This document shows, piece by piece, positions 1-64,000 of a stretch of DNA of 64,000 nt (positions are counted from its first letter, which is position 1; the number at the start of each line of letters is the position of its first letter). The notes beneath the pieces were generated by a model that was not told the DNA's origin, did no database searches, and was given only the letters and a program-made list of their open reading frames with translations. This DNA comes from Devosia ureilytica (lineage in GTDB: Bacteria; Pseudomonadota; Alphaproteobacteria; Rhizobiales; Devosiaceae): positions 310,001 through 374,000 of the forward strand of contig NZ_JAMZCU010000002.1 in assembly GCF_024273195.1 (NCBI RefSeq). Reading direction: 5' to 3'. Both the position numbers and the translations under genes were made by a program.

Positions 1-392
1 TCAACCACGGGCGCCAGCCCGGTCATGCCATAGACGGCGGCGGTGGAGGAAAAGATGAAGTGCTTGACCCCGCCCTTGACGGCCGCCTCGATCAGATTGC
101 GCGAGGTGGCCGTGTTATTGGCGTAGTATTTGAGCGGGTTGGTGACAGATTCCGGCACGACGATGGAGCCGGCAAAATGCACGATCTCGGTGATGCCGTG
201 TTTTTCGATGAGCCGCAGCACCAGGTCAATATCGCCGGCATTGCCGCTCTCGAAGCGCGCGCGCCCGTCGATGGCCCAGTCAAAACCCGTCACCAGGTTG
301 TCGAGCACGACAACATCTTCGCCAGCGTCGGCAAGGTTGAGCACCATATGGCTGCCGATATAGCCGGCGCCGCCGGTTACGAGGACCGTCAT
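1..392 (-). CDS. galE: UDP-glucose 4-epimerase (GalE), N-terminal part, cut by window edge
   Basis: Only the first 130 residues lie in the window. They begin MTVLVTGGAGYIGSH, the Rossmann NAD-binding glycine motif of extended short-chain dehydrogenases, and near the window edge carry SSTAAVYG, the GalE-type segment holding the catalytic Ser/Thr. GalE interconverts UDP-glucose and UDP-galactose in the cytoplasm. It is divergent from galU, which makes the UDP-glucose it would use, so the pair probably feeds polysaccharide precursor synthesis. A related UDP-sugar epimerase cannot be excluded without the C-terminus. Confidence 0.85.
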   Translation of the reverse strand, partial: MTVLVTGGAGYIGSHMVLNLADAGEDVVVLDNLVTGFDWAIDGRARFESGNAGDIDLVLRLIEKHGITEIVHFAGSIVVPESVTNPLKYYANNTATSRNLIEAAVKGGVKHFIFSSTAAVYGMTGLAPVV

Positions 393-495
393 GCTTTGTC
401 TCTCCGCGTCGGAAATGCTATTTGCAGGCAACGATATATGCCAGATGTTGATTTAGCTCTATGTCTGACCAGCGTCCACCAGGGAGAAGTTATTC

Positions 496-1380
496 GTGTC
501 CAAACGTGTCCGTACCGCCGTATTTCCTGTCGCCGGCCTTGGCACCCGTTTCCTGCCCGCCACCAAGTCCATGCCCAAGGAAATGCTCACGGTAGTGGAT
601 CGTCCGCTGATCCAATACGCGGTGGACGAGGCCCGCGAAGCCGGCATCGAACACTTCGTCTTTGTCACCGGCCGCAACAAGGGGGTCATCGAGGACCATT
701 TCGACCGACAGTTCGAGCTGGAGGCGACGCTGGAGGCGCGCGGCAAGCTCGAAGCGCTCGAGCAGTTGCAGCAGGACCTTCCTTCGGCTGGCCGCACCAG
801 CTTCACCCGCCAGCAGGAGCCGCTGGGGCTCGGCCATGCGGTGTGGTGCGCCCGCGATATCGTGGGCGATCAACCCTTCGCTCTGTTGCTGCCCGACATG
901 ATCTTTCAGGCCAATCCCGGTGTGCTCAAGCAGATGATGGACGCCTATGAGGAGCGGGGGGGCAATATCATCGGTGTCGAAGAATGCGCCTGGGAGGATG
1001 TGTCCTCCTATGGGCTGGTGGTGCGCGGCGATGGCCCGGACCAGGGCTTTGCCATCAGCGGCATGGTGGAAAAGCCCAAGCGCGAAGACGCGCCATCAAA
1101 CCTCTTCATCTCCGGCCGCTATATCCTGCAGCCCGAGATTTTTGCTCTCCTCGCCGAACAGACGCGCGGCGCAGGCGGTGAAATCCAGCTGACCGACGCC
1201 ATGCAGACCCTGATGGGCCGGCAGCGTTTTACCGGCGTCAAGTATGAGGGCAAGGTCTATGACTGCGGCTCGAAGCTGGGGTTCCTGACCGCCAATGTGG
1301 TCTTCGCGCTCGATCGCCCCGACATTCGTCCCGGCTTTGTCGAGGAATTGCGCAAGCTCGATCTCGGCGACCAGCTCTAG
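496..1380 (+). CDS. galU: UTP--glucose-1-phosphate uridylyltransferase
   Basis: 294 residues, normal GalU length. It makes UDP-glucose from UTP and glucose-1-phosphate for glycan and exopolysaccharide synthesis. The N-terminal nucleotidyltransferase signature [17 protein letters not shown] lies at about residues 14-30; VEKP near residue 190 and YDCGSKLGF near the C-terminus are also typical. The start is GTG with AGGGAGAAG seven bases upstream. It is divergent from galE with a gap of about 100 bp. Its stop codon overlaps the end of the convergent beta-barrel gene by 4 bp, leaving no room for a terminator between them. Confidence 0.96.
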
Positions 1381-2708
1381 CGCTTCAGCGTTACGCCCAG
1401 GCTGACCGTGTGGCTGTCAAAGGGGCCTGTCGCGCTGTTGTCGCGATGGGCATAGCCGTAATCGGCTGACACGGCGGTGCGCGCATTGACCTTGTAGTCG
1501 GCACCGGCGCCCAGCCCATGGCTGCGCTCGGTTTCGCCGCTCCCCTCAAGCAGCGAGCGGCCCCAATCGGCCGAGGCCCGCAGGCGCAGCCAGGAATTGA
1601 CGGTATAATCGACATTGGCAAGGGCGGTATGGGCCACCCGCGCCGTGCCGCTGCTGTCGCTGCCGGTGGGGGTGACCGTAGTCGAGAGCGAGGCCGTCAG
1701 GTTGAGCGTGGAATCGGGTGAATAGGTAATGCTGGCGTCGTAGAGGCGCGTGGTGATGTCGCTCAGCCCGGCCGCGTCGAAATCATTCTGGCCCACCCCC
1801 ATCGAGGCGCTGGCCGAAAAGATGCCATTCCAATTGCCGGAAATCCCGGCACGCAGGGCGCGGCTGGTGGCATCGGGTTTACTGCCACCTGCCCCGGCGT
1901 GATCGAACCAGTCGCGACCGAGCGAGGCTTCTCCAAACACTTCAAAAATCGGGGTGGCCTGAAGACCAAGACGCAGCGTCGCGTCGCCCTGCCAGACATT
2001 CTGGTCCGAATTGTCGGTGACGCCGGTGTCGGTGCGGGTGGTGGGGCCATAGATCGTGCGCTCGAGCGCGCCCTTGAGGCCCAGGTTGAACTGACCGAAG
2101 CGCCGGTCCATGCCGCCGCCCAGCGCGCCGGTGAGCACCTGCGGCGGTGTCGTGATCAGCGGGCTGAGGCCGGGCGTCGCGGGCAGATCCTGCGACAGAC
2201 CCAGCCGGGCATTGCCGCTCAGTGTCGTATTGGCGTCCAGCATGGTGCTGGCCTTAAGCTCGAGCGCCAGGTCGGTGGCACCCAGATTGCCATCATTGCC
2301 CCGCGCCAGCGTGGCGCTGCCATCCAGCACCAGATCGGTGCGCACACCCTGATGGGTGGCGGTAAAGCCGGGATTGAGCGTCGTGACGAAGCCATTGCCG
2401 TCACTGGAACTGGTGTAGCTGCCCTTAAGGCCAATGGACCAGTCAAGCTCAACCGGAAGATGGCCCGGCTCGCTGGGCACTGCAAAATCTTCGGGAACCG
2501 GCGCGGCCGGATAGATGCCGGGGGTCAGCCGTTCGTCATCATAGGCGGTCTCATCGATGATCAGCGGCTGGGCCAGCGCCAAGCTGGTTGGGGCGACACT
2601 GGCCAGGAGGACACTCAGCAATGTCAGGTTTTGCCGGATCACGTCCTGCCCCGTCTTGTGCGCCGACAGGTGCGCGCGTCGGCCTGCCCCAATAGGGCGT
2701 GCCGCCAT
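1377..2708 (-). CDS. Outer-membrane beta-barrel protein (putative porin-like family)
   Basis: 443 residues as drawn. A hydrophobic signal segment ([20 protein letters not shown]) is followed by a mature region made of alternating short amphipathic strands rich in Thr, Ser, Gly and Asn (for example [16 protein letters not shown]), ending with a strand-like C-terminus. This pattern resembles the alphaproteobacterial putative beta-barrel porin families (BBP2-like); substrate and role are unknown. The Arg-rich first 22 residues look untranslated, so the real start may be GTG at 2642, just before the signal peptide. A TTAACCAT motif lies just upstream. It ends overlapping galU. Confidence 0.75.
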
Positions 2709-2719
2709 CCTTTCAGCTT

Positions 2720-2727
2720 ATGGTTAA
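2720..2727 (-). promoter_or_regulatory. Possible CtrA-type half-site upstream of the beta-barrel gene
   Basis: On the minus strand this reads TTAACCAT, an exact match to the half-site form of the CtrA recognition motif described in alphaproteobacteria. It sits 12 bases upstream of the longest possible start of the beta-barrel gene and 78 bases upstream of the alternative GTG start. An 8-base match can occur by chance; only the placement in a promoter gap supports it. Confidence 0.3.
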
Positions 2728-2747
2728 AGAATGCTTGCGGCCAATCC

Positions 2748-3197
2748 CTAGACGGGCTCGACGCGCAGCACTGCGCCATCGGCCCCGGTAATGCGCACCC
2801 GCTGGCCGGCGGGCAGGTCCGGGCCGGCGATGCGCCAGACGGTGTCGTCCAGCGCCAGGCGGCCAAAGCCCCCGGTGATGGGCTGGTCGAGCACCGCTTC
2901 CTGGCCGATGAAGTGCTCGGCGCGCTGGTTGAGCAGCGGCCGGTCGGTCTGGGCGGCGCGGTTTCGGGTGAGACGCACCCAGACAAGGATGCTGGCCAGC
3001 GACAACACCCCGAACACCAGCCATTGCACCGGCCAGTCGAGCGGCTGGAAGAGGACGAGGATGCCAGTCAGAATGCCGGCAATGCCCATCCACAGCAGGA
3101 ACCCGCCGGGCACCACCAGTTCGAGCGCCAAGAGCACCAGCCCGGCGACAATCCAGCTCCAGGGTCCGTTGGCGCCCAGGTATTGGATGATCTGCAT
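2748..3197 (-). CDS. NfeD family membrane protein
   Basis: 149 residues. Two to three hydrophobic helices span residues 12-75 (WIVAGLVLLALELVVPGGFL is characteristic), followed by a small C-terminal OB-fold domain from about residue 90. This is the short NfeD1b-like form without the protease domain. It lies 12 bp downstream of the SPFH gene with its own GGAGGG ribosome-binding site. SPFH and NfeD pairs form membrane-microdomain or membrane-protein quality-control complexes, so the two proteins very likely act together at the inner membrane. Confidence 0.9.
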   Translation of the reverse strand: MQIIQYLGANGPWSWIVAGLVLLALELVVPGGFLLWMGIAGILTGILVLFQPLDWPVQWLVFGVLSLASILVWVRLTRNRAAQTDRPLLNQRAEHFIGQEAVLDQPITGGFGRLALDDTVWRIAGPDLPAGQRVRITGADGAVLRVEPV

Positions 3198-3209
3198 GGA
3201 ACCCTCCGG

Positions 3210-4199
3210 TTACGCCGGCGGATTGGAATTGGGCGGCCGGCTCGAAGCGCGCGCCGGCGCCGGCTTTTCGCCGCCAAACGTTTCGCGCGCAATCTCGGCA
3301 ATGCCGCCGATGGCCCCGATAACGCTGGCGGCCTCGACCGGCAGCATCAGGATTTTCTGGTTGGGCGACGTGGCAATCCCCTCCAGCGCCTTGATGTAAT
3401 TGTTGGCGACGAAGTAATTGATCGCCTGCACATTGCCCGAGGCAATGGCGTCGCTCACCATCTGCGTGGCCTTGGCTTCGGCCTCGGCGGAGCGTTCACG
3501 CGCTTCGGCGTCGCGGAAGGCGGCTTCCTTGCGGCCCTCGGCTTCGAGCACCTGCGCCTGCTTGGCGCCTTCGGCCTGGAGGATCGCCGACTGCCGCCGG
3601 CCTTCAGCCTCGAGAATGGCGGCGCGCTTCTCGCGCTCGGCCTTCATCTGGCGGCCCATGGAATCCACCAGGTCCTTGGGTGGGTCGATGTCCTTGATCT
3701 CGATACGGGTGATCTTGACGCCCCAGGGCGCCACCGCCGTATCGACCACCTTGAGCAGCCGATGGTTGATCTCGTCGCGATTGGACAGCAGTTCATCCAG
3801 GTCCATCGAGCCCATGACCGTCCGAATGTTGGTCATGGTCAGGTTAAGGATGGCGTTTTCGAGGTTGGACACCTCATAGGCCGCCGCCGCCGCATCAAGG
3901 ATCTGGTAGAAGGTGACGCCATTGGCGGTGATCGAGGCATTGTCGCGGGTGATCACCTCCTGGTGCGGCACGTCGAGGACCTGCTCCATGACGTTGATCT
4001 TCTTGCCGACGCTATCGATGAACGGCACGATCAGATTGAGGCCGGGCTTGAGCGTGCGGGTATATTTGCCGAAGCGCTCGATGGTGAAATTATAGCCCTG
4101 CGGCACCGTCTTGGCGCCTGCAAACAGCACCAGCACAAAAAGAATGCCCAGCCCGATCAGCACGGCGCTGAACCCGTCCAGTCCACCCAAGATTTCCAT
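3210..4199 (-). CDS. SPFH/Band 7 (stomatin-like, QmcA-type) membrane protein
   Basis: 329 residues. One N-terminal membrane helix ([20 protein letters not shown]) precedes the Band 7 core with [19 protein letters not shown] and [13 protein letters not shown]. An Ala/Glu/Lys/Arg-rich coiled coil covers about residues 185-245 ([18 protein letters not shown]). The C-terminus is Pro/Ala-rich. These proteins oligomerise in the inner membrane and are linked to membrane protein quality control with their NfeD partner, which follows as the next gene. The start has GGAGTG upstream. The assignment to the QmcA/stomatin branch is by overall pattern. Confidence 0.93.
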
Positions 4200-4277
4200 G
4201 ACCCACTCCGTCCAATCCCATGTCGCGCCGCAACATTATGCGGCGCCCGAAGCATTGGGTAGGCCCAAAGTGGATCG

Positions 4278-5114
4278 CTATTTGGCGGGCAGGCAGCGGC
4301 CGCTGGCCTGCAGGGCGGCAATGGCTCGCGGGTCGCAACCTGTATAGAGGAACATCAGCCAGTCCTCGGTGGTGCCATAGAACACATTGCGGTCCACCTC
4401 GCCCCGCACGCCCGGCACGATCCCGGTCTGGGTATATTGCCAGAAGGTCCAGGGACGGTTGCCATAGCGTTCATGCGGCTCGGCGGCGGTCGAGCGCAGC
4501 CAGAAGGCATTGGGGAAATACTCGCCCGCCAGGACGTCGTTGTGGAAATTCATGTCGGTATAGATGATCGGCAGCTTGCCGGTGTGGCGCTCCATGGCGT
4601 CCAGCATCAAGCGGATCTTTTCCAGTGCATCGGCCTTGTTGGGCTTGGTCTTGCAGCTTGAATGATTGTTCCATTCGAGATCGAGCACCGGCGGCAGGGC
4701 GCTCGGATCATAGGGCACGTTCTGGGTGAACCAGGCGGCCTGCTCGGAAGCCAGCGAGCACCAGGTCATGAAATGATAGGCACCGCGCGGCATGCCGGCA
4801 TCGCGCGCCCGCGCCCAATTGGCGCGGAAATTGGGGTCAATATAGTCCTTGCCCTCGGTCGCCTTCATGAAGACGAAATGCGTGCCGCCGGCGCGCGCAC
4901 GGTCGAAATCCACGTTTTCCTGGTAACGGGCCACGTCGATCCCCTGGATCGGCATGGCCCGCGCCCGATCCACCTTGGCATGCGGGCGGTTGTCGCCGGG
5001 AATGGCATTGTAAAGCCCGCCCATGCTGCCGCAGGCGGCCAGCGCCACAACGACAAGGCTCACAACGGCGCCCCGGCAGAGGGCAGAAAGGGAGCGGGAA
5101 ACAGAGGGGACCAT
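4278..5114 (-). CDS. Glycoside hydrolase family 25 lysozyme-like lipoprotein
   Basis: 278 residues from the ATG. A signal segment with a lipobox (VVALAACGS) indicates a lipid-anchored envelope protein. The GH25 fold is shown by GIDVARYQ (first Asp), FVFMKATEG, PVLDLEWN (catalytic Glu region) and WTFWQYTQTG near the C-terminus. GH25 enzymes cleave the muramic acid-glucosamine bond of peptidoglycan. Four Cys in the mature part could form disulphides. No clear ribosome-binding site precedes the ATG; a TTG five codons upstream is the other option and has none either. Motifs resembling CtrA half-sites lie upstream. Confidence 0.87.
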   Translation of the reverse strand: MVPSVSRSLSALCRGAVVSLVVVALAACGSMGGLYNAIPGDNRPHAKVDRARAMPIQGIDVARYQENVDFDRARAGGTHFVFMKATEGKDYIDPNFRANWARARDAGMPRGAYHFMTWCSLASEQAAWFTQNVPYDPSALPPVLDLEWNNHSSCKTKPNKADALEKIRLMLDAMERHTGKLPIIYTDMNFHNDVLAGEYFPNAFWLRSTAAEPHERYGNRPWTFWQYTQTGIVPGVRGEVDRNVFYGTTEDWLMFLYTGCDPRAIAALQASGRCLPAK

Positions 5115-5170
5115 GAACAAGACACTCAATGCGCAGGAGTAAAGCTGAGCATTGAATCAACATGGCGCGG

Positions 5171-5215
5171 TTAATGGAGTTTTAGGGTAACCATTGTGGC
5201 AGCGGGCATGGTTAA
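5171..5215 (-). promoter_or_regulatory. Cluster of CtrA-like motifs upstream of the GH25 gene
   Basis: Within 45 bases there is an exact TTAACCAT on the minus strand (5208-5215), a near copy GTAACCAT on the plus strand, and TTAA-N7-TTAG (5171-5185), one base off the full CtrA box TTAA-N7-TTAA. They sit 57-100 bp upstream of a cell-wall hydrolase gene, a typical class of cell-cycle target. This is motif resemblance only. Confidence 0.35.
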
Positions 5216-5241
5216 CAAGCCACAATTCGTTCGCGCTTCGT

Positions 5242-5958
5242 TCAAAGCCTGTGGCGGATCAGCCAGTCGACATGTCTTTGCACCTGCCCGGCCGAGACCG
5301 GTCCGCCATGCCCGAGGTAAAAGCGCCTGGCGCCGCGGTCGAGCAAGGTTTGGAGCGATTGGACCACGTGGCGGGTATCCTCCTCAAAAGGTGGCTGTTG
5401 CGTGCGCGAACGCCACGCAATACCGCCCAGCAGTATGCCCGACGAAAGGAGGTCTCCGGCCAGCACCTGACCATCCTGTGTCAGAACCGACAGCGATCCG
5501 GGTGTGTGTCCTGGCGTGGGGATGAGAGTCAGCCTCTGGTCTGGCCAGAAGGAGAGCGTCGCGTCGGCCGCACCCTGCAGGGGAGCATCGATAGCAACCT
5601 TGGGATAGGGCCTCTCGATCATTCCGGTCAGTCGAAAGATCCGTCCGAACCAGCCGGTGGGTCGCGTCAGCGGCTTCTGTCCAATGAGATAGGGCACGTC
5701 CCCTTCATGCGCATGGATCGGTGCATGGGAGAGGCGCGCAATTTCAGCCGCCGATCCGGCATGGTCGATATGGCCATGTGTCAGGATGACGGCGCGCAGG
5801 GCGCCCCAGTCAAGGCCGGCGGTCGCCAGGGCCTTTCCAATCTTTCTTGTGTGCCCCGGCAGGCCAGTATCCACCAGCACCGCCTCGCGGCCATGGATGA
5901 GGATAAAAGCATTGAGCATGCCGCCGGGCAGCGTGGAAACGGTTATAATTCGGAGCAT
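5242..5958 (-). CDS. MBL-fold metallo-hydrolase
   Basis: 238 residues starting MLRIITVSTLPGGMLNAF. The metallo-beta-lactamase motif THGHIDHAGSAAEIA supplies the HxHxDH metal ligands; further ligands are H in IPTPGHTPGSL, D in LAGDLLSSG and H in YLGHGGP. A binuclear Zn or Fe hydrolase of the glyoxalase II-like superfamily is implied, but the substrate cannot be read from sequence. A longer in-frame extension upstream overlaps the divergent regulator and lacks family similarity, so the internal ATG is used. It is divergent from an HxlR-type regulator that probably controls it. Confidence 0.88.
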   Translation of the reverse strand: MLRIITVSTLPGGMLNAFILIHGREAVLVDTGLPGHTRKIGKALATAGLDWGALRAVILTHGHIDHAGSAAEIARLSHAPIHAHEGDVPYLIGQKPLTRPTGWFGRIFRLTGMIERPYPKVAIDAPLQGAADATLSFWPDQRLTLIPTPGHTPGSLSVLTQDGQVLAGDLLSSGILLGGIAWRSRTQQPPFEEDTRHVVQSLQTLLDRGARRFYLGHGGPVSAGQVQRHVDWLIRHRL

Positions 5959-6054
5959 CAGGGCCTCGCCGATTTCAATCGCGTGGCACCTAGACAATTG
6001 CCAGAAGGCCAGCAATTGGGCACTTTTTGGTAACGGCAACCTGTGGACGAGACA

Positions 6055-6390
6055 ATGAACGCCATTACGCCCTTGGCCTGGACAGCTCCTGAGAGCGACG
6101 ATTGCCCGGTCGCCGATACGCTGGCCAGACTGGCTGGCAAGTACAAGCCGCGACTGCTTCATGCCCTTAGCCTCAGCCAACTTCATTTTCTGGAGCTGGT
6201 GCGAACCATGCCGGGCGCCAGCCGCAAGGTTATTGCCGCGCAACTCCAGGAGTTGACAGCCGACGGTCTTGTTCTGCGCCTGCCCCAGAATGATGCGCGC
6301 CGCCGCGTCCGTTACTGTCTTTCGCCGACAGGACGCGATCTCGTCGTCGTATTGGCCGGTATTTTTGCCTGGTCTCAACTACAGGACTGA
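6055..6390 (+). CDS. HxlR-family winged-helix transcriptional regulator
   Basis: 111 residues. The HxlR pattern is present in order: DDCPVADTLARLAGKYKPRL, HFLELVRTMPGASRKVIAAQ, LQELTADGLVLRL and the wing RRRVRYCLSPTGRDLVVVLA. HxlR proteins often sense redox or electrophiles through the Cys near the N-terminus, which is kept here (DDCPV). The ATG with GGACGAG upstream is preferred to an earlier GTG. It is transcribed away from the MBL-fold hydrolase across a gap of under 100 bp, the usual arrangement for a regulator and its target. Confidence 0.82.
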   Translation: MNAITPLAWTAPESDDCPVADTLARLAGKYKPRLLHALSLSQLHFLELVRTMPGASRKVIAAQLQELTADGLVLRLPQNDARRRVRYCLSPTGRDLVVVLAGIFAWSQLQD

Positions 6391-6465
6391 TTGGCGTTCG
6401 CTCTTCGTTCTTGTTAATGATTTGTTCCTCTGCTAGTTTTCCCGGAAAGCTTGGGGGCGGAACTC

Positions 6466-7992
6466 ATGGTTGCGCGCGTTACCACTGTGGCGTTTCAGGG
6501 CATCGAGGCCGTGCCGGTCGATGTGCAGGCCCATATCGCGCCCGGTTTCCCCGCCCTGGTTCTCGTCGGCCTGCCCGACAAGGCCGTGCGCGAAAGCGGC
6601 GAGCGGGTGCGCGCGGCGCTGACCGCCTCCGGCCTGGGCCTGCCGCCCAAGCGCATCACCATCAACCTTGCCCCCGCCGATCTGCCCAAGGAGGGCAGCC
6701 ATTATGACCTGCCCATTGCGCTGGCCTTGATGGCGGCGCTGGGCGCCATTCCACAGGACGCGCTCGACGGCTTCATGGCCCTGGGCGAATTGGGGCTCGA
6801 CGGGCGGCTGGCCCATGTCGGCGGCGTCTTGCCGGCGGCCATGGCAGCGGGTGCCAAGGGCCTCGGCATCGTCTGCCCTGCCCCCTCCGGGCCCGAAGCC
6901 GCCTGGGCGAGCGAGGACATCGAGATCATCGCCGCCGAAAGCCTTGTGGCGCTGGCCAACCACCTGACCGGGCATCAATTGCAGGCCCGCCCGCAGCCGG
7001 GACGGCACCTCGCGGCGCCGGGCGCGCTGCCGGACCTCATGGATGTGCGCGGCCAGGCGGTCGCGCGCCGGGCGCTGGAAGTGGCGGCCGCCGGGGGGCA
7101 CAACCTTCTCATGATCGGGCCGCCGGGGGCCGGAAAATCCATGCTGGCGGCCCGCCTGCCGTCCATCCTGCCGCCGCTGTCAGCGCGTGAACTGCTCGAC
7201 GTTTCGATGATCCAGTCGATTGCCGGGGAATTGGCGGGCGGCATGCTCTCGGATCGCCGGCCGTTCCGGGCGCCGCATCATTCGGCCTCGATGGCGGCAC
7301 TGGTGGGTGGCGGGCTCAAGGTGCGGCCGGGCGAAGCGAGCCTGGCGCATAATGGCGTGCTGTTTCTCGATGAACTGCCCGAATTTGCGCCCAATGTGCT
7401 CGACAGCCTGCGCCAGCCGCTCGAAAGCGGCGAGACGGTTATTGCCCGCGCCAATGCCCGCGTCGCCTATCCGAGCCGCTTTCAACTGGTGGCGGCGATG
7501 AACCCCTGCAAATGCGGCATGGCCGGCACGCCGGGCCATAGTTGCAAGCGTGGCGCCGCCTGCGCCGGGGACTATCAATCCCGCGTTTCCGGCCCCTTCC
7601 TTGATCGCATCGACATCCGTATCGACGTGCCTGCCGTCTCGGCCGTCGATATGATTGCTCAGGGCGCGCCCGCCGAACCCTCGGTGGATGTGGCGCGGCG
7701 GGTGGCGGCGGCGCGCGAGCGGCAACGGCAGCGCTATGCCGATGCCGGGCACCCCGCCGTGTTGACCAATGCCGCCGCGCCATCGGCGGTGATCGAGCGG
7801 TTGGTGGCGCCCGATCGCGAGAGCCAGGCGCTGCTGCTGCAGGCGGCGGAACGCTTCAACCTTTCGGCGCGCGCCTATCACCGCGTCCTCAAGGTTGCCC
7901 GCACACTTGCCGATCTCGCGGCCTCCGATAAGGTCACAAGACCCCATATTGCCGAGGCCCTGAGCTATAGGCTCAATTTCGGCGCGGCCTGA
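6466..7992 (+). CDS. YifB/ComM-family Mg-chelatase-like AAA+ ATPase
   Basis: 508 residues from the ATG (an earlier in-frame TTG lies inside the GGGGGCGG ribosome-binding region and is rejected). The N-terminal ChlI-type domain shows VPGFPALVLVGLPDKAVRES and ITINLAPADLPKEG; Walker A is MIGPPGAGKSM near residue 220 and Walker B is LFLDELPEF. A Cys cluster, MNPCKCGMAGTPGHSCKRGAACAG in two stretches, and a C-terminal ChlI extension complete it. Homologues such as ComM are helicases that promote branch migration in natural transformation. A NUDIX gene follows 12 bp later. Confidence 0.93.
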   Translation: MVARVTTVAFQGIEAVPVDVQAHIAPGFPALVLVGLPDKAVRESGERVRAALTASGLGLPPKRITINLAPADLPKEGSHYDLPIALALMAALGAIPQDALDGFMALGELGLDGRLAHVGGVLPAAMAAGAKGLGIVCPAPSGPEAAWASEDIEIIAAESLVALANHLTGHQLQARPQPGRHLAAPGALPDLMDVRGQAVARRALEVAAAGGHNLLMIGPPGAGKSMLAARLPSILPPLSARELLDVSMIQSIAGELAGGMLSDRRPFRAPHHSASMAALVGGGLKVRPGEASLAHNGVLFLDELPEFAPNVLDSLRQPLESGETVIARANARVAYPSRFQLVAAMNPCKCGMAGTPGHSCKRGAACAGDYQSRVSGPFLDRIDIRIDVPAVSAVDMIAQGAPAEPSVDVARRVAAARERQRQRYADAGHPAVLTNAAAPSAVIERLVAPDRESQALLLQAAERFNLSARAYHRVLKVARTLADLAASDKVTRPHIAEALSYRLNFGAA

Positions 7993-8004
7993 TCAGGTTG
8001 GACC

Positions 8005-8457
8005 ATGAAGCATCGCATCTCCGCCGGCGTCCTGGCCCTGCGTGGCACATCCATCCTGCTGGTCCGGCATTTTCGCCCCGGGGTGCACGATTTCTGGGCG
8101 GGTCCCGGTGGCGGGGTGGAGGGCAATGAAGACCTCGCCTCAGCGGCCGAGCGCGAGGCGTTCGAAGAAACCGGCCTGTGTGTCCGGGCCGGCGCGATGG
8201 CCTATATCGACGAACTGATCGACGATAGCGGCCGGCTCGTCAAATTCTGGTTTCTCGCGGACTTTCTTTCCGGCGAGATCGACGTCAGCGCCAATCCGGC
8301 CGAGGGCGAAGCCATCAGCGAAGCCGGCTGGTTTGCCCGCGATGCGCTGCCGCACGGCCATGTGTTCCCCGAAGTGCTGCGCGACCGGTTCTGGCAGGAC
8401 CTCCAAACAGGCTTTCCCGCCCCGATCAAACTGCCGCTGCGGCAGTCGATTTTTTGA
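8005..8457 (+). CDS. NUDIX hydrolase
   Basis: 150 residues. The NUDIX box is complete: G-x5-E-x7-REAFEETGL, from GGVEGNE to EETGL at about residues 36-58, giving the Mg-binding glutamates. The family cleaves nucleoside diphosphates linked to another moiety; MutT-like house cleaning is possible but the substrate is undetermined. It follows yifB closely and likely shares its transcript. Confidence 0.9.
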   Translation: MKHRISAGVLALRGTSILLVRHFRPGVHDFWAGPGGGVEGNEDLASAAEREAFEETGLCVRAGAMAYIDELIDDSGRLVKFWFLADFLSGEIDVSANPAEGEAISEAGWFARDALPHGHVFPEVLRDRFWQDLQTGFPAPIKLPLRQSIF

Positions 8458-8509
8458 GATCAGAGCCATCGGAGTGCAGCGAGTTCAGTGCGCAAGGCGG
8501 GGGGAATAG

Positions 8510-9166
8510 ATGGCAGAGCACGGTCAGCTGGTGCAGTGGAATGATGAGCGGGGCTTCGGCTTCATCGAAGCCGGGAATGGGCAGCGCTATTTCGTCCATG
8601 TCTCGTCCATAGGGCGCATCGCGACGCGGCCCCGCATGGGCGACAGCGTCACATTCGAGCCGCACAGGGGTTCGGATGGGCGGCTTCAAGCTCGATCCGT
8701 TCGCATTCTTGGTGCCAACCCCGCGCCGTCATTCGCGACGCGAGCGCGCGGTGAACCGGCAAAAGCGACAGCTCTCGACTGGCGTCTGCCGTTCGTCCTG
8801 GGTTTGTTGGCAATTCTGGCGGCGGGTTTTGCTTTGGGACGCGTTCCCCTGGCGTTGATCCTCGGCTATTTCGGCATGGGCCTGGTGTCCCTGATCGCCT
8901 ATCGCATGGACAAGCATTTCGCCACCACCGGCCAGTGGCGCATCAGCGAGGCGACCCTGCTGGGCCTTGATCTCTGCCTGGGCGTTATGGGTGGCTTGTT
9001 GGGGCAGGCCCTGTTCCGGCACAAGACGCGCAAGCCGAGTTATGTCGCCGCCACTGTGCTGATCCTGGCGGCACATCTGGCCGGACTCGCAGCATTTGCC
9101 GGTGGCTTTCTCGAACCCGATAGCCTTGTAACGTCAATGCTTTCGTGGCTGGCGCCCGGTGGATAA
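8510..9166 (+). CDS. Cold-shock domain fused to DUF1294 membrane domain
   Basis: 218 residues. Residues 1-70 form a cold-shock OB domain with the RNA-binding motifs ERGFGFIEA (RNP1-like) and YFVHVSSI (RNP2-like). After a short linker there are about four membrane helices (LPFVLGLLAILAAGFALG, LALILGYFGMGLVSLIAY and two more) carrying DUF1294 hallmarks YRMDKHFA and GGLLGQALFRHKTRK. The fusion would tether a nucleic-acid-binding domain to the inner membrane. The architecture is known in proteobacteria but its function is not established. Confidence 0.88.
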   Translation: MAEHGQLVQWNDERGFGFIEAGNGQRYFVHVSSIGRIATRPRMGDSVTFEPHRGSDGRLQARSVRILGANPAPSFATRARGEPAKATALDWRLPFVLGLLAILAAGFALGRVPLALILGYFGMGLVSLIAYRMDKHFATTGQWRISEATLLGLDLCLGVMGGLLGQALFRHKTRKPSYVAATVLILAAHLAGLAAFAGGFLEPDSLVTSMLSWLAPGG

Positions 9167-9179
9167 GTCTGTGGACAAA

Positions 9180-9195
9180 CGTTTCACGTGAATCA
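9180..9195. other. parS-like palindrome (candidate ParB binding site 1)
   Basis: The sequence CGTTTCACGTGAATCA matches 14 of 16 positions of the widely conserved bacterial parS site TGTTTCACGTGAAACA and 13 of 14 of its core. It lies in the short gap between the cold-shock/DUF1294 gene and cfa. A second, weaker copy sits 2.6 kb away. Confidence 0.45.
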
Positions 9196-9209
9196 CGCCC
9201 CCCAAGGCC

Positions 9210-10325
9210 TTAGCTGACCCGCCGATAGCCTCCGGGCACACCCTTGGGCGACAGGACGATCTGCCAGAGATTGATCTGGCGGGCGCGGAACAGGGCGGCA
9301 AAAACCGAGAGGTAGTAGCGCCACATGCGGGCAAAGCGCTCGTCGTAGCGGCTGGATAGCTCGGGCCAGGCCGCGTCAAAATTATCGCGCCAGGCCATCA
9401 GGGTGCGATCATAGTCGGCCCCGAAATTGTGCCAGTCCTCCATGACGAAAACCCCCTCCGTGTCCTGCCCGATCTGGGCGATGGAGGGCAGCATGCCATT
9501 GGGAAAGATATATTTTTCCGCCCATGGATCACCATGGGTGGTGGAGTGGTTGCCCCCGATACTATGGAGGAGAAACAAGCCTCCCGGCTCAAGCAGCGAG
9601 CGCACCTTCTCGAAATAGGCGCGATAGTTCTTGTAGCCCACATGCTCGAACATGCCGACCGAAACGACCCGGTCAAATTGACCATCGAGGTCCATATAGT
9701 CCATCAGCCGGGTTTCGATCGGCAGGCCCTGGGCGCGCGCATTGGCGAAGGCGGCCTGCTGCTTGCTCACCGTCACGCCCAGCCCGGAAATGCCATAGCG
9801 TTCGGCCGCGAACTGCAGAAAACCGCCCCAGCCCGAACCGATATCGAGCACGCGCATGCCCTTTTCGAGGCCGATCTTGCGACAGATGAGGTCGAGCTTG
9901 GCCTCCTGTGCCGCGTCCAGGCTGGTCGCCGCAGCCCAGTAGCCGCAGGAATAGACCATGCGGCTGTCCAGCATGGCCGCGTAGAGATCATTGCCGATAT
10001 CATAGTGTTTCTCGCCCACTTCGTGCGCCCGCAATCGCTGCAGGTTGAGCAGGCGCGCCCGCAGCGTGCTGGCGATCAGGGGCAGGTCCCGGGGAAAGGC
10101 ATCGTGCACCTGCGCGGCGGCCAGTTTGAACAGTGTGCCATCGAGGGGCTCGGCATCCCACCAGCCGTCCATATAGCTTTCACCCAGTCCCAGCGTGCCG
10201 TCGCGCAGCAGGCGGGCGTAGAGCCGTTCGTCATGAATGGTGAGGTCGGCATCGGGCGCCGGCGCGATGGTGACACCCGCCCGGGCAAGCTGATCCAGAA
10301 CGAAGCGTTTCGCGGTTGAGGTCAT
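9210..10325 (-). CDS. cfa: Cyclopropane-fatty-acyl-phospholipid synthase family methyltransferase
   Basis: 371 residues. The SAM-binding motif VLDIGSGWGGF and the family segment EVGEKHYDIGNDLYAAMLD, with YSCGYW, identify a CFA synthase; the C-terminal WHNFGADYDRTL also fits. It transfers a methylene from SAM to unsaturated acyl chains of membrane phospholipids, hardening membranes under acid or stationary-phase stress. No clear ribosome-binding site precedes the ATG. Instead the leader can fold: GGCAAGGCCCGATG (10337-10350 region) pairs imperfectly with CATCGGGGCCTGCC further upstream, so a structured leader is possible. Confidence 0.9.
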   Translation of the reverse strand: MTSTAKRFVLDQLARAGVTIAPAPDADLTIHDERLYARLLRDGTLGLGESYMDGWWDAEPLDGTLFKLAAAQVHDAFPRDLPLIASTLRARLLNLQRLRAHEVGEKHYDIGNDLYAAMLDSRMVYSCGYWAAATSLDAAQEAKLDLICRKIGLEKGMRVLDIGSGWGGFLQFAAERYGISGLGVTVSKQQAAFANARAQGLPIETRLMDYMDLDGQFDRVVSVGMFEHVGYKNYRAYFEKVRSLLEPGGLFLLHSIGGNHSTTHGDPWAEKYIFPNGMLPSIAQIGQDTEGVFVMEDWHNFGADYDRTLMAWRDNFDAAWPELSSRYDERFARMWRYYLSVFAALFRARQINLWQIVLSPKGVPGGYRRVS

Positions 10326-10394
10326 GAGAGCGGCAAGGCCCGATGAGCACAGGACAATCCTATCCCCATCGGGGCCTGCCGTTCAAGGCCGTAG

Positions 10395-10413
10395 CGGGCG
10401 GCGGGGCCGCCCG
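10395..10413 (-). terminator. GC-rich hairpin after isocitrate lyase
   Basis: CGGGCGGC and GCCGCCCG form an 8-bp perfect stem with a 3-base loop, 18 bases past the aceA stop. No T-run follows, so it may stabilise the mRNA end or slow polymerase rather than act as a full intrinsic terminator. Confidence 0.4.
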
Positions 10414-10430
10414 TTCCGCCCGGCTGATGG

Positions 10431-11717
10431 CTAGTGGAACTGCGCCGTTTCGGTTGATTCCGCCATGGCGGTGGTGGCGCTTTTGCCTTCGCTGACCGTC
10501 ATCGACACGGCATCGAAATAGCTGGTGCCCACTTCGCGCTGGTGGCGGACGGCGGAAAAGCCATGCGCCTCGGCGGCGAATTCGGCCTGCTGCAGTTTTG
10601 AATAACCCGCCATGCCGTGTTCCTTGTAGCTGCGCGCCAACTCGAAGGTGGTCAGGCTCAGGTTGTGGAAGCCGGCCAGGGTAATGAACTGGTATTTATA
10701 GCCCATCGCCGCGATTTCGCTCTGGAACCGGGCCATGGCGGCCTCGTCCATATGCTTGGCCCAATTGAAGCTGGGTGAACAATTATAGGCCAGCATCTGC
10801 TCGGGATATTCCTTGCGGATCGCCTCGGCGAACCTGCGCGCCTCATCGAGATCGGGCTTGGAGGTCTCGCACCAGATCAGATCCGCATAGGGCGCATAGG
10901 CCAGGCCCCGCGCAATGGCGCAGTCAATGCCGCCCTTGAGCCGATAAAAGCCTTCGGCAGTACGCTCGCCGGTGACGAAGGGCTTGTCATAGTCGTCGAT
11001 GTCCGAAGTGATCAGGCGGGCTGCTTCTGCATCGGTGCGGGCCATGATCAGGGTGGGTACGCCCATGACATCGGCGGCAAGGCGGGCAGAATTGAGGGTC
11101 CGCACGAACTGGCTGGTGGGTACCAGCACCTTGCCGCCCAGATGCCCGCATTTCTTTTCGCTGGCGAGCTGGTCTTCGAAATGTACCGCAGCGGCGCCAG
11201 CCTCGATCATTGCCTTCATCAGCTCGAACACATTGAGCGCGCCGCCAAAGCCGGCTTCCGCATCGGCAATGATGGGCACGAAGAAATCGAGATCGGTGGT
11301 TGGCGTGCCGTCGGCCTGTTCCATGGTCTGGATCTGGTCGGCGCGCTGCAGGGCCTTGTTGATGCGCTTGACCACCGAGGGGACGCTGTCCACCGGGTAG
11401 AGCGATTGATCGGGATACATATTGCCCGAGCTATTGGCGTCGGCGGCAACCTGCCAGCCAGACAGATAGATGGCCTTGAGGCCAGCCTTGACCTGCTGCA
11501 CCGCCTGATTGCCGGTAAAGGTCCCCAGGGTCGGGACGAAGGCTTCGCTCTTAAGCAATTGCCAGAGCTTTTTCGCCCCGCTTTCGGCCAGCGAATGACG
11601 GATCGGCAGTGAGCCGGCCAGGCGGCGCACATCGGCCGGGCTATAGCTGCGCGAAATCAGCTTCCAGCGGTCTGGCGCATAGTCTGGCGCCGGAAAGCTT
11701 TCGGGTTTGTCGAGCAT
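10431..11717 (-). CDS. aceA: Isocitrate lyase
   Basis: 428 residues, the usual short bacterial form. It splits isocitrate into glyoxylate and succinate, the first step of the glyoxylate shunt needed for growth on acetate or fatty acids. The active-site segment [13 protein letters not shown] with the catalytic Cys is present, with upstream DAEAGFGG and FEDQ and downstream [17 protein letters not shown] ribosome-binding site precedes the ATG. It lies downstream of a small gene and near a divergent ScfR/RamB-like regulator, so control by carbon source through that regulator is likely. Confidence 0.97.
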
Positions 11718-11773
11718 GTCGGTCTCCTCATTTGGACATGGCTGCGCCGGTCCGCCATGCGGGCGGATGGCAA

Positions 11774-11789
11774 TGATTCACGTGGAACT
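11774..11789. other. parS-like palindrome (candidate ParB binding site 2)
   Basis: On the minus strand this reads AGTTCCACGTGAATCA, 13 of 16 matches to parS. It shares the CACGTGAATCA half with candidate site 1, including the same departure from consensus. It lies in the gap between the small gene and aceA, beside a short GC hairpin (11797-11815). Confidence 0.35.
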
Positions 11790-11840
11790 TTGAAACGGCC
11801 CCGAGGGCGGGGCTTGATCGGTGGGCCGCCTGCGCTGCGA

Positions 11841-12071
11841 TCAGCAGGCGACGCGGCGGCTGAAGGTGGCGGCGATCATGCCCGCCCCCGAGAACAGCTC
11901 CTGCGCGTCCTCGCCACCCACCAGGGTGAACTGATGACGGCCGATGCGGCCGGCGATGGCAAAGCCCTGGGCGGCAAGACCGCGGGCCTTGAACTGGGCC
12001 ATGGCCTCAGTGGCGGTGGGGGCAATGATGGTGATGTATTCGTCGCGCTGCTGCTCGGTGATGGGGGACAT
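11841..12071 (-). CDS. Small protein upstream of isocitrate lyase (unknown function)
   Basis: 76 residues from the ATG preceded by GAGGAG nine bases upstream; a longer in-frame start has no such site. The sequence runs MSPITEQQRDEYIT, ATEAMAQFKARGLAAQGF, then AGRIGRHQFTLVGG and a C-terminal AATFSRRVAC. It is soluble and mixed alpha/beta; no known domain is recognised. It is the first gene of the minus-strand transcript that continues to aceA after 123 bp, and it faces the ScfR-like regulator, so a link to glyoxylate-shunt growth is plausible. Confidence 0.72.
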   Translation of the reverse strand: MSPITEQQRDEYITIIAPTATEAMAQFKARGLAAQGFAIAGRIGRHQFTLVGGEDAQELFSGAGMIAATFSRRVAC

Positions 12072-12093
12072 TGAAATTACTCCTCGCTGGTGA

Positions 12094-12203
12094 TGTAAAG
12101 ATTTGACAAAGGCGTCCAATATGCAAGAAATAACGACATAACCGCCAGTAAACCTGTAAGTCGCTGGTCAAGTTTCAGCAGCAGAGTTGTAAAGTCTGTA
12201 AAG
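12094..12203. promoter_or_regulatory. Divergent promoter with three TGTAAAG repeats
   Basis: The gap between the small gene/aceA transcript and the regulator holds TGTAAAG at 12094, 12188 and 12197, the last two in tandem 9 bp apart, and TTTGACAAAG beside the first. RamB-type regulators bind AT-rich sites containing TTTGCAAA or similar, so these repeats are the best candidate operators here. Placement on both sides of the gap would allow autoregulation plus control of the aceA side. Confidence 0.4.
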
Positions 12204-12220
12204 CTGAAGAGGAGGAAACC

Positions 12221-13630
12221 ATGGTCGAGGCAGCCGAAAGCCAGATCGGCGGGCGCATCAAGCGGCTGCGGCGTCAACGCCATCTCAACCAGGCCGATCT
12301 CGCCCAGTCGCTGGGCATTTCGGCCAGCTATCTCAACTTGATCGAGCACAATCGGCGCAAGGTGACGGTGCCGCTATTGTTTTCGATTGCCGGCTATTTC
12401 GGGGTCGAGCCGGGGGAACTGGTCGATGGCGACGAGGGACGGCTCGTGGGCGACCTGATGGAAGCCTTTGGCGACGACATCTTTGCCGATAGCGACCTGA
12501 CCAATCTCGAAATCCGCGATCTGGCCACGGCCAACCCGGCTGCGGCGCGGGCGGTGCTCAAGCTCTACGATCGATATCGGCTGGCCGCCGCAGGGGCTCC
12601 CGCACCCAGAAGCGAGGGCGAAGCCGAACCGTTTCACCTCGCGACCGACGCCATTTCCGATTTCCTCCAGGCCAGTTCCAACCATTTTCCGGCTCTCGAA
12701 GACGCCGCCGAGCGGGTGCGGGCAGATATCGACAATTCCGGCGACGGGTTCGAGGCGGCCATCCGCACCTATCTCTTCAATGTCTTCGGGCTCGAAGTGC
12801 GCCTGGCCTCCCTGCCCCATGGCATTGCCCGCCAGCTCGATCCGGCGCGACGCCATCTGCTGATTTCCGATCTCCTGCCCGCCGAAAGCGCCAGTTTTCT
12901 CTTGGCCCAGCAGATCGGGCAGTTGGCGGCAGATACGGAAATGGCCCAGATCATCGACAATTCTGATCTGCCTGAGGGCGACGCGCCGGCCCTGGCGCGC
13001 AATGTGCTCTCGGCCTATTTCGCCGCAGCGCTAATCATGCCCTATGCGCCGTTTCTCAAGGCGTGCCGCGACTATCGCTACGATATCGAGCGGCTGGGGC
13101 GGCGTTTCGGCGCCAGCTTCGAGCAGGTTTGCCACCGCATGACGACGCTGCAGCGCAAGGGTGCTTCGGGCATTCCGCTGCACCTGGTTCGGACAGACAT
13201 TGCGGGCAATATCTCCAAGCGCTTTTCGCTTTCGGGCATCCATATTCCGCGCCACTCCGGCGCCTGCCCGCGCTGGAATATCTATGCGGCCTTTCTCGCC
13301 CCCGAGCGCATCAATGTGCAGGTCAGCCAGATGCCCGACGGGCAGAAATTCTTCTGCATCGCACGCACCATCACCAAGGGCGATTATCGCTACAATGCGC
13401 CAAGGCGCTATCTCTCGGTGGGGCTGGGCTGCGCCATCCACCACGCCAGGGAACTGATCTATTCGGACGGCATCGACCTTTCGAGCGAGCAGCAGGTGGT
13501 GCCCATCGGGGTCGGGTGCCGCATTTGTCCGCGCCTGGAATGCGGGCAAAGGGCACATCCACCGGCCGATCACCGGTTCCGCATCGACGACAGCATGCGG
13601 CCCGAAAGCCTCTACGCGCGAATGAGTTAG
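12221..13630 (+). CDS. XRE-type regulator with short-chain fatty acid sensing domains (ScfR/RamB-like)
   Basis: 469 residues, normal for the family. Residues 10-65 form an XRE helix-turn-helix (RIKRLRRQRHLNQADLAQS, GISASYLNLIEHNRR). A middle IrrE/ImmA-like region and a C-terminal domain with conserved Cys (GCAIHHA, GCRICPRLECGQRAHPP) match the short-chain fatty acyl regulator group, which controls glyoxylate shunt, methylcitrate cycle or acetate genes in response to acyl-CoA status. Divergence from the aceA transcript supports that role. GGAGGAAA lies just before the ATG. Confidence 0.9.
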   Translation: MVEAAESQIGGRIKRLRRQRHLNQADLAQSLGISASYLNLIEHNRRKVTVPLLFSIAGYFGVEPGELVDGDEGRLVGDLMEAFGDDIFADSDLTNLEIRDLATANPAAARAVLKLYDRYRLAAAGAPAPRSEGEAEPFHLATDAISDFLQASSNHFPALEDAAERVRADIDNSGDGFEAAIRTYLFNVFGLEVRLASLPHGIARQLDPARRHLLISDLLPAESASFLLAQQIGQLAADTEMAQIIDNSDLPEGDAPALARNVLSAYFAAALIMPYAPFLKACRDYRYDIERLGRRFGASFEQVCHRMTTLQRKGASGIPLHLVRTDIAGNISKRFSLSGIHIPRHSGACPRWNIYAAFLAPERINVQVSQMPDGQKFFCIARTITKGDYRYNAPRRYLSVGLGCAIHHARELIYSDGIDLSSEQQVVPIGVGCRICPRLECGQRAHPPADHRFRIDDSMRPESLYARMS

Positions 13631-13694
13631 TTAAAGCATTGCCAGCAAAAGTGTTTGCGGTTTTGGAGTGCGACAAACAAAGAGTAAGAGTCAT
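13627..13694. repeat. Likely dispersed Hyphomicrobiales intergenic element
   Basis: The stretch contains GCATTGCCAGCAAAAGTGT, then GCGGTTTTGGAGTGCGACA and AACAAAGAGTAAGAG. This order of blocks resembles a short repeat I recall as common between genes in many Hyphomicrobiales genomes. It overlaps the end of the regulator gene by one codon. Only one copy was seen here, so the assignment rests on memory of the motif and not on copies in the window. Confidence 0.4.
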
Positions 13695-13723
13695 TCGGCG
13701 TGTCGACGAGCCGGTGAAATGCC

Positions 13724-14431
13724 CTAACCTTCGCTCTCAAGGGTGCGATGGTCGCGTTCCCAGCTGGCGCGCCATTCCCGCTCGAGCGTGGCGCGGCGCT
13801 TGCCATAGCGTTCCTCTGTAATGGTCAGCCGAACGATGCGGTCGGTGCGGAAATTGCGGAAATCCTGACGCAGCAGGCACCAGGCTGAAATGGTCTGCTT
13901 GCCCTCGTAAAACGCCAGGCCCACCGGCCAGATGGTGCGGCTGGTGGCCCGTCCCTGCTCGTCTTCATAGTCAATATTGACGGCCTTCTCCTGGCGCATG
14001 GCGAGGCGAATGTCGCCCAGCACCGGGATCGGCTTGCGCTGGCCCCAGAGCGCCACCGGCCAGAGCGCGGTATCGCTGATGCGGTCGCGCAGGTCCTCGG
14101 GTGAGGCCGTGGCGATCTTGGCCAGGGCATTGCGGGCAGCGGCACTCAAGCCGTCGTCAGGCTGGGTTTCCACCCAGCGCGCGCCCAACACCAGTGCCTC
14201 CAGCTCCTCGGGCGTAAACATCAGTGGCGGCAGGAAAAATCCGGGCTTTAGCATATAGCCCACCCCGGCCTCGCCATCGATGGGCGCGCCCAGGCCGATA
14301 AGGGTCTGGATGTCGCGGTAGAGCGTGCGCACCGAGACATTCTGCTCTTCGGCCAGGGCAGCCGCAGTGATCGGCCGGCGATGCCGCCTGAGCGCGTCCA
14401 TGATCGCAAACAGGCGTTCGGTCTTGTCCAT
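13724..14431 (-). CDS. HTH/WYL-domain transcriptional regulator (YafY-like)
   Basis: 235 residues. An N-terminal winged helix (LFAIMDALRRHRRPITAAAL and VSVRTLYRDIQTLIGLG, the DeoR-like recognition region) is followed by PIDGEAGVGYML and a WYL ligand-binding domain (WPVGLAFYEGKQTISAWCLL). WYL domains bind ligands or nucleic acids. It is the second gene after the epoxide hydrolase on the same strand, 72 bp downstream, so it may be co-transcribed with and control that gene, perhaps through the perfect inverted repeat at the hydrolase ribosome-binding site. Confidence 0.88.
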   Translation of the reverse strand: MDKTERLFAIMDALRRHRRPITAAALAEEQNVSVRTLYRDIQTLIGLGAPIDGEAGVGYMLKPGFFLPPLMFTPEELEALVLGARWVETQPDDGLSAAARNALAKIATASPEDLRDRISDTALWPVALWGQRKPIPVLGDIRLAMRQEKAVNIDYEDEQGRATSRTIWPVGLAFYEGKQTISAWCLLRQDFRNFRTDRIVRLTITEERYGKRRATLEREWRASWERDHRTLESEG

Positions 14432-14472
14432 GCCATCGTCTCCTGCCCGAGGGCATTGGGGTGCCAGATTCG

Positions 14473-14498
14473 CCGGGAGCGGTCCATGCCGCTCCCGG
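14473..14498 (-). terminator. Hairpin between epoxide hydrolase and WYL regulator
   Basis: CCGGGAGCGG and CCGCTCCCGG form a perfect 10-bp stem with a 6-base loop, starting five bases past the hydrolase stop. There is no T-run, so partial termination or protection of the hydrolase mRNA end is more likely than a full stop, lowering regulator output relative to enzyme. Confidence 0.5.
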
Positions 14499-14503
14499 TG
14501 CGC

Positions 14504-15619
14504 TCAGGCAATCTGGTTGTAAAAGGCATGGATGTCATCGGCCATGGCCTCTGGACCCTCAAGGGCCGGAAAGTGCCCGCCGGCATCCAGTTCGGTCCAG
14601 CGCACGATATTGCGCACATGCCGGTCCCCCCAGGCGCGTGGTGCCGGATTGTCGCGCGGCGGCACCAGAACGCCATGGGGCACATCATGGGCGCTGGCCT
14701 GGAGCAGTTCGGGGTCGGCAAAGGCTTCCTTGTAGAGCCGCATGGACGAGCCAATGGTCTGGGTGAACCAATAGACCGAGATGATGGTGGCCAGTGTCTG
14801 GAAGGGGATCGTGTCCTCAAGGACACCGTCATGGCCCGCGGCGAAGTGGTATTTTTCGAGGATCCAGGCAGCGAGGCCGGCCGGTGAATCATTGAGCCCC
14901 ACGGCCAGCGTCGCCGGCTTGGTACCCTGAACCATCACATAGGCCCCCTCCAGATGCGCCCTGAGATCGGTGGCGCCGAAATAGGCTTTCTCGGCCGGGC
15001 TGGCGTCATCGGTGCGGGGGTAACCGGAAAAGACATTGATGTAATGCGCGCCAATCAGGCGCTGCGGAAAATTCCGCACCAGCGCCATCTCGACGCCGGA
15101 ACCCAGGTCCGACCCGGAAACCATGAACCGGTCATAGCCCAGCCGGGTCATCAACTCGGCCCAAAGGGGCGCGATCCGGGTCATGTTCATGCCCCGTTGG
15201 CGCGGTTGGCCGGAAAAGCCGTAGCCCGGCATTGAGGGGATGATGATGTCAAAGGCAATGCCGTTCCGTGGCGTGGTCAGCAGGGGTATCAGCGGCAGCA
15301 ATTCGACAAAGTTGGAGGGCCATCCATTGGTCAGCAGCAGCGGGATATTGGTTTGCCCCTGCCCACGGACATGGACAAAATGCACCGCCTCACCTTCGAT
15401 GGTCTCGATGAATTGCGCAAAGCCGTTGAGAGCCGCCTCGCTGGCACGCCAGTCGTACTGATTGGCCCAAAAGTCGATGAAGCGGCGCAGGAAGTCGTCT
15501 TCCACCCCATAGTCCCAGCCAGCCTCGTCCAGCGTGGGCGCGAAGCGCGTGGCCAGGAGGCGGGCCTTGAGATCGGCAAGGTCAGTATCGGGAACGGCAA
15601 TGGTGAACGGCACCGGCAT
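14504..15619 (-). CDS. Epoxide hydrolase family protein (alpha/beta hydrolase with EHN domain)
   Basis: 371 residues from the ATG. The N-terminal EHN domain is shown by PVPFTIAVPDTDLADLKARL and the Trp-rich WDYGVEDDFLRRFIDFW; the hydrolase fold follows with TNGWPSNFVELLPLI (oxyanion HGWP-like), PGYGFSG and the nucleophile region VSGSDLGSGV (Asp). The C-terminal His lies in DAGGHFPALE. It would open epoxides by a covalent Asp ester; natural substrate unknown. The start is set by GGAGAG eight bases upstream, which lies inside a perfect inverted repeat. Confidence 0.9.
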   Translation of the reverse strand: MPVPFTIAVPDTDLADLKARLLATRFAPTLDEAGWDYGVEDDFLRRFIDFWANQYDWRASEAALNGFAQFIETIEGEAVHFVHVRGQGQTNIPLLLTNGWPSNFVELLPLIPLLTTPRNGIAFDIIIPSMPGYGFSGQPRQRGMNMTRIAPLWAELMTRLGYDRFMVSGSDLGSGVEMALVRNFPQRLIGAHYINVFSGYPRTDDASPAEKAYFGATDLRAHLEGAYVMVQGTKPATLAVGLNDSPAGLAAWILEKYHFAAGHDGVLEDTIPFQTLATIISVYWFTQTIGSSMRLYKEAFADPELLQASAHDVPHGVLVPPRDNPAPRAWGDRHVRNIVRWTELDAGGHFPALEGPEAMADDIHAFYNQIA

Positions 15620-15623
15620 GTCT

Positions 15624-15649
15624 GTCTCTCCAGTTTGTGCTGGAGAGAC
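15624..15649. promoter_or_regulatory. Perfect inverted repeat covering the epoxide hydrolase ribosome-binding site
   Basis: GTCTCTCCAG, a 6-base spacer and CTGGAGAGAC form a perfect 10-bp dyad that contains the GGAGAG ribosome-binding site of the hydrolase. It could be a regulator operator (the WYL protein is the nearest candidate) or an RNA hairpin that hides the ribosome-binding site. Confidence 0.5.
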
Positions 15650-15770
15650 CATGCTGGGGCGCGCTGACACCTGGCGTCAGCACCGCTGCTGACAGGAACT
15701 GGCAGGACGGTGTGCCGCCCATCCAAGAGGCTGAATGCGGCCGAGAACCGCCGCCAGTCGCCGTCGGCGC

Positions 15771-16781
15771 TTAGCCGATCTCGATCTCGCACCAATGGCT
15801 GTAGGGCCGGTCGGGCGAGTGGATGACATTTGGGAAATGCGGATTATGCACCGCATCTGCCAGGCTCTGGTCTTCGAGGCAGAAGCCGGAATGCTTGCCA
15901 TAGGTCCTGCCGCCAAGCCCGGGGACCGGCACATCGGTCCAGACGCCATTATAGACCTGTACGCCGGGGCGATCACTCCAGAGTTTCAGCGTCAGATCCC
16001 TGTCGGGCGAAACGACCGATGCAATGGGGTCGGCGAGTTTGCGGCCGGTGTCGAGGACCATGCCAATGTCATAGTCGACCGGCGCACCGTTGGCGTCGCG
16101 CATGGTGCGGGGCTGGCGCAGATCGTAGATCGTGCCGGCTGAGGGCAGGATGGCACCGGTGGGCGCCAGGTCAGCGCCCAGTTCGGTATAGGCGCTGGAA
16201 TTGACCTGCACCATGTGGTCGAGCACCGTGTTGCTGGTGCCAAGGTTGAAATACTGGTGCTGCACCAGACTGATCGGGGTGGCGCGGTCGGTGGTGGCGG
16301 CCAATTCCAGGCGCAGGCGATTGCCGTTGAGCGTATAGGTCGCGGCGAAATTGACATTGCCCGGATAGCCCATGGCGCCGTCGGGCGAGAAATGGGTGAA
16401 CCGCACCGCATTATTGGCGCTGTCCGCCTGGCCGGCCCAGACCTGACGCCCAAGCCCTTCTGCGCCGCCATGCAATTGCAGGTCGCCCGCATTTGCGGGC
16501 AGCTTGTAGGTGACACCATCCAGTTCAAAGCTGGCAGACTTGATGCGATTGGCAACGCGCCCGGCCAGCGACCCGAAATGCGGGCTGTGGGCAGGATAGG
16601 CGTCGAATTGATCAAAGCCGAGGACGACGCTGCGTTCGCCGCCACCAACAGGGACCTTCCAGTCGCGCACCACCACGCCATAGCCGATGATATCGACGCT
16701 GACGCCGGTATCGCTGGTGAGGCGGAACTGGTCGACGCGCTGGCCGCTGTGTTCGCCGAATGTTGAGACCGTGATTGCCAA
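15771..16781 (-). CDS. galM: Aldose 1-epimerase (mutarotase)
   Basis: 336 residues if translation starts at TTG 16781, which has GGGGGA seven bases upstream; an ATG much further out gives an N-terminus unlike the family. Hallmarks are FGSLAGRVANRIKSASFELD, LQLHGGAEGLGRQVW with the catalytic His, SLVQHQYFNLG and the C-terminal CLEDQSLADAVHN with the catalytic Glu. It converts alpha and beta anomers of aldoses such as xylose, feeding xylose isomerase. It is divergent from the LacI regulator and xylBA. Confidence 0.92.
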   Translation of the reverse strand: MAITVSTFGEHSGQRVDQFRLTSDTGVSVDIIGYGVVVRDWKVPVGGGERSVVLGFDQFDAYPAHSPHFGSLAGRVANRIKSASFELDGVTYKLPANAGDLQLHGGAEGLGRQVWAGQADSANNAVRFTHFSPDGAMGYPGNVNFAATYTLNGNRLRLELAATTDRATPISLVQHQYFNLGTSNTVLDHMVQVNSSAYTELGADLAPTGAILPSAGTIYDLRQPRTMRDANGAPVDYDIGMVLDTGRKLADPIASVVSPDRDLTLKLWSDRPGVQVYNGVWTDVPVPGLGGRTYGKHSGFCLEDQSLADAVHNPHFPNVIHSPDRPYSHWCEIEIG

Positions 16782-16910
16782 TTTCGATTCCCCCGTCCCT
16801 GGTTGCGCGCGGAGCTGTATCGCTAATTGACCCTGCCCTGCAACGCTGCACTTGACCTTTGCGCTGGCGCCGCCAATCGTGGCAGAGCACGGGATGCGTG
16901 CGACGAGGGG

Positions 16911-17960
16911 ATGGGTTTGAACGAAGAGATAGTCAAGCGAAGGGCGACCGTGCACGACGTGGCCCGCGCTGCGGGCGTGTCACTGGCAACGGTCGACCGC
17001 GTGCTCAACGGGCGCCCCGGCGTGCGCGCCGTCACGGCAGAAAAGGTTGAGCAAGCCATTGCCCAGCTGGGCTTCTCGCGCGATCTCAACGCCTCGCTGA
17101 TGGCCCGCGCCCGCGACCTCAATGTGGTGTTCTTCATCCCCGATGGCACCAATGAATTCATGGATAGCCTGGCCGAGGCGGTGCAAAGACGCTCGCCTTT
17201 GGCGCTGGCCGACCGCATCCATCTGAGCATGCGCCGGGTCAAGGCGCTGGATGCCGCGGGGCTGGTCAGCGGCCTCAACCAGCTCGACGCGCACAGCTGC
17301 GATTGTGCCGTCATCGTCTCCAGTGATGAACCCGAAGTGCTGGCCGCCATCGATGCGGCGCATCGGCGTGGAGTGGCCGTCATGACCCTGGTGTCCGACC
17401 TGCCCGGCTCGGCGCGCCGCAATTTCATCGGGATCGACAATGGGGCCGCCGGGCGCACGGCGGCCTCGCTGATGGGCCGCTTCCTGCCGCAGGGCGGCAA
17501 GGTGGCGGTGGTGGCCGGTTCGCTGCACCTGCGCGACCATGCCGAGCGGCTGGAGGGGTTCCGCGCGGCGCTGGGGGCCGAATTTGGCGCCATCGAGATC
17601 ATCGGCCCGCTCGAAGGGCATGACGAGCGCACCGAGACGGCCGCGATCATCGCCCGGCTGCTGGCCGATCATGCCGACCTGGGCGGCCTCTACAATCTGG
17701 GTGCCGGTAATGCCGGGCTGGTGGCGGCGCTCGAGGCCTCGGGCCGCAGCGGCGATTTGCGCGTCATCGCCCATGAGCTGACACCGACCACGCGGGCCGG
17801 ACTGCGCTCGGGCGCCATCGACGTGGTGCTGGATCAGAACCCCGACGGTGAAATTCGCGAGGCCATTGCCGCCGCCAGGGCATTGGCGCTCGACGCCTCC
17901 CGGACTGCGGCCACTGACCCCATTGAAATTGGGATTTTCCTGCGCGACAATCTGCGCTAA
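16911..17960 (+). CDS. LacI-family regulator, probably of xylose utilisation
   Basis: 349 residues. The LacI helix-turn-helix is ATVHDVARAAGVSLATVDRV with the hinge NGRPGVRAVTAEKV; the rest is a periplasmic-binding-like sugar sensor (FIGIDNGAAGRTAASLMGRF). The ATG directly abuts a GAGGGG; TTG 16917 has better spacing and could be the true start. It sits between the divergent aldose epimerase and xylBA, so it most likely represses or activates them in response to xylose or a related sugar. It differs from AraC-type XylR of enterics. Confidence 0.88.
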   Translation: MGLNEEIVKRRATVHDVARAAGVSLATVDRVLNGRPGVRAVTAEKVEQAIAQLGFSRDLNASLMARARDLNVVFFIPDGTNEFMDSLAEAVQRRSPLALADRIHLSMRRVKALDAAGLVSGLNQLDAHSCDCAVIVSSDEPEVLAAIDAAHRRGVAVMTLVSDLPGSARRNFIGIDNGAAGRTAASLMGRFLPQGGKVAVVAGSLHLRDHAERLEGFRAALGAEFGAIEIIGPLEGHDERTETAAIIARLLADHADLGGLYNLGAGNAGLVAALEASGRSGDLRVIAHELTPTTRAGLRSGAIDVVLDQNPDGEIREAIAAARALALDASRTAATDPIEIGIFLRDNLR

Positions 17961-18049
17961 AGAGACGCCGATCATCAAATCGGGGTGGCCCAAAACGGGC
18001 GGGAGGACGTTTGTATGTTTAGGCTTGTCGCGCATGAGGTACGTGCCTC

Positions 18050-19513
18050 ATGACTTTTCTCGGCATTGATATTGGCACGTCCGGCGTCAAGGCGCTGCTG
18101 ATCGACGAGGCCGGCAAGGCGCTGGGCGAAGCCTCGGCCCCGGCGGTCGAGCCGGTGCGTCCGCATCCCGGCTGGTCCGAGCAGAACCCCACCGACTGGT
18201 GGACGGCCACGCTGGGAGCCATCGACAAGCTCAAGCAGAGCCATCCCAAGGCCCTGGCGGCAGTCAGCGGCATCGGGCTTTCGGGCCATATGCATGGCGC
18301 GACGCTCCTGGGCGAGAATGACGACGTGCTGCGCCCCTGCATCCTGTGGAACGACGGGCGCTCGGCGGCAGAATGCGCGGAGATGGAAGCGCAGCTCCCC
18401 CAGCTGCGCGCGCTGGCCGGCAATATTGCCATGCCCGGCTTCACCGCGCCCAAGATCGCCTGGGTGCGCAAGCATGAGCCGGACATCTACGCCCGCATCC
18501 GCAAGGTGCTGCTGCCCAAGGCCTATGTGCGGCTGCTGCTGACCGGCGAACATGTCGAGGACATGTCCGATGCCGCCGGCACGCTCTGGCTCGACGTCGC
18601 CAAGCGCGACTGGTCTGATCAATTGCTGGGCGTCACCGGGCTGACGCGCGATCACATGCCGCGCCTTGTCGAGGGCTCGGCGGTTTCGGCGCAATTGAAG
18701 CCCGACCTGGCAGCCCGCTGGGGAATGTCCGGCACAGTCGTGGTTGCCGGCGGCGCTGGTGACAATGCCGCCGCCGCCTGTGGCATTGGTGCTATCCGTC
18801 CAGGCGAGGGTTTCGTGTCGCTGGGCACCTCGGGCGTGCTGTTCGTTTCCAACGAGAAATTCAGCCCCAATACCGAGGGCGCCGTCCACGCCTTTTGCCA
18901 CGCCATTCCCGATACCTGGCACCAGATGGGCGTCATCCTCTCGGCCACCGACAGCCTCAACTGGCTCTCGCGCATTTCGGGCAAAAAGCAGGCCGAACTG
19001 TCCGGTGAGGCCGAAGCCCAATTCAAGGGGCCGGGCGAGGCCATCTTCCTGCCCTATCTCTCGGGTGAGCGCACGCCACACAATAATGCCAATGCCCGCG
19101 GCGCTTTCATCGGCCTCTCCCAATCCACCGACACGGCCCAGCTGGCCCAGGCGGTGATGGAAGGCGTGACCTTCGCCATGCGCGATTGCCAGCGTGTATT
19201 GGCCGACGCCGGCACCGGCATCAGCCGGCTCCTGGCCGTGGGCGGAGGCAGCAAGTCAGCCCTCTGGCTCAAAATGCTGGCGACCAATCTCGACATGGAA
19301 ATCGCCCTGCCCGAGGACGGCGATTTCGGCGGCGCCCTGGGCGCAGCCCGGCTCGGCCTGTGTGCCGCCACCGGGGCCAATCCCATGGATGTCATGTCCA
19401 TGCCGCCCATACTGACCACCATCGCGCCCGACAGCAAATTGTCGGCCGCCTATACCGATCAATATGCGCGTTATCGCGCGCTCTACCCTGCCATCGAGGA
19501 GGCACGTTCGTGA
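18050..19513 (+). CDS. xylB: Xylulokinase
   Basis: 487 residues. FGGY kinase features in order: [39 protein letters not shown], and ATP-site segments [11 protein letters not shown] and [17 protein letters not shown]. It phosphorylates D-xylulose to xylulose-5-phosphate for the pentose phosphate pathway. It ends within the first codons of xylA (GTGA overlap), so the two are translationally coupled. Confidence 0.96.
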
Positions 19514-20817
19514 CCGATTTTTTCAAGGGCCTGAACCAGGTCAAGTATGAAGGCCCGGAATCCAAAAATCCGCTGGCCTATCGCCACTATAACAAGGACG
19601 AGATCGTCGCCGGTAAGCGGATGGAAGACCATATCCGCCCTGCGATTGCCTATTGGCACACCTTCGCCCAGGAAGGCGGCGACCCGTTTGGCGGCCGTAC
19701 CTTTGATCGCCCCTGGTTCGACAAGGGACTTGAGGGCGCCAAGCTCAAGACCGAAGTGGCGTTTGAATTCTTCAATCTGATCGACGTGCCCTTCTTTGCC
19801 TTCCATGATGTCGACGTTGCCCCCGAAGGCGCGACGCTGGCCGAGAGCAACAAGAACCTGCGCGTGATCGGCGATCTGATCGCCCAGAACATGCAAAAGA
19901 GCGGCAAGAAACTGCTCTGGGGCACGGCCAATCTGTTCTCCAATCGCCGCTACATGGCTGGCGCGGCCACCAATCCCGATCCGGAAGTCTTTGCCTATGC
20001 CGCCGGCCAGGTGAAGGCCGTGCTCGAGCTGACCAATGAACTGGGCGGCGAGAATTATGTGCTCTGGGGCGGCCGCGAAGGCTATGAAACTCTCTTGAAT
20101 ACCAAGATCGGCCAGGAGCAGGACCAGATGGCCCGCTTCCTGCACCTCGTGATCGAGCACGCCGAAAAGATCGGCTTCAAGGGCCAGATCCTGATCGAAC
20201 CCAAGCCGCAGGAGCCGAGCAAGCACCAGTACGACTTCGACGTCGCCACCGTGTACGGCTTCTTGCAGAAATACGGCCTCGAAAAGAAGGTGAAGTGCAA
20301 TATCGAGGTTGGCCACGCCTTCCTTGCTGGTCACTCCTTCGAGCACGAATTGGCCGTCGCCTCCTCGCTGGGCATGCTCGGCTCCGTCGACGCCAACCGC
20401 AACGACCTGCAGTCGGGCTGGGACACCGATCACTTCCCCAACAATGCCGGGGAAATGGCGCTGGCCTTCTACTACATCCTCAAGCAGGGTGGCCTTGGCC
20501 AGGGCGGTTTCAACTTCGACGCCAAGGTGCGTCGCCAGTCGCTTGACCCGGCCGACCTGCTGCACGGCCACATCCTGGGTCTCGATACCCTGGCCCGTGG
20601 CCTCAAGGGCGCCGTGGCGCTGATCGAGGACGGCGAATTCGACAAAATGCTGGACGAGCGCTACGCCGGTTGGGAGCAGCCGGGCGCGGCCGCCATGCTC
20701 AAGGGCCAGCGCACCCTGGCCGAGATTTCCGACTGGGTGCATGCCGAAGGCATCAACCCCCAGCCGCGCTCCGGCCGGCAGGAATATCTGGAAAACCTGG
20801 TCAACCGGTTCGTTTGA
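19510..20817 (+). CDS. xylA: Xylose isomerase
   Basis: 435 residues, matching class II xylose isomerases. The start is GTG overlapping the xylB stop, with GAGGAGG upstream. Metal and substrate motifs are present: [12 protein letters not shown] (catalytic His), [33 protein letters not shown] and [14 protein letters not shown]. It converts D-xylose to D-xylulose. With xylB, the mutarotase and the downstream GH43 xylosidase it gives a complete route from xylosides to the pentose phosphate pathway. Confidence 0.98.
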
Positions 20818-20829
20818 CCGCAACTTGCC

Positions 20830-20853
20830 CTGGCCCCTCCCGCGAGGGGCCAG
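20830..20853. terminator. Hairpin between convergent xylA and LOV kinase genes
   Basis: CTGGCCCCT and AGGGGCCAG form a perfect 9-bp stem with a 6-base loop, 12 bases past xylA. It lies between two convergent genes and could serve both. No long T-run follows. Confidence 0.55.
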
Positions 20854-20858
20854 CGGCT

Positions 20859-21968
20859 CTATTCCGCATGCGGAATGACGACGGTAAAACAAGTGCCTTG
20901 TTCGAGCCGCTCAACCGTGAGCGTGGCGCCCAGATGCGCAATTTCCTGCACCAGCATGCGCATGCCGAAGCCCTTGACGGTCATGGGGTCAAAGCCCTCG
21001 GGAACGCCGCGCCCGTCATCCCGGACGCACAATTCGATTCCACCCTGCCGCCGCCGCGCGGTGACGGCGATGATCCCGCCATCTTCAGGTCCATAGGCAT
21101 GTTTTTGCGCATTGGTGACAAGCTCGGAGATGATCAGCGCCACGGGCGTGACGAGATCCTCGCTGATTTCGATCTTGTCGGTGGACGCCACCACATGGGC
21201 CCGGTTGATGTGATCGAGTTTTTCGCAGATCGAGCCCACGATCTGGCCGATATCGATCCGGGCATTGAGATCTGCATGTTCGATGATGCGCTGAATCTCG
21301 ACAATGGCCTGGATGCGGCTGAGCGCCCCGACCAGGGCATTGCGCGCCGTGTCGTCGGAAAGGCTGGAAAGCTGCATGCGCAGCATGGCCTGGATCAGCG
21401 CCAGGGAATTGCGCACCCTATGCGTCATCTCCTTGGCCATGAGATGGGTCCGCTCGGCCTGATCGCGCAGCGCCTCGGTGCGCTCGTCGAGCGCCTGTTG
21501 CAACCCCGTCTGCCGGTTCACCCGCTCGGTGATATCGACCTGGGTGGCGATGAAATAGAGCAATTCCCCCGAATCATCGAGCATCGGGGCCATGTGAAGC
21601 TCGTTCCAGAAGGCGGTCCCGTCCTTCTTGTAGTTCAAAATCTCATGGCTGATGGTCTCGCGGTTCTTGATCGCCTGCTTGAGAATCTGGCGGTCTTCCG
21701 GGCGCGTATCGGGGCCTTGCAGGAACCGGCAATTGCGGCCCAGCACTTCGTCCTCGCCATATCCGGTCAGCTGCAGGAACGCGTCGTTGACGAACACCAG
21801 CGGGCAGTCCGGCTCGAACGGATCAGCAATGGCGATGGGCACGGCGCTCGATTCGACCGCATGCACGAAGGGCTGCAGCCGCATCTTGGATTTGACGTTC
21901 TTCCAGTAGCTCAGTTCTCGAATGTGAAGGTCCACGGCAACGGTTCCATCTTTGACCGCATGGCCCAC
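20859..21968 (-). CDS. LOV-domain (blue-light) sensor histidine kinase, HisKA_2/HWE-like
   Basis: 369 residues as drawn, from a GTG; a later ATG at 21884 is also possible. A PAS/LOV domain covers about residues 32-148 and has the flavin-adduct signature GRNCRFLQ (Cys80), the flavin-contact Asn in NYKKDGTAFWNE and the Gln in FIATQVDIT. A coiled linker leads to the phosphoacceptor His183 in KEMTHRVRNSLALIQAMLRM, a HisKA_2-type box, then the ATPase domain with SELVTNAQKHAYG and DDGRGVP. It should therefore sense blue light through FMN and phosphorylate a response regulator. No regulator partner lies beside it. Confidence 0.93.
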   Translation of the reverse strand: MGHAVKDGTVAVDLHIRELSYWKNVKSKMRLQPFVHAVESSAVPIAIADPFEPDCPLVFVNDAFLQLTGYGEDEVLGRNCRFLQGPDTRPEDRQILKQAIKNRETISHEILNYKKDGTAFWNELHMAPMLDDSGELLYFIATQVDITERVNRQTGLQQALDERTEALRDQAERTHLMAKEMTHRVRNSLALIQAMLRMQLSSLSDDTARNALVGALSRIQAIVEIQRIIEHADLNARIDIGQIVGSICEKLDHINRAHVVASTDKIEISEDLVTPVALIISELVTNAQKHAYGPEDGGIIAVTARRRQGGIELCVRDDGRGVPEGFDPMTVKGFGMRMLVQEIAHLGATLTVERLEQGTCFTVVIPHAE

Positions 21969-22099
21969 CGGCCGGCGGTTGCTAACGCTTTTATGGGCGT
22001 CCGGTCCGTCTGGCCCGCCCAGCTCCTACCGGGGTTCTGCCCCTTTCAACCCTTCACAACGCAACTGGCCACGTTTTTGTGCCATGGCAGGAGATTTTC

Positions 22100-23740
22100 A
22101 TGCCCCAATTGACCAATCCCATCCTCCCCGGCTTCAACCCGGACCCTTCGATTTTGCGCGTCGGCGATGACTATTACATCGCCACCTCGACCTTCGAGTG
22201 GTTTCCCGGCGTGCAGATTCATCACTCCAAGGATCTGGCCAATTGGGAGCTGATCACACGTCCGCTCAATCGCAAGACCCAGCTCGACATGCGCGGCGAC
22301 CCCGACAGCTGCGGCGTCTGGGCGCCCTGCCTCACCCATGACGGGGAAAAATTCTGGCTGGTCTATACCGACGTCAAGCGCAAGGACGGCTCGTTCAAGG
22401 ACGCGCACAATTACATCGTCTGGGCCGACAAGATCGAAGGCCCCTGGTCCGATCCGATCTACACCAATTCATCGGGCTTTGATCCGAGCCTTTTCCACGA
22501 CGACGACGGCAAGAAGTGGTTCGTCAACATGACCTGGGACCACCGTCGGCGGCCGCTGCTATTTGCCGGCATCGTGCTGCAGGAATTCGACCCGGTTGCC
22601 GAAAAACTGGTCGGGCCGATCAAGAATATCTACAAGGGCACCGACCTCAAGCTGGTCGAGGGGCCGCATCTCTACAAGCGGAACGGCTGGTACTATCTGC
22701 TCACGGCAGAAGGTGGCACCGCTTATGACCACGCCTGTACCTTCGCCCGGTCGCGCAATATCGATGGACCCTACGAAACCCACCCCGACCAGCATATCCT
22801 CACCAGCAAGGATGCGCCGCTGGCGGCCCTGCAGCGTTCGGGCCATGGCGACATTGTCGAAACCCCTGATGGCAAGACCTATCTGGTGCATCTGACCGGT
22901 CGCCCGACCACCCAGGAGCGCCGCTGCGTGCTGGGTCGCGAAACCGCGATCCAGGAAGCCTATTGGGGCGAGGACGACTGGCTCCATGTCAAGGACGGGC
23001 CGGTGCCATCGCTGCATGTCGACGTGCCCGGCACGCGCGATGAAGCCAAGTACTGGGCCGAGCAGCGCTATACGTTCGAAAACGGGATGCCCATCGATTT
23101 CCAATGGCTGCGCACGCCTGAAACCGAACGCATTTTCTCGACTGAAGGGGGCAAGCTGACCCTGTTCGGGCGCGAAAGTATCGGCTCCTGGTTCGAGCAG
23201 GCGCTGGTGGCGCGCCGTCAGCAGCATTTCTCCTATGATGCCGAGACCGTGGTGGACTTCAAGGCCACCGACGAGCGCACCATGGCTGGGCTGACGGCCT
23301 ATTACAGCCGCTACAATTTCTTCTATCTGGCGGTGACGGCCCATGCCGACGGGCAGCGCGAACTGTTGCTGATGAGCTCGGAAATCTCCTGGCCCGATGG
23401 CAATCTGCGCTTCCCGGCCGATCCGGTGCAGATCCCCAATGAGGGCAAGGTGAAGCTTGCCCTGACCATTCGCGGCAAGGCGCTGCAATTCTTCTATGCG
23501 CTCGAAGGTCAGGATCTGCAGCCCATCGGACCGGTTCTGGATGCCTCGATCCTTTCGGATGAATGTGGCGGGCACCAGGCTCATGGCAGCTTCACCGGCG
23601 CCTTTGTCGGCGTGGCCGCCCATGACCTCAACGGCACGGCGAGCCCGGCCACTTTCGACTATTTCACCTATCGCCCGCAGCACGATGCTTCGGATCGCTA
23701 TGAGATCGAAGGTCTCGTCACCGGCCCCAAGCAGGGCTGA
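22100..23740 (+). CDS. Glycoside hydrolase family 43 beta-xylosidase
   Basis: 546 residues. The start is set by AGGAGA seven bases upstream. The five-blade GH43 propeller begins NPILPGFNPDPSILRVGDDY with the catalytic base Asp, then SSGFDPSLFHDDDG and LVEGPHLYKRNGWYY with the catalytic acid Glu; a C-terminal beta-sandwich (from about residue 340) is typical of two-domain XynB enzymes. No signal peptide is seen, so it works in the cytoplasm on imported xylo-oligosaccharides, releasing xylose for XylA. It is separated from xylBA by the LOV kinase on the other strand. Confidence 0.93.
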   Translation: MPQLTNPILPGFNPDPSILRVGDDYYIATSTFEWFPGVQIHHSKDLANWELITRPLNRKTQLDMRGDPDSCGVWAPCLTHDGEKFWLVYTDVKRKDGSFKDAHNYIVWADKIEGPWSDPIYTNSSGFDPSLFHDDDGKKWFVNMTWDHRRRPLLFAGIVLQEFDPVAEKLVGPIKNIYKGTDLKLVEGPHLYKRNGWYYLLTAEGGTAYDHACTFARSRNIDGPYETHPDQHILTSKDAPLAALQRSGHGDIVETPDGKTYLVHLTGRPTTQERRCVLGRETAIQEAYWGEDDWLHVKDGPVPSLHVDVPGTRDEAKYWAEQRYTFENGMPIDFQWLRTPETERIFSTEGGKLTLFGRESIGSWFEQALVARRQQHFSYDAETVVDFKATDERTMAGLTAYYSRYNFFYLAVTAHADGQRELLLMSSEISWPDGNLRFPADPVQIPNEGKVKLALTIRGKALQFFYALEGQDLQPIGPVLDASILSDECGGHQAHGSFTGAFVGVAAHDLNGTASPATFDYFTYRPQHDASDRYEIEGLVTGPKQG

Positions 23741-23749
23741 TCACATTTT

Positions 23750-23781
23750 CCGGCATCGGGGGCGACAACCCCCGGTGCCGG
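23750..23781 (+). terminator. Hairpin after the GH43 gene
   Basis: CCGGCATCGGGGG pairs with CCCCCGGTGCCGG (one G-T pair) around a 6-base loop, 10 bases past the stop. A T-run is absent, so it may be a weak terminator or mRNA-stabilising structure. Confidence 0.5.
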
Positions 23782-23883
23782 GCGTACTCTCCAATCCATC
23801 AGCGGTCGCAGCCCATGCGTCTCGCGCCGGTCAGCGCTCTCGCACCCCGCTGCGGCCTCCGAGCCAACGGAGGAGAGTTGAGC

Positions 23884-24699
23884 ATGACCCAAATGCACAT
23901 CATGTCCGGCCCCGGCGACAAGCTGGATATGCCCGTAATCCGGCAGATCACCCTGGCTGATCTTGGCACGGTCTTGCGGCAGGGCGCCGCCGATTTCTGG
24001 GCCAAGCCAAGCCACTACGTGCTGCTGATGCTGATCTATCCTGTGATCGGCATTGTCCTGACCGTGTGGATGAACGGCTGGCATTCCTGGACCCTGCTCT
24101 ATCCGCTGGTCGGCGGCTTCGCGCTCATCGGGCCGGTTGCGGCGCTGCCGCTCTATGAGATCTCGCGGCGGCGGGAAATGGGAGAAGATCCGGGTTGGCG
24201 CGATGCCGTGAACGTGCTGCGCTCCCCGGCCATGGGCAGTATCCTTGCGGTCGGCACCATGCTGTTCGTGCTGTTCACATTGTGGCTGACCAGTGCGCAG
24301 GCGCTCTACGAGAGCCTTTTCGGCCCTTCGCCACCGCGCACGCTGATGGCGCTTTTTACCCAGGTGACCAACGATCCGGGCGGCATGACACTGCTTGCGG
24401 TCGGCACCGGCCTCGGCGCTATCTTCGCGCTCGTCGTGCTTTGCACCAGCGTCATCGCCTTCCCGCTGCTGCTCGACCGTGACGTGGGCGCCTATGTGGC
24501 CGTCGAAACATCGGTCCGGGCGGTGCTCTATAACCGGGTGCCGCTGTTCGTCTGGGGCGTCATTGTCGGCGCCGGCATCTTCCTCGCTTCGCTGCCGCTC
24601 TTCGTCGGCCTGGCGGTGGTGCTGCCCATATTCGGCCACGCCACCTGGCACCTTTATCGCAAGCTGGTGGAGCCGGCCTCGCTCATTCGCAACGCCTGA
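23884..24699 (+). CDS. DUF2189 family integral membrane protein
   Basis: 271 residues. The start has GGAGGAGAG upstream. About six membrane helices follow a short cytoplasmic N-terminus; the family signature LVGGFALIGPVAALPLYEIS, then RRREMGEDPGWRDA, is clear at about residues 75-105. DUF2189 proteins are common in alphaproteobacteria, sometimes annotated as oxidase-related, but no activity is established. It lies just upstream of mutS without evident functional connection. Confidence 0.85.
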   Translation: MTQMHIMSGPGDKLDMPVIRQITLADLGTVLRQGAADFWAKPSHYVLLMLIYPVIGIVLTVWMNGWHSWTLLYPLVGGFALIGPVAALPLYEISRRREMGEDPGWRDAVNVLRSPAMGSILAVGTMLFVLFTLWLTSAQALYESLFGPSPPRTLMALFTQVTNDPGGMTLLAVGTGLGAIFALVVLCTSVIAFPLLLDRDVGAYVAVETSVRAVLYNRVPLFVWGVIVGAGIFLASLPLFVGLAVVLPIFGHATWHLYRKLVEPASLIRNA

Positions 24700-24807
24700 A
24701 GGTGAAGCGCAAGAAGCGGGGCAAAGATTGCGCCCGGGCGGTTGGATTTTACGCGCGAACCGCCTAAGGTCCGGGTTCACCTTCGAGCCCTGACCGCTTA
24801 GCGCCCC

Positions 24808-27522
24808 ATGGACCAATCCACCTTCGAGGCCCCCGCCGGTGCCGCATCTGCGGCGCTGACGCCCATGATGGCGCAGTATTTCGAGATCAAGGCGGTCAAT
24901 CCCGGCTATCTGCTGTTCTATCGCATGGGCGATTTCTACGAGCTGTTCTTTGAGGACGCCGAGATCGCCAGCGCCGCGCTGGGCATTGTGCTGACCAAGC
25001 GCGGCAAGCATTTGGGTGAAGATATCGGCATGTGCGGCGTGCCCATCCACGCGGCCAATGACTATCTCAACAAGCTGATCCGGCTGGGCCATCGGGTGGC
25101 CATCTGCGAACAGATGGAAGACCCCGCCGAGGCCAAGAAGCGTGGTTCCAAATCGGTCGTGAAGCGCGACGTGGTGCGTCTCGTCACCCCGGGCACGCTG
25201 ACCGAGGATGATCACCTTGACGCGCGCGCCTCCAATTATCTGGCGGCGCTGGCCATGGTTCGGCACGGCGACGTGGATTTCGCGCTGGCCTGGGCCGATA
25301 TTTCGACCGGCGAGACTTTTGTCGCCGACCTTACGGCAGAGACCCTGGCCGATGAAATGGCCCGCGTTGCGCCCGCCGAATTGCTGCTGGCCGACGCCAC
25401 CCGTGCGGCGCTCGTCGAACGGCACCTCTTTGCCCCCGCCTGGGCCGGCATTGCCACTAACATCGCCCCGGCGCTGGCCGATAGCGAAGCAGCTATGCCG
25501 GTATTGCGCTCAGCCTTCCCGGCCGATCTTTTCGACCCAAGCGCGCTCAGTCGCGCCGGTCGCGCGGCGCTGGGTGCGCTGGTGGCCTATATCGGGGACA
25601 GCCAGAAGGGCCGGACCGCGCCGCTGCGGCCGCCCCAGGCCAATCCCGCCGAAACCACCATGGCCATTGATGCGGCGACGCGCTCAAGCCTTGAAATCCT
25701 CCAGACCCAGCGCGGTCAGACCAAGGGATCGCTGCGCCACTCCATTGACCTGACGGTCACCGCTTCCGGCGCGCGCCTCCTGGCCAGCCGGTTGGCGGCG
25801 CCGCTGCGCCGGGCCGATGCGATCAATGAACGGCTCGATGCGGTGGCGCGGCTGGTCGATGACACGCTGTTGCGCGGCAGGCTTCGGCAGGACCTCAAAT
25901 CCGTGCCTGACCTCGCCCGGGCCCTGTCGCGGCTGGCGCTGGAACGCGGCGGCCCACGCGACCTGGCCGCGATTGGCAAGGCCGTGGGCGCGGCACTTGC
26001 ACTGGCGACGCATCTGGGCAACCAGCCCGAGCTGCCGCCGGTTCTGGCAGACCTGGCCAAGACACTGGGCGCTGCACCGCGGACCCTCGCCAGCGAAATG
26101 GGCCTGGCGCTCGACGACGAATTGCCACTTCTGGCGCGCGATGGCGGCTTCGTGCGGCCCGCCTATGACGGGGTGCTCGACGAGGAACGGGCGCTGGGGC
26201 GCGAAACCCGCGCTGTGGTCGCTGCTTTGCAGGCCCGGCTGATGGACGAGACCGATGTGCGCTCCCTCAAGATCAAGCACAATGGCGTGCTCGGCTTCTT
26301 CGTCGAAGTGCCGGCCAATCACGGCCAGAAACTGCTCGAAGCCCCGCATCGCGAGACGTTCATCCATCGCCAGACCATGGCCAATGCCATGCGGTTCACC
26401 ACGACCGAACTGGCTGAACTCGAAGGCCGCATCGCCCGGGCGCAGGATGCGGCGCTCGACATTGAACTCAGGATTTTTGCGCGGCTGCGCCAGATGGTGT
26501 TGGCAGAGACGCTGCAGTTGCAGGGCCTCGCCGATGCCTTGGCCGAGCTCGATGTGACCGCCGCTCTCGCCGAAGTGTCAGCCCTGCGCGGCTATTGCCG
26601 TCCCATCGTCGATGACAGCCTTGCTTTCGCCATTTCGGGCGGGCGTCATCCGGTGGTGGAATTGATGGTCAAGGCCGAAGGCCAGAGCTTTGTCGCCAAT
26701 GACGCCGATCTTTCGGGCAGCGAACAGGTCGGTGGCGGTTCACTCTGGCTGGTCACCGGCCCCAATATGGGTGGTAAATCCACCTTCCTGCGGCAGAATG
26801 CGCTGATTGCCATCCTTGCCCAGATGGGCTGCTACGTGCCCGCCGACCGTGCCCATATCGGCGTCGTTGACCGGCTGTTTTCCCGCGTTGGCGCCAGCGA
26901 CGACATTGCCCATGGCCGCTCGACCTTCATGGTCGAAATGGTGGAAACGGCGGCCATCCTCAATCGCGCAACGCGGCGGAGCCTCGTTGTTCTGGACGAG
27001 ATCGGCCGGGGCACGGCGACCTTCGATGGCCTGTCCATCGCCTGGGCGGCGGTTGAGGCGCTGCATGAAACCACGGGCTGCCGGGCGCTGTTCGCCACTC
27101 ATTTCCATGAGCTGACCAGCCTTGCCAAGACGCTGTCGCGCGTGGCCAATGTCACCATGAAGGTGCGCGAATGGGAGGGCGAGGTCGTTTTCCTTCATGA
27201 GGTGGGGCCAGGCGCTGCCGATCGCTCCTATGGCATCCAGGTGGCGCGCCTTGCGGGCCTGCCCGCGCCGGTCATCGCCCGCGCCAAACAGGTTCTGGAC
27301 GTGCTCGAACAGCGCTCCTCCGGCTCCGCCTCTTCCAGCCAGAAAGCCAGCGTGCTAGACGATCTGCCGCTCTTTGCCCATCAGCCAGCGCCGGCCCCCA
27401 AGGGCAAGGACCCCATTCACGAAGCGATTGATGCCGTTCGCCCCGACGAAATGACCCCGCGGCAAGCCATTGAGGCGCTGTACAACTTGAAGAAACTCCG
27501 CGATGACGCTCGCCGAAGCTGA
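24808..27522 (+). CDS. mutS: DNA mismatch repair protein MutS
   Basis: 904 residues. The N-terminal mismatch-binding domain has [15 protein letters not shown] (Phe-x-Glu wedge). Later come the connector, lever and clamp regions, Walker [15 protein letters not shown] near residue 650, Walker B region [15 protein letters not shown] near 727 and [10 protein letters not shown]. It recognises mispaired bases and recruits MutL. The first strongly matching residues, [20 protein letters not shown], follow a short N-terminal tail. It overlaps glnD by 20 bp in another frame. Confidence 0.98.
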
Positions 27523-30301
27523 GGCCAAGCCCAAAAAGGCACAGTTCGCGCTGAAGACGGCCGATGTTCTGGTGGCTGAGTTCGACGCCCTGCTCGGCGA
27601 TGAACCCGCCCGCGCCCCCACGGCCCGTGCAGCGATCCTGGCCCATTGCCGGCAGACGCTGAGCGAGGCCCGGGCCAGCGCCGAAGCTGAACTTCTGGCC
27701 AATAACAAAGGCACCCGCTGCGCCCAGAACCTGAGCGCCGCCCAAGACGAAATCATCACCGCCGTGCATCGCTTCGCGACCACGCGGGTCTATCCGGTTG
27801 ATAATCCATCGGGCGCCGAGGCCATCGCGCTCTCCGCCGTTGGCGGCTATGGACGCGGCACGCTGGCGCCGGGGTCGGACATCGATCTGCTGTTCATCCT
27901 GCCCTACAAGCAGACCCCCTGGGGCGAGCAGGTCACCGAATACATTCTCTATATGCTCTGGGACCTGGGGCAGAAGGTCGGCCACGCAGTGCGCTCGGTG
28001 GATGAATGTATCCGCATGGCCCGCGCCGACATGACGGTGCGCACGGCAACGCTCGAAGCGCGCTTTCTCACCGGCGACAAGGCGCTCTACCAGCAATTGG
28101 TACAGCGCTTCGAAGACGAGATCATGCCGCGCACCGGGCCCGAATTCATTGCCGCCAAGATGGCCGAACGCGACGAGCGCCACAAGCAGATGGGCAATAC
28201 CCGCTATGTGGTCGAGCCCAATATCAAGGACGGCAAGGGCGGGCTGCGCGACCTCAACACGCTGTTCTGGATCGGGAAATATTTCTATCAGGTCAAGACC
28301 AGCCATGAACTGGTCGGCAAGCAGGTGTTGACCGGGGCCGAATACCGCCTGTTCTCCCGCGCCGAGGACTTCCTGTGGTCAGTGCGCTGCCATTTGCACT
28401 TCGTCACCGGCCGCGCTGATGAAAAACTGACGTTCGACATGCAGCCCGAACTGGCCCGCCGCATGGGCTATGCCGAGCGGCTTGGCATGCTCGGGGTCGA
28501 GCGCTTCATGAAGCGCTATTTCCTCGTCGCCAAGGACGTTGGCGACCTTACCCGCATTATCTGCGCATCGCTCGAATTCCACCACGCCAAGGACATGGAC
28601 CTGGTGGGGCGGGTGCTCGCCCCGTTCCGCTCGGGCAAGTCAAAGATCAAGGGCGAAACCGCTTTCGTGGTCGATACCGGCCGGCTCAATATCGCTACGC
28701 CGGACGTCTTTGAAAAAGACCCGGTCAATATCATCCGTGCCTTCATGGTGGCGGGCCGCGAGGAACTGCTGTTCCACCCCGATGCCATCAAGCATATTCG
28801 CGACAGCCTCAGGCTGATCGACAACAAACTGCGCAACGATCCCAGGGCCAATGCGCATTTCCTGACCATCCTGACCAATGCCAATTATGTCGAGCGCATC
28901 CTGCGGCAGATGAACGAAAGCGGCGTGCTGGGCAAGTTCGTGCCCGACTTCGGCAAGATCGTCGCCCTGATGCAGTTCAACATGTATCACCACTATACCG
29001 TGGACGAGCACCTGATCCGCTCGGTCGGCGTCATGGCCGAGATCGCCAATGGCGGGCTGCGCAATGAATTGCCGCTGACTCACGAGCTGCTGCCCCAGCT
29101 CAACGACACAAGACTGCTCTATGTGGCGCTGTTCCTTCATGACATTGCCAAGGGCCGCCCCGAGGATCATTCCATTGCCGGCGCCCGCATCGCCAAAAAA
29201 CTCTGTCCGCGCTTCGGGCTCAACGAGGCCGAGACCGACACTGTCTCCTGGCTGATCGAATACCACCTGTTGATGAGCGAGATCGCCCAGGCCCGCGATA
29301 TCCAGGACCCCGAGACCGCCAAGGCCTTTGCCGATGTGGTGCAATCGCCGCAACGCCTGGCCCTCTTGATGATCCTCACCGCCTGCGATATCCGCGCCGT
29401 GGGACCGGGCACCTGGACCGGCTGGAAGGGCTCGCTGTTGCGCGCGCTCTATTTTGCTACCGAGCCATTGCTGTCGGGCGGACACAGTCAGGTCAGCCAG
29501 TCCGACCGGGTCAATTCGGCACGCAAGGCGCTGACCGAAGCGCTATCGGGTTGGCCGCCGGCCGATGTCGAAGCCTATACGGCTCGCCACTATGACCACT
29601 ATTGGCTGCGCGCCGAGCCGGAATTGCAGCTCGAACACGCCCGGATGATCCGCACTGCTGACATTGCCGATCAGCCTTTTGCCGGCTCGATCCGGGTCAA
29701 GGCGTTCGAGGGCATTACCGAGGTGAGCTTTTACACGCCCGACCACCCGCGCCTGCTCTCGCTGATCGCCGGCGCCTGCACCATGCAGGACGCCTCGATC
29801 ATCGGGGCGCAGATTTTTTCGACCCGCGATGGCCGCGCCATCGATACGTTCCGTTTGAAGCGCTCGTTTACCTCGGATGAGGACGAAAAGGTCCGCGCCA
29901 CGCGCATCATCGATACGGTCAAGCAATTGCTGCAGGGCAAGCGCCAGGTGATGATCGACCTGGGCAAGGAATCGCGCCACAACAAGCGCCTCCGGCCCTT
30001 TACCCTCCCCGCGCAGGTTTCGGTCAGCAACGCCATTTCGGAAAAATTCACGGTCATCGAAGTGTCCGGCCTCGACCGGATCGGGCTTCTTTATGCGCTG
30101 ACCCGCGAGATTTCCGATCTCAGCCTCACCATCGGTTCGGCCCACATTGGCACCTATGGCGAAAAGGCCGTCGACGTTTTCTATGTCACCGACCTGACGG
30201 CCCAGAAAATCCATGTCAAAGCGCGACAGAAGAAAATCCACGACGCGCTGATGAACGTGTTCAAGCGGCCGGTCGAGGATAAGAAGGTGGTCAATGGGTG
30301 A
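27503..30301 (+). CDS. glnD: Bifunctional uridylyltransferase/uridylyl-removing enzyme GlnD
   Basis: 932 residues. Domains in order: nucleotidyltransferase with [17 protein letters not shown] at about 114-130, GlnD-type adapter ([19 protein letters not shown]), HD phosphohydrolase with [15 protein letters not shown] near 545, and two C-terminal ACT domains from about 730 and 850. It uridylylates PII proteins when glutamine is low and removes the group when high, setting nitrogen control. The start lies inside mutS, so the genes are likely co-transcribed; this order is common in Hyphomicrobiales. Confidence 0.98.
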
Positions 30302-30336
30302 GGGCTGCGCCGGCCCCGGTGGTCCGGTTCCTTTGC

Positions 30337-30452
30337 CTCCCTCCCCCCTGAGGGGAGGGAACGAGGGTGGGCGTGTCGGCGCCTCCGCGCTTACCGAGCA
30401 TGAGGCGATCACGACACCCCCACCCCAACCCCTCCCCTCAAGGGGGAGGGGC
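30337..30452. repeat. GC-rich palindromic intergenic element, copy A
   Basis: Two hairpins (CTCCCC-CTGA-GGGGAG type at the left, CCCTCCCCTCAAGGGGGAGG at the right) flank a middle part that itself has inverted ends GGGTGGGCGTGTC and GACACCCCCACCC. It occupies the glnD-murJ gap. Similar two-hairpin units occur at 38281-38418, 41751-41900 and 53254-53366. Confidence 0.65.
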
Positions 30453-30475
30453 TTTGATCGTGGCCGTGGCCGTTC

Positions 30476-32035
30476 ATGAGCCTCTTCCGCAATTTTGTCT
30501 CTGTCGGCTCGCTGACCCTCTTGAGCCGCATTGCCGGGTTCGTGCGCGATGCCTTGATGGCGGCGGTGCTGGGCACGGGACCGGCGGCGGACGCCTTCTT
30601 CGCTGCCTTCCGCTTTCCCAACCTCTTCCGGCGCCTCTTTGCCGAAGGCGCCTTCAATACTGCATTCGTGCCCATGTTCTCCGGCGCGCTGGAACGGGAG
30701 GGCGAAGAGGGGGCGAAACTGCTTGCGGCCCGCATCATGAGCTGGCTCGTGGTCATGCTGGTGATCACCACGATCCTGGCCGAAATCTTCATGCCCCAGA
30801 TCATGCTGGCTTTTGTGCCCGGCTTCGTCGGTGACGCGGAAAAGTTTGAGCTGACCGTGCTGCTGACGCGGATCATGTTCCCCTATCTCGCCTGCATGTC
30901 ACTGATGGCCGCCTATGGCGCCATTCTGAATACGCTGGGACGGTTCTTTGCAGCGGCCTTTGCGCCGGTGCTGCTCAATCTCGTCAATATCGCCATGCTG
31001 ATTCCCCTGGCGACGTTCTGGCTCAAGTCGCCAGAGGAGGCGACCATCTGGGTGGCGCTGGCGACCATGGGGGGCGGCGTGGCGCAATTGGTGCTGGTCT
31101 GGGCGGCGATTGAGCGCAGCGGCTTCCGCCCGGCTTTTCGCCTGCCGCGGCTGGATGCGGAAGTGCGCCGTTTCTGGGTGCTGGCGGTGCCGGCCATCCT
31201 CGCCGGAGGCATCACCCAGATCAATATCTTCGTGGGCACCATCATCGCCTCGGGCGCAGCCAATGCCATTGCGGTGCTCTCCTATGCCGACAGGCTCTAT
31301 CAGCTGCCGCTCGGGATCATCGGCATTGCCATTGGCACGGTGCTGCTGCCCGAATTGTCCCGGCATCTTAAGGGGGGACGTGCGGCCGAGGCCCGGCAAA
31401 GCCAGGACCAGGCGCTGTTCGTCGCCATGCTGCTCACCATGCCGGCGGCAGTCGCGCTGATGGCGCTGGCCGAACCCATTGTGCGGGTATTGTTCGAGCG
31501 CGGCGCCTTCGATGCGCTGGCGACACAGCAGACCGCCGAGGCGCTGATTGCCTTTTCCGCCGGCCTGCCGGCCTATGTGCTCATCCGCGTGCTGCAGCCG
31601 GGGTTCTTCGCCCGCGAGGACACGCTGACGCCGACAATTTTCGCCGGCATCAGCGTCGCCGCCAATATCGCCATTTCGCTCTGGCTGTTCCCGAGCCTTG
31701 TCCATGTCGGCATTGCGATTGCTACGGCAGCATCATCCTGGCTCAATGTGGTGCTGCTGGCCGGCACCCTTGCCCTGCGCCGGCATTTTGCGCTCACCGC
31801 GCAGCAATGGCGCGGGCAGCTTGCCATCGTCCTGATCAGCGCGAGCATGGGTGTCGCGCTCTGGCTGCTGGCCGACCAGGGCGCGGCCCATCTGGCCAGC
31901 GGCGTGCCGCTCTGGCGGCAGGCCGGGGTTCTGGCGGCTCTGGTGCTCTTTGGGTTCGTTTCCTATTTCACCCTGGCCCATATCACCGGCACCCAGCGCC
32001 TGGGGCAGCTGCTGCGCCGCTTGCGCCGCCGGTAA
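30476..32035 (+). CDS. murJ: Lipid II flippase MurJ
   Basis: 519 residues, all membrane: about 14 helices. The MurJ N-terminus is typical: SVGSLTLLSRIAGFVRDALM then AFFAAFRFPNLFRRLFAEGA with the essential Arg residues and FNTAFVPMFS. It moves lipid II across the inner membrane for peptidoglycan synthesis. Position after mutS-glnD and before trpS is the usual Hyphomicrobiales order; the repeat element separates it from glnD. Confidence 0.97.
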   Translation: MSLFRNFVSVGSLTLLSRIAGFVRDALMAAVLGTGPAADAFFAAFRFPNLFRRLFAEGAFNTAFVPMFSGALEREGEEGAKLLAARIMSWLVVMLVITTILAEIFMPQIMLAFVPGFVGDAEKFELTVLLTRIMFPYLACMSLMAAYGAILNTLGRFFAAAFAPVLLNLVNIAMLIPLATFWLKSPEEATIWVALATMGGGVAQLVLVWAAIERSGFRPAFRLPRLDAEVRRFWVLAVPAILAGGITQINIFVGTIIASGAANAIAVLSYADRLYQLPLGIIGIAIGTVLLPELSRHLKGGRAAEARQSQDQALFVAMLLTMPAAVALMALAEPIVRVLFERGAFDALATQQTAEALIAFSAGLPAYVLIRVLQPGFFAREDTLTPTIFAGISVAANIAISLWLFPSLVHVGIAIATAASSWLNVVLLAGTLALRRHFALTAQQWRGQLAIVLISASMGVALWLLADQGAAHLASGVPLWRQAGVLAALVLFGFVSYFTLAHITGTQRLGQLLRRLRRR

Positions 32036-32106
32036 GCGGTTCCCAATGCGTCCGCTCCCGTATAGAACGGGCCTTCCTTCTCGAGCATCCACTGGCAATC
32101 TGACTC

Positions 32107-33138
32107 ATGGCATTCACCCCCCGCGTTTTTTCGGGCATCAAGCCTTCCGGCGATCTGCATCTGGGCAATTACCTCGGCGCCATCCGCCGCTTCGTCCCCC
32201 TGCAGGAGACGCATGAGACCATCTATTGCGTGGTCGACATGCACGCCATTACCGTCTGGCAGGACCCCGAAGACCTGCGGCGCTGGACCTATGAAATTGC
32301 CGCCGCCTATATCGCTGCCGGTGTCGATCCGACCCGCTCGATCATCTTCAATCAGAGCCAGGTGATGGAACACGCCGAGCTCAGCTGGGTGTTCAACTGC
32401 GTCGCCCGGATGGGCTGGATGGCGCGCATGACCCAGTTCAAGGACAAGGCCGGCGAGAACAGCGAGAACGTCTCGCTGGGCTTGTTTGCCTATCCCTCGC
32501 TGATGGCGGCCGACATCCTGCTCTACAAGGCGACAGCGGTGCCGGTGGGCGAGGACCAGCGCCAGCATCTCGAGCTGACCCGCGACATCGCCAAAAAGTT
32601 CAATCACGACTTCAAAAAGCAGATCAAATCGGCCGGCTTCAAGGACGAGTTCTTCCCCATCACCGAAACCCTGGCGACCGGGCCGGCCATGCGTGTCAAA
32701 TCGCTCAAGGACGGCACCAAGAAGATGAGCAAGTCCGAAGCCTCGGACCTCGCCACCATCTATATGATGGACGGCGCCGATCTCATCGCCAAAAAGATCA
32801 AGCGGGCCACCACCGACCCCGCCGCTCTGCCCAGCGAAGTTGCGGGACTGGCTGACCGCCCTGAGGCCGAAAACCTCGTGGGCATATATGCAGCACTCTC
32901 CAACCGCACGGCCGAAGCGGTGCTTGGCGAATTCGGCGGCCAGGGTTGGGGCGTCTTCAAGCCGGCGCTGGCCGATCTGGCGGTGTCTGTCCTTGCGCCC
33001 ATCGCCGATGAAATGGCCCGCCTGGTGGCTGATCGGGGCGAGATGGACCGCATTCTGCGGGACGGCGCCGCGCGCGCGCGGGCCATTGCCCAGCCCATCA
33101 TGGCCGATGTACGCAATATCGTCGGCTTTGTCCGCTAG
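32107..33138 (+). CDS. trpS: Tryptophanyl-tRNA synthetase
   Basis: 343 residues. Class I synthetase with the HIGH-like [17 protein letters not shown] at residues 9-25 and [12 protein letters not shown] (KMSKS) near residue 200. ACTVW-type substrate segment [10 protein letters not shown] fits tryptophan specificity. It charges tRNA-Trp. It follows murJ by 71 bp and is followed by a universal stress protein gene after 17 bp. Confidence 0.98.
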
Positions 33139-33155
33139 CAGTTACGGAGGCGCCT

Positions 33156-33629
33156 TTGGTTTCGCAGGTCGAATACAAGCGCAAGTTCCTCGTGGTCATC
33201 GACGAGACCGAGGAATGTGAAAGGGCCCTGACCTTTGCGGCCTGGCGCGTCAAGCGCACAGGCGGCACCGTGGTCATGATGACGGTCATCCCGCAGCCCG
33301 AATTCATCGGCCTGGGGGTTGAGGACGTGTTGCGGGCCGAGGCTGTCGAGGAAGCGGAGCGCAATCTTGACCGGCGCATGGCCCGGATCAGGGAAATTGG
33401 CGATGTGCGCGCCGAATCGGTGATCCGCGAGGGCAATGGTCCCGAACAGATCGAGCGCGTCATCGACAAGGACCACGACATTGCCATTCTGGTGCTAGCG
33501 GCCTCCAAGTCCCCGGATGGCCCCGGTCCGCTGGTGACCCATTTTGCCGCTCGGGCCAATGTGCTCCCGATCCCCCTGACCATCGTCCCCGGCCGCATGA
33601 GCGACGACGAAGTGATCGCGATCTGCTGA
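33156..33629 (+). CDS. Universal stress protein (UspA family)
   Basis: 157 residues, one Usp domain. FLVVIDETEECERALTFAAW is the first strand and helix; the C-terminal GPGPLVTHFAARANVLPIPL occupies the place of the G-x2-G-x9-G(S/T) ATP motif but is degenerate, so ATP binding is uncertain. Translation starts at TTG with ACGGAGG five bases upstream. It is in the trpS-nfu neighbourhood as in many Hyphomicrobiales. Confidence 0.88.
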   Translation: MVSQVEYKRKFLVVIDETEECERALTFAAWRVKRTGGTVVMMTVIPQPEFIGLGVEDVLRAEAVEEAERNLDRRMARIREIGDVRAESVIREGNGPEQIERVIDKDHDIAILVLAASKSPDGPGPLVTHFAARANVLPIPLTIVPGRMSDDEVIAIC

Positions 33630-33810
33630 ACGACCGTGCGCAGCACGGGCAAATCATGCCGGTGGGATGATTTGAGTGAAGCAGGCCATGGACCTGTGGT
33701 GACGCGTCTGAGCGTCGAAACAGGCCATTGGTGGTGCGCGAATGCCGAGAGCGGCCGCGCATGAGCCCGATGCGCAATCACCTATTGCATCCTGACCACA
33801 AAAGTCTATT

Positions 33811-33825
33811 TTAGAAACATTCTAA
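33811..33825. promoter_or_regulatory. Irr-like iron control element upstream of the Nfu gene
   Basis: TTAGAA-ACA-TTCTAA is a perfect 6+6 dyad inside TTTTAGAAACATTCTAATT, resembling the ICE box bound by Irr in alphaproteobacteria. It lies 25 bp upstream of the start of an Fe-S scaffold gene. Irr itself is not in the window. Confidence 0.65.
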
Positions 33826-33850
33826 TTGCACTGACGCGCAGGGACATCCC

Positions 33851-34417
33851 ATGTTCATCCAGACTGAAGCCACGCCCAATCCGGCAACCCTGAAGTTCCT
33901 GCCGGGCCGCGAAGTGCTGGTCGGTGAACCGCGCGATTTCCGCTCTCCCGACGCGGCTGCGGCCTCGCCGCTGGCCATGGGCCTATTCGCCATTTCCGGT
34001 GTTTCCGGCGTGTTCCTGGGTTCAGACTTTATCTCGGTCACCAAGGACGACACCAATTGGGCCCATATCAAGCCGGCCATTCTGGGCGTGATCATGGATC
34101 ATTTCCTCTCCGGCAAGCCGGTCATCGCCGAAGGCGGCACCCCGGTTGCCGAGGATGATGGCGGCGAAGAATTCTTCGACGAGGACGACAAGGAAATGGT
34201 CGAAGTCATCAAGGAACTGCTGGCCACCCGCGTGCGTCCGGCCGTGGCCATGGATGGCGGCGACATCATCTTCAAGGGTTTCAAGGAAGGCACCGTGTTC
34301 CTGCACATGCAGGGCGCCTGCTCGGGCTGCCCGTCCTCGACCGCGACCCTCAAGAACGGCATCGAGAACCTGCTTCGCCACTTCGTGCCGGGCGTGGAAG
34401 CGGTTCAGCAGGTCTAA
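33851..34417 (+). CDS. NifU-domain Fe-S cluster scaffold/carrier (Nfu type)
   Basis: 188 residues. The N-terminal Nfu_N domain begins MFIQTEATPNPATLKFLPGR; the C-terminal NifU-like domain has HMQGACSGCPSSTATLKNGI with the CxxC that binds a 4Fe-4S cluster with a partner subunit. An acidic linker (EDDGGEEFFDEDDKEM) joins them. This is the standard alphaproteobacterial/mitochondrial NFU1-like layout, delivering clusters to client enzymes. The iron-box upstream suggests repression by Irr under low iron or haem. A terminator follows. Confidence 0.95.
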   Translation: MFIQTEATPNPATLKFLPGREVLVGEPRDFRSPDAAAASPLAMGLFAISGVSGVFLGSDFISVTKDDTNWAHIKPAILGVIMDHFLSGKPVIAEGGTPVAEDDGGEEFFDEDDKEMVEVIKELLATRVRPAVAMDGGDIIFKGFKEGTVFLHMQGACSGCPSSTATLKNGIENLLRHFVPGVEAVQQV

Positions 34418-34457
34418 ATCCAGCCTGAAGCCACAACAGTTCAGCAGCAAGCCGGAA

Positions 34458-34486
34458 GCCCGATGAACAGTTCATCGGGCTTTCGT
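34458..34486 (+). terminator. Rho-independent terminator after the Nfu gene
   Basis: AGCCCGATGAA, loop CAG, TTCATCGGGCT gives a perfect 11-bp stem followed by TTCGTCT. It lies 40 bases past the stop and 18 bases before the next gene. Confidence 0.8.
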
Positions 34487-34503
34487 CTATCAGGACCCTC
34501 GGA

Positions 34504-35697
34504 ATGACCGTCACCGCCACCATTGAAAGCCTCGGCCACAAGGGCGAGGGTGTCGCCCTGATCGATGGCCGCAAGGTCTTCGTGCCCTTTGCCCTGCCCG
34601 GTGAAACGGTGGTGATGGAGGTGGACGGGGAACGCGGCACGGTTCACCAGGTGCTGAACGCGGCACCCAACCGCGCAAAACCCTTTTGCCCGCATTTTGG
34701 CACCTGTGGCGGGTGCCAATTGCAGCACCTGGATGCGCCGGGCTATGCGGCCTTCAAGACCGGCCTTGTGGAAACGCCGCTCCGCCTCGTCGGGATTGAT
34801 GCCAAGGTCGAGCGCTTTGTCACCGCCCATGGCGCCGGCCGGCGTCGGGCGACCCTTCACGCCCGCAAGGATGCGGCCGGCTATATGCGGCTCAAGAGCC
34901 ATGACCTGCTTGACCTTGATGCCTGCCCGATCCTCGTACCGGCGCTGCAACGTGCCCCCGATGTTGCCCGGGCGCTGGGCGCCGCAATCGGGGAATGCGA
35001 CATCAGCTTTACTGCCACCAATGCCGGGCTGGACGTGGGCATCCGCAAGGCGCCCAAGGGCACGCGTGCCGAAAAGCTGGTGCCGCTGGCCAATAGTCTG
35101 GGCCTGGCCCGGCTGGCACTTGAGCGCGAGATGATCCTGCTTCGCCAGCAGCCCAGCGTGACCATGGGACGTTCCGAAGTCGACCTGCCCATCGGCAGCT
35201 TCCTGCAGGCCACCGGCGAGGCCGAAGCCGTGCTCGCCGACTATGTGGTGGGCGCAGTGGGCAAGGCGAAATCTGTCGCGGACCTCTTTTGCGGCATCGG
35301 GCCTTTTTCGCTGCGGTTGGCTGAAAATGCACCGGTCTATGCCGCCGACAGCGACAAGGCCGGTATCTTGGCGCTGGACAAGGCGGTGCGCCACACCAAG
35401 GGGTTGAAGGCCGTCACCGGCAAGGCGCGAGACCTCTTCCGCGACCCGCTCACCCGCTTTGAATTGACCTTTGAAACTGTGGTGCTGGACCCGCCCCGGG
35501 CCGGTGCCGAAGCCCAGATCAAGGAAATCGCACTCTCCAAGGTGCGCCATGTGGTCATGGTGGCATGCGATCCAAAAAGCTTTGCCCGCGATGCGGCTCT
35601 GCTCGTTCAGGCCGGGTTCATCTTGAGTGATCTAATAGCGGTGGATCAGTTCGCTTTCTCGACTCATGTCGAGCTGGCGGCGACGTTCCGGCGCTGA
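34504..35697 (+). CDS. Class I SAM-dependent RNA methyltransferase (RlmD/TrmA family)
   Basis: 397 residues. An N-terminal TRAM-like segment is followed by the Fe-S cluster cysteines FCPHFGTCGGCQLQHLD near residues 60-77. The SAM site is VADLFCGIGPFSLRLAE near 260 and the catalytic motifs are VVLDPPRAGAEAQIKE and VVMVACDPKSFARDA, the Cys being the nucleophile for uracil C5 methylation. Substrate (23S rRNA or tRNA uridine) is not decidable here. Confidence 0.93.
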   Translation: MTVTATIESLGHKGEGVALIDGRKVFVPFALPGETVVMEVDGERGTVHQVLNAAPNRAKPFCPHFGTCGGCQLQHLDAPGYAAFKTGLVETPLRLVGIDAKVERFVTAHGAGRRRATLHARKDAAGYMRLKSHDLLDLDACPILVPALQRAPDVARALGAAIGECDISFTATNAGLDVGIRKAPKGTRAEKLVPLANSLGLARLALEREMILLRQQPSVTMGRSEVDLPIGSFLQATGEAEAVLADYVVGAVGKAKSVADLFCGIGPFSLRLAENAPVYAADSDKAGILALDKAVRHTKGLKAVTGKARDLFRDPLTRFELTFETVVLDPPRAGAEAQIKEIALSKVRHVVMVACDPKSFARDAALLVQAGFILSDLIAVDQFAFSTHVELAATFRR

Positions 35698-35832
35698 CGC
35701 CGCGAACATTTTAAAAAGGGACGTTGTCCCGCAACTCTGCCGCATTTTACGCGTTAAAGACGGCATCAACAAATTTTGACACTTGAAGTGGTCGCGAGCT
35801 GAGGGGGCGCGATCACGTGACGGAGATTGACT

Positions 35833-36222
35833 ATGACCAAGACCAGAACAATTTTTGCCGCCGCCGCCCTTTTGGGCACTTTGGCAATGCCCGCCATGGC
35901 CAATGCCGCCGATATCAACGGGACCTGGGTGGATGCGGAAGGCACCAGCTTTTCCTTCAAGCTTTGCGGCGATGGTACAGACCTGTGTGGCACGCTCAAC
36001 GATATCCAGGGGGCCTCGCGCACGCCTGAGAACCTGGAATTCGTGAACCAGCAGGTTGTTGTCGCCGAGCAGACTGCCCCAGGAAAGTGGGAAGGCACGA
36101 TCAACTATGGTGGCACCAGTGCCGGTGCCAAGGTGACGCTGGTGGCTGAAAACGCCATCAACATCACCGGCTGCCAGCTTGGCATCCTGTGCCAGACCAT
36201 CACTTTTTACAAAGACAGCTGA
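35833..36222 (+). CDS. Secreted DUF2147-like small protein
   Basis: 129 residues. A signal peptide (IFAAAALLGTLAMPAMANA) with Ala-x-Ala cleavage site precedes ADINGTWVDAEGTSFSFKLC; four Cys in the mature protein suggest two disulphides. The start uses CGGAGA upstream. It resembles DUF2147-type periplasmic proteins that begin with GxW; function is unknown. It is transcribed alone and ends at a strong terminator. Confidence 0.75.
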   Translation: MTKTRTIFAAAALLGTLAMPAMANAADINGTWVDAEGTSFSFKLCGDGTDLCGTLNDIQGASRTPENLEFVNQQVVVAEQTAPGKWEGTINYGGTSAGAKVTLVAENAINITGCQLGILCQTITFYKDS

Positions 36223-36240
36223 TCTGACCGCGTAGAAACA

Positions 36241-36272
36241 AAAAACCCCGGGCCATGCGCCCGGGGTTTTTT
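36241..36272. terminator. Bidirectional rho-independent terminator
   Basis: AAAAACCCCGGGC, loop CATGC, GCCCGGGGTTTTTT forms a long stem with A-run and T-run on either side, between two convergent genes. It can stop transcription from both directions. Confidence 0.92.
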
Positions 36273-36276
36273 AGTT

Positions 36277-37104
36277 TTAGCAGACCGTTGCGACCCGCTC
36301 CTTGATGACTTGCAGCACTTCCTCGCCTGGCCGCTTCCACCAGTTCTCGGTGGAGAAGATTTCCACTTCCTGCGGACCATTGAACCCGGCGTCCTCGATC
36401 ATCTTGCGGATGGATTTCAAATCGATCACCCCGTCGCCCATCATGCCGCGGTCGTTGAGCATGTCACGGGTGGGCACCAGCCAATCGCAGATGTGATGGG
36501 CAAAGATGCGCTTCATGCGGCCCGCGCGGGCAATGGCATGGCTGAGGTTCGGGTCCCACCAGATATGATAGACATCGAGCGCCACGCCGACGGTTTCGCC
36601 CAGCTTCTCGCAGATATCGAGCGCTTGATCGACTGTGTTCACGCAGGCCCGGTCAGCCGCATACATGGGATGCAGAGGCTCGATGGCGATCTTGACACCA
36701 GACGCCTTGGCATGGGGCAGCATGGCGGCAATCCCGTCGGTCACCTGCTGGCGGGCGCCAGGCAGGTCCTTGGACGAGCCGGGAAGGCCACCCACCACCA
36801 GCACCAGGCAATCGGCGTTTAGGGCCGCGGCCTGATCAATGGCGCGCAGATTGTCGTCGATCCGGGCTTGCCGGTCGGCAGCGTCAACGCCGGGGAACAT
36901 GCCGCCCCGGCAGACGCCGGTGACGCGGATCTTGTTCTCCCTGACGATGCGGGCGGCTTCATCGAGCCCGATGGCCTCGATCTGGTCGCGCCAGGGCGAG
37001 ATGGCGGTGATACCAGCCTTGAGGCACCCATCGACGGCCTCGGCAAAGCCCCATTGCGGGCGGGTGGTCGCCAGGTTCAACGAAATGACGGTATCGGCGC
37101 TCAT
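36277..37104 (-). CDS. Sugar phosphate isomerase/epimerase family protein (TIM barrel)
   Basis: 275 residues of the xylose-isomerase-like/AP endonuclease 2 barrel. Metal-binding residues appear in IAIEPLHP (Glu), VALDVYHIWWDPN (Asp and His), FAHHICDW (His) and EVEIFSTENWW (Glu). Such enzymes isomerise or epimerise sugars or inositol derivatives. Its start overlaps the DUF993 gene stop by 4 bp (ATGA), so it is translated after DUF993 in the same operon with the Gfo/Idh dehydrogenase. Confidence 0.9.
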   Translation of the reverse strand: MSADTVISLNLATTRPQWGFAEAVDGCLKAGITAISPWRDQIEAIGLDEAARIVRENKIRVTGVCRGGMFPGVDAADRQARIDDNLRAIDQAAALNADCLVLVVGGLPGSSKDLPGARQQVTDGIAAMLPHAKASGVKIAIEPLHPMYAADRACVNTVDQALDICEKLGETVGVALDVYHIWWDPNLSHAIARAGRMKRIFAHHICDWLVPTRDMLNDRGMMGDGVIDLKSIRKMIEDAGFNGPQEVEIFSTENWWKRPGEEVLQVIKERVATVC

Positions 37105-38270
37105 GCGTTGACTCCATGGACAGCAAGGACGGCCTGCATGCGGGCGATGGCCGCGTCGGGGTCCGCCAGAACCCGGGCCTTGTCAGCGAGGCGGAACAGC
37201 TCACTCAGATGCTGCAGCGAGCGGGTCGATTGCTGCCCGCCGATCATGGTGAAATGGTCCTGCAAGCCATTGAGATAGGCCAGGAACACCACGCCGGTCT
37301 TATAAAAGCGGGTCGGCGCGGCAAAGATATGCCGGCTCAAAGGCACGGTCGGTTCGAGGATATCGAAGAACTCATTGGTATTGCCGCGCCCGAGCGCCGC
37401 CAGCCCCGCCGAGGCCGCCGGGGCAATGGCGTCGAAGATGCCGAGCAGCGCATGGGAATAGCCCTGATCGTCGCCGGCGATCAGTTCGGCATAGTTGAAG
37501 TCGTCTCCCGTATACATTTTCACCGATGTCGGCAGGCGGCGGCGCATGGCGATTTCTTTTTCCGCCGAGAGCAGGGAAATCTTGATGCCATCGACCTTGT
37601 CGGCGTTGGCGGCGATGACGTCGAGGCAGACATCCATGGCCTTGTCGTGGTCGATGTCGCCCCAATAGCCCTGCAGCGCCGGATCGAACATTTCCCCGAG
37701 CCAGTGCATGATCACTGGCTGTTTGACGTTGGAAAGCACATGGCCATAGACACGGGCATAATCATCCGGTGACTTTGCTGCGGCGGCCAACGCGCGGCTG
37801 GCCATGAGAATGACGCGACCGCCCTCGCCTTCGACAAAGCCGACCTGCTCGTCATAGGCCTTGATGATATCGTCAATGCTCACATCGGGGCCGGGCATGA
37901 GGTGATCGGTGCCGGCGCCATAGGCGATCAGAGCGTCGTCGCGGGTGCGGGCTTCGGCCTGGGCGCGCTTGATCAGCTCCTTGGCCTCGGTCCAGGTCAG
38001 CCCCATGCCGCGTTGGGCGGTGTCCATGGCTTCGGCAACACCGAGCCCGAGGTCCCACATGCGGTGGCGGAACTTGAGCGTCGTATCCCAGTCGATGGCG
38101 GGGGTCAGCCACGGGTCATTGCTGGCCAGTGGATCGGCGACCACATGGGCAGCCGAATAGGCGATGCGCGGAAACTCACTCGCTTTGAACTTGACGAATG
38201 GGATGGGATCGCCAGTCAGCACATAGGGGCTGATGGAGCGGTCGGCATTGGGCAGATTGATGGTGGTCAT
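37101..38270 (-). CDS. DUF993 family protein (dihydrodipicolinate synthase-like aldolase fold)
   Basis: 389 residues from ATG 38270. Recognisable family pieces are YVLTGDPIPFVKFKASEFPR near the start, AYGAGTDHL, KQPVIMHWLGEMFDPAL, VDGIKISLLSAEKE (the GIKIS Lys is the likely Schiff-base residue as in DapA-like aldolases) and LNGLQDHFTMIGGQQS. The family is found in sugar-catabolic operons with Gfo/Idh dehydrogenases and isomerases, but the reaction is not established. Its ribosome-binding site GAGGGG is supplied by the terminal repeat of the palindromic element upstream. Confidence 0.88.
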   Translation of the reverse strand: MTTINLPNADRSISPYVLTGDPIPFVKFKASEFPRIAYSAAHVVADPLASNDPWLTPAIDWDTTLKFRHRMWDLGLGVAEAMDTAQRGMGLTWTEAKELIKRAQAEARTRDDALIAYGAGTDHLMPGPDVSIDDIIKAYDEQVGFVEGEGGRVILMASRALAAAAKSPDDYARVYGHVLSNVKQPVIMHWLGEMFDPALQGYWGDIDHDKAMDVCLDVIAANADKVDGIKISLLSAEKEIAMRRRLPTSVKMYTGDDFNYAELIAGDDQGYSHALLGIFDAIAPAASAGLAALGRGNTNEFFDILEPTVPLSRHIFAAPTRFYKTGVVFLAYLNGLQDHFTMIGGQQSTRSLQHLSELFRLADKARVLADPDAAIARMQAVLAVHGVNA

Positions 38271-38280
38271 GGCGGGCGTC

Positions 38281-38418
38281 CCCCTCATCCGGCGCTTCGC
38301 GCCACCTTCTCCCCGAGAGGGAGAAGAATGGCCCGGCGCCTGTTGCAACTCGGTGCCCCCATTCCTCTCCCACTCGGGGAGAGGGTGGATCGGCCGTCAG
38401 GCCGGGACGGGTGAGGGG
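38281..38418. repeat. GC-rich palindromic intergenic element, copy B
   Basis: Inverted ends CCCCTCATCC and GGGTGAGGGG enclose two hairpins (CTTCTCCCCGAGAGGGAGAAG and CTCTCCCACTCGGGGAGAG, the latter imperfect). It fills the gap between the Gfo/Idh gene and DUF993. Read on the minus strand its left end gives GGATGAGGGG, which is positioned as the DUF993 ribosome-binding site. Confidence 0.65.
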
Positions 38419-38437
38419 GCTTCCCGTCAGCGAGGCA

Positions 38438-39589
38438 TCAGAATTCCAGCTTGGGTACATCCAGCCAGCGGCGTTCTGCCCAGCTCTTCAAGCCAAGCTC
38501 GGCCAACTGCACGCCCTTGGCCCCAGCTTCGAGCCCATAGGGCCATGGCGCGTCTTCGGCGACGTGGCGCAGGAACATTTCCCATTGGGCCTTGAAGCCA
38601 TTGTCGGCCGGCCAGTTGTCCGGCACTTCTTCCCAGTCATTAAAGAAATTCATCGTCTGCGGCTGGTCGGGGTTCCAGACCGGCTTGGGCGTATTGACGC
38701 GATGCTGGGTCCAGCATTTGTGCAGACCGGCAACGGCCGAGCCCTTGGTGCCATCGACGTGGAAGGTGACGAGGTCGTCGCGGCGCACGCGGGTGGTCCA
38801 GCTCGAATTGATCTGGGCGATCACCCCGCCTTCAAGCTCGAAGGTCGCATAGGCCGCGTCATCGGTGTCGCATTTGTAGGTCTTGCCCTGCTCATCCACG
38901 CGCTGGGGAATGTGGGTGGCGCCCAGGCACGAGACGGCCTGCACTTCGCCGAACAAGTTGTCGAGCACATAGCGCCAGTGGCACAGCATATCGAGGATGA
39001 TGCCGCCGCCGTCGTTCTTGCGATAATTCCAGCTTGGGCGCTGGGCCTTCTGCCAGTCGCCCTCGAACACCCAATAGCCGAACTCGCCGCGCACCGAGAG
39101 GATGTCGCCGAAAAAGCCACTATCGCGCAGCATCTTGATTTTCATCAGGCCCGGCAGGAACAGCTTGTCCTGCACCACGCCGTGCTTGAGGCCCGAGGCA
39201 CGCGCGGTCTTGGCCAGGTTGACGGCAATGTCGAGCGAGTCAGAGGTCGGCTTTTCGCAATACACATGCTTGCCGGCGGCCAATGCCTTTTCGATGAGGC
39301 TGGCGCGCATCAGCGTGGTGCCGGCATCAAAGAAAATGGTGTCGTCGGGATTGGCCAGCGCCTTGTCGAGATCATCGCTCCAGCGGGCAATGTTATGCTT
39401 TCTGGCCAGGGCTTCCATCTTGTCGGCATTGCGCCCGACGATGATCGGGTCGACCACCAGCCGGTCGCCATTGCTCAGCATAATGCCGCCCTGATCGCGG
39501 ATCGCCAGGATCGAGCGCACCAGATGCTGGTTGTAGCCCATACGCCCGGTGACGCCATGCATGATGATGCCAAGCCGTTGCTCTGCCAT
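38438..39589 (-). CDS. Gfo/Idh/MocA family oxidoreductase
   Basis: 383 residues starting MAEQRLGIIMHGVTGRMGYN with GGGAGGAA upstream. The N-terminal Rossmann fold is followed by the family's CEKPTSDSLDIAVNLAKTAR (Lys of EKP) and a mixed-sheet substrate domain with GGGIILDMLCHWRYVLDN, carrying the catalytic Asp/His region. It would oxidise or reduce a sugar, inositol or related polyol with NAD(P). It heads the minus-strand operon with DUF993 and the isomerase. A perfect dyad lies in its promoter. Confidence 0.92.
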   Translation of the reverse strand: MAEQRLGIIMHGVTGRMGYNQHLVRSILAIRDQGGIMLSNGDRLVVDPIIVGRNADKMEALARKHNIARWSDDLDKALANPDDTIFFDAGTTLMRASLIEKALAAGKHVYCEKPTSDSLDIAVNLAKTARASGLKHGVVQDKLFLPGLMKIKMLRDSGFFGDILSVRGEFGYWVFEGDWQKAQRPSWNYRKNDGGGIILDMLCHWRYVLDNLFGEVQAVSCLGATHIPQRVDEQGKTYKCDTDDAAYATFELEGGVIAQINSSWTTRVRRDDLVTFHVDGTKGSAVAGLHKCWTQHRVNTPKPVWNPDQPQTMNFFNDWEEVPDNWPADNGFKAQWEMFLRHVAEDAPWPYGLEAGAKGVQLAELGLKSWAERRWLDVPKLEF

Positions 39590-39619
39590 TTGAATTCCTC
39601 CCAAGACGCTGATTTCAGT

Positions 39620-39635
39620 GTAACTGATTAGTTAC
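39620..39635. promoter_or_regulatory. Operator-like palindrome upstream of the Gfo/Idh operon
   Basis: GTAACT-GATT-AGTTAC is a perfect 6+6 dyad, 31 bp upstream of the start codon. A related dyad, GTAACC-AATT-GGTGAG on the minus strand, lies at 40578-40593 in the transporter promoter. The protein that binds is unknown; the TetR regulator encoded after the transporter is the local candidate. Confidence 0.6.
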
Positions 39636-39714
39636 TTACCTATATGAGGCGAAGGGCCGCCGTCAAGCGCCCCGAAGCCCATCCGAGGGAGATTTTTGAA
39701 GCTGACCGAGAGCG

Positions 39715-40461
39715 CTAGAGCCCGAGCACCATCTTGACCCCGATCAACCCGAGAAAAATCAGGATCATCCGGTCGAAGGCCTTGCGGCTAAGTCGGCCGG
39801 CAATGGCCTGCCCCAACGGCATGAACAGAAGGATCGGAAGAAGCGCCATAAAGCCCTCAAGCAGCCATTGCGGCTGCATCACCCCGGCGATGCTGAGCGC
39901 CGGCAACTGCACCAGGGCATAGAGCAGGAACATGGTCGAGACGGCAAACACATGGGTGTCGCGGTCCAATGACATGGCGTGGATGAAGGTAACGCCGATG
40001 GGTGCCGAAATGCCCGTCGCGCCCTGTAGAACGCCTCCGCCCATGCCGGCCAGCGGCCCGGCGCGCCGGGCCAGGACGGGACCGACGACGAAATGTGGGG
40101 CGGCCAGCCGCAGCGCGACATAGCACAGCAGAATGATCCCCAGCGTCAGCACCAGCGCCCGCTCGGGCAGGCTGGTCAGCGCCCAGGTGCCAAGGCCGAT
40201 GCCCACGGCGCCGCCCACCAGGAACAGCGGCAGAAAGGCCATGCGGTCGTCATTGGCGGCGGCGCGAAAACGCCAGACCTGCCAGGCGTTGGTAAAGATC
40301 AGCGGCACGCACATCAGGCCCACGGCATGCTGCAGGCCGAAGAACGTCGTAAGCACCGGCAGTGCCACCAGTGGCAGGCCCATGCCGGTCGCACCCTTGA
40401 CGATGGCGCCTGCCCCCAAGGCCAGAACCATGACGGCCAGCCGCCCGAACTCAAACTCCAT
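39715..40461 (-). CDS. TauE/SafE family sulfite exporter-like permease
   Basis: 248 residues with about seven to eight hydrophobic helices. GAIVKGATGMGLPLVALPVL near residue 20 and the repeated half GMGGGVLQGATGISAPIGVT near 140 are the two duplicated TauE-family motifs. The family exports or imports small organic anions or sulfonates. It is divergent from the tripartite tricarboxylate transporter across a shared promoter region carrying an operator-like dyad, so it may move a related anion or by-product. Confidence 0.9.
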   Translation of the reverse strand: MEFEFGRLAVMVLALGAGAIVKGATGMGLPLVALPVLTTFFGLQHAVGLMCVPLIFTNAWQVWRFRAAANDDRMAFLPLFLVGGAVGIGLGTWALTSLPERALVLTLGIILLCYVALRLAAPHFVVGPVLARRAGPLAGMGGGVLQGATGISAPIGVTFIHAMSLDRDTHVFAVSTMFLLYALVQLPALSIAGVMQPQWLLEGFMALLPILLFMPLGQAIAGRLSRKAFDRMILIFLGLIGVKMVLGL

Positions 40462-40577
40462 GATCCGCTTCCTCGTTGGCTGAACGCACTGGTTCGCACT
40501 GGCGCCGCGCGCTTTTTGTTATCACCTGAAACCCTTGTTGCAATGCCATTTCTGGCGAGGATGCGGGAACATTATAG

Positions 40578-40593
40578 CTCACCAATTGGTTAC
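40578..40593. promoter_or_regulatory. Operator-like palindrome in the TauE/TctC divergent promoter
   Basis: The centre ACCAATTGGT is a perfect 10-bp dyad; extended on the minus strand it reads GTAACCAATTGGTGAG and aligns with the dyad at 39620 in the positions GTAAC, ATT and GT. It lies between two divergent transport genes, about 90 bp before tctC. Confidence 0.55.
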
Positions 40594-40682
40594 ATCTGTA
40601 TTGACTCAGCCCATCATCGGTCGCAAGCTTGGCCTACGAGAACCAGAAAAAGCGGTTCCGTCACATGAGGGAGGAGAAGACG

Positions 40683-41720
40683 ATGAAGCAGTCACTGCGG
40701 ATCGTTCTGGCGTCGGGCTGTGCCCTGTTGGCGCTGGGAACTGCCACTTCAATGGCACAGGAATGGAAGCCGGACCGGCCGATCAATCTGATCGTGCCCT
40801 GGGGTGCCGGCGGCTCGACCGATCAGGTCACGCGTGTGACCGCGCCGATCCTGGCCGAGGCGCTGGGCGTCGAGGTCGTGGTGGTCAATCAGCCGGGCGC
40901 ATCGGGCGCCATCGGCACCCAGGAAGTGCTGAACGCCCCGCGCGACGGCTATACCTGGACGGCCAATGCCATCGCCAACAATGCCACCTATTCGGTGACC
41001 GGCCTGCTCCAAGACACCAATATCGACGACTGGAACATCTATCTCTCGGTTGCCAACGTGCCGGTCGTTTCGGTGCCCACCGACAGCGAGTTCACCGATT
41101 TCGGTCAGCTGCTCGAGGCACTGCAGACCCGCGGCGGTGAAATCACGGTTGCGACGGCTGGCGTCACTTCCTCGGGTGGTACCGCCATTGCCGCCCTGTC
41201 CGACGCCGCCGACGGCTTTGACTACAATATGATCACCTATGATGGCGGCGGACCGGCAGCGATTGCCACCGCATCGGGCGAAGCCATGGTCACCACCCAG
41301 CTGGCGGTGGAACAGACCGAGCTGATCCGCGGCGGCCGGCTGAGGCCTCTGGCGGTGCTGTCCGACAAGCCGCTGGCTCTCGACGGTGTCGATCCGATCC
41401 CGCCGATCACCAATTGGCTGCCCGACATGCCTTTGGCACCGGACTATTTCGGCATCTTCATTCCGGCCGGAGTGCCCGACGAAGTCGTCGCCACCATGGA
41501 CAAGATCTGGGCTGACAAGGTGATGAACTCGGAAGCCATCAAGACTTATGCCGAAACCTTCGGTGCGGTCTTTGCTCCGTCCTACGGCGCCGAGGCCCGG
41601 GCCCTCGCCATGCCTGTGGTTATCCTCGAGGCCTGTTCCTCGGTCGAGCGCGGCGAAGCCGTCAACGATCCTTCGACCATCGGCATCGACTGCGAAACCC
41701 GCACCGAAGTGGCGCAGTAA
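40683..41720 (+). CDS. Tripartite tricarboxylate transporter substrate-binding protein (TctC/Bug family)
   Basis: 345 residues. The start with GGGAGGAGAAG upstream gives a proper signal peptide (IVLASGCALLALGTATSMAQ). The mature protein has the Bug hallmarks PINLIVPWGAGGSTDQVTR and NQPGASGAIGTQEV. It captures a carboxylate in the periplasm and delivers it to the TctA/TctB membrane subunits encoded next. The ligand cannot be read from sequence; the neighbouring sugar-type enzymes hint at a sugar acid or similar compound. Confidence 0.92.
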   Translation: MKQSLRIVLASGCALLALGTATSMAQEWKPDRPINLIVPWGAGGSTDQVTRVTAPILAEALGVEVVVVNQPGASGAIGTQEVLNAPRDGYTWTANAIANNATYSVTGLLQDTNIDDWNIYLSVANVPVVSVPTDSEFTDFGQLLEALQTRGGEITVATAGVTSSGGTAIAALSDAADGFDYNMITYDGGGPAAIATASGEAMVTTQLAVEQTELIRGGRLRPLAVLSDKPLALDGVDPIPPITNWLPDMPLAPDYFGIFIPAGVPDEVVATMDKIWADKVMNSEAIKTYAETFGAVFAPSYGAEARALAMPVVILEACSSVERGEAVNDPSTIGIDCETRTEVAQ

Positions 41721-41750
41721 CGAGTGATCGGTGGGGCCAGTGACCTGGCC

Positions 41751-41900
41751 TCACCCCACCCTCATTCCCCTCCCCCTCAAGGGGAGGGAGGCGCAGGAGT
41801 TCAGGCTCCGCGACAATTCAAGCTGCTGTTCAGCACTCCCTCCCCTTGAGGGGAGGGTAGCGGAGCTGGGCCGCAGGCCTTAGCGAAGCCGGGTGGGGTG
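41751..41900. repeat. GC-rich palindromic intergenic element, copy C
   Basis: Perfect 10-bp inverted ends CACCCCACCC (41752) and GGGTGGGGTG (41891) enclose two hairpins, CTCCCC-TCAA-GGGGAG type and CCTCCCCTTGAGGGGAGG. It fills most of the tctC-tctB gap. As RNA it would be strongly structured, which could set the usual excess of binding protein over membrane subunits. Confidence 0.7.
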
Positions 41901-41935
41901 CCCTGCCTCGGTTTCCTCATTCCACAGGCACGACC

Positions 41936-42475
41936 ATGACCACCGAATCCTCAATCCCCGATGATGACGCCACTCAGCCCGCCATGGTGCGGGCCGACCT
42001 GCTTGCGGGCCTGTTCTTCATCATTGTGGGGCTGGCCGTGTTTTACGGCGCTTGGACCATGGATCGGCTCGAAATGCGACGTATCCACCCCCTCACTGTC
42101 CCCGGTCTCGTGCCCGGCATGTTGAGCCTTGCGCTCGTCATCTGCGGCTCGATCCTGGCGTTCCGCTCGATCCGCACGCCGGCGACAGGTGGTTGGCAGC
42201 AATTGGGTGGCGCCGTGTTCTCGGGCGCCGCCGGTCGGGCTGTGGCGGTCATGGTGCTGGCGCTGATCTATACGCTGGGCCTGGTGGGCACGCTGCCGTT
42301 CTGGGCGGCGACGGGGCTTTTTGTTTTTGCCTTCATCATGCTGTTTGAATGCTGGCTGGCCGAACCGCGCCGCCCCTGGCTCACTTCCCTGCCCTGGGCG
42401 CTGGCATTGGCCGTGTGCACCGCCGCGGTGGTGACCTGGGTGTTTGAACGCGCCTTCCTCGTGCGACTGCCATAG
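41936..42475 (+). CDS. Tripartite tricarboxylate transporter small membrane subunit (TctB)
   Basis: 179 residues with four predicted helices: LLAGLFFIIVGLAVFYGAW, a second around VPGLVPGMLSLALVICGSIL, a third around AVAVMVLALIYTLGLVG and a last around LPWALALAVCTAAVVTWVFE. Size and topology match TctB, the small subunit that partners TctA. It lies between tctC and tctA as usual. Confidence 0.88.
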   Translation: MTTESSIPDDDATQPAMVRADLLAGLFFIIVGLAVFYGAWTMDRLEMRRIHPLTVPGLVPGMLSLALVICGSILAFRSIRTPATGGWQQLGGAVFSGAAGRAVAVMVLALIYTLGLVGTLPFWAATGLFVFAFIMLFECWLAEPRRPWLTSLPWALALAVCTAAVVTWVFERAFLVRLP

Positions 42476-42487
42476 GGGGCGCAATTC

Positions 42488-44014
42488 ATGTTTGACGGTC
42501 TGATCATGCTGGGCGGCGGGCTCGCCCATTTCTTCACTCCATTGTCGCTGTTCAACATCGCCTGGGCGACGCTGCTGGGTATTGTCATCGGCGCCCTGCC
42601 CGGCCTCACCGCCACCATGGGCGTGGCACTGCTGGTGACCTTGACCTACAAGATGGCGCCGGACCAGGCGATCCTCTGCCTCATGTGCCTATACTGCGGG
42701 GCCATTTATGGCGGCAGCCGCACGGCCATCCTCCTGGCCATTCCCGGCACCCCGGCGAGCGCCGCGACCACGCTCGACGGGCATCCCCTGGCGTTGCAGG
42801 GCAAGGCCGGGACAGCCATGGGCCTTGCCACCACCTCATCGGCCCTTGGCACCATTATCGGCATTGTGGCGCTGGCCTTGATCGCGCCGCTGCTGGCCGA
42901 AGCGGCTCTGAAATTCGGCACCTATGAATTCTTCTGGCTGGCGCTGTTCGGCGTCATCATCTCGGGTCAGCTCACTGCGATAGATGATCCGCTCAAGGGC
43001 TATATCGCCGGCATCATCGGCCTCCTGATCGCCATGGTGGGCATGGAAACCCTCCACGCGCACCAGCGTTTCACCTTCGGCATTCCGGCGCTGGGCGGTG
43101 GCTTTGATCTGATTCCAGCCATGGTCGGCGCATTCGGCCTAGCCGAAATCCTGGGGGTGATGAAGCGCACCGCCCAGGCCCGCATCGTCTCCTCGGACGA
43201 CCGGGTCATCCCCCGCCTTTCGGATGTCTTCCAATACAAGTGGACCACCATACGCTCGGGCATCATCGGTACGTTTGTCGGTATCGTGCCCGGCGTCGGC
43301 GAGGATGTGGGCGCCTGGGCCTCCTATGCGGCAGCCAAGCGCGTCAGCAAGGAAAAGCACCTGTTTGGCAAGGGCAGCCAGGAGGGCCTGATTGCCGCAG
43401 AGACCGGCAATTCCGCCGTCATTCCCGGCGCCATGATCCCGACGCTGACCCTCGCCCTGCCCGGCTCGGCGGCGGCGGCGGTGCTGATCGCGGCCATGTT
43501 CATTCATGGTATCCGTCCCGGCCCGCTGCTGATGACCGAGAACCCCGAGTTTCTCTATCAGATCGTCGCCATCCTGTTGTTCTCTACCATCGCCATGCTG
43601 GTCTTCGGGCTGACCCTGACGCGGCCCCTGCTCACGGTGCTTTCGGTGCCGCGCGAGCGGTTGATGGCTGTGGTCTATGTGCTCTGCGTCGTCGGGTCCT
43701 TCGCCATTACCCAACGCATGTTCGACGTCTATGTCATGCTCGGCTTCGGCATTGCCGGCTTCATCCTGCGCGAAATGAAATACCCCATGGCGCCGCTGGT
43801 GCTGGGCATCATCCTGGGGGATCTGCTCGATCTCAACCTGCGGCGCGGCTTGCTGCTGACCAATGGCGATCCCAGCCCGTTCTTTACCCGGCCCATCAGC
43901 GCTGTTATCTGCATCATCATTGTCCTGACCATCCTCATGTCCATTCCGGCGGTGTCCACACGTGTCCGATCCATCCTCAACCGCGGTCGCACAGGCGCCT
44001 CTGCCAAAAGCTGA
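42488..44014 (+). CDS. Tripartite tricarboxylate transporter large membrane subunit (TctA)
   Basis: 508 residues, about 12 helices. Family motifs are LGIVIGALPGLTATMGVALL, AIYGGSRTAILLAIPGTPAS, and the repeat-half IVPGVGEDVGAWASY with AETGNSAVIPGAMIPTLTLA. It is the ion-driven permease of the TctCBA system. It begins 12 bp after tctB and its last 53 bases overlap the TetR gene in another frame. Confidence 0.95.
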   Translation: MFDGLIMLGGGLAHFFTPLSLFNIAWATLLGIVIGALPGLTATMGVALLVTLTYKMAPDQAILCLMCLYCGAIYGGSRTAILLAIPGTPASAATTLDGHPLALQGKAGTAMGLATTSSALGTIIGIVALALIAPLLAEAALKFGTYEFFWLALFGVIISGQLTAIDDPLKGYIAGIIGLLIAMVGMETLHAHQRFTFGIPALGGGFDLIPAMVGAFGLAEILGVMKRTAQARIVSSDDRVIPRLSDVFQYKWTTIRSGIIGTFVGIVPGVGEDVGAWASYAAAKRVSKEKHLFGKGSQEGLIAAETGNSAVIPGAMIPTLTLALPGSAAAAVLIAAMFIHGIRPGPLLMTENPEFLYQIVAILLFSTIAMLVFGLTLTRPLLTVLSVPRERLMAVVYVLCVVGSFAITQRMFDVYVMLGFGIAGFILREMKYPMAPLVLGIILGDLLDLNLRRGLLLTNGDPSPFFTRPISAVICIIIVLTILMSIPAVSTRVRSILNRGRTGASAKS

Positions 44015-44651
44015 AGCGAGCAAGCGTCCGCGCAATTCGGCCAAGACCAAGGCCTCCATCCTCGCCGCCGCGCGGGTGGAGTTTGCTGATCGGGGCTTTG
44101 AGGGGGCAAGGGTAGACGCGATTGCCGATAGGGCCGGCGCCAACAAGCGACTGCTCTACCACTATTTCGGCAATAAGGAGGAACTTTACCGGGCGGTACT
44201 GCTCGACGCCTATCAGGAAATCCGAAGGGGCGAAAAGGCGCTGTCGCTGGACCAATATGACCCGGTCCAGGCCATGGACCGGCTGGTGCGTTTCACCTTC
44301 CGTCATTTCCTGGCCAATCCATGGTTTCCGCGCCTGCTTGGCACCGAAAACATCGAGAATGCAAGGTTCCTCAAAACCTTGCCCGACATCAAGGCGCTGC
44401 ATTCTCCACTGGTGGGACAGATCGCCGCCATTATTGAGCGCGGCGCGGCCTCAGGCGTGTTCCGTCGCGATGTCGACCCGGTGCAGCTCTATATTTCCGT
44501 GGCGGCGCTGGGCTTTTTCTACGTCTCCAATACGGCCACACTCTCGGTGATCTTCGAGCGGGACCTGTCCAGCGTCAACATGGTGCAGGAACGCGAAGCT
44601 CATGCGGTGCAGATGGTGCTCGATTTCCTGCGGACCAAGCCGGGGGCTTGA
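43962..44651 (+). CDS. TetR-family transcriptional regulator
   Basis: 229 residues from a GTG that lies inside tctA. The DNA-binding domain is typical: SAKTKASILAAARVEFADRG, FEGARVDAIADRAGANKRLL and YHYFGNKEELYRAVL; the C-terminal ligand domain resembles the TetR_C group with KTLPDIKALHSPLVGQIAAI. Overlap with tctA means translation with the transporter operon, so it probably controls it, perhaps through the dyads at 39620 and 40578. No clear ribosome-binding site precedes the GTG. Confidence 0.88.
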   Translation: MSDPSSTAVAQAPLPKAEASKRPRNSAKTKASILAAARVEFADRGFEGARVDAIADRAGANKRLLYHYFGNKEELYRAVLLDAYQEIRRGEKALSLDQYDPVQAMDRLVRFTFRHFLANPWFPRLLGTENIENARFLKTLPDIKALHSPLVGQIAAIIERGAASGVFRRDVDPVQLYISVAALGFFYVSNTATLSVIFERDLSSVNMVQEREAHAVQMVLDFLRTKPGA

Positions 44652-44668
44652 GCTGGGGTGCTATTCTT

Positions 44669-44697
44669 CCCCCTTCTCCCACAATGGGAGAAGGGGG
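44669..44697. terminator. Bidirectional hairpin between TetR and PadR genes
   Basis: CCCCCTTCTCCC, loop ACAAT, GGGAGAAGGGGG is a perfect 12-bp stem between convergent genes. T-runs are poor on both sides. It resembles one hairpin of the dispersed GC-rich repeats and may be a solo remnant. Confidence 0.65.
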
Positions 44698-44711
44698 CGT
44701 CCGCTATCGCC

Positions 44712-45428
44712 TCAGATATCGACCTCGTCATCGCCCAATTCGTTCAGTGCCTTGGCGGCCTGCTGCAATATGGCGGCGGCTCGGTGCTGCTGGTCCTCGG
44801 AGCCGCGGCGGACCTTCTTGATGGCGTCCTTGAGCGCCTTGCGCGAGGCTTCGAGCTCAGGCGTGGCGTCGTGCATGGGGCGATCCTGGTCGCCCCCTGG
44901 CGCGCCGCGCTCGGCCCAACGGGGCGGCACATTGCCGTCCTCGGGTCGTGCTTCACCGCCGAATGGCCAATCTGCCTTCACGAACTCGCGGAAGCGGCTC
45001 ATCTGCTCGCCGGTGCGGCCGAGGAAATCCAACGTCGAGGCGACCGCCTCACGATTGTCGTTGAGATGAGCGCGGCCCTCGTCGGTGATTGTATAGAGCT
45101 TCTTGTTGCCCTCGCTGGCTGAGGTCACATAGCCTGCCTCTTCAAGGTAGGTCAGCGCCGGATAGACAATGCCGGGGCTAGGCGAATAGACGCCATTGGA
45201 GCGCTCCTCCACCGCCTTGATCAGGTCATAGCCGTGCCGGGGCTGCTGCTCGATGAAATAGAGCGCAACCAGCCGCAGGTCGCCCGAGGCCAGCATGCGT
45301 CCGACGCGGAAACTGCCGCCCACGCCGCCCAGTTCTTCATCGGCCATTCGGGCCATGCGGCCCCAACCGCGCCGCGCCATGCGCTCGAACTGCCGCCAGT
45401 CCGGTTCGCCGTTTTTCCAGTAACTCAT
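44712..45428 (-). CDS. PadR-family transcriptional regulator
   Basis: 238 residues. After a charged N-terminus the PadR winged helix is clear: GDLRLVALYFIEQQPRHGYD, LIKAVEERSNGVYSPSPGIV, YPALTYLEEAGYVTS and NKKLYTITDEGRAHL. The C-terminal region is a long charged helix (ASRKALKDAIKKVRRGSEDQ) likely for dimerisation. Two ATATATC-containing sites lie just upstream, so it probably represses itself. No other target is adjacent. Confidence 0.92.
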   Translation of the reverse strand: MSYWKNGEPDWRQFERMARRGWGRMARMADEELGGVGGSFRVGRMLASGDLRLVALYFIEQQPRHGYDLIKAVEERSNGVYSPSPGIVYPALTYLEEAGYVTSASEGNKKLYTITDEGRAHLNDNREAVASTLDFLGRTGEQMSRFREFVKADWPFGGEARPEDGNVPPRWAERGAPGGDQDRPMHDATPELEASRKALKDAIKKVRRGSEDQQHRAAAILQQAAKALNELGDDEVDI

Positions 45429-45439
45429 GATCTATCTCC

Positions 45440-45506
45440 AGATATATCAAAACGCCCTTGTCCCAGGAGATTGGGGTGCGATGTCGCCTGTTCAAGATAT
45501 ATCTTG
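45440..45506. promoter_or_regulatory. PadR autoregulatory operator region
   Basis: CAAGATATATCTTG (45493-45506) is a perfect 14-bp palindrome and AGATATATCA (45440-45449) repeats its core, 12 bp upstream of the start codon. PadR regulators typically bind ATAT/ATGT-rich dyads at their own promoters, so both sites fit autoregulation. Confidence 0.65.
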
Positions 45507-45543
45507 GAAGATTCTGCGATCAGCAGCATCTGGCGAAAAAGCA

Positions 45544-45569
45544 AACCCCCGAACCTGGGTCCGGGGGTT
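45544..45569 (-). terminator. Terminator after the NAD-binding protein gene
   Basis: On the minus strand AACCCCCG and CGGGGGTT form an 8-bp stem with a 10-base loop, followed by TTTGCTTTTT. It lies about 30 bases past the stop. Confidence 0.8.
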
Positions 45570-45600
45570 GGGTCGGTGAATTTCGTTGGAGGTCTGTGGT

Positions 45601-46590
45601 TCACACCGGATAGGCCGGCGCCCCGCCTTCACGATCGAACTGCCCATGACGGCGGAAGCGCCACATATAGGTGGGCAGTACATCGACCATGCTGGTGGGG
45701 GTGATGCCAAAGGCAGCCAGCGTGCGCTTTTCCTTGCCGGCAGCCTCGGAAACCACATTGTCGACGCCCAGAAGCTCGACCTGATCCGGCGTGATCAGCG
45801 GCTTGAACGGCAGGATGCCCAGCAGCGAAGCCATCAGCTTCATCAGGCCCGAGGGCACAGGCAACAGCATGGGATTGCGGCCGGCCTCGCGCAGGATACG
45901 CTGCATCAGCGCCTTGTGGGTCTCCACATCCGGCCCGCCCAGCTCATAAATGCGCCCGGTCTTGACCTCGCCCGCTGCGGCCTTGGCAATGGCCTCGGCC
46001 ACATCGCCCACAAACACTGGCTGGAACAGTGTCCCGCCCGAAATCAGCGGCATGACCGGCAGGACCCGCGCCAGGGAGCCCATCAGGTTGAAGAAACCAT
46101 CGCCCTGCCCGAACATGATCGAGGGACGGATGACGACGGCATCGGGGAACGCGGCGAGCACGGCCTCTTCGCCTGCCAGCTTGGAAGCGGCATAGGCGCT
46201 GACCTCGGCGGCCTTGTCGACGCCAAGTGCCGAGACATGCACCAGCGCACTGGCACCAACGGCCTTGGCGGCACGGGCAACCGACGCGGCACCTTCGGCG
46301 TGTACGGCGCCAAAACGCTGCTTGCCGCGCTGATGGCCGATGCCAACCAGATTGATGACGATATCCGAGCCAACGACAGCGCGCTGCACAGAGGCCTCAT
46401 TGCGCAGATTGGCCTGCACCGGGACGACCTGGCCCACGCCGCCGAACATGCGCACTTCTCCGGCAAGATCGGGACGGCGCACGGCGACGCGGATGCGATA
46501 GCCCTGGCGGGCCAGCAATTGCACCAGATGATTGCCGACAAATCCCGACCCGCCGAAAATGGTGACGAGCTTGGGTGTGTTGCGATCCAT
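45601..46590 (-). CDS. NAD(P)-binding epimerase-like protein, complex I NDUFA9 type
   Basis: 329 residues from ATG with CGGAG upstream. The Rossmann motif is TIFGGSGFVGNHLVQLLARQ; a SDR-type YAASKLAGEEAV region is kept but the Tyr is offset from classical enzymes. It resembles alphaproteobacterial NDUFA9-like atypical SDRs, which are linked to respiratory complex I or quinone biosynthesis and may be non-catalytic. It is monocistronic with its own terminator. Confidence 0.85.
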   Translation of the reverse strand: MDRNTPKLVTIFGGSGFVGNHLVQLLARQGYRIRVAVRRPDLAGEVRMFGGVGQVVPVQANLRNEASVQRAVVGSDIVINLVGIGHQRGKQRFGAVHAEGAASVARAAKAVGASALVHVSALGVDKAAEVSAYAASKLAGEEAVLAAFPDAVVIRPSIMFGQGDGFFNLMGSLARVLPVMPLISGGTLFQPVFVGDVAEAIAKAAAGEVKTGRIYELGGPDVETHKALMQRILREAGRNPMLLPVPSGLMKLMASLLGILPFKPLITPDQVELLGVDNVVSEAAGKEKRTLAAFGITPTSMVDVLPTYMWRFRRHGQFDREGGAPAYPV

Positions 46591-46750
46591 GGTGGGGCTC
46601 CGAGGTCCGGCCAAACAATATTGATCCCGCTTCTAGCGCAGGGACCTCACCCCTGTCGAGCCTTGCAGCGCTGAGGAAGCGATTGGAACGGGATTGACTC
46701 GCCGTGCCATGTGTTCACTATATGTTCCAATTTTGCGAAGGGGATAACTT

Positions 46751-47113
46751 ATGGGCGAGATGCACGATTATCATGGCCAATGCCATTGCGGAGCTGTCCG
46801 CTTCACCGCGAGAACGAATCTGGTCTCCATGGGCGACTGCAATTGCTCGCGCTGCCGGCGCCTGGGCTGGGTGATGCAATCGGTTCCCGCCGCTGATTTC
46901 TCCCTGCACTCGGGCGAAGAGCAGTTGGCGCTTTATCATTTCAACACCGAAAAGATCGACCATCTGTTCTGCAGGAACTGCGGCATCGAGCCCTTTGCGC
47001 GGGGCAGCGACGGCAAGGGCAATGAAATGGTCATGCTCAACGTCAATTGCCTGGAAGGCGCCCCGCCCGTCGATCGCAGCACCATCTCGCATTGGGACGG
47101 TGCAAACTTCTGA
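46751..47113 (+). CDS. GFA/CENP-V family zinc protein
   Basis: 120 residues. Zinc-binding Cys pairs appear in order: GQCHCGAVRF, CNCSRCRRLG and FCRNCGIEPF, the layout of glutathione-dependent formaldehyde-activating enzyme-like folds. Most members are uncharacterised; the formaldehyde activity is established only for a few. It lies alone upstream of tRNA-Leu. A second, unlike GFA protein is encoded at 55.5 kb. Confidence 0.88.
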   Translation: MGEMHDYHGQCHCGAVRFTARTNLVSMGDCNCSRCRRLGWVMQSVPAADFSLHSGEEQLALYHFNTEKIDHLFCRNCGIEPFARGSDGKGNEMVMLNVNCLEGAPPVDRSTISHWDGANF

Positions 47114-47171
47114 CAATGTGCGTGAAACCGCATTGACAATACCCGGCCTGCACCCTAGTTACACGCCCGTC

Positions 47172-47256
47172 GCCCAGATGGCGGAATTGGTAGACGCGCA
47201 CGGTTCAGGTCCGTGTACCGCAAGGTGTGAAGGTTCGAGTCCTTTTCTGGGCACCA
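47172..47256 (+). tRNA. tRNA-Leu (anticodon CAG)
   Basis: 85 nt including encoded CCA. Acceptor GCCCAGA pairs with TCTGGGC, discriminator A. The anticodon stem CACGG/CCGTG encloses TTCAGGT with anticodon CAG; the long variable arm and TTCGAGT T-loop are as expected for tRNA-Leu. It reads CUG codons, the most used Leu codon in this genome's genes. A strong terminator follows. Confidence 0.96.
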
Positions 47257-47261
47257 GTTTC

Positions 47262-47297
47262 AAAACCCCGATTGCAGCAATGCAGTCGGGGTTTTTT
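47262..47297 (+). terminator. Rho-independent terminator after tRNA-Leu
   Basis: AAAACCCCGATTGCA pairs with TGCAGTCGGGGTTTT (one G-T pair) around GCAA, ending in TTTTTT. It also touches the lnt stop codon, so it may serve the convergent lnt gene. Confidence 0.9.
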
Positions 47298-48915
47298 ATT
47301 GCGGCATGCGCCGCCCGCGGCTCTGGCGCGATGATATCCAGCCCGCCAAAATCCCGGCCAGCACCGCGATCAGGAAGGGCCAGTTCCGCACCGACTGGAA
47401 TACAGTGCCCTCGAGCCGTTGGTGCGGACGCACATCGAGCGCGGCCATCTCTCCCGGTGCCAATTCAGCGGTGATGCGACCGAGGGGGTCGGTGGCAAAG
47501 GTAAGGCCGGTATTGGCAGCCCGTATCAGGCTCATGCCCTCCTCGACCGCCCGAAGCCGCGCGTGATGGGCATGCTGGGCCGGGCCGATGGAGCGGTCGA
47601 ACCAGGCGTCATTGGTGACATTGAGCAGGAACTGCGCCCCCGCCACATCGCCCAGATCGCCTGAGAAGATGATCTCGTAGCAGACCAGCACCAAGGGCGC
47701 CGGCGCAGCCGGCAGGTTCATCAGCCGCCGCTTGGCATCGCCCGCCGACCAGCCGTCTGCGCCGGGCACGAACTGGGTGATGCCGAGCCGGGCAAAGAAT
47801 TCGGCAAAGGGCAGAAATTCTCCGAAGGGCACCAGATGCGATTTGTCGTAGCTGGCGACAATCTCGCCATCGCTATTGATGGCAACCACCGAATTATAGG
47901 GCGGCGTTCCCGCCGCAACATCACCCAGCTCATAGGGGCGACGTGGCACCCCGGCCAGGAGCGTCGCCTGTTCGGGCAGCAGGCGGGCAATGCGGGCCAG
48001 CGCTTCGGGATAACTTTCAAGGAAGAACGGCAGGCTCGATTCGGGCCAGACCAGATGGGTGATATCGCCAAGCCCCTGATCATCGGGGCTCATGCGCATG
48101 TCCGAAAGCATGAGCAAGCGATCGATCAGCGCGACCGGATCGACATTGCCGAAATCGGCATGCTCAAGCACCAGGGGTTGTACGAGGCGCAGCGCCATGT
48201 CCTGCCGTTCGGTCGAAACCGTGCCGCCCAGACGGTTCCAGCCATAGCCAAGCTGCGCGGCGATGACGAACAGTGCGAGGAACAGCGGCGCCAGTCGCTG
48301 GGTCAATGCCCGATTGTCGGCCGGCCAGACGAGCGCCGGGGTCATGGCCAGAAGCGGCGCCATAAAGGTCAGCCCATAGACCCCGATCACCGAGGCGAGC
48401 TGCATCATCTCGTCGCTGCCGGTGAGGCTATAGCCCAAAAGATCGAAGGGAAAGCCGGTGAAGAGGTGCCCACGGGCAAACTCGGCCGCCGCCAGCCATG
48501 ACGAGAGGGTGAGAATGCGCACCCAGCCATGGCTCCAGCTCAGATGCGCCAGCGCGCTGGCCAGTCCCCAGAACAGCGCGATCAGGGCCGAGAGGCCGGC
48601 AATGGCGAAAGGCATGGCCCCCAGGACCCAGCCGCCGTCGATCAGAAAGGCCGCGCCCAGCCAGTGAAAGGCGACGAGGAAATAGCCCAGGCCAAAGGCA
48701 AAGCCGATGGTGAAGGCCGGGCCGAACAGCCGCCGCCACCCGGGCCGGCGCTCGGCGCCATCCAGTGCCCAGACCCAAATGGGCATGGCCACAAACAGCG
48801 CCGGCAGGATGAACAGCGGCGGCACCGACAGCCCGGCAACGGCCCCGGCCAAAAGCAATAGCACGAAGCGCCGCCAGCCATGGCTGAGCATGGCCGTTTC
48901 AGCCAGCCAGGTCAT
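47296..48915 (-). CDS. lnt: Apolipoprotein N-acyltransferase
   Basis: 539 residues. N-terminal half has about six membrane helices; the C-terminal nitrilase-like domain holds the catalytic triad Glu in LVWPESSLPFFLE, Lys in SYDKSHLVPFGEFLPF and Cys in LVCYEIIFSGDL. A last helix near the C-terminus returns to the membrane. It adds the third acyl chain to lipoproteins at the inner membrane, the last maturation step. It is flanked by tRNA-Leu and the divergent tsaB group. Confidence 0.96.
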   Translation of the reverse strand: MTWLAETAMLSHGWRRFVLLLLAGAVAGLSVPPLFILPALFVAMPIWVWALDGAERRPGWRRLFGPAFTIGFAFGLGYFLVAFHWLGAAFLIDGGWVLGAMPFAIAGLSALIALFWGLASALAHLSWSHGWVRILTLSSWLAAAEFARGHLFTGFPFDLLGYSLTGSDEMMQLASVIGVYGLTFMAPLLAMTPALVWPADNRALTQRLAPLFLALFVIAAQLGYGWNRLGGTVSTERQDMALRLVQPLVLEHADFGNVDPVALIDRLLMLSDMRMSPDDQGLGDITHLVWPESSLPFFLESYPEALARIARLLPEQATLLAGVPRRPYELGDVAAGTPPYNSVVAINSDGEIVASYDKSHLVPFGEFLPFAEFFARLGITQFVPGADGWSAGDAKRRLMNLPAAPAPLVLVCYEIIFSGDLGDVAGAQFLLNVTNDAWFDRSIGPAQHAHHARLRAVEEGMSLIRAANTGLTFATDPLGRITAELAPGEMAALDVRPHQRLEGTVFQSVRNWPFLIAVLAGILAGWISSRQSRGRRMPQ

Positions 48916-49072
48916 GGGTGATGCGCTTTCGAATCAATGGACATGCGGGCAAGGTGGTCGCGCCCCGCCGGGGCGTCAAGGCGAGGCTTGCCGGTGATGG
49001 TTTTGGCGGTGGACTCACCGGTCCGCTGGCGTTACTTGGCACCAGGAGCTCCGCGCTGGAGCCGGAGATGCA

Positions 49073-49687
49073 ATGACCGACCTGCCCGTCACTCTTGCCA
49101 TCGATACCGCGGCGCCTCGCCTGCAATTGGCGCTGCTGCACGCCGATGGGCAGACCGATGCCATGGTGGAAGATATCGCCAAGGGCCATGCCGAAATTCT
49201 CTTTGATCGGTTGAACGCCCTGCTGGCCCGCAATGGACTGGGCTACCAGGCGCTTGAGCGCATAGCCGTCACCACCGGGCCGGGGTCCTTCACCGGGTTG
49301 CGGATCGGGCTATCGGCGGCACGCGGTCTTGGCGTGGCGCGCAAAGTGCCGGTGCTGGGGATCCCCAGTCTTCTGGCCATATCGCTCGGTGCCGGACCGG
49401 GACCGGTTGCGGTGCTGCTCGATGCCCGGCGGGGAGAGGCCTATTTCGAGCTGTTTGCAGGCCCGGGCATGCCGACCACGGGACCAGAACTGCTGCCCAT
49501 GGAGGCGGCGCGCGCCGCCCTGCCAGCCGATGTGCCGGTGATCGAACACCCCTTTGTCGATATTGGCGCCATGGCTCGTTTCGCGGCCAGTGCCGATCCG
49601 GCTCAATTTCCACCCCATGCCTCCTATGTGCGCGATGCCGACGCCAAGCCCCAGGATGCGGCTCGCATTCCGAGGCGCGCGCCATGA
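49073..49687 (+). CDS. tsaB: tRNA t6A biosynthesis protein TsaB
   Basis: 204 residues. ASKHA fold: LAIDTAAPRLQLALLHADGQ at the start and the diagnostic VTTGPGSFTGLRIGLSAARG near residue 63. TsaB works with TsaD and TsaE to put threonylcarbamoyl on A37 of ANN-decoding tRNAs. It overlaps rimI by 4 bp (ATGA), the common Hyphomicrobiales arrangement. Confidence 0.95.
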   Translation: MTDLPVTLAIDTAAPRLQLALLHADGQTDAMVEDIAKGHAEILFDRLNALLARNGLGYQALERIAVTTGPGSFTGLRIGLSAARGLGVARKVPVLGIPSLLAISLGAGPGPVAVLLDARRGEAYFELFAGPGMPTTGPELLPMEAARAALPADVPVIEHPFVDIGAMARFAASADPAQFPPHASYVRDADAKPQDAARIPRRAP

Positions 49688-50163
49688 TGAAATTCTGGAT
49701 GGCCCCGGGCGGCCTGCATATCGAGCCGGCCGAGACGCGCGACGCCAAGGACATGGCGCGCATCCACGGCCAGAGCTTTTACCGCGGCTGGCCGACCAGC
49801 GATTTCATCAGCTTCATCGAAGACCGGGCGACGCCCGCCTATATCGCCAGCGATGCCCGGCGCCGCATTGCCGGTTTTGCCCTGATCCGCACGGTGGCCG
49901 ACGAGGCCGAGCTGTTGACCATTGCTGTGGAGCCGCGCTGGCGCGGCAAGGGCGTGGGACGGGCGCTGATGGACGCGGTCTTTGCCGACCTGATGCTGTC
50001 GCCGGCCCGCCGCATGTTTCTCGAGGTCGATGAGCAGAACCTGGCCGCCATTCGACTCTACGAAAAACTGGGCTTTTCCAGGATCTCGTCGCGCCAGGGC
50101 TATTATGCCCGACCCGACGGCAGCGCGGCCACGGCGCTTGTCATGGCCCGCGATCTTGGCTAA
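49684..50163 (+). CDS. rimI: Ribosomal protein S18 alanine N-acetyltransferase-type GNAT (RimI)
   Basis: 159 residues. The GNAT acetyl-CoA site is TIAVEPRWRGKGVGRALMDA and the RimI-type motif B is MFLEVDEQNLAAIRLYEKLG FS-type, here followed by RQGYYARPDGSAATALVMAR. The N-terminus is slightly extended. It acetylates protein N-termini, classically ribosomal protein S18. Translation is coupled to tsaB. Confidence 0.9.
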   Translation: MMKFWMAPGGLHIEPAETRDAKDMARIHGQSFYRGWPTSDFISFIEDRATPAYIASDARRRIAGFALIRTVADEAELLTIAVEPRWRGKGVGRALMDAVFADLMLSPARRMFLEVDEQNLAAIRLYEKLGFSRISSRQGYYARPDGSAATALVMARDLG

Positions 50164-50178
50164 CCCCTTTGCAAACGC

Positions 50179-50652
50179 ATGCGGGCAGGGAGCCATGGCT
50201 TGAACAGAAACCCTACCGATCCCACCCTTGAAGAGGCCTGCGTGGCGCGCGGCATGCGCATGACCGAGCAGCGCCGCACCATTGCCCGGGTCATCGAGGA
50301 CAGCTCCGACCATCCCGATGTCGAAGAGCTCTACCGCCGTGCCTCGGCGCTCGACCCGCGCATTTCGCTCTCGACCGTCTATCGCACTGTCAACCTGTTC
50401 GAGGAAGCGGGGCTGGTCACCAAGCATGACTTCAAGGATGGCCGCGCCCGTTTCGAGCTGATCCCCGACGAACACCACGATCACCTGATCGACATTCGCA
50501 CCGGCACGGTGATCGAATTCCGCAACGAGGAAATCGAAGCCATCCAGGACGTCATTGCCAAGCGGCTGGGCTACAAGCTGGTCGACCATCGCCTCGAACT
50601 CTATGCGGTGCCCCTGGCCGACAAGAAGGCCAAGGACGGATCGGGCGAGTAA
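50179..50652 (+). CDS. Fur-family metal regulator (Fur/Mur type)
   Basis: 157 residues from ATG; TTG 50200, with AGGGAG upstream, may be the true start. The winged helix MRMTEQRRTIARVIEDSSDH, then SLSTVYRTVNLFEEAGLV, and the metal site PDEHHDHLIDIRTGTVIEF mark a Fur protein. C-terminal CxxC pairs are absent, as in the alphaproteobacterial Fur/Mur branch, where many members sense manganese (Mur) while Irr and RirA handle iron. It follows tsaB-rimI in the usual order; iron versus manganese response is undecided. Confidence 0.93.
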   Translation: MRAGSHGLNRNPTDPTLEEACVARGMRMTEQRRTIARVIEDSSDHPDVEELYRRASALDPRISLSTVYRTVNLFEEAGLVTKHDFKDGRARFELIPDEHHDHLIDIRTGTVIEFRNEEIEAIQDVIAKRLGYKLVDHRLELYAVPLADKKAKDGSGE

Positions 50653-50797
50653 TTCCGGCACCCCGCAAGCTTCCGGCCATTGTCGCGCCGTTTGCGCCGG
50701 CGGGGACAAGTTTAGCCATTAAGCCTAACGCGCGATCCGGCTTTCCCCGTTAACCCCGCGTTAGCTATGACAGCCCCGTTACACCACGGAGGCGGAC

Positions 50798-51037
50798 ATG
50801 GCCTGGGAACTTGCTGCTATCTGGCTGATCGTTGCGGCCACCATTGTCTGGTTCGTGCGCGACGAAGGCCGCCAGCGGCTCCTCCAGCTGTCCGATCAGG
50901 CCCGGACCTATGCCACGGCCTCGGTCTGGGCCCACCGCGAGGCAATTGTGCCCCTGCCGGTGGTAGAGCGCCCGCAGCGCACCATGACCGAAGTCCAGCG
51001 CCGGTTCGCCGAAGTGCTGCGGCGCAAGGGCCGCTAG
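50798..51037 (+). CDS. Small single-pass membrane protein, unknown function
   Basis: 79 residues with GGAGG just upstream. One N-terminal helix (AWELAAIWLIVAATIVWFV) is followed by a charged cytoplasmic tail ending in a basic helix (RRFAEVLRRKGR). No family recognised. Its stop overlaps by 4 bp the end of the convergent small gene. Good codon pattern and ribosome-binding site support reality. Confidence 0.6.
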   Translation: MAWELAAIWLIVAATIVWFVRDEGRQRLLQLSDQARTYATASVWAHREAIVPLPVVERPQRTMTEVQRRFAEVLRRKGR

Positions 51038-51291
51038 CCGGCGACCGGTCCCATATGCTGCTTGAGCCGCCCCACAATATCGGCGGCTTTCACCATCAGC
51101 CCCAGCTCGATGTCGTCTTCGCTCATACCCTCGTGCACATCCATCCAGACGGGCACCATGATTTCATGCCGGACTTCGCGCCCGCCGATGGTTTCAACCA
51201 GGGTGGCGCGCACCTTTCCGGTCATGCGTTCAGCGAGGGTGGGGTGAAGCTGGCGTTCCGCCAGGGCAATATCGATCAATTCAAGACTCAT
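51034..51291 (-). CDS. Small soluble protein, unknown function
   Basis: 85 residues from ATG with CGGAG upstream; a longer in-frame start has no support. Segments include MSLELIDIALAERQLHPTLA, VRATLVETIGGREVRHEIMV and DDIELGLMVKAADIVGRLKQ. Mixed alpha/beta, no known domain recognised. It converges on the small membrane protein gene with a 4-bp overlap. Confidence 0.6.
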   Translation of the reverse strand: MSLELIDIALAERQLHPTLAERMTGKVRATLVETIGGREVRHEIMVPVWMDVHEGMSEDDIELGLMVKAADIVGRLKQHMGPVAG

Positions 51292-51408
51292 AATCGGCTC
51301 CGCAGAGCCCCCACGGACCAGACTGGCCGCTGGTGGTTCACCGAGCGTTAACGGCGCTGCCCCCGATAGGGTTCTCCACAAGGGCAGCGAAATTTGTGAT
51401 TGTTGCGG

Positions 51409-51426
51409 CCGGGCATCAGCGCCCGG
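51409..51426 (-). terminator. Hairpin after pncB
   Basis: CCGGGC-ATCAGC-GCCCGG is a 6-bp stem about 25 bases past the pncB stop. No T-run follows on the minus strand, so termination is uncertain. Confidence 0.35.
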
Positions 51427-51450
51427 GGCAAGCGCGCTTTACACCAAGCG

Positions 51451-52758
51451 CTAGACACGCACCGCATGTTCGACGCGGCCCGTATCACCGAAGATGCGTA
51501 GATAGCGCGCGATCTCGGCGCTGTCACCGGTTGCCTTGGCCGGATTGTCCGAAAGTTTGACCGCGGGGCGGCCATTGGCCTCGGAGACCTTGGCGACAAT
51601 GGAAATGGGTTTCAGGCCCGGATTGCGCTCAGGCGCGCAGCCTTCGAAATCATTGGTCAGGTTGGTGCCCCAGCCAAAGCTCATGCGCACCTTGCCATCG
51701 AAATGCAGATACGCCTCCTCGATCATGTCGACATCGAGCCCATCGGAAAAGATCAGCAGCTTTTCCTGCGGGTCGCGGCCGCGCGAGCGCCAGAAGTCGA
51801 TGATTTTTTCCCCGCCTTCGATAGCCGGGGCACTGTCGGGCCGGAAGCCGGTCCAGTCGGCGACCCAGTCCGGCGCGTCACGCAGGAATGCGTCGGTGCC
51901 AAAGGCATCGGGGAGGACGATCAGCAGGTTGCCGCCATAATAGCTCTTCCAATCCTGCAGCACCCGGAAGGGCGCCTCGCGCAATTCCTCGTCCGAGCGC
52001 GCCAGCGCCGCCAGCACCATGGGCAGTTCATGGGCATTGGTCCCCAGCGCCTCAAGGTCATTGTCCATGGCCAGTTTGACGTTGGAGGTGCCGGTCATAT
52101 TGGCGCCGATACCTTCCTTGAGCGCCTCGACGCACCAGCGCTGCCAGAGGAAGGAATGACGGCGGCGGGTGCCGAAATCGGAGATCTTCAAATCCGGCAG
52201 CTTTTGCAGCCGCTCGACCTTTTCCCACATCTTGGCCTTGGCGCGGGCATAGAGCACGTCCAGATTGAACGGGCCGTAATGCTTCATCGCGGCGCGCGAG
52301 CGCAATTCATTGATGATGGCCAGCGCCGGGATCTCCCACATGGTGGTCTCGACCCAGAGGCCGGGAAATTCGAGCACGAACTGGCCGTCGCGCTTCTCGA
52401 GCCGGTAGTCAGGCAGCTGGAAATTCTCCAGCCAGCGCAGGAACCCCGGCTGGAAGATGTGCTTGGACCCATAAAAAGTGTTACCCGCCAGCCAGATCAT
52501 TTCCTTTTTGGAAAAGCGCAGGGTGCGGCAATGGTCGAGCTGGGCCCGCAGCTCCTCGATGTCGATGTCATCGGCCAGCCGCACCGACGCGGTGCGATTG
52601 ATCAGGCTGAAGGTCGCCTCGACCTTGGGATAAAGCCCCCAGATCATCTGCAGCATCAAGAGCTTGTAGAAGTCGGTGTCGAGCAGACTGCGCACGATCG
52701 GATCGATGCGGAAGGTGTGGTTGTAAACCCGCCGGGCGATATCGGTATAGGTGGCCAT
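51451..52758 (-). CDS. pncB: Nicotinate phosphoribosyltransferase
   Basis: 435 residues from ATG with GTGAGGA upstream, the normal PncB length; a much longer in-frame extension runs through an unrelated Arg-rich region and is rejected. Family pieces are [35 protein letters not shown] with the catalytic His, [20 protein letters not shown] and [15 protein letters not shown]. It makes nicotinate mononucleotide in NAD salvage. It is monocistronic, with an unusual 0.6 kb gap upstream. Confidence 0.96.
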
Positions 52759-52904
52759 GACAATCCTCACTGCGCGGCAGGTTTGTAACGCGGAGCGGGC
52801 GCGATTGGGAAGCCGGGAAGGGAACAATGGGTTCGGGTGGCGGCGTCGGGTAGCGGGCGTGACAAAGCGCCGCCCGGCCCCTGGGCGTCGCGGTGACACG
52901 GTGA

Positions 52905-52955
52905 GAAGCGGCTTTCGCCTCGAAGGTTTTAGTAAGAAGAGGCGAAAGCCGCTTC
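52905..52955. repeat. Strong 17-bp inverted repeat upstream of pncB
   Basis: GAAGCGGCTTTCGCCTC and GAGGCGAAAGCCGCTTC are perfect complements separated by 17 bases, extendable to about 20 of 21 pairs by GTG/CAC. The loop is AT-rich compared with its surroundings. It lies 147 bp upstream of the pncB start. It could be a hairpin RNA, a DNA-level dyad or a mobile repeat; it does not resemble the other repeats in the window. Confidence 0.7.
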
Positions 52956-53253
52956 CCACGACCGGGATTTCTTGCGCATGCATCGAGCGGCCCCGTTTTG
53001 CGGTTGCCCATCCCCTTGGCAGTCGGCGCAGACCTTTGGCCCGGATGCAAAACATCCGTCGCCGCCTGTCGCCAGTCGCTTCGGTTGAGCGGCCGGTAGT
53101 CAGCATACACGCATCCGGCTAGGCGACCCCAACCAGCCCGTCTCCCCACCCGATGCTTCGTCGGCATCGCGTGTTGTCGGTGGGGATGAGCGGAGTATGG
53201 AGGAAGGTTGAGGGGGCGGGGATAAAGTTTTTGGGCACGCGCCTTTCAAGGCG

Positions 53254-53366
53254 ATACCCCCACCTAACCTCCCCCCGACAGGGGGGGACCAATCGCGTCT
53301 TGCTGCGCCATTCTGATATGGCGCCGCCTGCCCCTTCCCCTATCAGGGGGAGGCCGGGTGGGCGTT
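53254..53366. repeat. GC-rich palindromic intergenic element, copy D
   Basis: Imperfect inverted ends (TACCCCCACC at left, CCGGGTGGGCG at right) enclose CCTCCCCCCGACAGGGGGGG and CCCCTTCCCCTATCAGGGGG type hairpins. It lies directly beside the end of the YcaQ-like gene. Confidence 0.6.
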
Positions 53367-53369
53367 AGC

Positions 53370-54566
53370 CTAAAGCGCCCGCTGAAAGCGTTCAAAGCGC
53401 CCCAATTCGACATCGATGGCCGCCTTGGCCTCGGCGCCAACCTCCTCCAGCCATGTCCATTTCTGGATGAGCAGCTTTCCGGCCTGCCGGTCAGTTTTCA
53501 AGTCCACGGCCGCAACGACACGATCATCGAGCAGTACCGGCAGGGCGAAATAGCCATATTGGCGCTTGGCGGCGGGCACATAGGCTTCAAAGATGTGGTC
53601 GTAGCCGAACAGTAGCTTGAGCCGCTTGCGCTGGATGATCAGTGGGTCGAAGGGCGAGAGAATGTGCACGCGGTTTGCCGGGACAGGGGCCACAATCGCC
53701 AGTGCCTCCGGTGTCGCCCAGTGCGGCACCTTTTCGGCGCCCTCGATACTGACGGGCACAAGCTGGCGGCGCTTGACGCGCGCCTCGATCAATTCGCGCA
53801 CCGCCTTTTTGGCCGGTGCATTGAGGTGGCAGATGGAATCCAGACTCACCACGCCCTGGCTGCGCAGCGCCCGGTCGAGGAGATAGGTGGTCACCTGCCG
53901 TTCGGTGGCCGGGCGGGGGTTCTGTTCCCAGCCGAAATGGCGGCCGATGAGATCATAGGTTTTCACCATGCCCTCACGCGCCGCAATGGCAACCAGGCCT
54001 TGATAAAACATCAATTGCAGCACGCGCTTGCTCGGCTTGCGGCTGGCCCAGGGATGGGTCTTGTCCACCAGTTCGTCGTCGTCGATGTCGCGAATGGACA
54101 GCGGCCCCTCGGTCTTGAGGCGCCTGGTCATGGCGCTGACCTCGGCCCTGGTCACCGAGCCGAACCAGGCGCTGGGGTTCTCCCGATAGGCCTTCATGGC
54201 GGGCAGGAAATAGGGCAAGTCCCCAGTGGGCACATAGCTCAGCGCATGGGTCCAATATTCAAAGATCGATTTTTGCGCCGACTGCAGCGCGGCAAGATCG
54301 CTGCGTTTGTAGGCCGGAATGCGCGCGTAAAGGATATGATGGTGGCAACGCTCGATGACATTGATCGTGTCGATCTGCACATAGCCCAATTGCGCGATTG
54401 CCGCCTGCGCGGCCTCGGGGCCGGCGCCGAAGGGCTCGACCGCGTCGAGGCGCTGGGCGCGCATCCAGATGGCGCGGGCCTGGGTGGGGGAGAGGGTGAT
54501 GGGCTGGCGCGGCACGGGTGATTCCTGAGGACTGACAGACGATGTCAGATCAGGGGCGTGTGTCAA
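53370..54566 (-). CDS. YcaQ-like winged-helix DNA glycosylase family protein
   Basis: 398 residues. Features of the HTH_42/YcaQ family are TLSPTQARAIWMRAQRLD, LGYVQIDTINVIERCHHHIL (the catalytic QxD: Q and D in VQID), SKRVLQLMFYQGLVAIAARE and HILSPFDPLIIQRKRLKLLF. Members such as E. coli YcaQ unhook interstrand crosslinks and alkylated bases. It is divergent from the ArsR group and alone on its strand. Confidence 0.9.
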   Translation of the reverse strand: MTHAPDLTSSVSPQESPVPRQPITLSPTQARAIWMRAQRLDAVEPFGAGPEAAQAAIAQLGYVQIDTINVIERCHHHILYARIPAYKRSDLAALQSAQKSIFEYWTHALSYVPTGDLPYFLPAMKAYRENPSAWFGSVTRAEVSAMTRRLKTEGPLSIRDIDDDELVDKTHPWASRKPSKRVLQLMFYQGLVAIAAREGMVKTYDLIGRHFGWEQNPRPATERQVTTYLLDRALRSQGVVSLDSICHLNAPAKKAVRELIEARVKRRQLVPVSIEGAEKVPHWATPEALAIVAPVPANRVHILSPFDPLIIQRKRLKLLFGYDHIFEAYVPAAKRQYGYFALPVLLDDRVVAAVDLKTDRQAGKLLIQKWTWLEEVGAEAKAAIDVELGRFERFQRAL

Positions 54567-54606
54567 ACGGGGTCAGGAGCAATCGCCCCGCGCGACAGTT
54601 CATCAT

Positions 54607-54653
54607 GCAGGTAAAAACCTGCGCTTGACATGCAGGCATATACCTGCACAATA
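54607..54653 (+). promoter_or_regulatory. ArsR-group promoter with two operator dyads
   Basis: GCAGGT-AAAA-ACCTGC (54607-54622) and GCAGG-CATATA-CCTGC (54632-54647) are two inverted repeats centred 25 bp apart. Between them is TTGACA (54625-54630), and 17 bp later ACAATA: a good sigma-70-type promoter whose spacer is filled by the second dyad. A dimeric repressor there would block polymerase. The predicted transcript start falls after the first ATG (54655) and so favours translation from 54676. Confidence 0.7.
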
Positions 54654-54675
54654 GATGGCGAACCGAGAGACTGGA

Positions 54676-54990
54676 ATGGACGAAGACAAGGTATTCAAGG
54701 CGCTGGCCGATCCAAGCCGCCGAAGGCTGCTCGACCTGCTGTTCGAGCAGAATGGGCAATCGCTGGGCCAATTGTGCGAGCATCTCGACATGGCCCGGCA
54801 GTCGGCCACGCAGCACCTTGAAATCCTGGAAGCGGCCAATCTGGTCAGCTCGATCAAGCAGGGCCGGGTGCGGCTGCACTACATCAATCCCGTGCCCATC
54901 CACGAAGTCTACGAACGCTGGGTCCGCAAGTTCGAGCGCGAGCGCCTCAGCCTGTTGCATGAGCTGAAAACCCAGCTCGAAGGAGAGTGA
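54676..54990 (+). CDS. ArsR-family transcriptional regulator
   Basis: 104 residues from ATG with GAGAG upstream. Winged helix: DKVFKALADPSRRRLLDLLF, GQSLGQLCEHLDMARQSATQ, HLEILEAANLVSSIKQGRVR. The metal-binding Cys pair of arsenic/cadmium sensors is absent; it belongs to the ArsR group usually paired with SRPBCC (AHSA1) proteins, which follows after one base. It most likely represses its own operon through the two dyads in the promoter. Confidence 0.92.
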   Translation: MDEDKVFKALADPSRRRLLDLLFEQNGQSLGQLCEHLDMARQSATQHLEILEAANLVSSIKQGRVRLHYINPVPIHEVYERWVRKFERERLSLLHELKTQLEGE

Positions 54991-54991
54991 A

Positions 54992-55456
54992 TTGACGAGG
55001 GAAACCACCAGTTTTGTCTATGTGACCTATATCGCCTCAACGCCGGAAAAGGTGTTTGCGGCCATCACCACCCCGGAAATCGCCCGCCGCTACTGGGGCC
55101 ACGAAAATGTTTCGAGCTGGCAAAGGGGCGCCCGCTGGGAACATGTCAAAGCCGACGATGCTCGCACGGTTGAACTGGTGGGCGAGGTCATCGAGCACGA
55201 CCCGCCCAAGCGGCTGGTGATCAGCTGGGCCAATGCATCCGAGGCGCATCAACCCGAGAGCCACAGCCGCGTGACTTTCGAGATCGAACGCTACCAGGAT
55301 ATGGCGCGCCTGACCGTCAGCCATGATGATCTCATCGCCGGCAGCGGCATGGCCAAGGGCATCAGCAAGGGATGGCCCATCGTGCTCTCCAGTCTCAAGT
55401 CCTATCTCGAAACCGGCCGCGGGCTGGACGTTTTCGCCAAGCCCGCATCGGCCTGA
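54992..55456 (+). CDS. SRPBCC (AHSA1/START-like) domain protein
   Basis: 154 residues. Starts at TTG with AGGAGAG upstream, one base after the ArsR stop. TYIASTPEKVFAAITTPEIA, RRYWGHENVSSWQRGARWEH and the C-terminal helix KGWPIVLSSLKSYLETGRGL are the AHSA1-like pattern: a hydrophobic cavity closed by the last helix. These proteins bind lipophilic ligands; the ligand is unknown. Pairing with ArsR is very common. Confidence 0.9.
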   Translation: MTRETTSFVYVTYIASTPEKVFAAITTPEIARRYWGHENVSSWQRGARWEHVKADDARTVELVGEVIEHDPPKRLVISWANASEAHQPESHSRVTFEIERYQDMARLTVSHDDLIAGSGMAKGISKGWPIVLSSLKSYLETGRGLDVFAKPASA

Positions 55457-55473
55457 ACCTGGGGAACAAGACC

Positions 55474-55914
55474 ATGTCGACCTCAAAGTTTACCGGTGGC
55501 TGCGCCTGCGGCGCCGTCCGCTACCAGATGCACACCGAACCCATCTTCCAGAACCATTGCCAATGCCGGGACTGCCAGAGGCAAAGCGGGGCCGGGCATG
55601 GCTCCTACCTCACCTTCGCACAGCGCGAGGATCAGGCCGTGTCAGGCAGCGCCACCAAGTGGAGCGTCGTCGCCGAAAGCGGCAACATCAAGCACTATGC
55701 CTTCTGCCCGACTTGCGGGTCCCCCGCCTATCTGACATTTGCGGCCATGCCGGACCTGATTGCAGTGCCGGTGGCGAGCCTGGATGATCCCGGCGCGTTC
55801 ACGCCGCAGGCGCTGACCTATGCCAGCCGTGGCCATGGCTGGGATCTTGTCGATCCGGTTTTGCCGACCTTCGCCGGAATGCCGGCAGCCCAGGACCCAT
55901 CGCCATCCAGCTGA
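55474..55914 (+). CDS. GFA-family zinc protein
   Basis: 146 residues from ATG. Zinc Cys motifs: GGCACGAVRY, NHCQCRDCQRQSG and FCPTCGSP. Probable glutathione-dependent formaldehyde-activating-like fold, activity unproven. It follows the SRPBCC gene by 17 bp in the ArsR operon. It is not a recent copy of the GFA protein at 46.8 kb: spacing and residues between the Cys pairs differ. Confidence 0.9.
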   Translation: MSTSKFTGGCACGAVRYQMHTEPIFQNHCQCRDCQRQSGAGHGSYLTFAQREDQAVSGSATKWSVVAESGNIKHYAFCPTCGSPAYLTFAAMPDLIAVPVASLDDPGAFTPQALTYASRGHGWDLVDPVLPTFAGMPAAQDPSPSS

Positions 55915-56035
55915 TGCTGGCCTGCCAATCGCGGTTGGTCCTAACGCCTTTTCCGAACCATCACACCCAACCAGACCACGGACCACTGTCCGGGGCGCGC
56001 CCGCTCACGCCCAAAGTCACCACAAGGAGCAAAAA

Positions 56036-56497
56036 ATGAACGACCAGGCCAGTTTCACGACACGATTTCATGTCACCAAGAGCCCGCAGGCGGCTTTCGA
56101 AGCCATCTGCAATCCCCGCGGCTGGTGGAGCGGGGAGATCAGCGGTTCCAGCCACCGGCTGGGCGATATCTTCACCTATCGCTACAAGAACCTGCATTTT
56201 TCCCGCCAGCAGGTATCCGAGCTGGTGCCCGACAGGCGCGTCGCCTGGCAGGTGCTGGACGCCGATCTCGCCTTTGTCACTGACCGGAGCGAATGGACCG
56301 GGACGACCATCGCCTTCGACATCGCCAGCCGCGGCGGCCAGACTGAGGTGACTTTCACCCATCTGGGCCTGCAACCACAGGTGGAATGCTTCGAGGTCTG
56401 TACCGATGCCTGGTCAGGCCTGATCCAGGGCAGCCTCAGGGAGCTGATCGAGACGGGCAAAACAAAGATGCGGGAGCTGGACGCGCAAACGCCATAG
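56036..56497 (+). CDS. SRPBCC (AHSA1-like) domain protein
   Basis: 153 residues, start with AAGGAG upstream. RFHVTKSPQAAFEAICNPRG, WWSGEISGSSHRLGDIFTYR and EVCTDAWSGLIQGSLRELIE show a START-like cavity protein different from the one two genes upstream. The gap of 121 bp before it may hold its own promoter. It is the last chromosomal gene before the integrated element. Confidence 0.87.
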   Translation: MNDQASFTTRFHVTKSPQAAFEAICNPRGWWSGEISGSSHRLGDIFTYRYKNLHFSRQQVSELVPDRRVAWQVLDADLAFVTDRSEWTGTTIAFDIASRGGQTEVTFTHLGLQPQVECFEVCTDAWSGLIQGSLRELIETGKTKMRELDAQTP

Positions 56498-56543
56498 GCC
56501 GCTGGGCGCGGCCAAGAAAAGTGGGCTGACAGATTGGAGGAAT

Positions 56544-56557
56544 TGGTGGAGCCTAGC
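56544..56557 (-). other. Candidate attachment site: 3' end of tRNA-Ala
   Basis: On the minus strand this reads GCTAGGCTCCACCA, the same as the last bases (acceptor arm plus CCA) of alphaproteobacterial tRNA-Ala genes. The rest of the tRNA is missing: the upstream sequence diverges at once. It lies 147 bp before the integrase start, the expected place for the core of an attachment site left by integration into a tRNA gene. Confidence 0.6.
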
Positions 56558-56703
56558 TCCATCTAACAAGCATTCGTGCGTGTTCATCGGTGTCCATATT
56601 TCATAGGGGTTTAGCTCCAGCACCGTGAACACATGTTCTTGTGACGTTCGCCGATGTTCGCTATCATCCACGCACTCAAGTGGGGATGAAAGTGGGGGCA
56701 GCC

Positions 56704-57966
56704 ATGGCGCGTTCACTGAACAAGCTTTCCGAGGTCGGGGTTCGGTCCGCGAAGAAGGCCGGCCGCCATAGCGATGGCGGCGGCCTCTATCTCAACGTCT
56801 CTGCGAGCGGCGGGAAGTCGTGGGTCTTCATGTGGACGCCGCCCGGTGGCAAGCGTCGCGAGATGGGTCTCGGTCCATATCCCACTGTGACTTTGGCCAA
56901 GGCCAGGGCAATGGCTGCCAACTATCGCGTCGACGTTGCAGAGGGCCGGGATCCGATAGCGGAACGTGACCAGACGCCCGAACCCTTATTCGGCGACGCG
57001 GCCGACCAGTATATCGAGACCATCAAATCCGAATGGAGCAACGCCAAGCACGCGGAGCAATGGTCGCACACGTTCAAAGTCCGGTGCGCTGCAATTCGGA
57101 ACTTGAGGGTGTCGGCCGTTGGCACAGATCATATTCTGAAGGTTCTCCGCCAACCGGTGACCTCGAAATACAAAGGCGAGGTGAAGAGCGGCGAGTTTTG
57201 GCTCATCATGCCAGAGACGGCCGGTCGGGTTCGCAACCGCATTGAGCGCGTTCTCGATCATTGCCGGACGAAGGGTTGGCGGACTGGTGAGAACCCAGCG
57301 CGCTGGAAGGGCCATTTGGCGCACCTGCTGCCCAAGCCAGCAGCCCTGATCCGGGGCCATCAACCGGCCATGTCCTATGAGGACGTTCCGGCCTTCATGG
57401 CGGAGTTGCGTGCCCAGGAAGGCCTGTCGGCGCGTGCCGCAGAATTCTCCATCTTGAACATGACTAGGTCGAACGAGGCGCTTGGCGCTGAATGGCCAGA
57501 ATTCGACCTGGACGGCAAGTTCTGGACGATACCGAAAGAGCGCATGAAGATGGGCAAGGAGCACACGGTTCCTCTGTCTGACCGCGCCGTGGAGATAATC
57601 CAGGAACTCAAGAACGCGGGCACAAACCATCGCTTCGTATTGCCGGGTCAGCCACGGAAATCCGATGGGGAAGAGCGTCCGCTCTCGAACATGGCAATGC
57701 TGATGTTGATCCGCCGGATGGGCTACGACGTCACCATGCATGGCTTTAGATCGTCAGCTCGAGACTGGGCTGGTGATGAGACGCCGTTCGCCCGCGAGAT
57801 TGTCGAGCATGCCCTCGCCCATAAGGTCGGCGATGACTCCGAGAATGCGTATCGGCGCCTTACCGCACTCAAGAAGCGCCGGGTGCTCATGCAAGCGTGG
57901 GCTGACTACTGCTGCTCGACGAGGCCTTCCAACGTCGTGCCCATCAAGGGCGGTGCAAACAGCTAA
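56704..57966 (+). CDS. Tyrosine recombinase/integrase with DUF4102-type arm-binding domain
   Basis: 420 residues from ATG with GTGGGGG upstream. The N-terminal DUF4102-like domain shows SDGGGLYLNVSASGGKSWVF and MGLGPYPTVTLAKARAMA. The catalytic domain has Arg in LNMTRSNEALGAEW, the H-x-x-R of MHGFRSSARDWAGD, His in VEHALAH and the nucleophile Tyr in SENAYRR. It is complete, so the element could still be mobile. This type typically uses tRNA 3' ends as targets, matching the tRNA-Ala fragment beside it. Confidence 0.95.
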   Translation: MARSLNKLSEVGVRSAKKAGRHSDGGGLYLNVSASGGKSWVFMWTPPGGKRREMGLGPYPTVTLAKARAMAANYRVDVAEGRDPIAERDQTPEPLFGDAADQYIETIKSEWSNAKHAEQWSHTFKVRCAAIRNLRVSAVGTDHILKVLRQPVTSKYKGEVKSGEFWLIMPETAGRVRNRIERVLDHCRTKGWRTGENPARWKGHLAHLLPKPAALIRGHQPAMSYEDVPAFMAELRAQEGLSARAAEFSILNMTRSNEALGAEWPEFDLDGKFWTIPKERMKMGKEHTVPLSDRAVEIIQELKNAGTNHRFVLPGQPRKSDGEERPLSNMAMLMLIRRMGYDVTMHGFRSSARDWAGDETPFAREIVEHALAHKVGDDSENAYRRLTALKKRRVLMQAWADYCCSTRPSNVVPIKGGANS

Positions 57967-57972
57967 CAGAAC

Positions 57973-58029
57973 CCGTGGGGATAGACCGGCCAGTCGAAAA
58001 GCGGGGAACACCTCCCGCCCTCCCCACGG
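57973..58029 (+). terminator. Long-range hairpin after the integrase
   Basis: CCGTGGGGA and TCCCCACGG pair perfectly across 39 bases, and inside them GCGGG and CCCGC form a second stem. It begins 7 bases past the integrase stop. No T-run follows, so it may be a terminator or a structured leader for the next gene; the gap of 219 bp up to that gene holds nothing else recognised. Confidence 0.4.
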
Positions 58030-58185
58030 TCCCAAGGTGTCCGCAGAGGTAGCGAATGTCCAAGTCATCAAAGGCGCCCATCGAACCCCTCAAGATGGTA
58101 AAAAAACTTAGGTCCTATCCATCAAAAGGCGCGTGGCTCTCAACGGGCGTCTGATGGTGAGAGGTCGCTTGCTGCTTTGGACAAT

Positions 58186-59007
58186 ATGATGACCCAGAGT
58201 TTGCGGCAGTCGGGCGTTTTGCCGCTTCATGAATCGACCGAGCCGGACGCCGCTTTGCCATCATCGGCCCCACCTCCAAACATCACCGACTACGATCCAA
58301 TGCGAATGCCGGTATGGACCCTACTAATGGCGCTCGCCTGGATTGCGACCCGAGACGCCGAAAGGGTCACTTGGCAACGTGATGAGTGGCGCCGCGCGAA
58401 CGGCTTACCCGAGGGTAGTATTCTGGCCGTGTCTATTGGCGCTATGGAGGGCCTTGAGGATGGGGACGATGAAGATGAAGACGACCCCACGGTGTTTCGT
58501 GCCCTGGATGCTTTTGACAAGCTAAAGGCGGCTGGAGAAGGCGACGAAATTGAAGTCTATGCCATGGCCTTGGGGCGAAACGAGCCAGTGACGCTGCGCC
58601 CCCTCGATTGGACCTATGGAAAGCTGTCGTTTGATAGTCGCTATGATGAAGTCTGGCGGGTCGGTGGAGAATACTACCACACCATGACGGTCGGGCGTGA
58701 GAACCTGCTCAGGGTGTTCCCCGCGCCGGAGCCTGTGTCTCCATTATCCGATGCTTCTAGGGATCATGAAGTGGGTACCGGTCCCCAAGGACTGGGGCAA
58801 ACGGTGCAAGTGCTGGCCGACGCCATCTGGTACACATGGCAAAAGGTGCCTGATGGCTTTCCGCGCCGGGAGGATCGCTTCAAAGCGATCTGGGACGCAG
58901 CAAAGGGCCGTCAACCGGCACTTCGGGACCGAAATATGCCATCGTTCGACTCGTTCGAGCGCGCAGAGAAGGCGGTCAAAGAGCACCTAAAAAAGGATGG
59001 CCGCTGA
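58186..59007 (+). CDS. Hypothetical protein with acidic segment, unknown function
   Basis: 273 residues from ATG (an upstream TTG is also in frame). A disordered N-terminus is followed by a Trp-rich helical region (MPVWTLLMALAWIATRDAER, VTWQRDEWRRANGLPEGS), a strongly acidic stretch GLEDGDDEDEDDPTVF and a C-terminal region with WDAAKGRQPALRDRNMPSFD ending in Lys. No known domain recognised. It sits between integrase and AlpA, a usual place for island-specific genes. Confidence 0.7.
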   Translation: MMTQSLRQSGVLPLHESTEPDAALPSSAPPPNITDYDPMRMPVWTLLMALAWIATRDAERVTWQRDEWRRANGLPEGSILAVSIGAMEGLEDGDDEDEDDPTVFRALDAFDKLKAAGEGDEIEVYAMALGRNEPVTLRPLDWTYGKLSFDSRYDEVWRVGGEYYHTMTVGRENLLRVFPAPEPVSPLSDASRDHEVGTGPQGLGQTVQVLADAIWYTWQKVPDGFPRREDRFKAIWDAAKGRQPALRDRNMPSFDSFERAEKAVKEHLKKDGR

Positions 59008-59088
59008 TCACTGCGGCAACTTGCTGATGTTTGCGGTAGCCTGCGGCTGACTGCGGAAATGCATCAATAGAAACAACAATTTATGTTC

Positions 59089-59122
59089 GTCCTCGTTCAC
59101 ATCAACCCGAACGAACGAGGAC
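59089..59122. promoter_or_regulatory. Perfect inverted repeat over the AlpA-like gene's ribosome-binding site
   Basis: GTCCTCGTTC and GAACGAGGAC are perfect complements 14 bases apart; the right arm includes the GAGG ribosome-binding site 5 bases before the start codon. It may be an operator for the DNA-binding protein itself or an RNA hairpin that limits its translation. Confidence 0.5.
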
Positions 59123-59125
59123 CTG

Positions 59126-59320
59126 ATGACATTGAAACCCGCCTACTCGGTCAGCCAGTTTCTGTCCGAATTTGCCATGGGCCGAACCCGCTTCTACGAG
59201 TTGGTCGGCCAGGGCGCGATCCGCGTCCGCAAGAATGGCAACAAGACCATCGTCACGGGCGAAGATGCCCAGGCCTTTCTCAACAGTCTTCCGATTGTTG
59301 AGCCGAAGAAGGCCGCCTGA
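59126..59320 (+). CDS. AlpA/excisionase-type small DNA-binding protein
   Basis: 64 residues. A MerR-like winged helix runs YSVSQFLSEFAMGRTRFYEL, VGQGAIRVRKNGNKTIVTGE then DAQAFLNSLP, the excisionase/AlpA pattern. Such proteins direct excision or switch on the integrase in phage-like elements. GAGG lies upstream inside the inverted repeat. Confidence 0.88.
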   Translation: MTLKPAYSVSQFLSEFAMGRTRFYELVGQGAIRVRKNGNKTIVTGEDAQAFLNSLPIVEPKKAA

Positions 59321-59386
59321 TCCAGCAACCCATGAAAAAGGGGAGCTGGCTGGCAGGCCAATGTGCTCCCCGGAAAGTGTTTCCGA

Positions 59387-59578
59387 GTGCATAAATACAC
59401 CAAGTGCGCCATTGCGCGCAACAGGCGCGAAGCCGCCAATCTCTGCATCAACCACGAACCTGAATTGACGCGCGGTGGTCTCGTGATCAAGCGCTGCCGC
59501 CCTCAGTGGTCGGCCAGCGTTTGCAACCTCAAGGCAGCATTGGCCGGTATTGGTCAGGAGGTGCGCCATGCCGGCTAA
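59387..59578 (+). CDS. Small hypothetical protein
   Basis: 63 residues from GTG; other starts are possible and no clear ribosome-binding site is seen. It runs VHKYTKCAIARNRREAANLC then INHEPELTRGGLVIKRC and KAALAGIGQEVRHAG. Its end overlaps the start of the next gene, whose ribosome-binding site lies within it, which is consistent with a packed phage-like operon. No family recognised. Confidence 0.42.
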   Translation: MHKYTKCAIARNRREAANLCINHEPELTRGGLVIKRCRPQWSASVCNLKAALAGIGQEVRHAG

Positions 59579-59954
59579 TCCTCGCCGCACGTCGGCTACC
59601 GACCCGAAGCGTTGCATCTTCAAAAAGGCGAAGACATGGACGCGCCGAGATCCTGACGCTCCCCAGTCGCCTCAGGCCAGGTGGAACAGGAACAATCGCC
59701 ACAAACTTCGCGCCCATGCCGAAGTCCGGAAAGCTCTGCGCACCGGCGACCTCAAGCGCGGTCGTTGCGAAGTCTGTGGTAGCCTCCGCGTCGAAGCCCA
59801 CCATGAGGACTATACGGCGCCACTGTCGGTGACATGGCTGTGCCGTCGCCACCATAAGTTGTGGCACGCGGCCGAGCAGAAAATCGAAAATGGCAGCGTC
59901 GCCCTGTGGATTGAAGCGCTGTTGTCGGGAGGCGCCAATGTCTCCGGCCAATGA
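59568..59954 (+). CDS. HNH-like zinc-binding phage-type protein
   Basis: 128 residues from ATG with AGGAGG upstream. A basic N-terminus precedes CEVCGSLRVEAHHEDYTAPL, then VTWLCRRHHKLWH: Cys-x2-Cys, His-His and Cys-x2-His-His form a treble-clef zinc site like that of HNH nucleases. The catalytic HNH signature is degenerate, so it may be a nuclease or a structural DNA-binding protein. Similar short proteins occur in alphaproteobacterial prophages. Confidence 0.7.
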   Translation: MPANPRRTSATDPKRCIFKKAKTWTRRDPDAPQSPQARWNRNNRHKLRAHAEVRKALRTGDLKRGRCEVCGSLRVEAHHEDYTAPLSVTWLCRRHHKLWHAAEQKIENGSVALWIEALLSGGANVSGQ

Positions 59955-60231
59955 CAATGCACAAAGTCCCGAGGCGAACTGGAGCCATATCGAGCTGTCG
60001 GCGGGGACGGTAGCTGACGCCTATGTGCTGGACGAGCATGGCAAGCGTGCTCTGCCATGTGAGGTTGGCCAGTTTCGCTTCTTCATCGACGTGGTCGAAT
60101 ACGATGGTGGTCGTCTCGGGCTGGAAAGTTGCGAGACCTATGAGCACGCGATCCTTAAGGCGGAACAGGCGCGACATGACTGGCAGCTCTCCAGTCCGGC
60201 TCGTGACATGGTCGTGGAATCGCGCCCATGA
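59938..60231 (+). CDS. Hypothetical element protein
   Basis: 97 residues from ATG with GGAGG upstream, overlapping the HNH-like gene by 17 bp and the following HTH gene by 4 bp. It reads MSPANDNAQSPEANWSHIEL, then LPCEVGQFRFFIDVVEYDGG and YEHAILKAEQARHDWQL. Acidic, soluble, no domain recognised. Tight packing supports that it is real. Confidence 0.65.
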   Translation: MSPANDNAQSPEANWSHIELSAGTVADAYVLDEHGKRALPCEVGQFRFFIDVVEYDGGRLGLESCETYEHAILKAEQARHDWQLSSPARDMVVESRP

Positions 60232-60755
60232 GCAAGGAAGCCTGTAAGTGGCATAGCCGTCAGGTCATCCCCAATGGACCAATGAAGTCCGTCCTGGGCG
60301 TCCTGGCATACCTGCACTGTGAGGGGAAGTTGATTTTCCCCTCACAGGCTTACCTTGCCCGTGAGACTGGATTGACCGACCGGTCGGTGCGCACCGCGCT
60401 GGCCCTTCTCGATGCGATGGGTGTCGTTGACCGTCGCCATCGCAGTGCTGGTGCAAAGGGTCGAATTTCCGACAGCTACACCCTGCGTCTGAAACAGGAA
60501 TTCATGTTCACCCGGCGGCAAATCCGGGACACCCGAAATGCACTTCGCTACCGGAAGCAAATTCCGGTTGGAGAAAATTCTCTACCGGAACGTGGTTCCT
60601 TCGCTACCGGAAGCGCGTTCCGGGGAATAGGAGAGGAACAGGATAAGAGTACCTACCAAGAGGGAGCCCTCAAGGGGGTAGATAGTAGTGTAGGGTATAC
60701 GCGCGAGGCCGGGGTGGTGGTGCCACTGCGGGCAATCGGCGGGGGCGCCAAATGA
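60228..60755 (+). CDS. Helix-turn-helix protein of the replication module
   Basis: 175 residues. HTH_36-like N-terminal domain: GPMKSVLGVLAYLHCEGKLI, PSQAYLARETGLTDRSVRTA, LALLDAMGVVDRR. Such domains are common in phage and plasmid replication initiators. The C-terminal half is low-complexity and charged. It overlaps the helicase start by 4 bp (ATGA), indicating translational coupling in a helicase-primase module; it could mark the origin. Confidence 0.8.
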   Translation: MSKEACKWHSRQVIPNGPMKSVLGVLAYLHCEGKLIFPSQAYLARETGLTDRSVRTALALLDAMGVVDRRHRSAGAKGRISDSYTLRLKQEFMFTRRQIRDTRNALRYRKQIPVGENSLPERGSFATGSAFRGIGEEQDKSTYQEGALKGVDSSVGYTREAGVVVPLRAIGGGAK

Positions 60756-62227
60756 GGCAGCTCCACGACTACCAGGCCAATGCCATCGCCGTTCTGCGCC
60801 AATCTCTGGCAAGGGGTCACAAAAGGCCCATGCTCCAGGCGGCGACCGGGTCAGGCAAAACGGTTATCGGTGCCCACATTACGCAATCGGCCTTGGATAA
60901 GGGAAAGCGCGTTTGCTTCACCGTTCCGGCGATCTCATTGATTGACCAGACCGTCGAGCGTTTCCGGCAAGAAGGGATCGATAACCTAGGAGTTATTCAG
61001 TCGGATCATCCGGCCACGGATCCAACGGCGCAAGTCCAGATCGCCAGTGTCCAAACCCTCGCCCGCCGCATGTTCCCTGGCACGGACCTCGTTATCGTTG
61101 ATGAGGCTCATCAGATGCACAAGGCGGTGTTCCAATGGATGGGCCAGTGTCCAGACCTCCCATTTGTCGGGTTGTCGGCAACGCCTTGGACCAAGGGCCT
61201 TGGCAAATACTACGACCACCTCATTGTGGCGGCGACGACGGGTGATTTGATCTCCCGAGGCTTCCTGGCCCCATTCCGGGTCTTTGCCCCGTCGCATCCT
61301 GACCTTGGCAAGGTTCGAACTGTTGCTGGCGACTATCACGAGGGCGACCTCGAAGATGCCATGAGCGAGCCCAAGCTCACAGCGGACATAGTTTCGACCT
61401 GGTTGGAGATGGGCGAGAACCGTCCCACCCTTTGCTTCGCGGTCAATCGAGCACACGCGAGAAAGCTGCTGGACGAGTTCATCGCCGCCAACGTCAGTTG
61501 CGCCTGTGTCGATGCTTACACTGACCGTGAGGAACGCAAGCGGCTCTGCGAGGCCTTCAACGATGGGCTGGTCAAGGTCATCGTCAATATCGGGACCATG
61601 ACGACGGGTGTGGACGTTGATTGCCGGTGCATCATCCTGGCCCGGCCTACGAAATCGGAAACCCTCTATGTCCAGATTATCGGTCGTGGCCTTCGCACGG
61701 CACAGGGCAAGGCTGATTGCCTGATCCTCGATCACAGTGACACCACACTGCGGCTGGGTTTTGCCGACCAAATCCACCACGACACGCTGGACGATGGGCG
61801 GCGCGACGAAACCCGTGCCCGGAATGCCAAAGCTGACACGCCCAAGCTGCCCAAGGAATGCGCCAGCTGTCACTACGTGAAACCGGCCGGCGTCCACGTT
61901 TGCCCCCAATGCGGTTTTGCGCCCGCACGTAGGGAGGACGTGGAAACGGCGGCAGGCAAGCTTGTTCAGGTGGCCGGGGGCAAGGCCAGGGCCGACCATT
62001 CCACCAAGCAAAGGTTCTGGAGCGGGCTGCAATGGTATTGCCAGCAGCGCGGTTACAATCAGGGCTGGGCATCGCACAAGTATCGGGAAAAGTTCGGAGT
62101 GTGGCCGCGTGGGATGCTCGACACTCCGCGTGCCCCCGATGCGGAATGCGCAAATTTTGTTCGAGCCGGGATGATCCGGTTTGCCAAGGCCAAACAGAAG
62201 CAATTGCGGGAGGCGACCAATGGGTAA
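60752..62227 (+). CDS. DEAD/DEAH-box (superfamily II) DNA helicase
   Basis: 491 residues. Motif I QAATGSGKTVIGAH at about 29-42, DEAH in IVDEAHQMHKAVF near 118, Ser-Ala-Thr in VGLSATPW and motif VI QIIGRGLRTAQGKAD near 308. A zinc ribbon follows, CASCHYVKPAGVHVCPQCG, then a C-terminal domain with RFWSGLQWYCQQRGYNQGWA. SSL2/RecQ-type phage helicases with this layout help start replication. It overlaps the primase gene by 8 bp. Confidence 0.93.
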   Translation: MRQLHDYQANAIAVLRQSLARGHKRPMLQAATGSGKTVIGAHITQSALDKGKRVCFTVPAISLIDQTVERFRQEGIDNLGVIQSDHPATDPTAQVQIASVQTLARRMFPGTDLVIVDEAHQMHKAVFQWMGQCPDLPFVGLSATPWTKGLGKYYDHLIVAATTGDLISRGFLAPFRVFAPSHPDLGKVRTVAGDYHEGDLEDAMSEPKLTADIVSTWLEMGENRPTLCFAVNRAHARKLLDEFIAANVSCACVDAYTDREERKRLCEAFNDGLVKVIVNIGTMTTGVDVDCRCIILARPTKSETLYVQIIGRGLRTAQGKADCLILDHSDTTLRLGFADQIHHDTLDDGRRDETRARNAKADTPKLPKECASCHYVKPAGVHVCPQCGFAPARREDVETAAGKLVQVAGGKARADHSTKQRFWSGLQWYCQQRGYNQGWASHKYREKFGVWPRGMLDTPRAPDAECANFVRAGMIRFAKAKQKQLREATNG

Positions 62228-63197
62228 TCTCGCAGAACGCGCACATGGACGGTGGCGTGAAATTCTTCCTGCTCTCGGCATCGACGCCAAGGCATTGGTC
62301 AACAAGCATGGGCCATGCCCTGTCTGCGGTGGAAAGGATCGCTTTCGCTTCGATGACAAGAATGGGTCAGGAAGCTGGTTTTGCAACCAGGGCCATGGTG
62401 GCGAACACGACAAGGCAGCGGGTAGTGCCGGAAATGGCGTCTCCCTTGTCATGGACTTCAAGCAGTGCAGCTTCCCCGAGGCAGCGCGTCTGATCGAAGG
62501 CATTATCGGAAAAGCCGACAATGACCGGCCTCCAACTATGCCGGTCGTGGACGAAGAGCAGGCCGCCCGAGAACGCTACCAGCAAACCATTGCGCTCTGG
62601 CGTTCTGGCATCGCCATCCGCTCAGGCGATCCCGCAGACCTCTATCTTCGGTCTCGCGTTGGCCCATATCGGGCAACACGGGCGCTGCGGCTCATTCCTG
62701 AGACCGTTTTTGCTGGCAGGTCCATGCCTGCGCTGCTCTCGGCCTATGTCGATGTCCATGGCGAATTGTGCGGGGTACAGCGAACCTTCCTGACCGCAGA
62801 CGGGCAGAAGGCTAAGGGCATTGAGGCGCCCCGGTGGAACACCGGAACATTGCCCGAGGGCGGAGCCATCCGATTGGCGTCGCATGACAACACCCTCGGG
62901 ATCGCGGAGGGCGTGGAGACGGCCTTGGCTGCAACCGCCCTCTACGGTGTTCCTTGCTGGGCTGCATTAAACGCCGGGCGGCTGGAGGCATGGGAGCCAC
63001 CCGAGGGCGTTCGCAACATCGTGGTGTTCGGTGACGCGGACCTGAACTACCGGGGACAACAGGCGGCCTTCAACCTGGCACATCGGCTTTCACGCAAGGT
63101 GCAGGGGAGACCTGAACGGGTGGTGCAGGTGGCCATACCCGATGAGCTTGGCATCGACTGGAATGATGTGCTTAAGCGCGACAGGCTTGCAGCCTGA
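62220..63197 (+). CDS. Zinc-finger/Toprim DNA primase
   Basis: 325 residues from ATG inside the helicase stop region. A P4-type zinc finger lies at HGPCPVCGGKDRFRFDD near 32-48 with a second pair in WFCNQGHGG. The Toprim domain has the metal Glu in LGIAEGVETALAATAL near 240 and Asp-x-Asp in VVFGDADLN near 280. It should make primers for the element's replication with the helicase upstream. No separate helicase domain follows, unlike P4 alpha. Confidence 0.92.
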   Translation: MGNLAERAHGRWREILPALGIDAKALVNKHGPCPVCGGKDRFRFDDKNGSGSWFCNQGHGGEHDKAAGSAGNGVSLVMDFKQCSFPEAARLIEGIIGKADNDRPPTMPVVDEEQAARERYQQTIALWRSGIAIRSGDPADLYLRSRVGPYRATRALRLIPETVFAGRSMPALLSAYVDVHGELCGVQRTFLTADGQKAKGIEAPRWNTGTLPEGGAIRLASHDNTLGIAEGVETALAATALYGVPCWAALNAGRLEAWEPPEGVRNIVVFGDADLNYRGQQAAFNLAHRLSRKVQGRPERVVQVAIPDELGIDWNDVLKRDRLAA

Positions 63198-63209
63198 TGT
63201 TGATTTGGG

Positions 63210-64000
63210 TCAGTGGCGGCGCGTCTTCGGTAGCTTTTTAGCCTCGGCCGCCAGCGCTGAGATGGCTGCCTCTGCGTCGCGTTTTCGCTCTAACCTGCGT
63301 TGCTTGTCGAAAGCCACGTACTCGGCCTCGGCCTTTTGCCGTGCCGAATCGCCACGAATAGAGCCCCCTGACTTAAGAACTGCCCGCCCGAGCTGCGCTA
63401 ACTGTTGGTCGAGCAGGTCGCGGGCATCCTGCATCACCACGAGGCGACCGATGTCCAGTTGGTCCTCGAAAATGTCGAGCAAGATAGTGGTGAGGCGATT
63501 CAGTTCCTTGATCTCGCCCTCAGCCAGGTAATTTTTGGAGACCCCCACATCGCGTTTTTGAATGTTGTCTTTGGGCCAAGTCTGAAGTCCCATGTTCTCG
63601 ACACGATGGTTTGCTCGTTGGGCGACAATTTCCGCAGGTGTATGTGAAGTGACGGCGTATACCAACTTGGCTTGGGTATGCTGATAAAACTCGCGGGCCG
63701 CTTCAGTGCTTCCGTCGTAGTCCTGGCACAGTGCGCATATGCGCTTCAGTTCTGCATAGAGGTTCGCTTCATCGGACCTGATGTCGCGGATGATTTCTCT
63801 AAGCTCGGCAATCCTGTCGCTATTCTCGGGCTGCTTCAGGCGTGCGGAATCAACTACAAAGCCCTTCTTGGCAAATTGGACCAATATGCCTGTTGCCCAG
63901 CGACGAAACACCGTGGCCTGAGCAGATGAGACTCGGTAGCCTACCGAAATAACCATATCCAAGCTGTGAAGCGTCACCGGCCTTGCAGAACTAGCAATAT
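63210..64000 (-). CDS. RhuM-family protein, cut by window edge
   Basis: At least 263 residues; the frame stays open to the window edge, so the N-terminus (roughly 80 residues in the family) is missing. The RhuM signature LDMVISVGYRVSSAQATVFR and WATGILVQFAKKGFVVD is clear, with a later YAVTSHTPAEIVAQRANHRV and a C-terminal coiled coil rich in Arg/Glu. RhuM proteins are widespread on mobile elements and reported in host interaction and phage contexts, but the molecular role is unsettled. It converges on the primase gene with a 12-bp gap. Confidence 0.9.
   Translation of the reverse strand, partial: IASSARPVTLHSLDMVISVGYRVSSAQATVFRRWATGILVQFAKKGFVVDSARLKQPENSDRIAELREIIRDIRSDEANLYAELKRICALCQDYDGSTEAAREFYQHTQAKLVYAVTSHTPAEIVAQRANHRVENMGLQTWPKDNIQKRDVGVSKNYLAEGEIKELNRLTTILLDIFEDQLDIGRLVVMQDARDLLDQQLAQLGRAVLKSGGSIRGDSARQKAEAEYVAFDKQRRLERKRDAEAAISALAAEAKKLPKTRRH

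Follow-up and report, generated by a model that had tools for sequence, protein, structure and literature searches.

The window is the whole 64,000-nucleotide stretch of DNA that was analysed, and it lies on a contig, called C11 below, of the assembly of the soil bacterium Devosia ureilytica. Towards its right-hand end there is a short fragment of a tRNA-Ala gene, which is followed by a tyrosine integrase and a series of phage-type replication genes. The features concerned, in window coordinates, are as follows.

53370-54566, minus strand: chromosomal flank gene, the empty-site marker, adjoining tRNA-Ala(GGC) in 10 of 24 relatives' loci
54655-56497, plus strand: extra cassette of small genes that separates flank gene and left core, not here in those 10 loci
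56543-56557, plus strand: left attachment core (probable attL), 15 bp, matching the end of an intact tRNA-Ala(GGC) at C11:395469-395483
56544-56550, plus strand: left core arm TGGTGGA, the tRNA 3' end including CCA on the minus strand, at a position conserved among relatives
56551-56557, plus strand: 7-bp overlap GCCTAGC, with the putative positions of strand exchange
56558-56564, plus strand: element-side core arm TCCATCT, an imperfect inverted copy of TGGTGGA (5 of 7 bases)
56678-56697, plus strand: direct repeat AAGTGGGG-(4)-AAGTGGGG, period 12, candidate arm-type integrase sites
56704-57966, plus strand: tyrosine integrase, 420 aa, with an Arm-DNA-bind_3 N-terminus (Pfam)
59126-59320, plus strand: small protein, 64 aa, HTH/excisionase-like by eye, guessed to be a candidate directionality factor
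59550-59954, plus strand: endonuclease-like ORF (phrog_2340), HNH type by reading
60228-60755, plus strand: replication initiation O-like protein
60752-62227, plus strand: phage-type DNA helicase (phrog_16)
62220-63197, plus strand: DNA primase with zinc ribbon and Toprim (phrog_510)
63210-64000, minus strand: RhuM-family protein, continuing past the window to C11:374253, with a strong match to the PADLOC candidate defence family PDC-S05

The 14 bases at 56544-56557 (TGGTGGAGCCTAGC on the plus strand, GCTAGGCTCCACCA on the minus strand) had been read in the initial annotation as the terminal bases of a minus-strand tRNA-Ala standing directly before a tyrosine integrase, and a complete tRNA-Ala on the minus strand, carrying these 14 bases, was predicted to the right, beyond the 64 kb. 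These expectations are borne out by the rest of the genome. When the 20 contigs of the assembly (3.81 Mb) are scanned, TGGTGGAGCCTAGC is found exactly twice, both times on the plus strand and never on the minus strand, at C11:366544, which is the window site, and at C11:395470, so that both copies lie on the contig of the window. Some 0.03 chance occurrences of a 14-mer are expected by arithmetic on both strands of a 3.81-Mb genome, and the same word read backwards has no match in the whole assembly. The second copy forms the exact 3' end of an intact tRNA-Ala with the anticodon GGC, called by ARAGORN on the minus strand at C11:395470-395545, which is 28.9 kb to the right of the left core and 21.5 kb beyond the window end; the contrary outcome that had been named, no such tRNA-Ala downstream, did not occur. 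The only tRNA gene called within the window is a tRNA-Leu (47172-47256). Direct comparison of the two copies extends the exact repeat to 15 bp (TTGGTGGAGCCTAGC), one base beyond the CCA end of the tRNA, after which the left copy continues with TCCATCT and the right copy with GGGATCG, the T arm of tRNA-Ala(GGC). The integrase ORF begins 146 bp after the left core, with its ATG at 56704. The direct repeat of 15 bp, the adjacent integrase and the complete tRNA at the other end, taken with the unoccupied relatives and the presence of the same island at another tRNA-Ala gene that are described below, make it very probable (roughly 0.9) that 56543-56557 is the attL of a phage-derived integrative island of 28.9 kb, spanning about C11:366543-395483, that entered the 3' end of tRNA-Ala(GGC).

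The core reads as a textbook attachment site, in which the TGGTGGA arm and the inverted arm TCCATCT enclose the 7-bp GCCTAGC overlap. The integrase is full length, has no stops and contains three Pfam domains above cut-off, Arm-DNA-bind_3, Phage_int_M and Phage_integrase, which correspond to the arm-binding, core-binding and catalytic parts; its HGFR (346) and AYRR (382) fit the HxxR and Y motifs of the recombinases. The repeat pair in front of the integrase has a matching pair at C11:395395-395413, 55 bp inside the right core. To judge by sequence, the three domains, the inverted arms around a 7-bp overlap and the arm-type repeats at both ends are those of a heterobivalent tyrosine integrase. 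The catalytic part of such an enzyme would bind TGGTGGA and its inverted partner, its N-terminal arm domain would bind the 12-bp-period repeats at both island ends, and strands would cross within GCCTAGC, at the junction of the T stem and the acceptor stem. The last 14 bases, brought in by the island's own copy, would then rebuild the tRNA gene, and its function would thereby be kept. The period-12 repeats look like arm-domain binding sites and, since the left pair lies just before the integrase start codon, the integrase gene probably represses itself. The left copy continues into the island as TCCATCTAAC and the right end of the island is GGTGTATTTGGTGGAGCCTAGC; the junction of an excised circle would join GGTGTATTTGGTGGAGCCTAGC to TCCATCTAAC, and the rejoined tRNA site would read GGAGGAATTGGTGGAGCCTAGC followed by GGGATCGAACC.

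For the island as a whole 43 ORFs were predicted, of which the proteins of 30 were scanned against Pfam, 29 against PHROGs and 10 against NCBIfam, the GGDEF/EAL protein with Pfam only and as a 456-aa part. Besides the replication genes, the island encodes a 906-aa phrog_5880 protein and an endolysin-family match, and cargo at the right includes nuclease genes together with GGDEF/EAL, PAS and SRAP (SOS-associated peptidase) genes, the latter three in the middle-right of the island at C11:384630-387854 (L003/L004). The 64-aa candidate directionality factor has no Pfam, PHROG or NCBIfam match. No large terminase, portal, capsid or tail gene was recognised at E 0.001 among the 29 proteins compared with PHROGs, and no relaxase or conjugation gene scored above cut-off among the 30 proteins compared with Pfam and the 10 compared with NCBIfam, where a TraI match of the primase reached 25 bits, far under the cut-off of 930. 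PICI-like phage satellites have an integrase, a replication module, no capsid set and a small-terminase-type or hijacking gene. The island has an integrase and replication genes, and its small-terminase match (phrog_641) is weak, at only 1.1e-5. A phage-derived island or a satellite fits best, and the element may also be a decayed prophage.

A further question is whether the element still moves. The lack of a recognised large terminase, portal, major capsid or conjugation gene in the proteins scanned, and the many small ORFs without a family in the middle of the island, are what would be seen if it were a fixed and immobile remnant whose attachment sites are mere scars. Set against this are the full-length integrase with its recognised motifs and the intact state of both ends, as well as the fact that satellites and islands move by means of helper functions; a fixed remnant is accordingly a serious possibility, to which we give a little under even odds.

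The integrase was searched for in 75 genomes of the genus, the source genome (G000) included, and 42 of them have a match at E 0.001. The closest proteins are those of Devosia marina L53-10-65 (G020), which is 95% identical, with 23 of 420 residues different, and of a Devosia ginsengisoli MAG (G014), which is 81% identical. The island of G020 is syntenic with that of the window, with 93% identity over 3.9 kb of replication genes and 89% over 1.5 kb including the integrase, and in the DNA comparison further matching pieces extend to the right end of the island; the sister islands have both ends in common and differ in their middles. Both G020 and G014 encode a protein that matches a major-head family. 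The G014 island also has (L059:2639-4087 and L058:18907-19530) a second tyrosine integrase of another type, an autoinducer synthase and transport genes, with an ABC ATPase and a periplasmic binding protein, so that it may be two nested elements.

Both sister genomes have TGGTGGAGCTGAGC as the left core, with an intact tRNA-Ala(CGC) to the right of it, 27.0 kb away in G020 and 35.8 kb in G014. The overlap in these relatives is GCTGAGC as against GCCTAGC in the window, and thus two bases differ. Both tRNA-Ala ends, of the GGC and CGC types, are present in G000 and in G020, and the tRNA-Ala(CGC) of G000 is unoccupied: its left flank matches a G020 flank to within 2 bp of the core, and in G020 7.6 kb of other genes separate that matching flank from the left core. 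Across 17 genomes of the genus the tRNA-Ala(GGC)-type end is polymorphic, with CCTAGC in 9, CCAAGC in 7 and the end unseen in 1 incomplete genome, so that the overlap of the window's island is expected to suit only some members of the genus. At the tRNA-Ala(CGC)-type end, CTGAGC was seen in 15 of the 17, and the other two are incomplete.

The direction of the change was read from an integrase tree, built by a quick method from 80 distinct proteins, each with a readable core and 360 aa or more in length. Here the window's element falls within a clade whose other near members (L031, L032, L067) all use GCTGAGC, so that a change to GCCTAGC is most simply placed on its own lineage; the next row out (L080) has GCCTAGG, which leaves the polarity uncertain. 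The target class changes 8 times among the 80 integrases compared with a mean of 12.3 when shuffled, a value as low being reached in 0 of 200 shuffles, and is therefore clustered and yet changes repeatedly. The exact 14-mer changes 60 times, which is partly divergence of the tRNA genes themselves. The islands of G000 and G020 might also be separate acquisitions from donors with differing overlaps, in which case the window's island never switched target and the difference would carry no information on Devosia. Each species is represented by one genome and such islands are mobile between species, and the Ala class on the tree includes relatives from outside the family, all of which suits separate acquisition. 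The nesting within the GCTGAGC clade speaks against it, as it puts the change on the window element's own branch, even if in another host, and we regard separate acquisition as somewhat less likely than not. In the open-licence literature no account was found of the present element, nor of a switch between isoacceptors by integrases of this lineage.

The left boundary of the island was assessed from unoccupied loci. The flank to the right of the island, around the tRNA, is conserved within the genus, and the best-scoring 24 of 74 relatives matched around the tRNA were compared with about 1.5 kb of flank each. In 10 of the 24 loci the flank gene at 53370-54566, the product of which we take from its translation to be a winged-helix protein, aligns so near to the core of tRNA-Ala(GGC), 53-1042 bp away, that there is no room for an integrase between flank gene and tRNA; in the other 14 this adjacency was absent within the flank available. 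Joined flanks were also compared with 75 genomes (the 74 relatives and G000), and among the matches listed none extends more than 18 bp to the left of the core. The empty site foreseen in the initial annotation is thus supported in gene order, in 10 of 24 loci, but not as a base-exact junction among these matches.

In the source genome 2.0 kb of small genes separate the flank gene from the left core, and we take them by eye from the translations to be ArsR, SRPBCC, GFA-like and SRPBCC genes; at least four further genomes (G050, G044, G001, G005) contain matches to the last of them at other places. As this cassette is missing here from the 10 loci of relatives that have the flank gene, it might belong to the element, whose true left boundary would then lie near 54.58 kb. 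No other copy of the core with up to 3 mismatches occurs in 54.4-56.6 kb besides that at 56543, and additional DNA of other kinds separates flank and left core in G020 (7.6 kb, including what we read as thiamine-type genes) and in G014 (4 kb), which indicates that the flank simply varies; a boundary near 54.58 kb is thus very unlikely. Older att copies were also sought in the left flank. Apart from the palindrome itself, neither G000 nor G020 has a second core with at most 3 mismatches, and the single 3-mismatch match of G014 (CTGGGCCTGAGC type), which lies 0.7 kb inside the stretch that was scanned, was taken as chance.

The design of the attachment site recurs at the loci of related integrases, where an arm TGG[CT]GGA is followed by 7 variable bases, an inverted arm of about TCC[GA]CCA and then the integrase. 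Three loci (L106, L107, L108) duplicate L031, L032 and L083 and are omitted from the arm, period-12 and tree counts, the 142 and 148 loci counted include that of the window itself, and loci with less than 330 bp upstream are excluded from the core counts and those with less than 100 bp from the period-12 count. Inverted sites precede 76 of 142 distinct loci (79 of 145 with the duplicates) compared with 10 of 140 in the control zone and 7 when shuffled. At 92 of 142 loci the left arm precedes the integrase start by 90-310 bp, as against 7 of 140 in a control zone further upstream, and in 84 of the 92 it stands at 140-215 bp; 43 different overlaps are seen, and those checked match the ends of tRNA-Ser, tRNA-Ala or tRNA-Tyr. 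Counter to a single design, the left arm is absent from the other 50 loci, and three more distant genomes (G002, G030, G074; loci L050, L051, L052) have an intact tRNA-Ser some 190-250 bp upstream on the integrase's strand, which is the opposite arrangement to that of the window. The element-side arm was also compared with the tRNA for joint variation at position 4 (T going with A and C with G); the raw Fisher p is 9e-6, and the covariation was set aside as not established, since there are only 4 independent pairs on supported branches and the sign test has a median p of 0.5.

The far-end tRNA was looked for in 24 genomes chosen by hand, from genus and family loci with a readable core, G092 and order-level genomes being excluded. 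A tRNA with the same 14-mer is on the integrase's contig in 14 of the 24, each time in the predicted orientation and direction and 12-58 kb away, on another contig in 8, and was not found in 2 (77 and 74% complete). Of 16 right-end stretches, 15 gave an ARAGORN call, namely 1 tRNA-Ala(CGC), 13 tRNA-Ser (CGA, GCT, GGA) and 1 tRNA-Tyr; labels beyond the ARAGORN-checked genes were assigned from the 14-mer. The tRNA-Tyr-type end TGGTGGAGGGGACT is the core at L040 and L046 (G019 and G070), by which the integrase lineage also enters tRNA-Tyr; the tRNA-Tyr of G019 was confirmed by ARAGORN, and that of G070 was not found in the search for the same 14-mer. That the 14 bases in the window are a chance match without relation to the integrase can be dismissed, as nothing was found in its favour and the two-copy genome scan with its chance expectation, the position, orientation and intact far-end tRNA, all as predicted, and the recurrence of the pattern in all 14 genomes with integrase and tRNA on one contig refute it.

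Period-12 repeats stand just before the integrase at 83 of 148 loci, compared with 1 of 141 in the control zone and 2 of 148 when shuffled, and other periods from 9 to 16 occur before the integrase at 1-14 loci. The repeated word varies between elements and agrees within an element, at both ends. Over 19 elements, near relatives included and with the right end taken from another contig in 5, the end-to-end match sums to 226 versus 143 +/- 10, and 0 of 20000 permutations were as high; the match is weak or absent in 5 of the 19 (G013, G053, G006, G005, G103).

Within this family the tRNA gene would be picked by the overlap more than by the integrase protein. In Sinorhizobium meliloti, integrase sequence clusters are described as coinciding with the tRNA gene entered (PMC11476347, PMC12429752), an agreement by which the protein may share in target choice. 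By analogy with known elements, integration at a mismatched site that leaves a changed crossover would be a sufficient route from GCTGAGC to GCCTAGC. A wider picture, which we put forward tentatively and would not back at even odds, is of a lineage in the alpha-, beta- and gammaproteobacteria with nearly fixed arms (TGG[CT]GGA and its inverse) taken from the acceptor end that tRNA-Ser, tRNA-Ala and tRNA-Tyr have in common, a freely exchangeable 7-bp overlap that alone selects the tRNA gene and lineage-specific arm repeats of 12-bp period, in which moves between isoacceptors would come about by overwriting of the overlap at a mismatched site, followed by drift of the element-side arm until it mirrors the new tRNA.

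The island itself is ordinary and represents a common kind of insertion. The value lies less in the tRNA remnant than in the pair of islands with two targets and in the comparative set of sites. The close relative in a different tRNA-Ala gene hints at how such islands change address, and it provides a clean natural pair, with 95% identical integrases, syntenic islands, two tRNA-Ala genes present in both genomes and two overlap bases changed. Together with the attachment sites of the relatives, the pair yields a rule, open to testing, for the choice and change of target by tRNA islands, and the collected sites form a comparative set for reading the arm-site specificity of the integrases.

Amongst 278 phage records the most similar integrase is that of Caulobacter phage DMCA (PQ480021), at 46% identity, which is a complete phage record as opposed to the island here. 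By eye, period-12 repeats of the GACTTAGG type flank the region in front of the integrase in that phage (L223:1581-2000). A tRNA core guessed for it has no tRNA match in 289 genomes, and four other phage records have no core of this design in this orientation. The tDNA islands collected by Islander share with the present one the signature of an intact tRNA at one end, a 3' fragment in the same, direct orientation at the other and a tyrosine integrase between (PMC4383910). The present crossover would fall in Islander class J, as that class is described there, in the T-stem region at the junction of T and acceptor stems (PMC4383910). The integrase here lies beside the fragment and not beside the intact tRNA, and the Islander definition, as set out in that account, requires neither place (PMC4383910).

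In the KplE1/IntS module of E. coli, the core- and arm-type sites of IntS are reported to overlap the integrase promoter, and negative autoregulation was shown (PMC2951348). The attachment region of the present island likewise overlaps the integrase promoter and autoregulation is predicted, with the difference that KplE1 IntS is described as lying by the side of tRNA argW, whereas the intact tRNA is at the far end here (PMC2951348). ICEBs1 of Bacillus subtilis, according to the published description, has a 17-bp core in a tRNA gene, in which inverted arms of 5 bp enclose a crossover region of 7 bp (PMC3715440), and it resembles the present island in having inverted arms around 7 bp within a tRNA gene (PMC3715440). 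It differs in being an integrative and conjugative element with conjugation functions, and the secondary sites reported for it are non-tRNA sites from which excision is impaired (PMC3715440). Integration of ICEBs1 at such mismatched secondary sites is described as leaving changed crossover sequences (PMC3715440), and a crossover changed in this manner is a possible route by which the present island's lineage may have changed its target.
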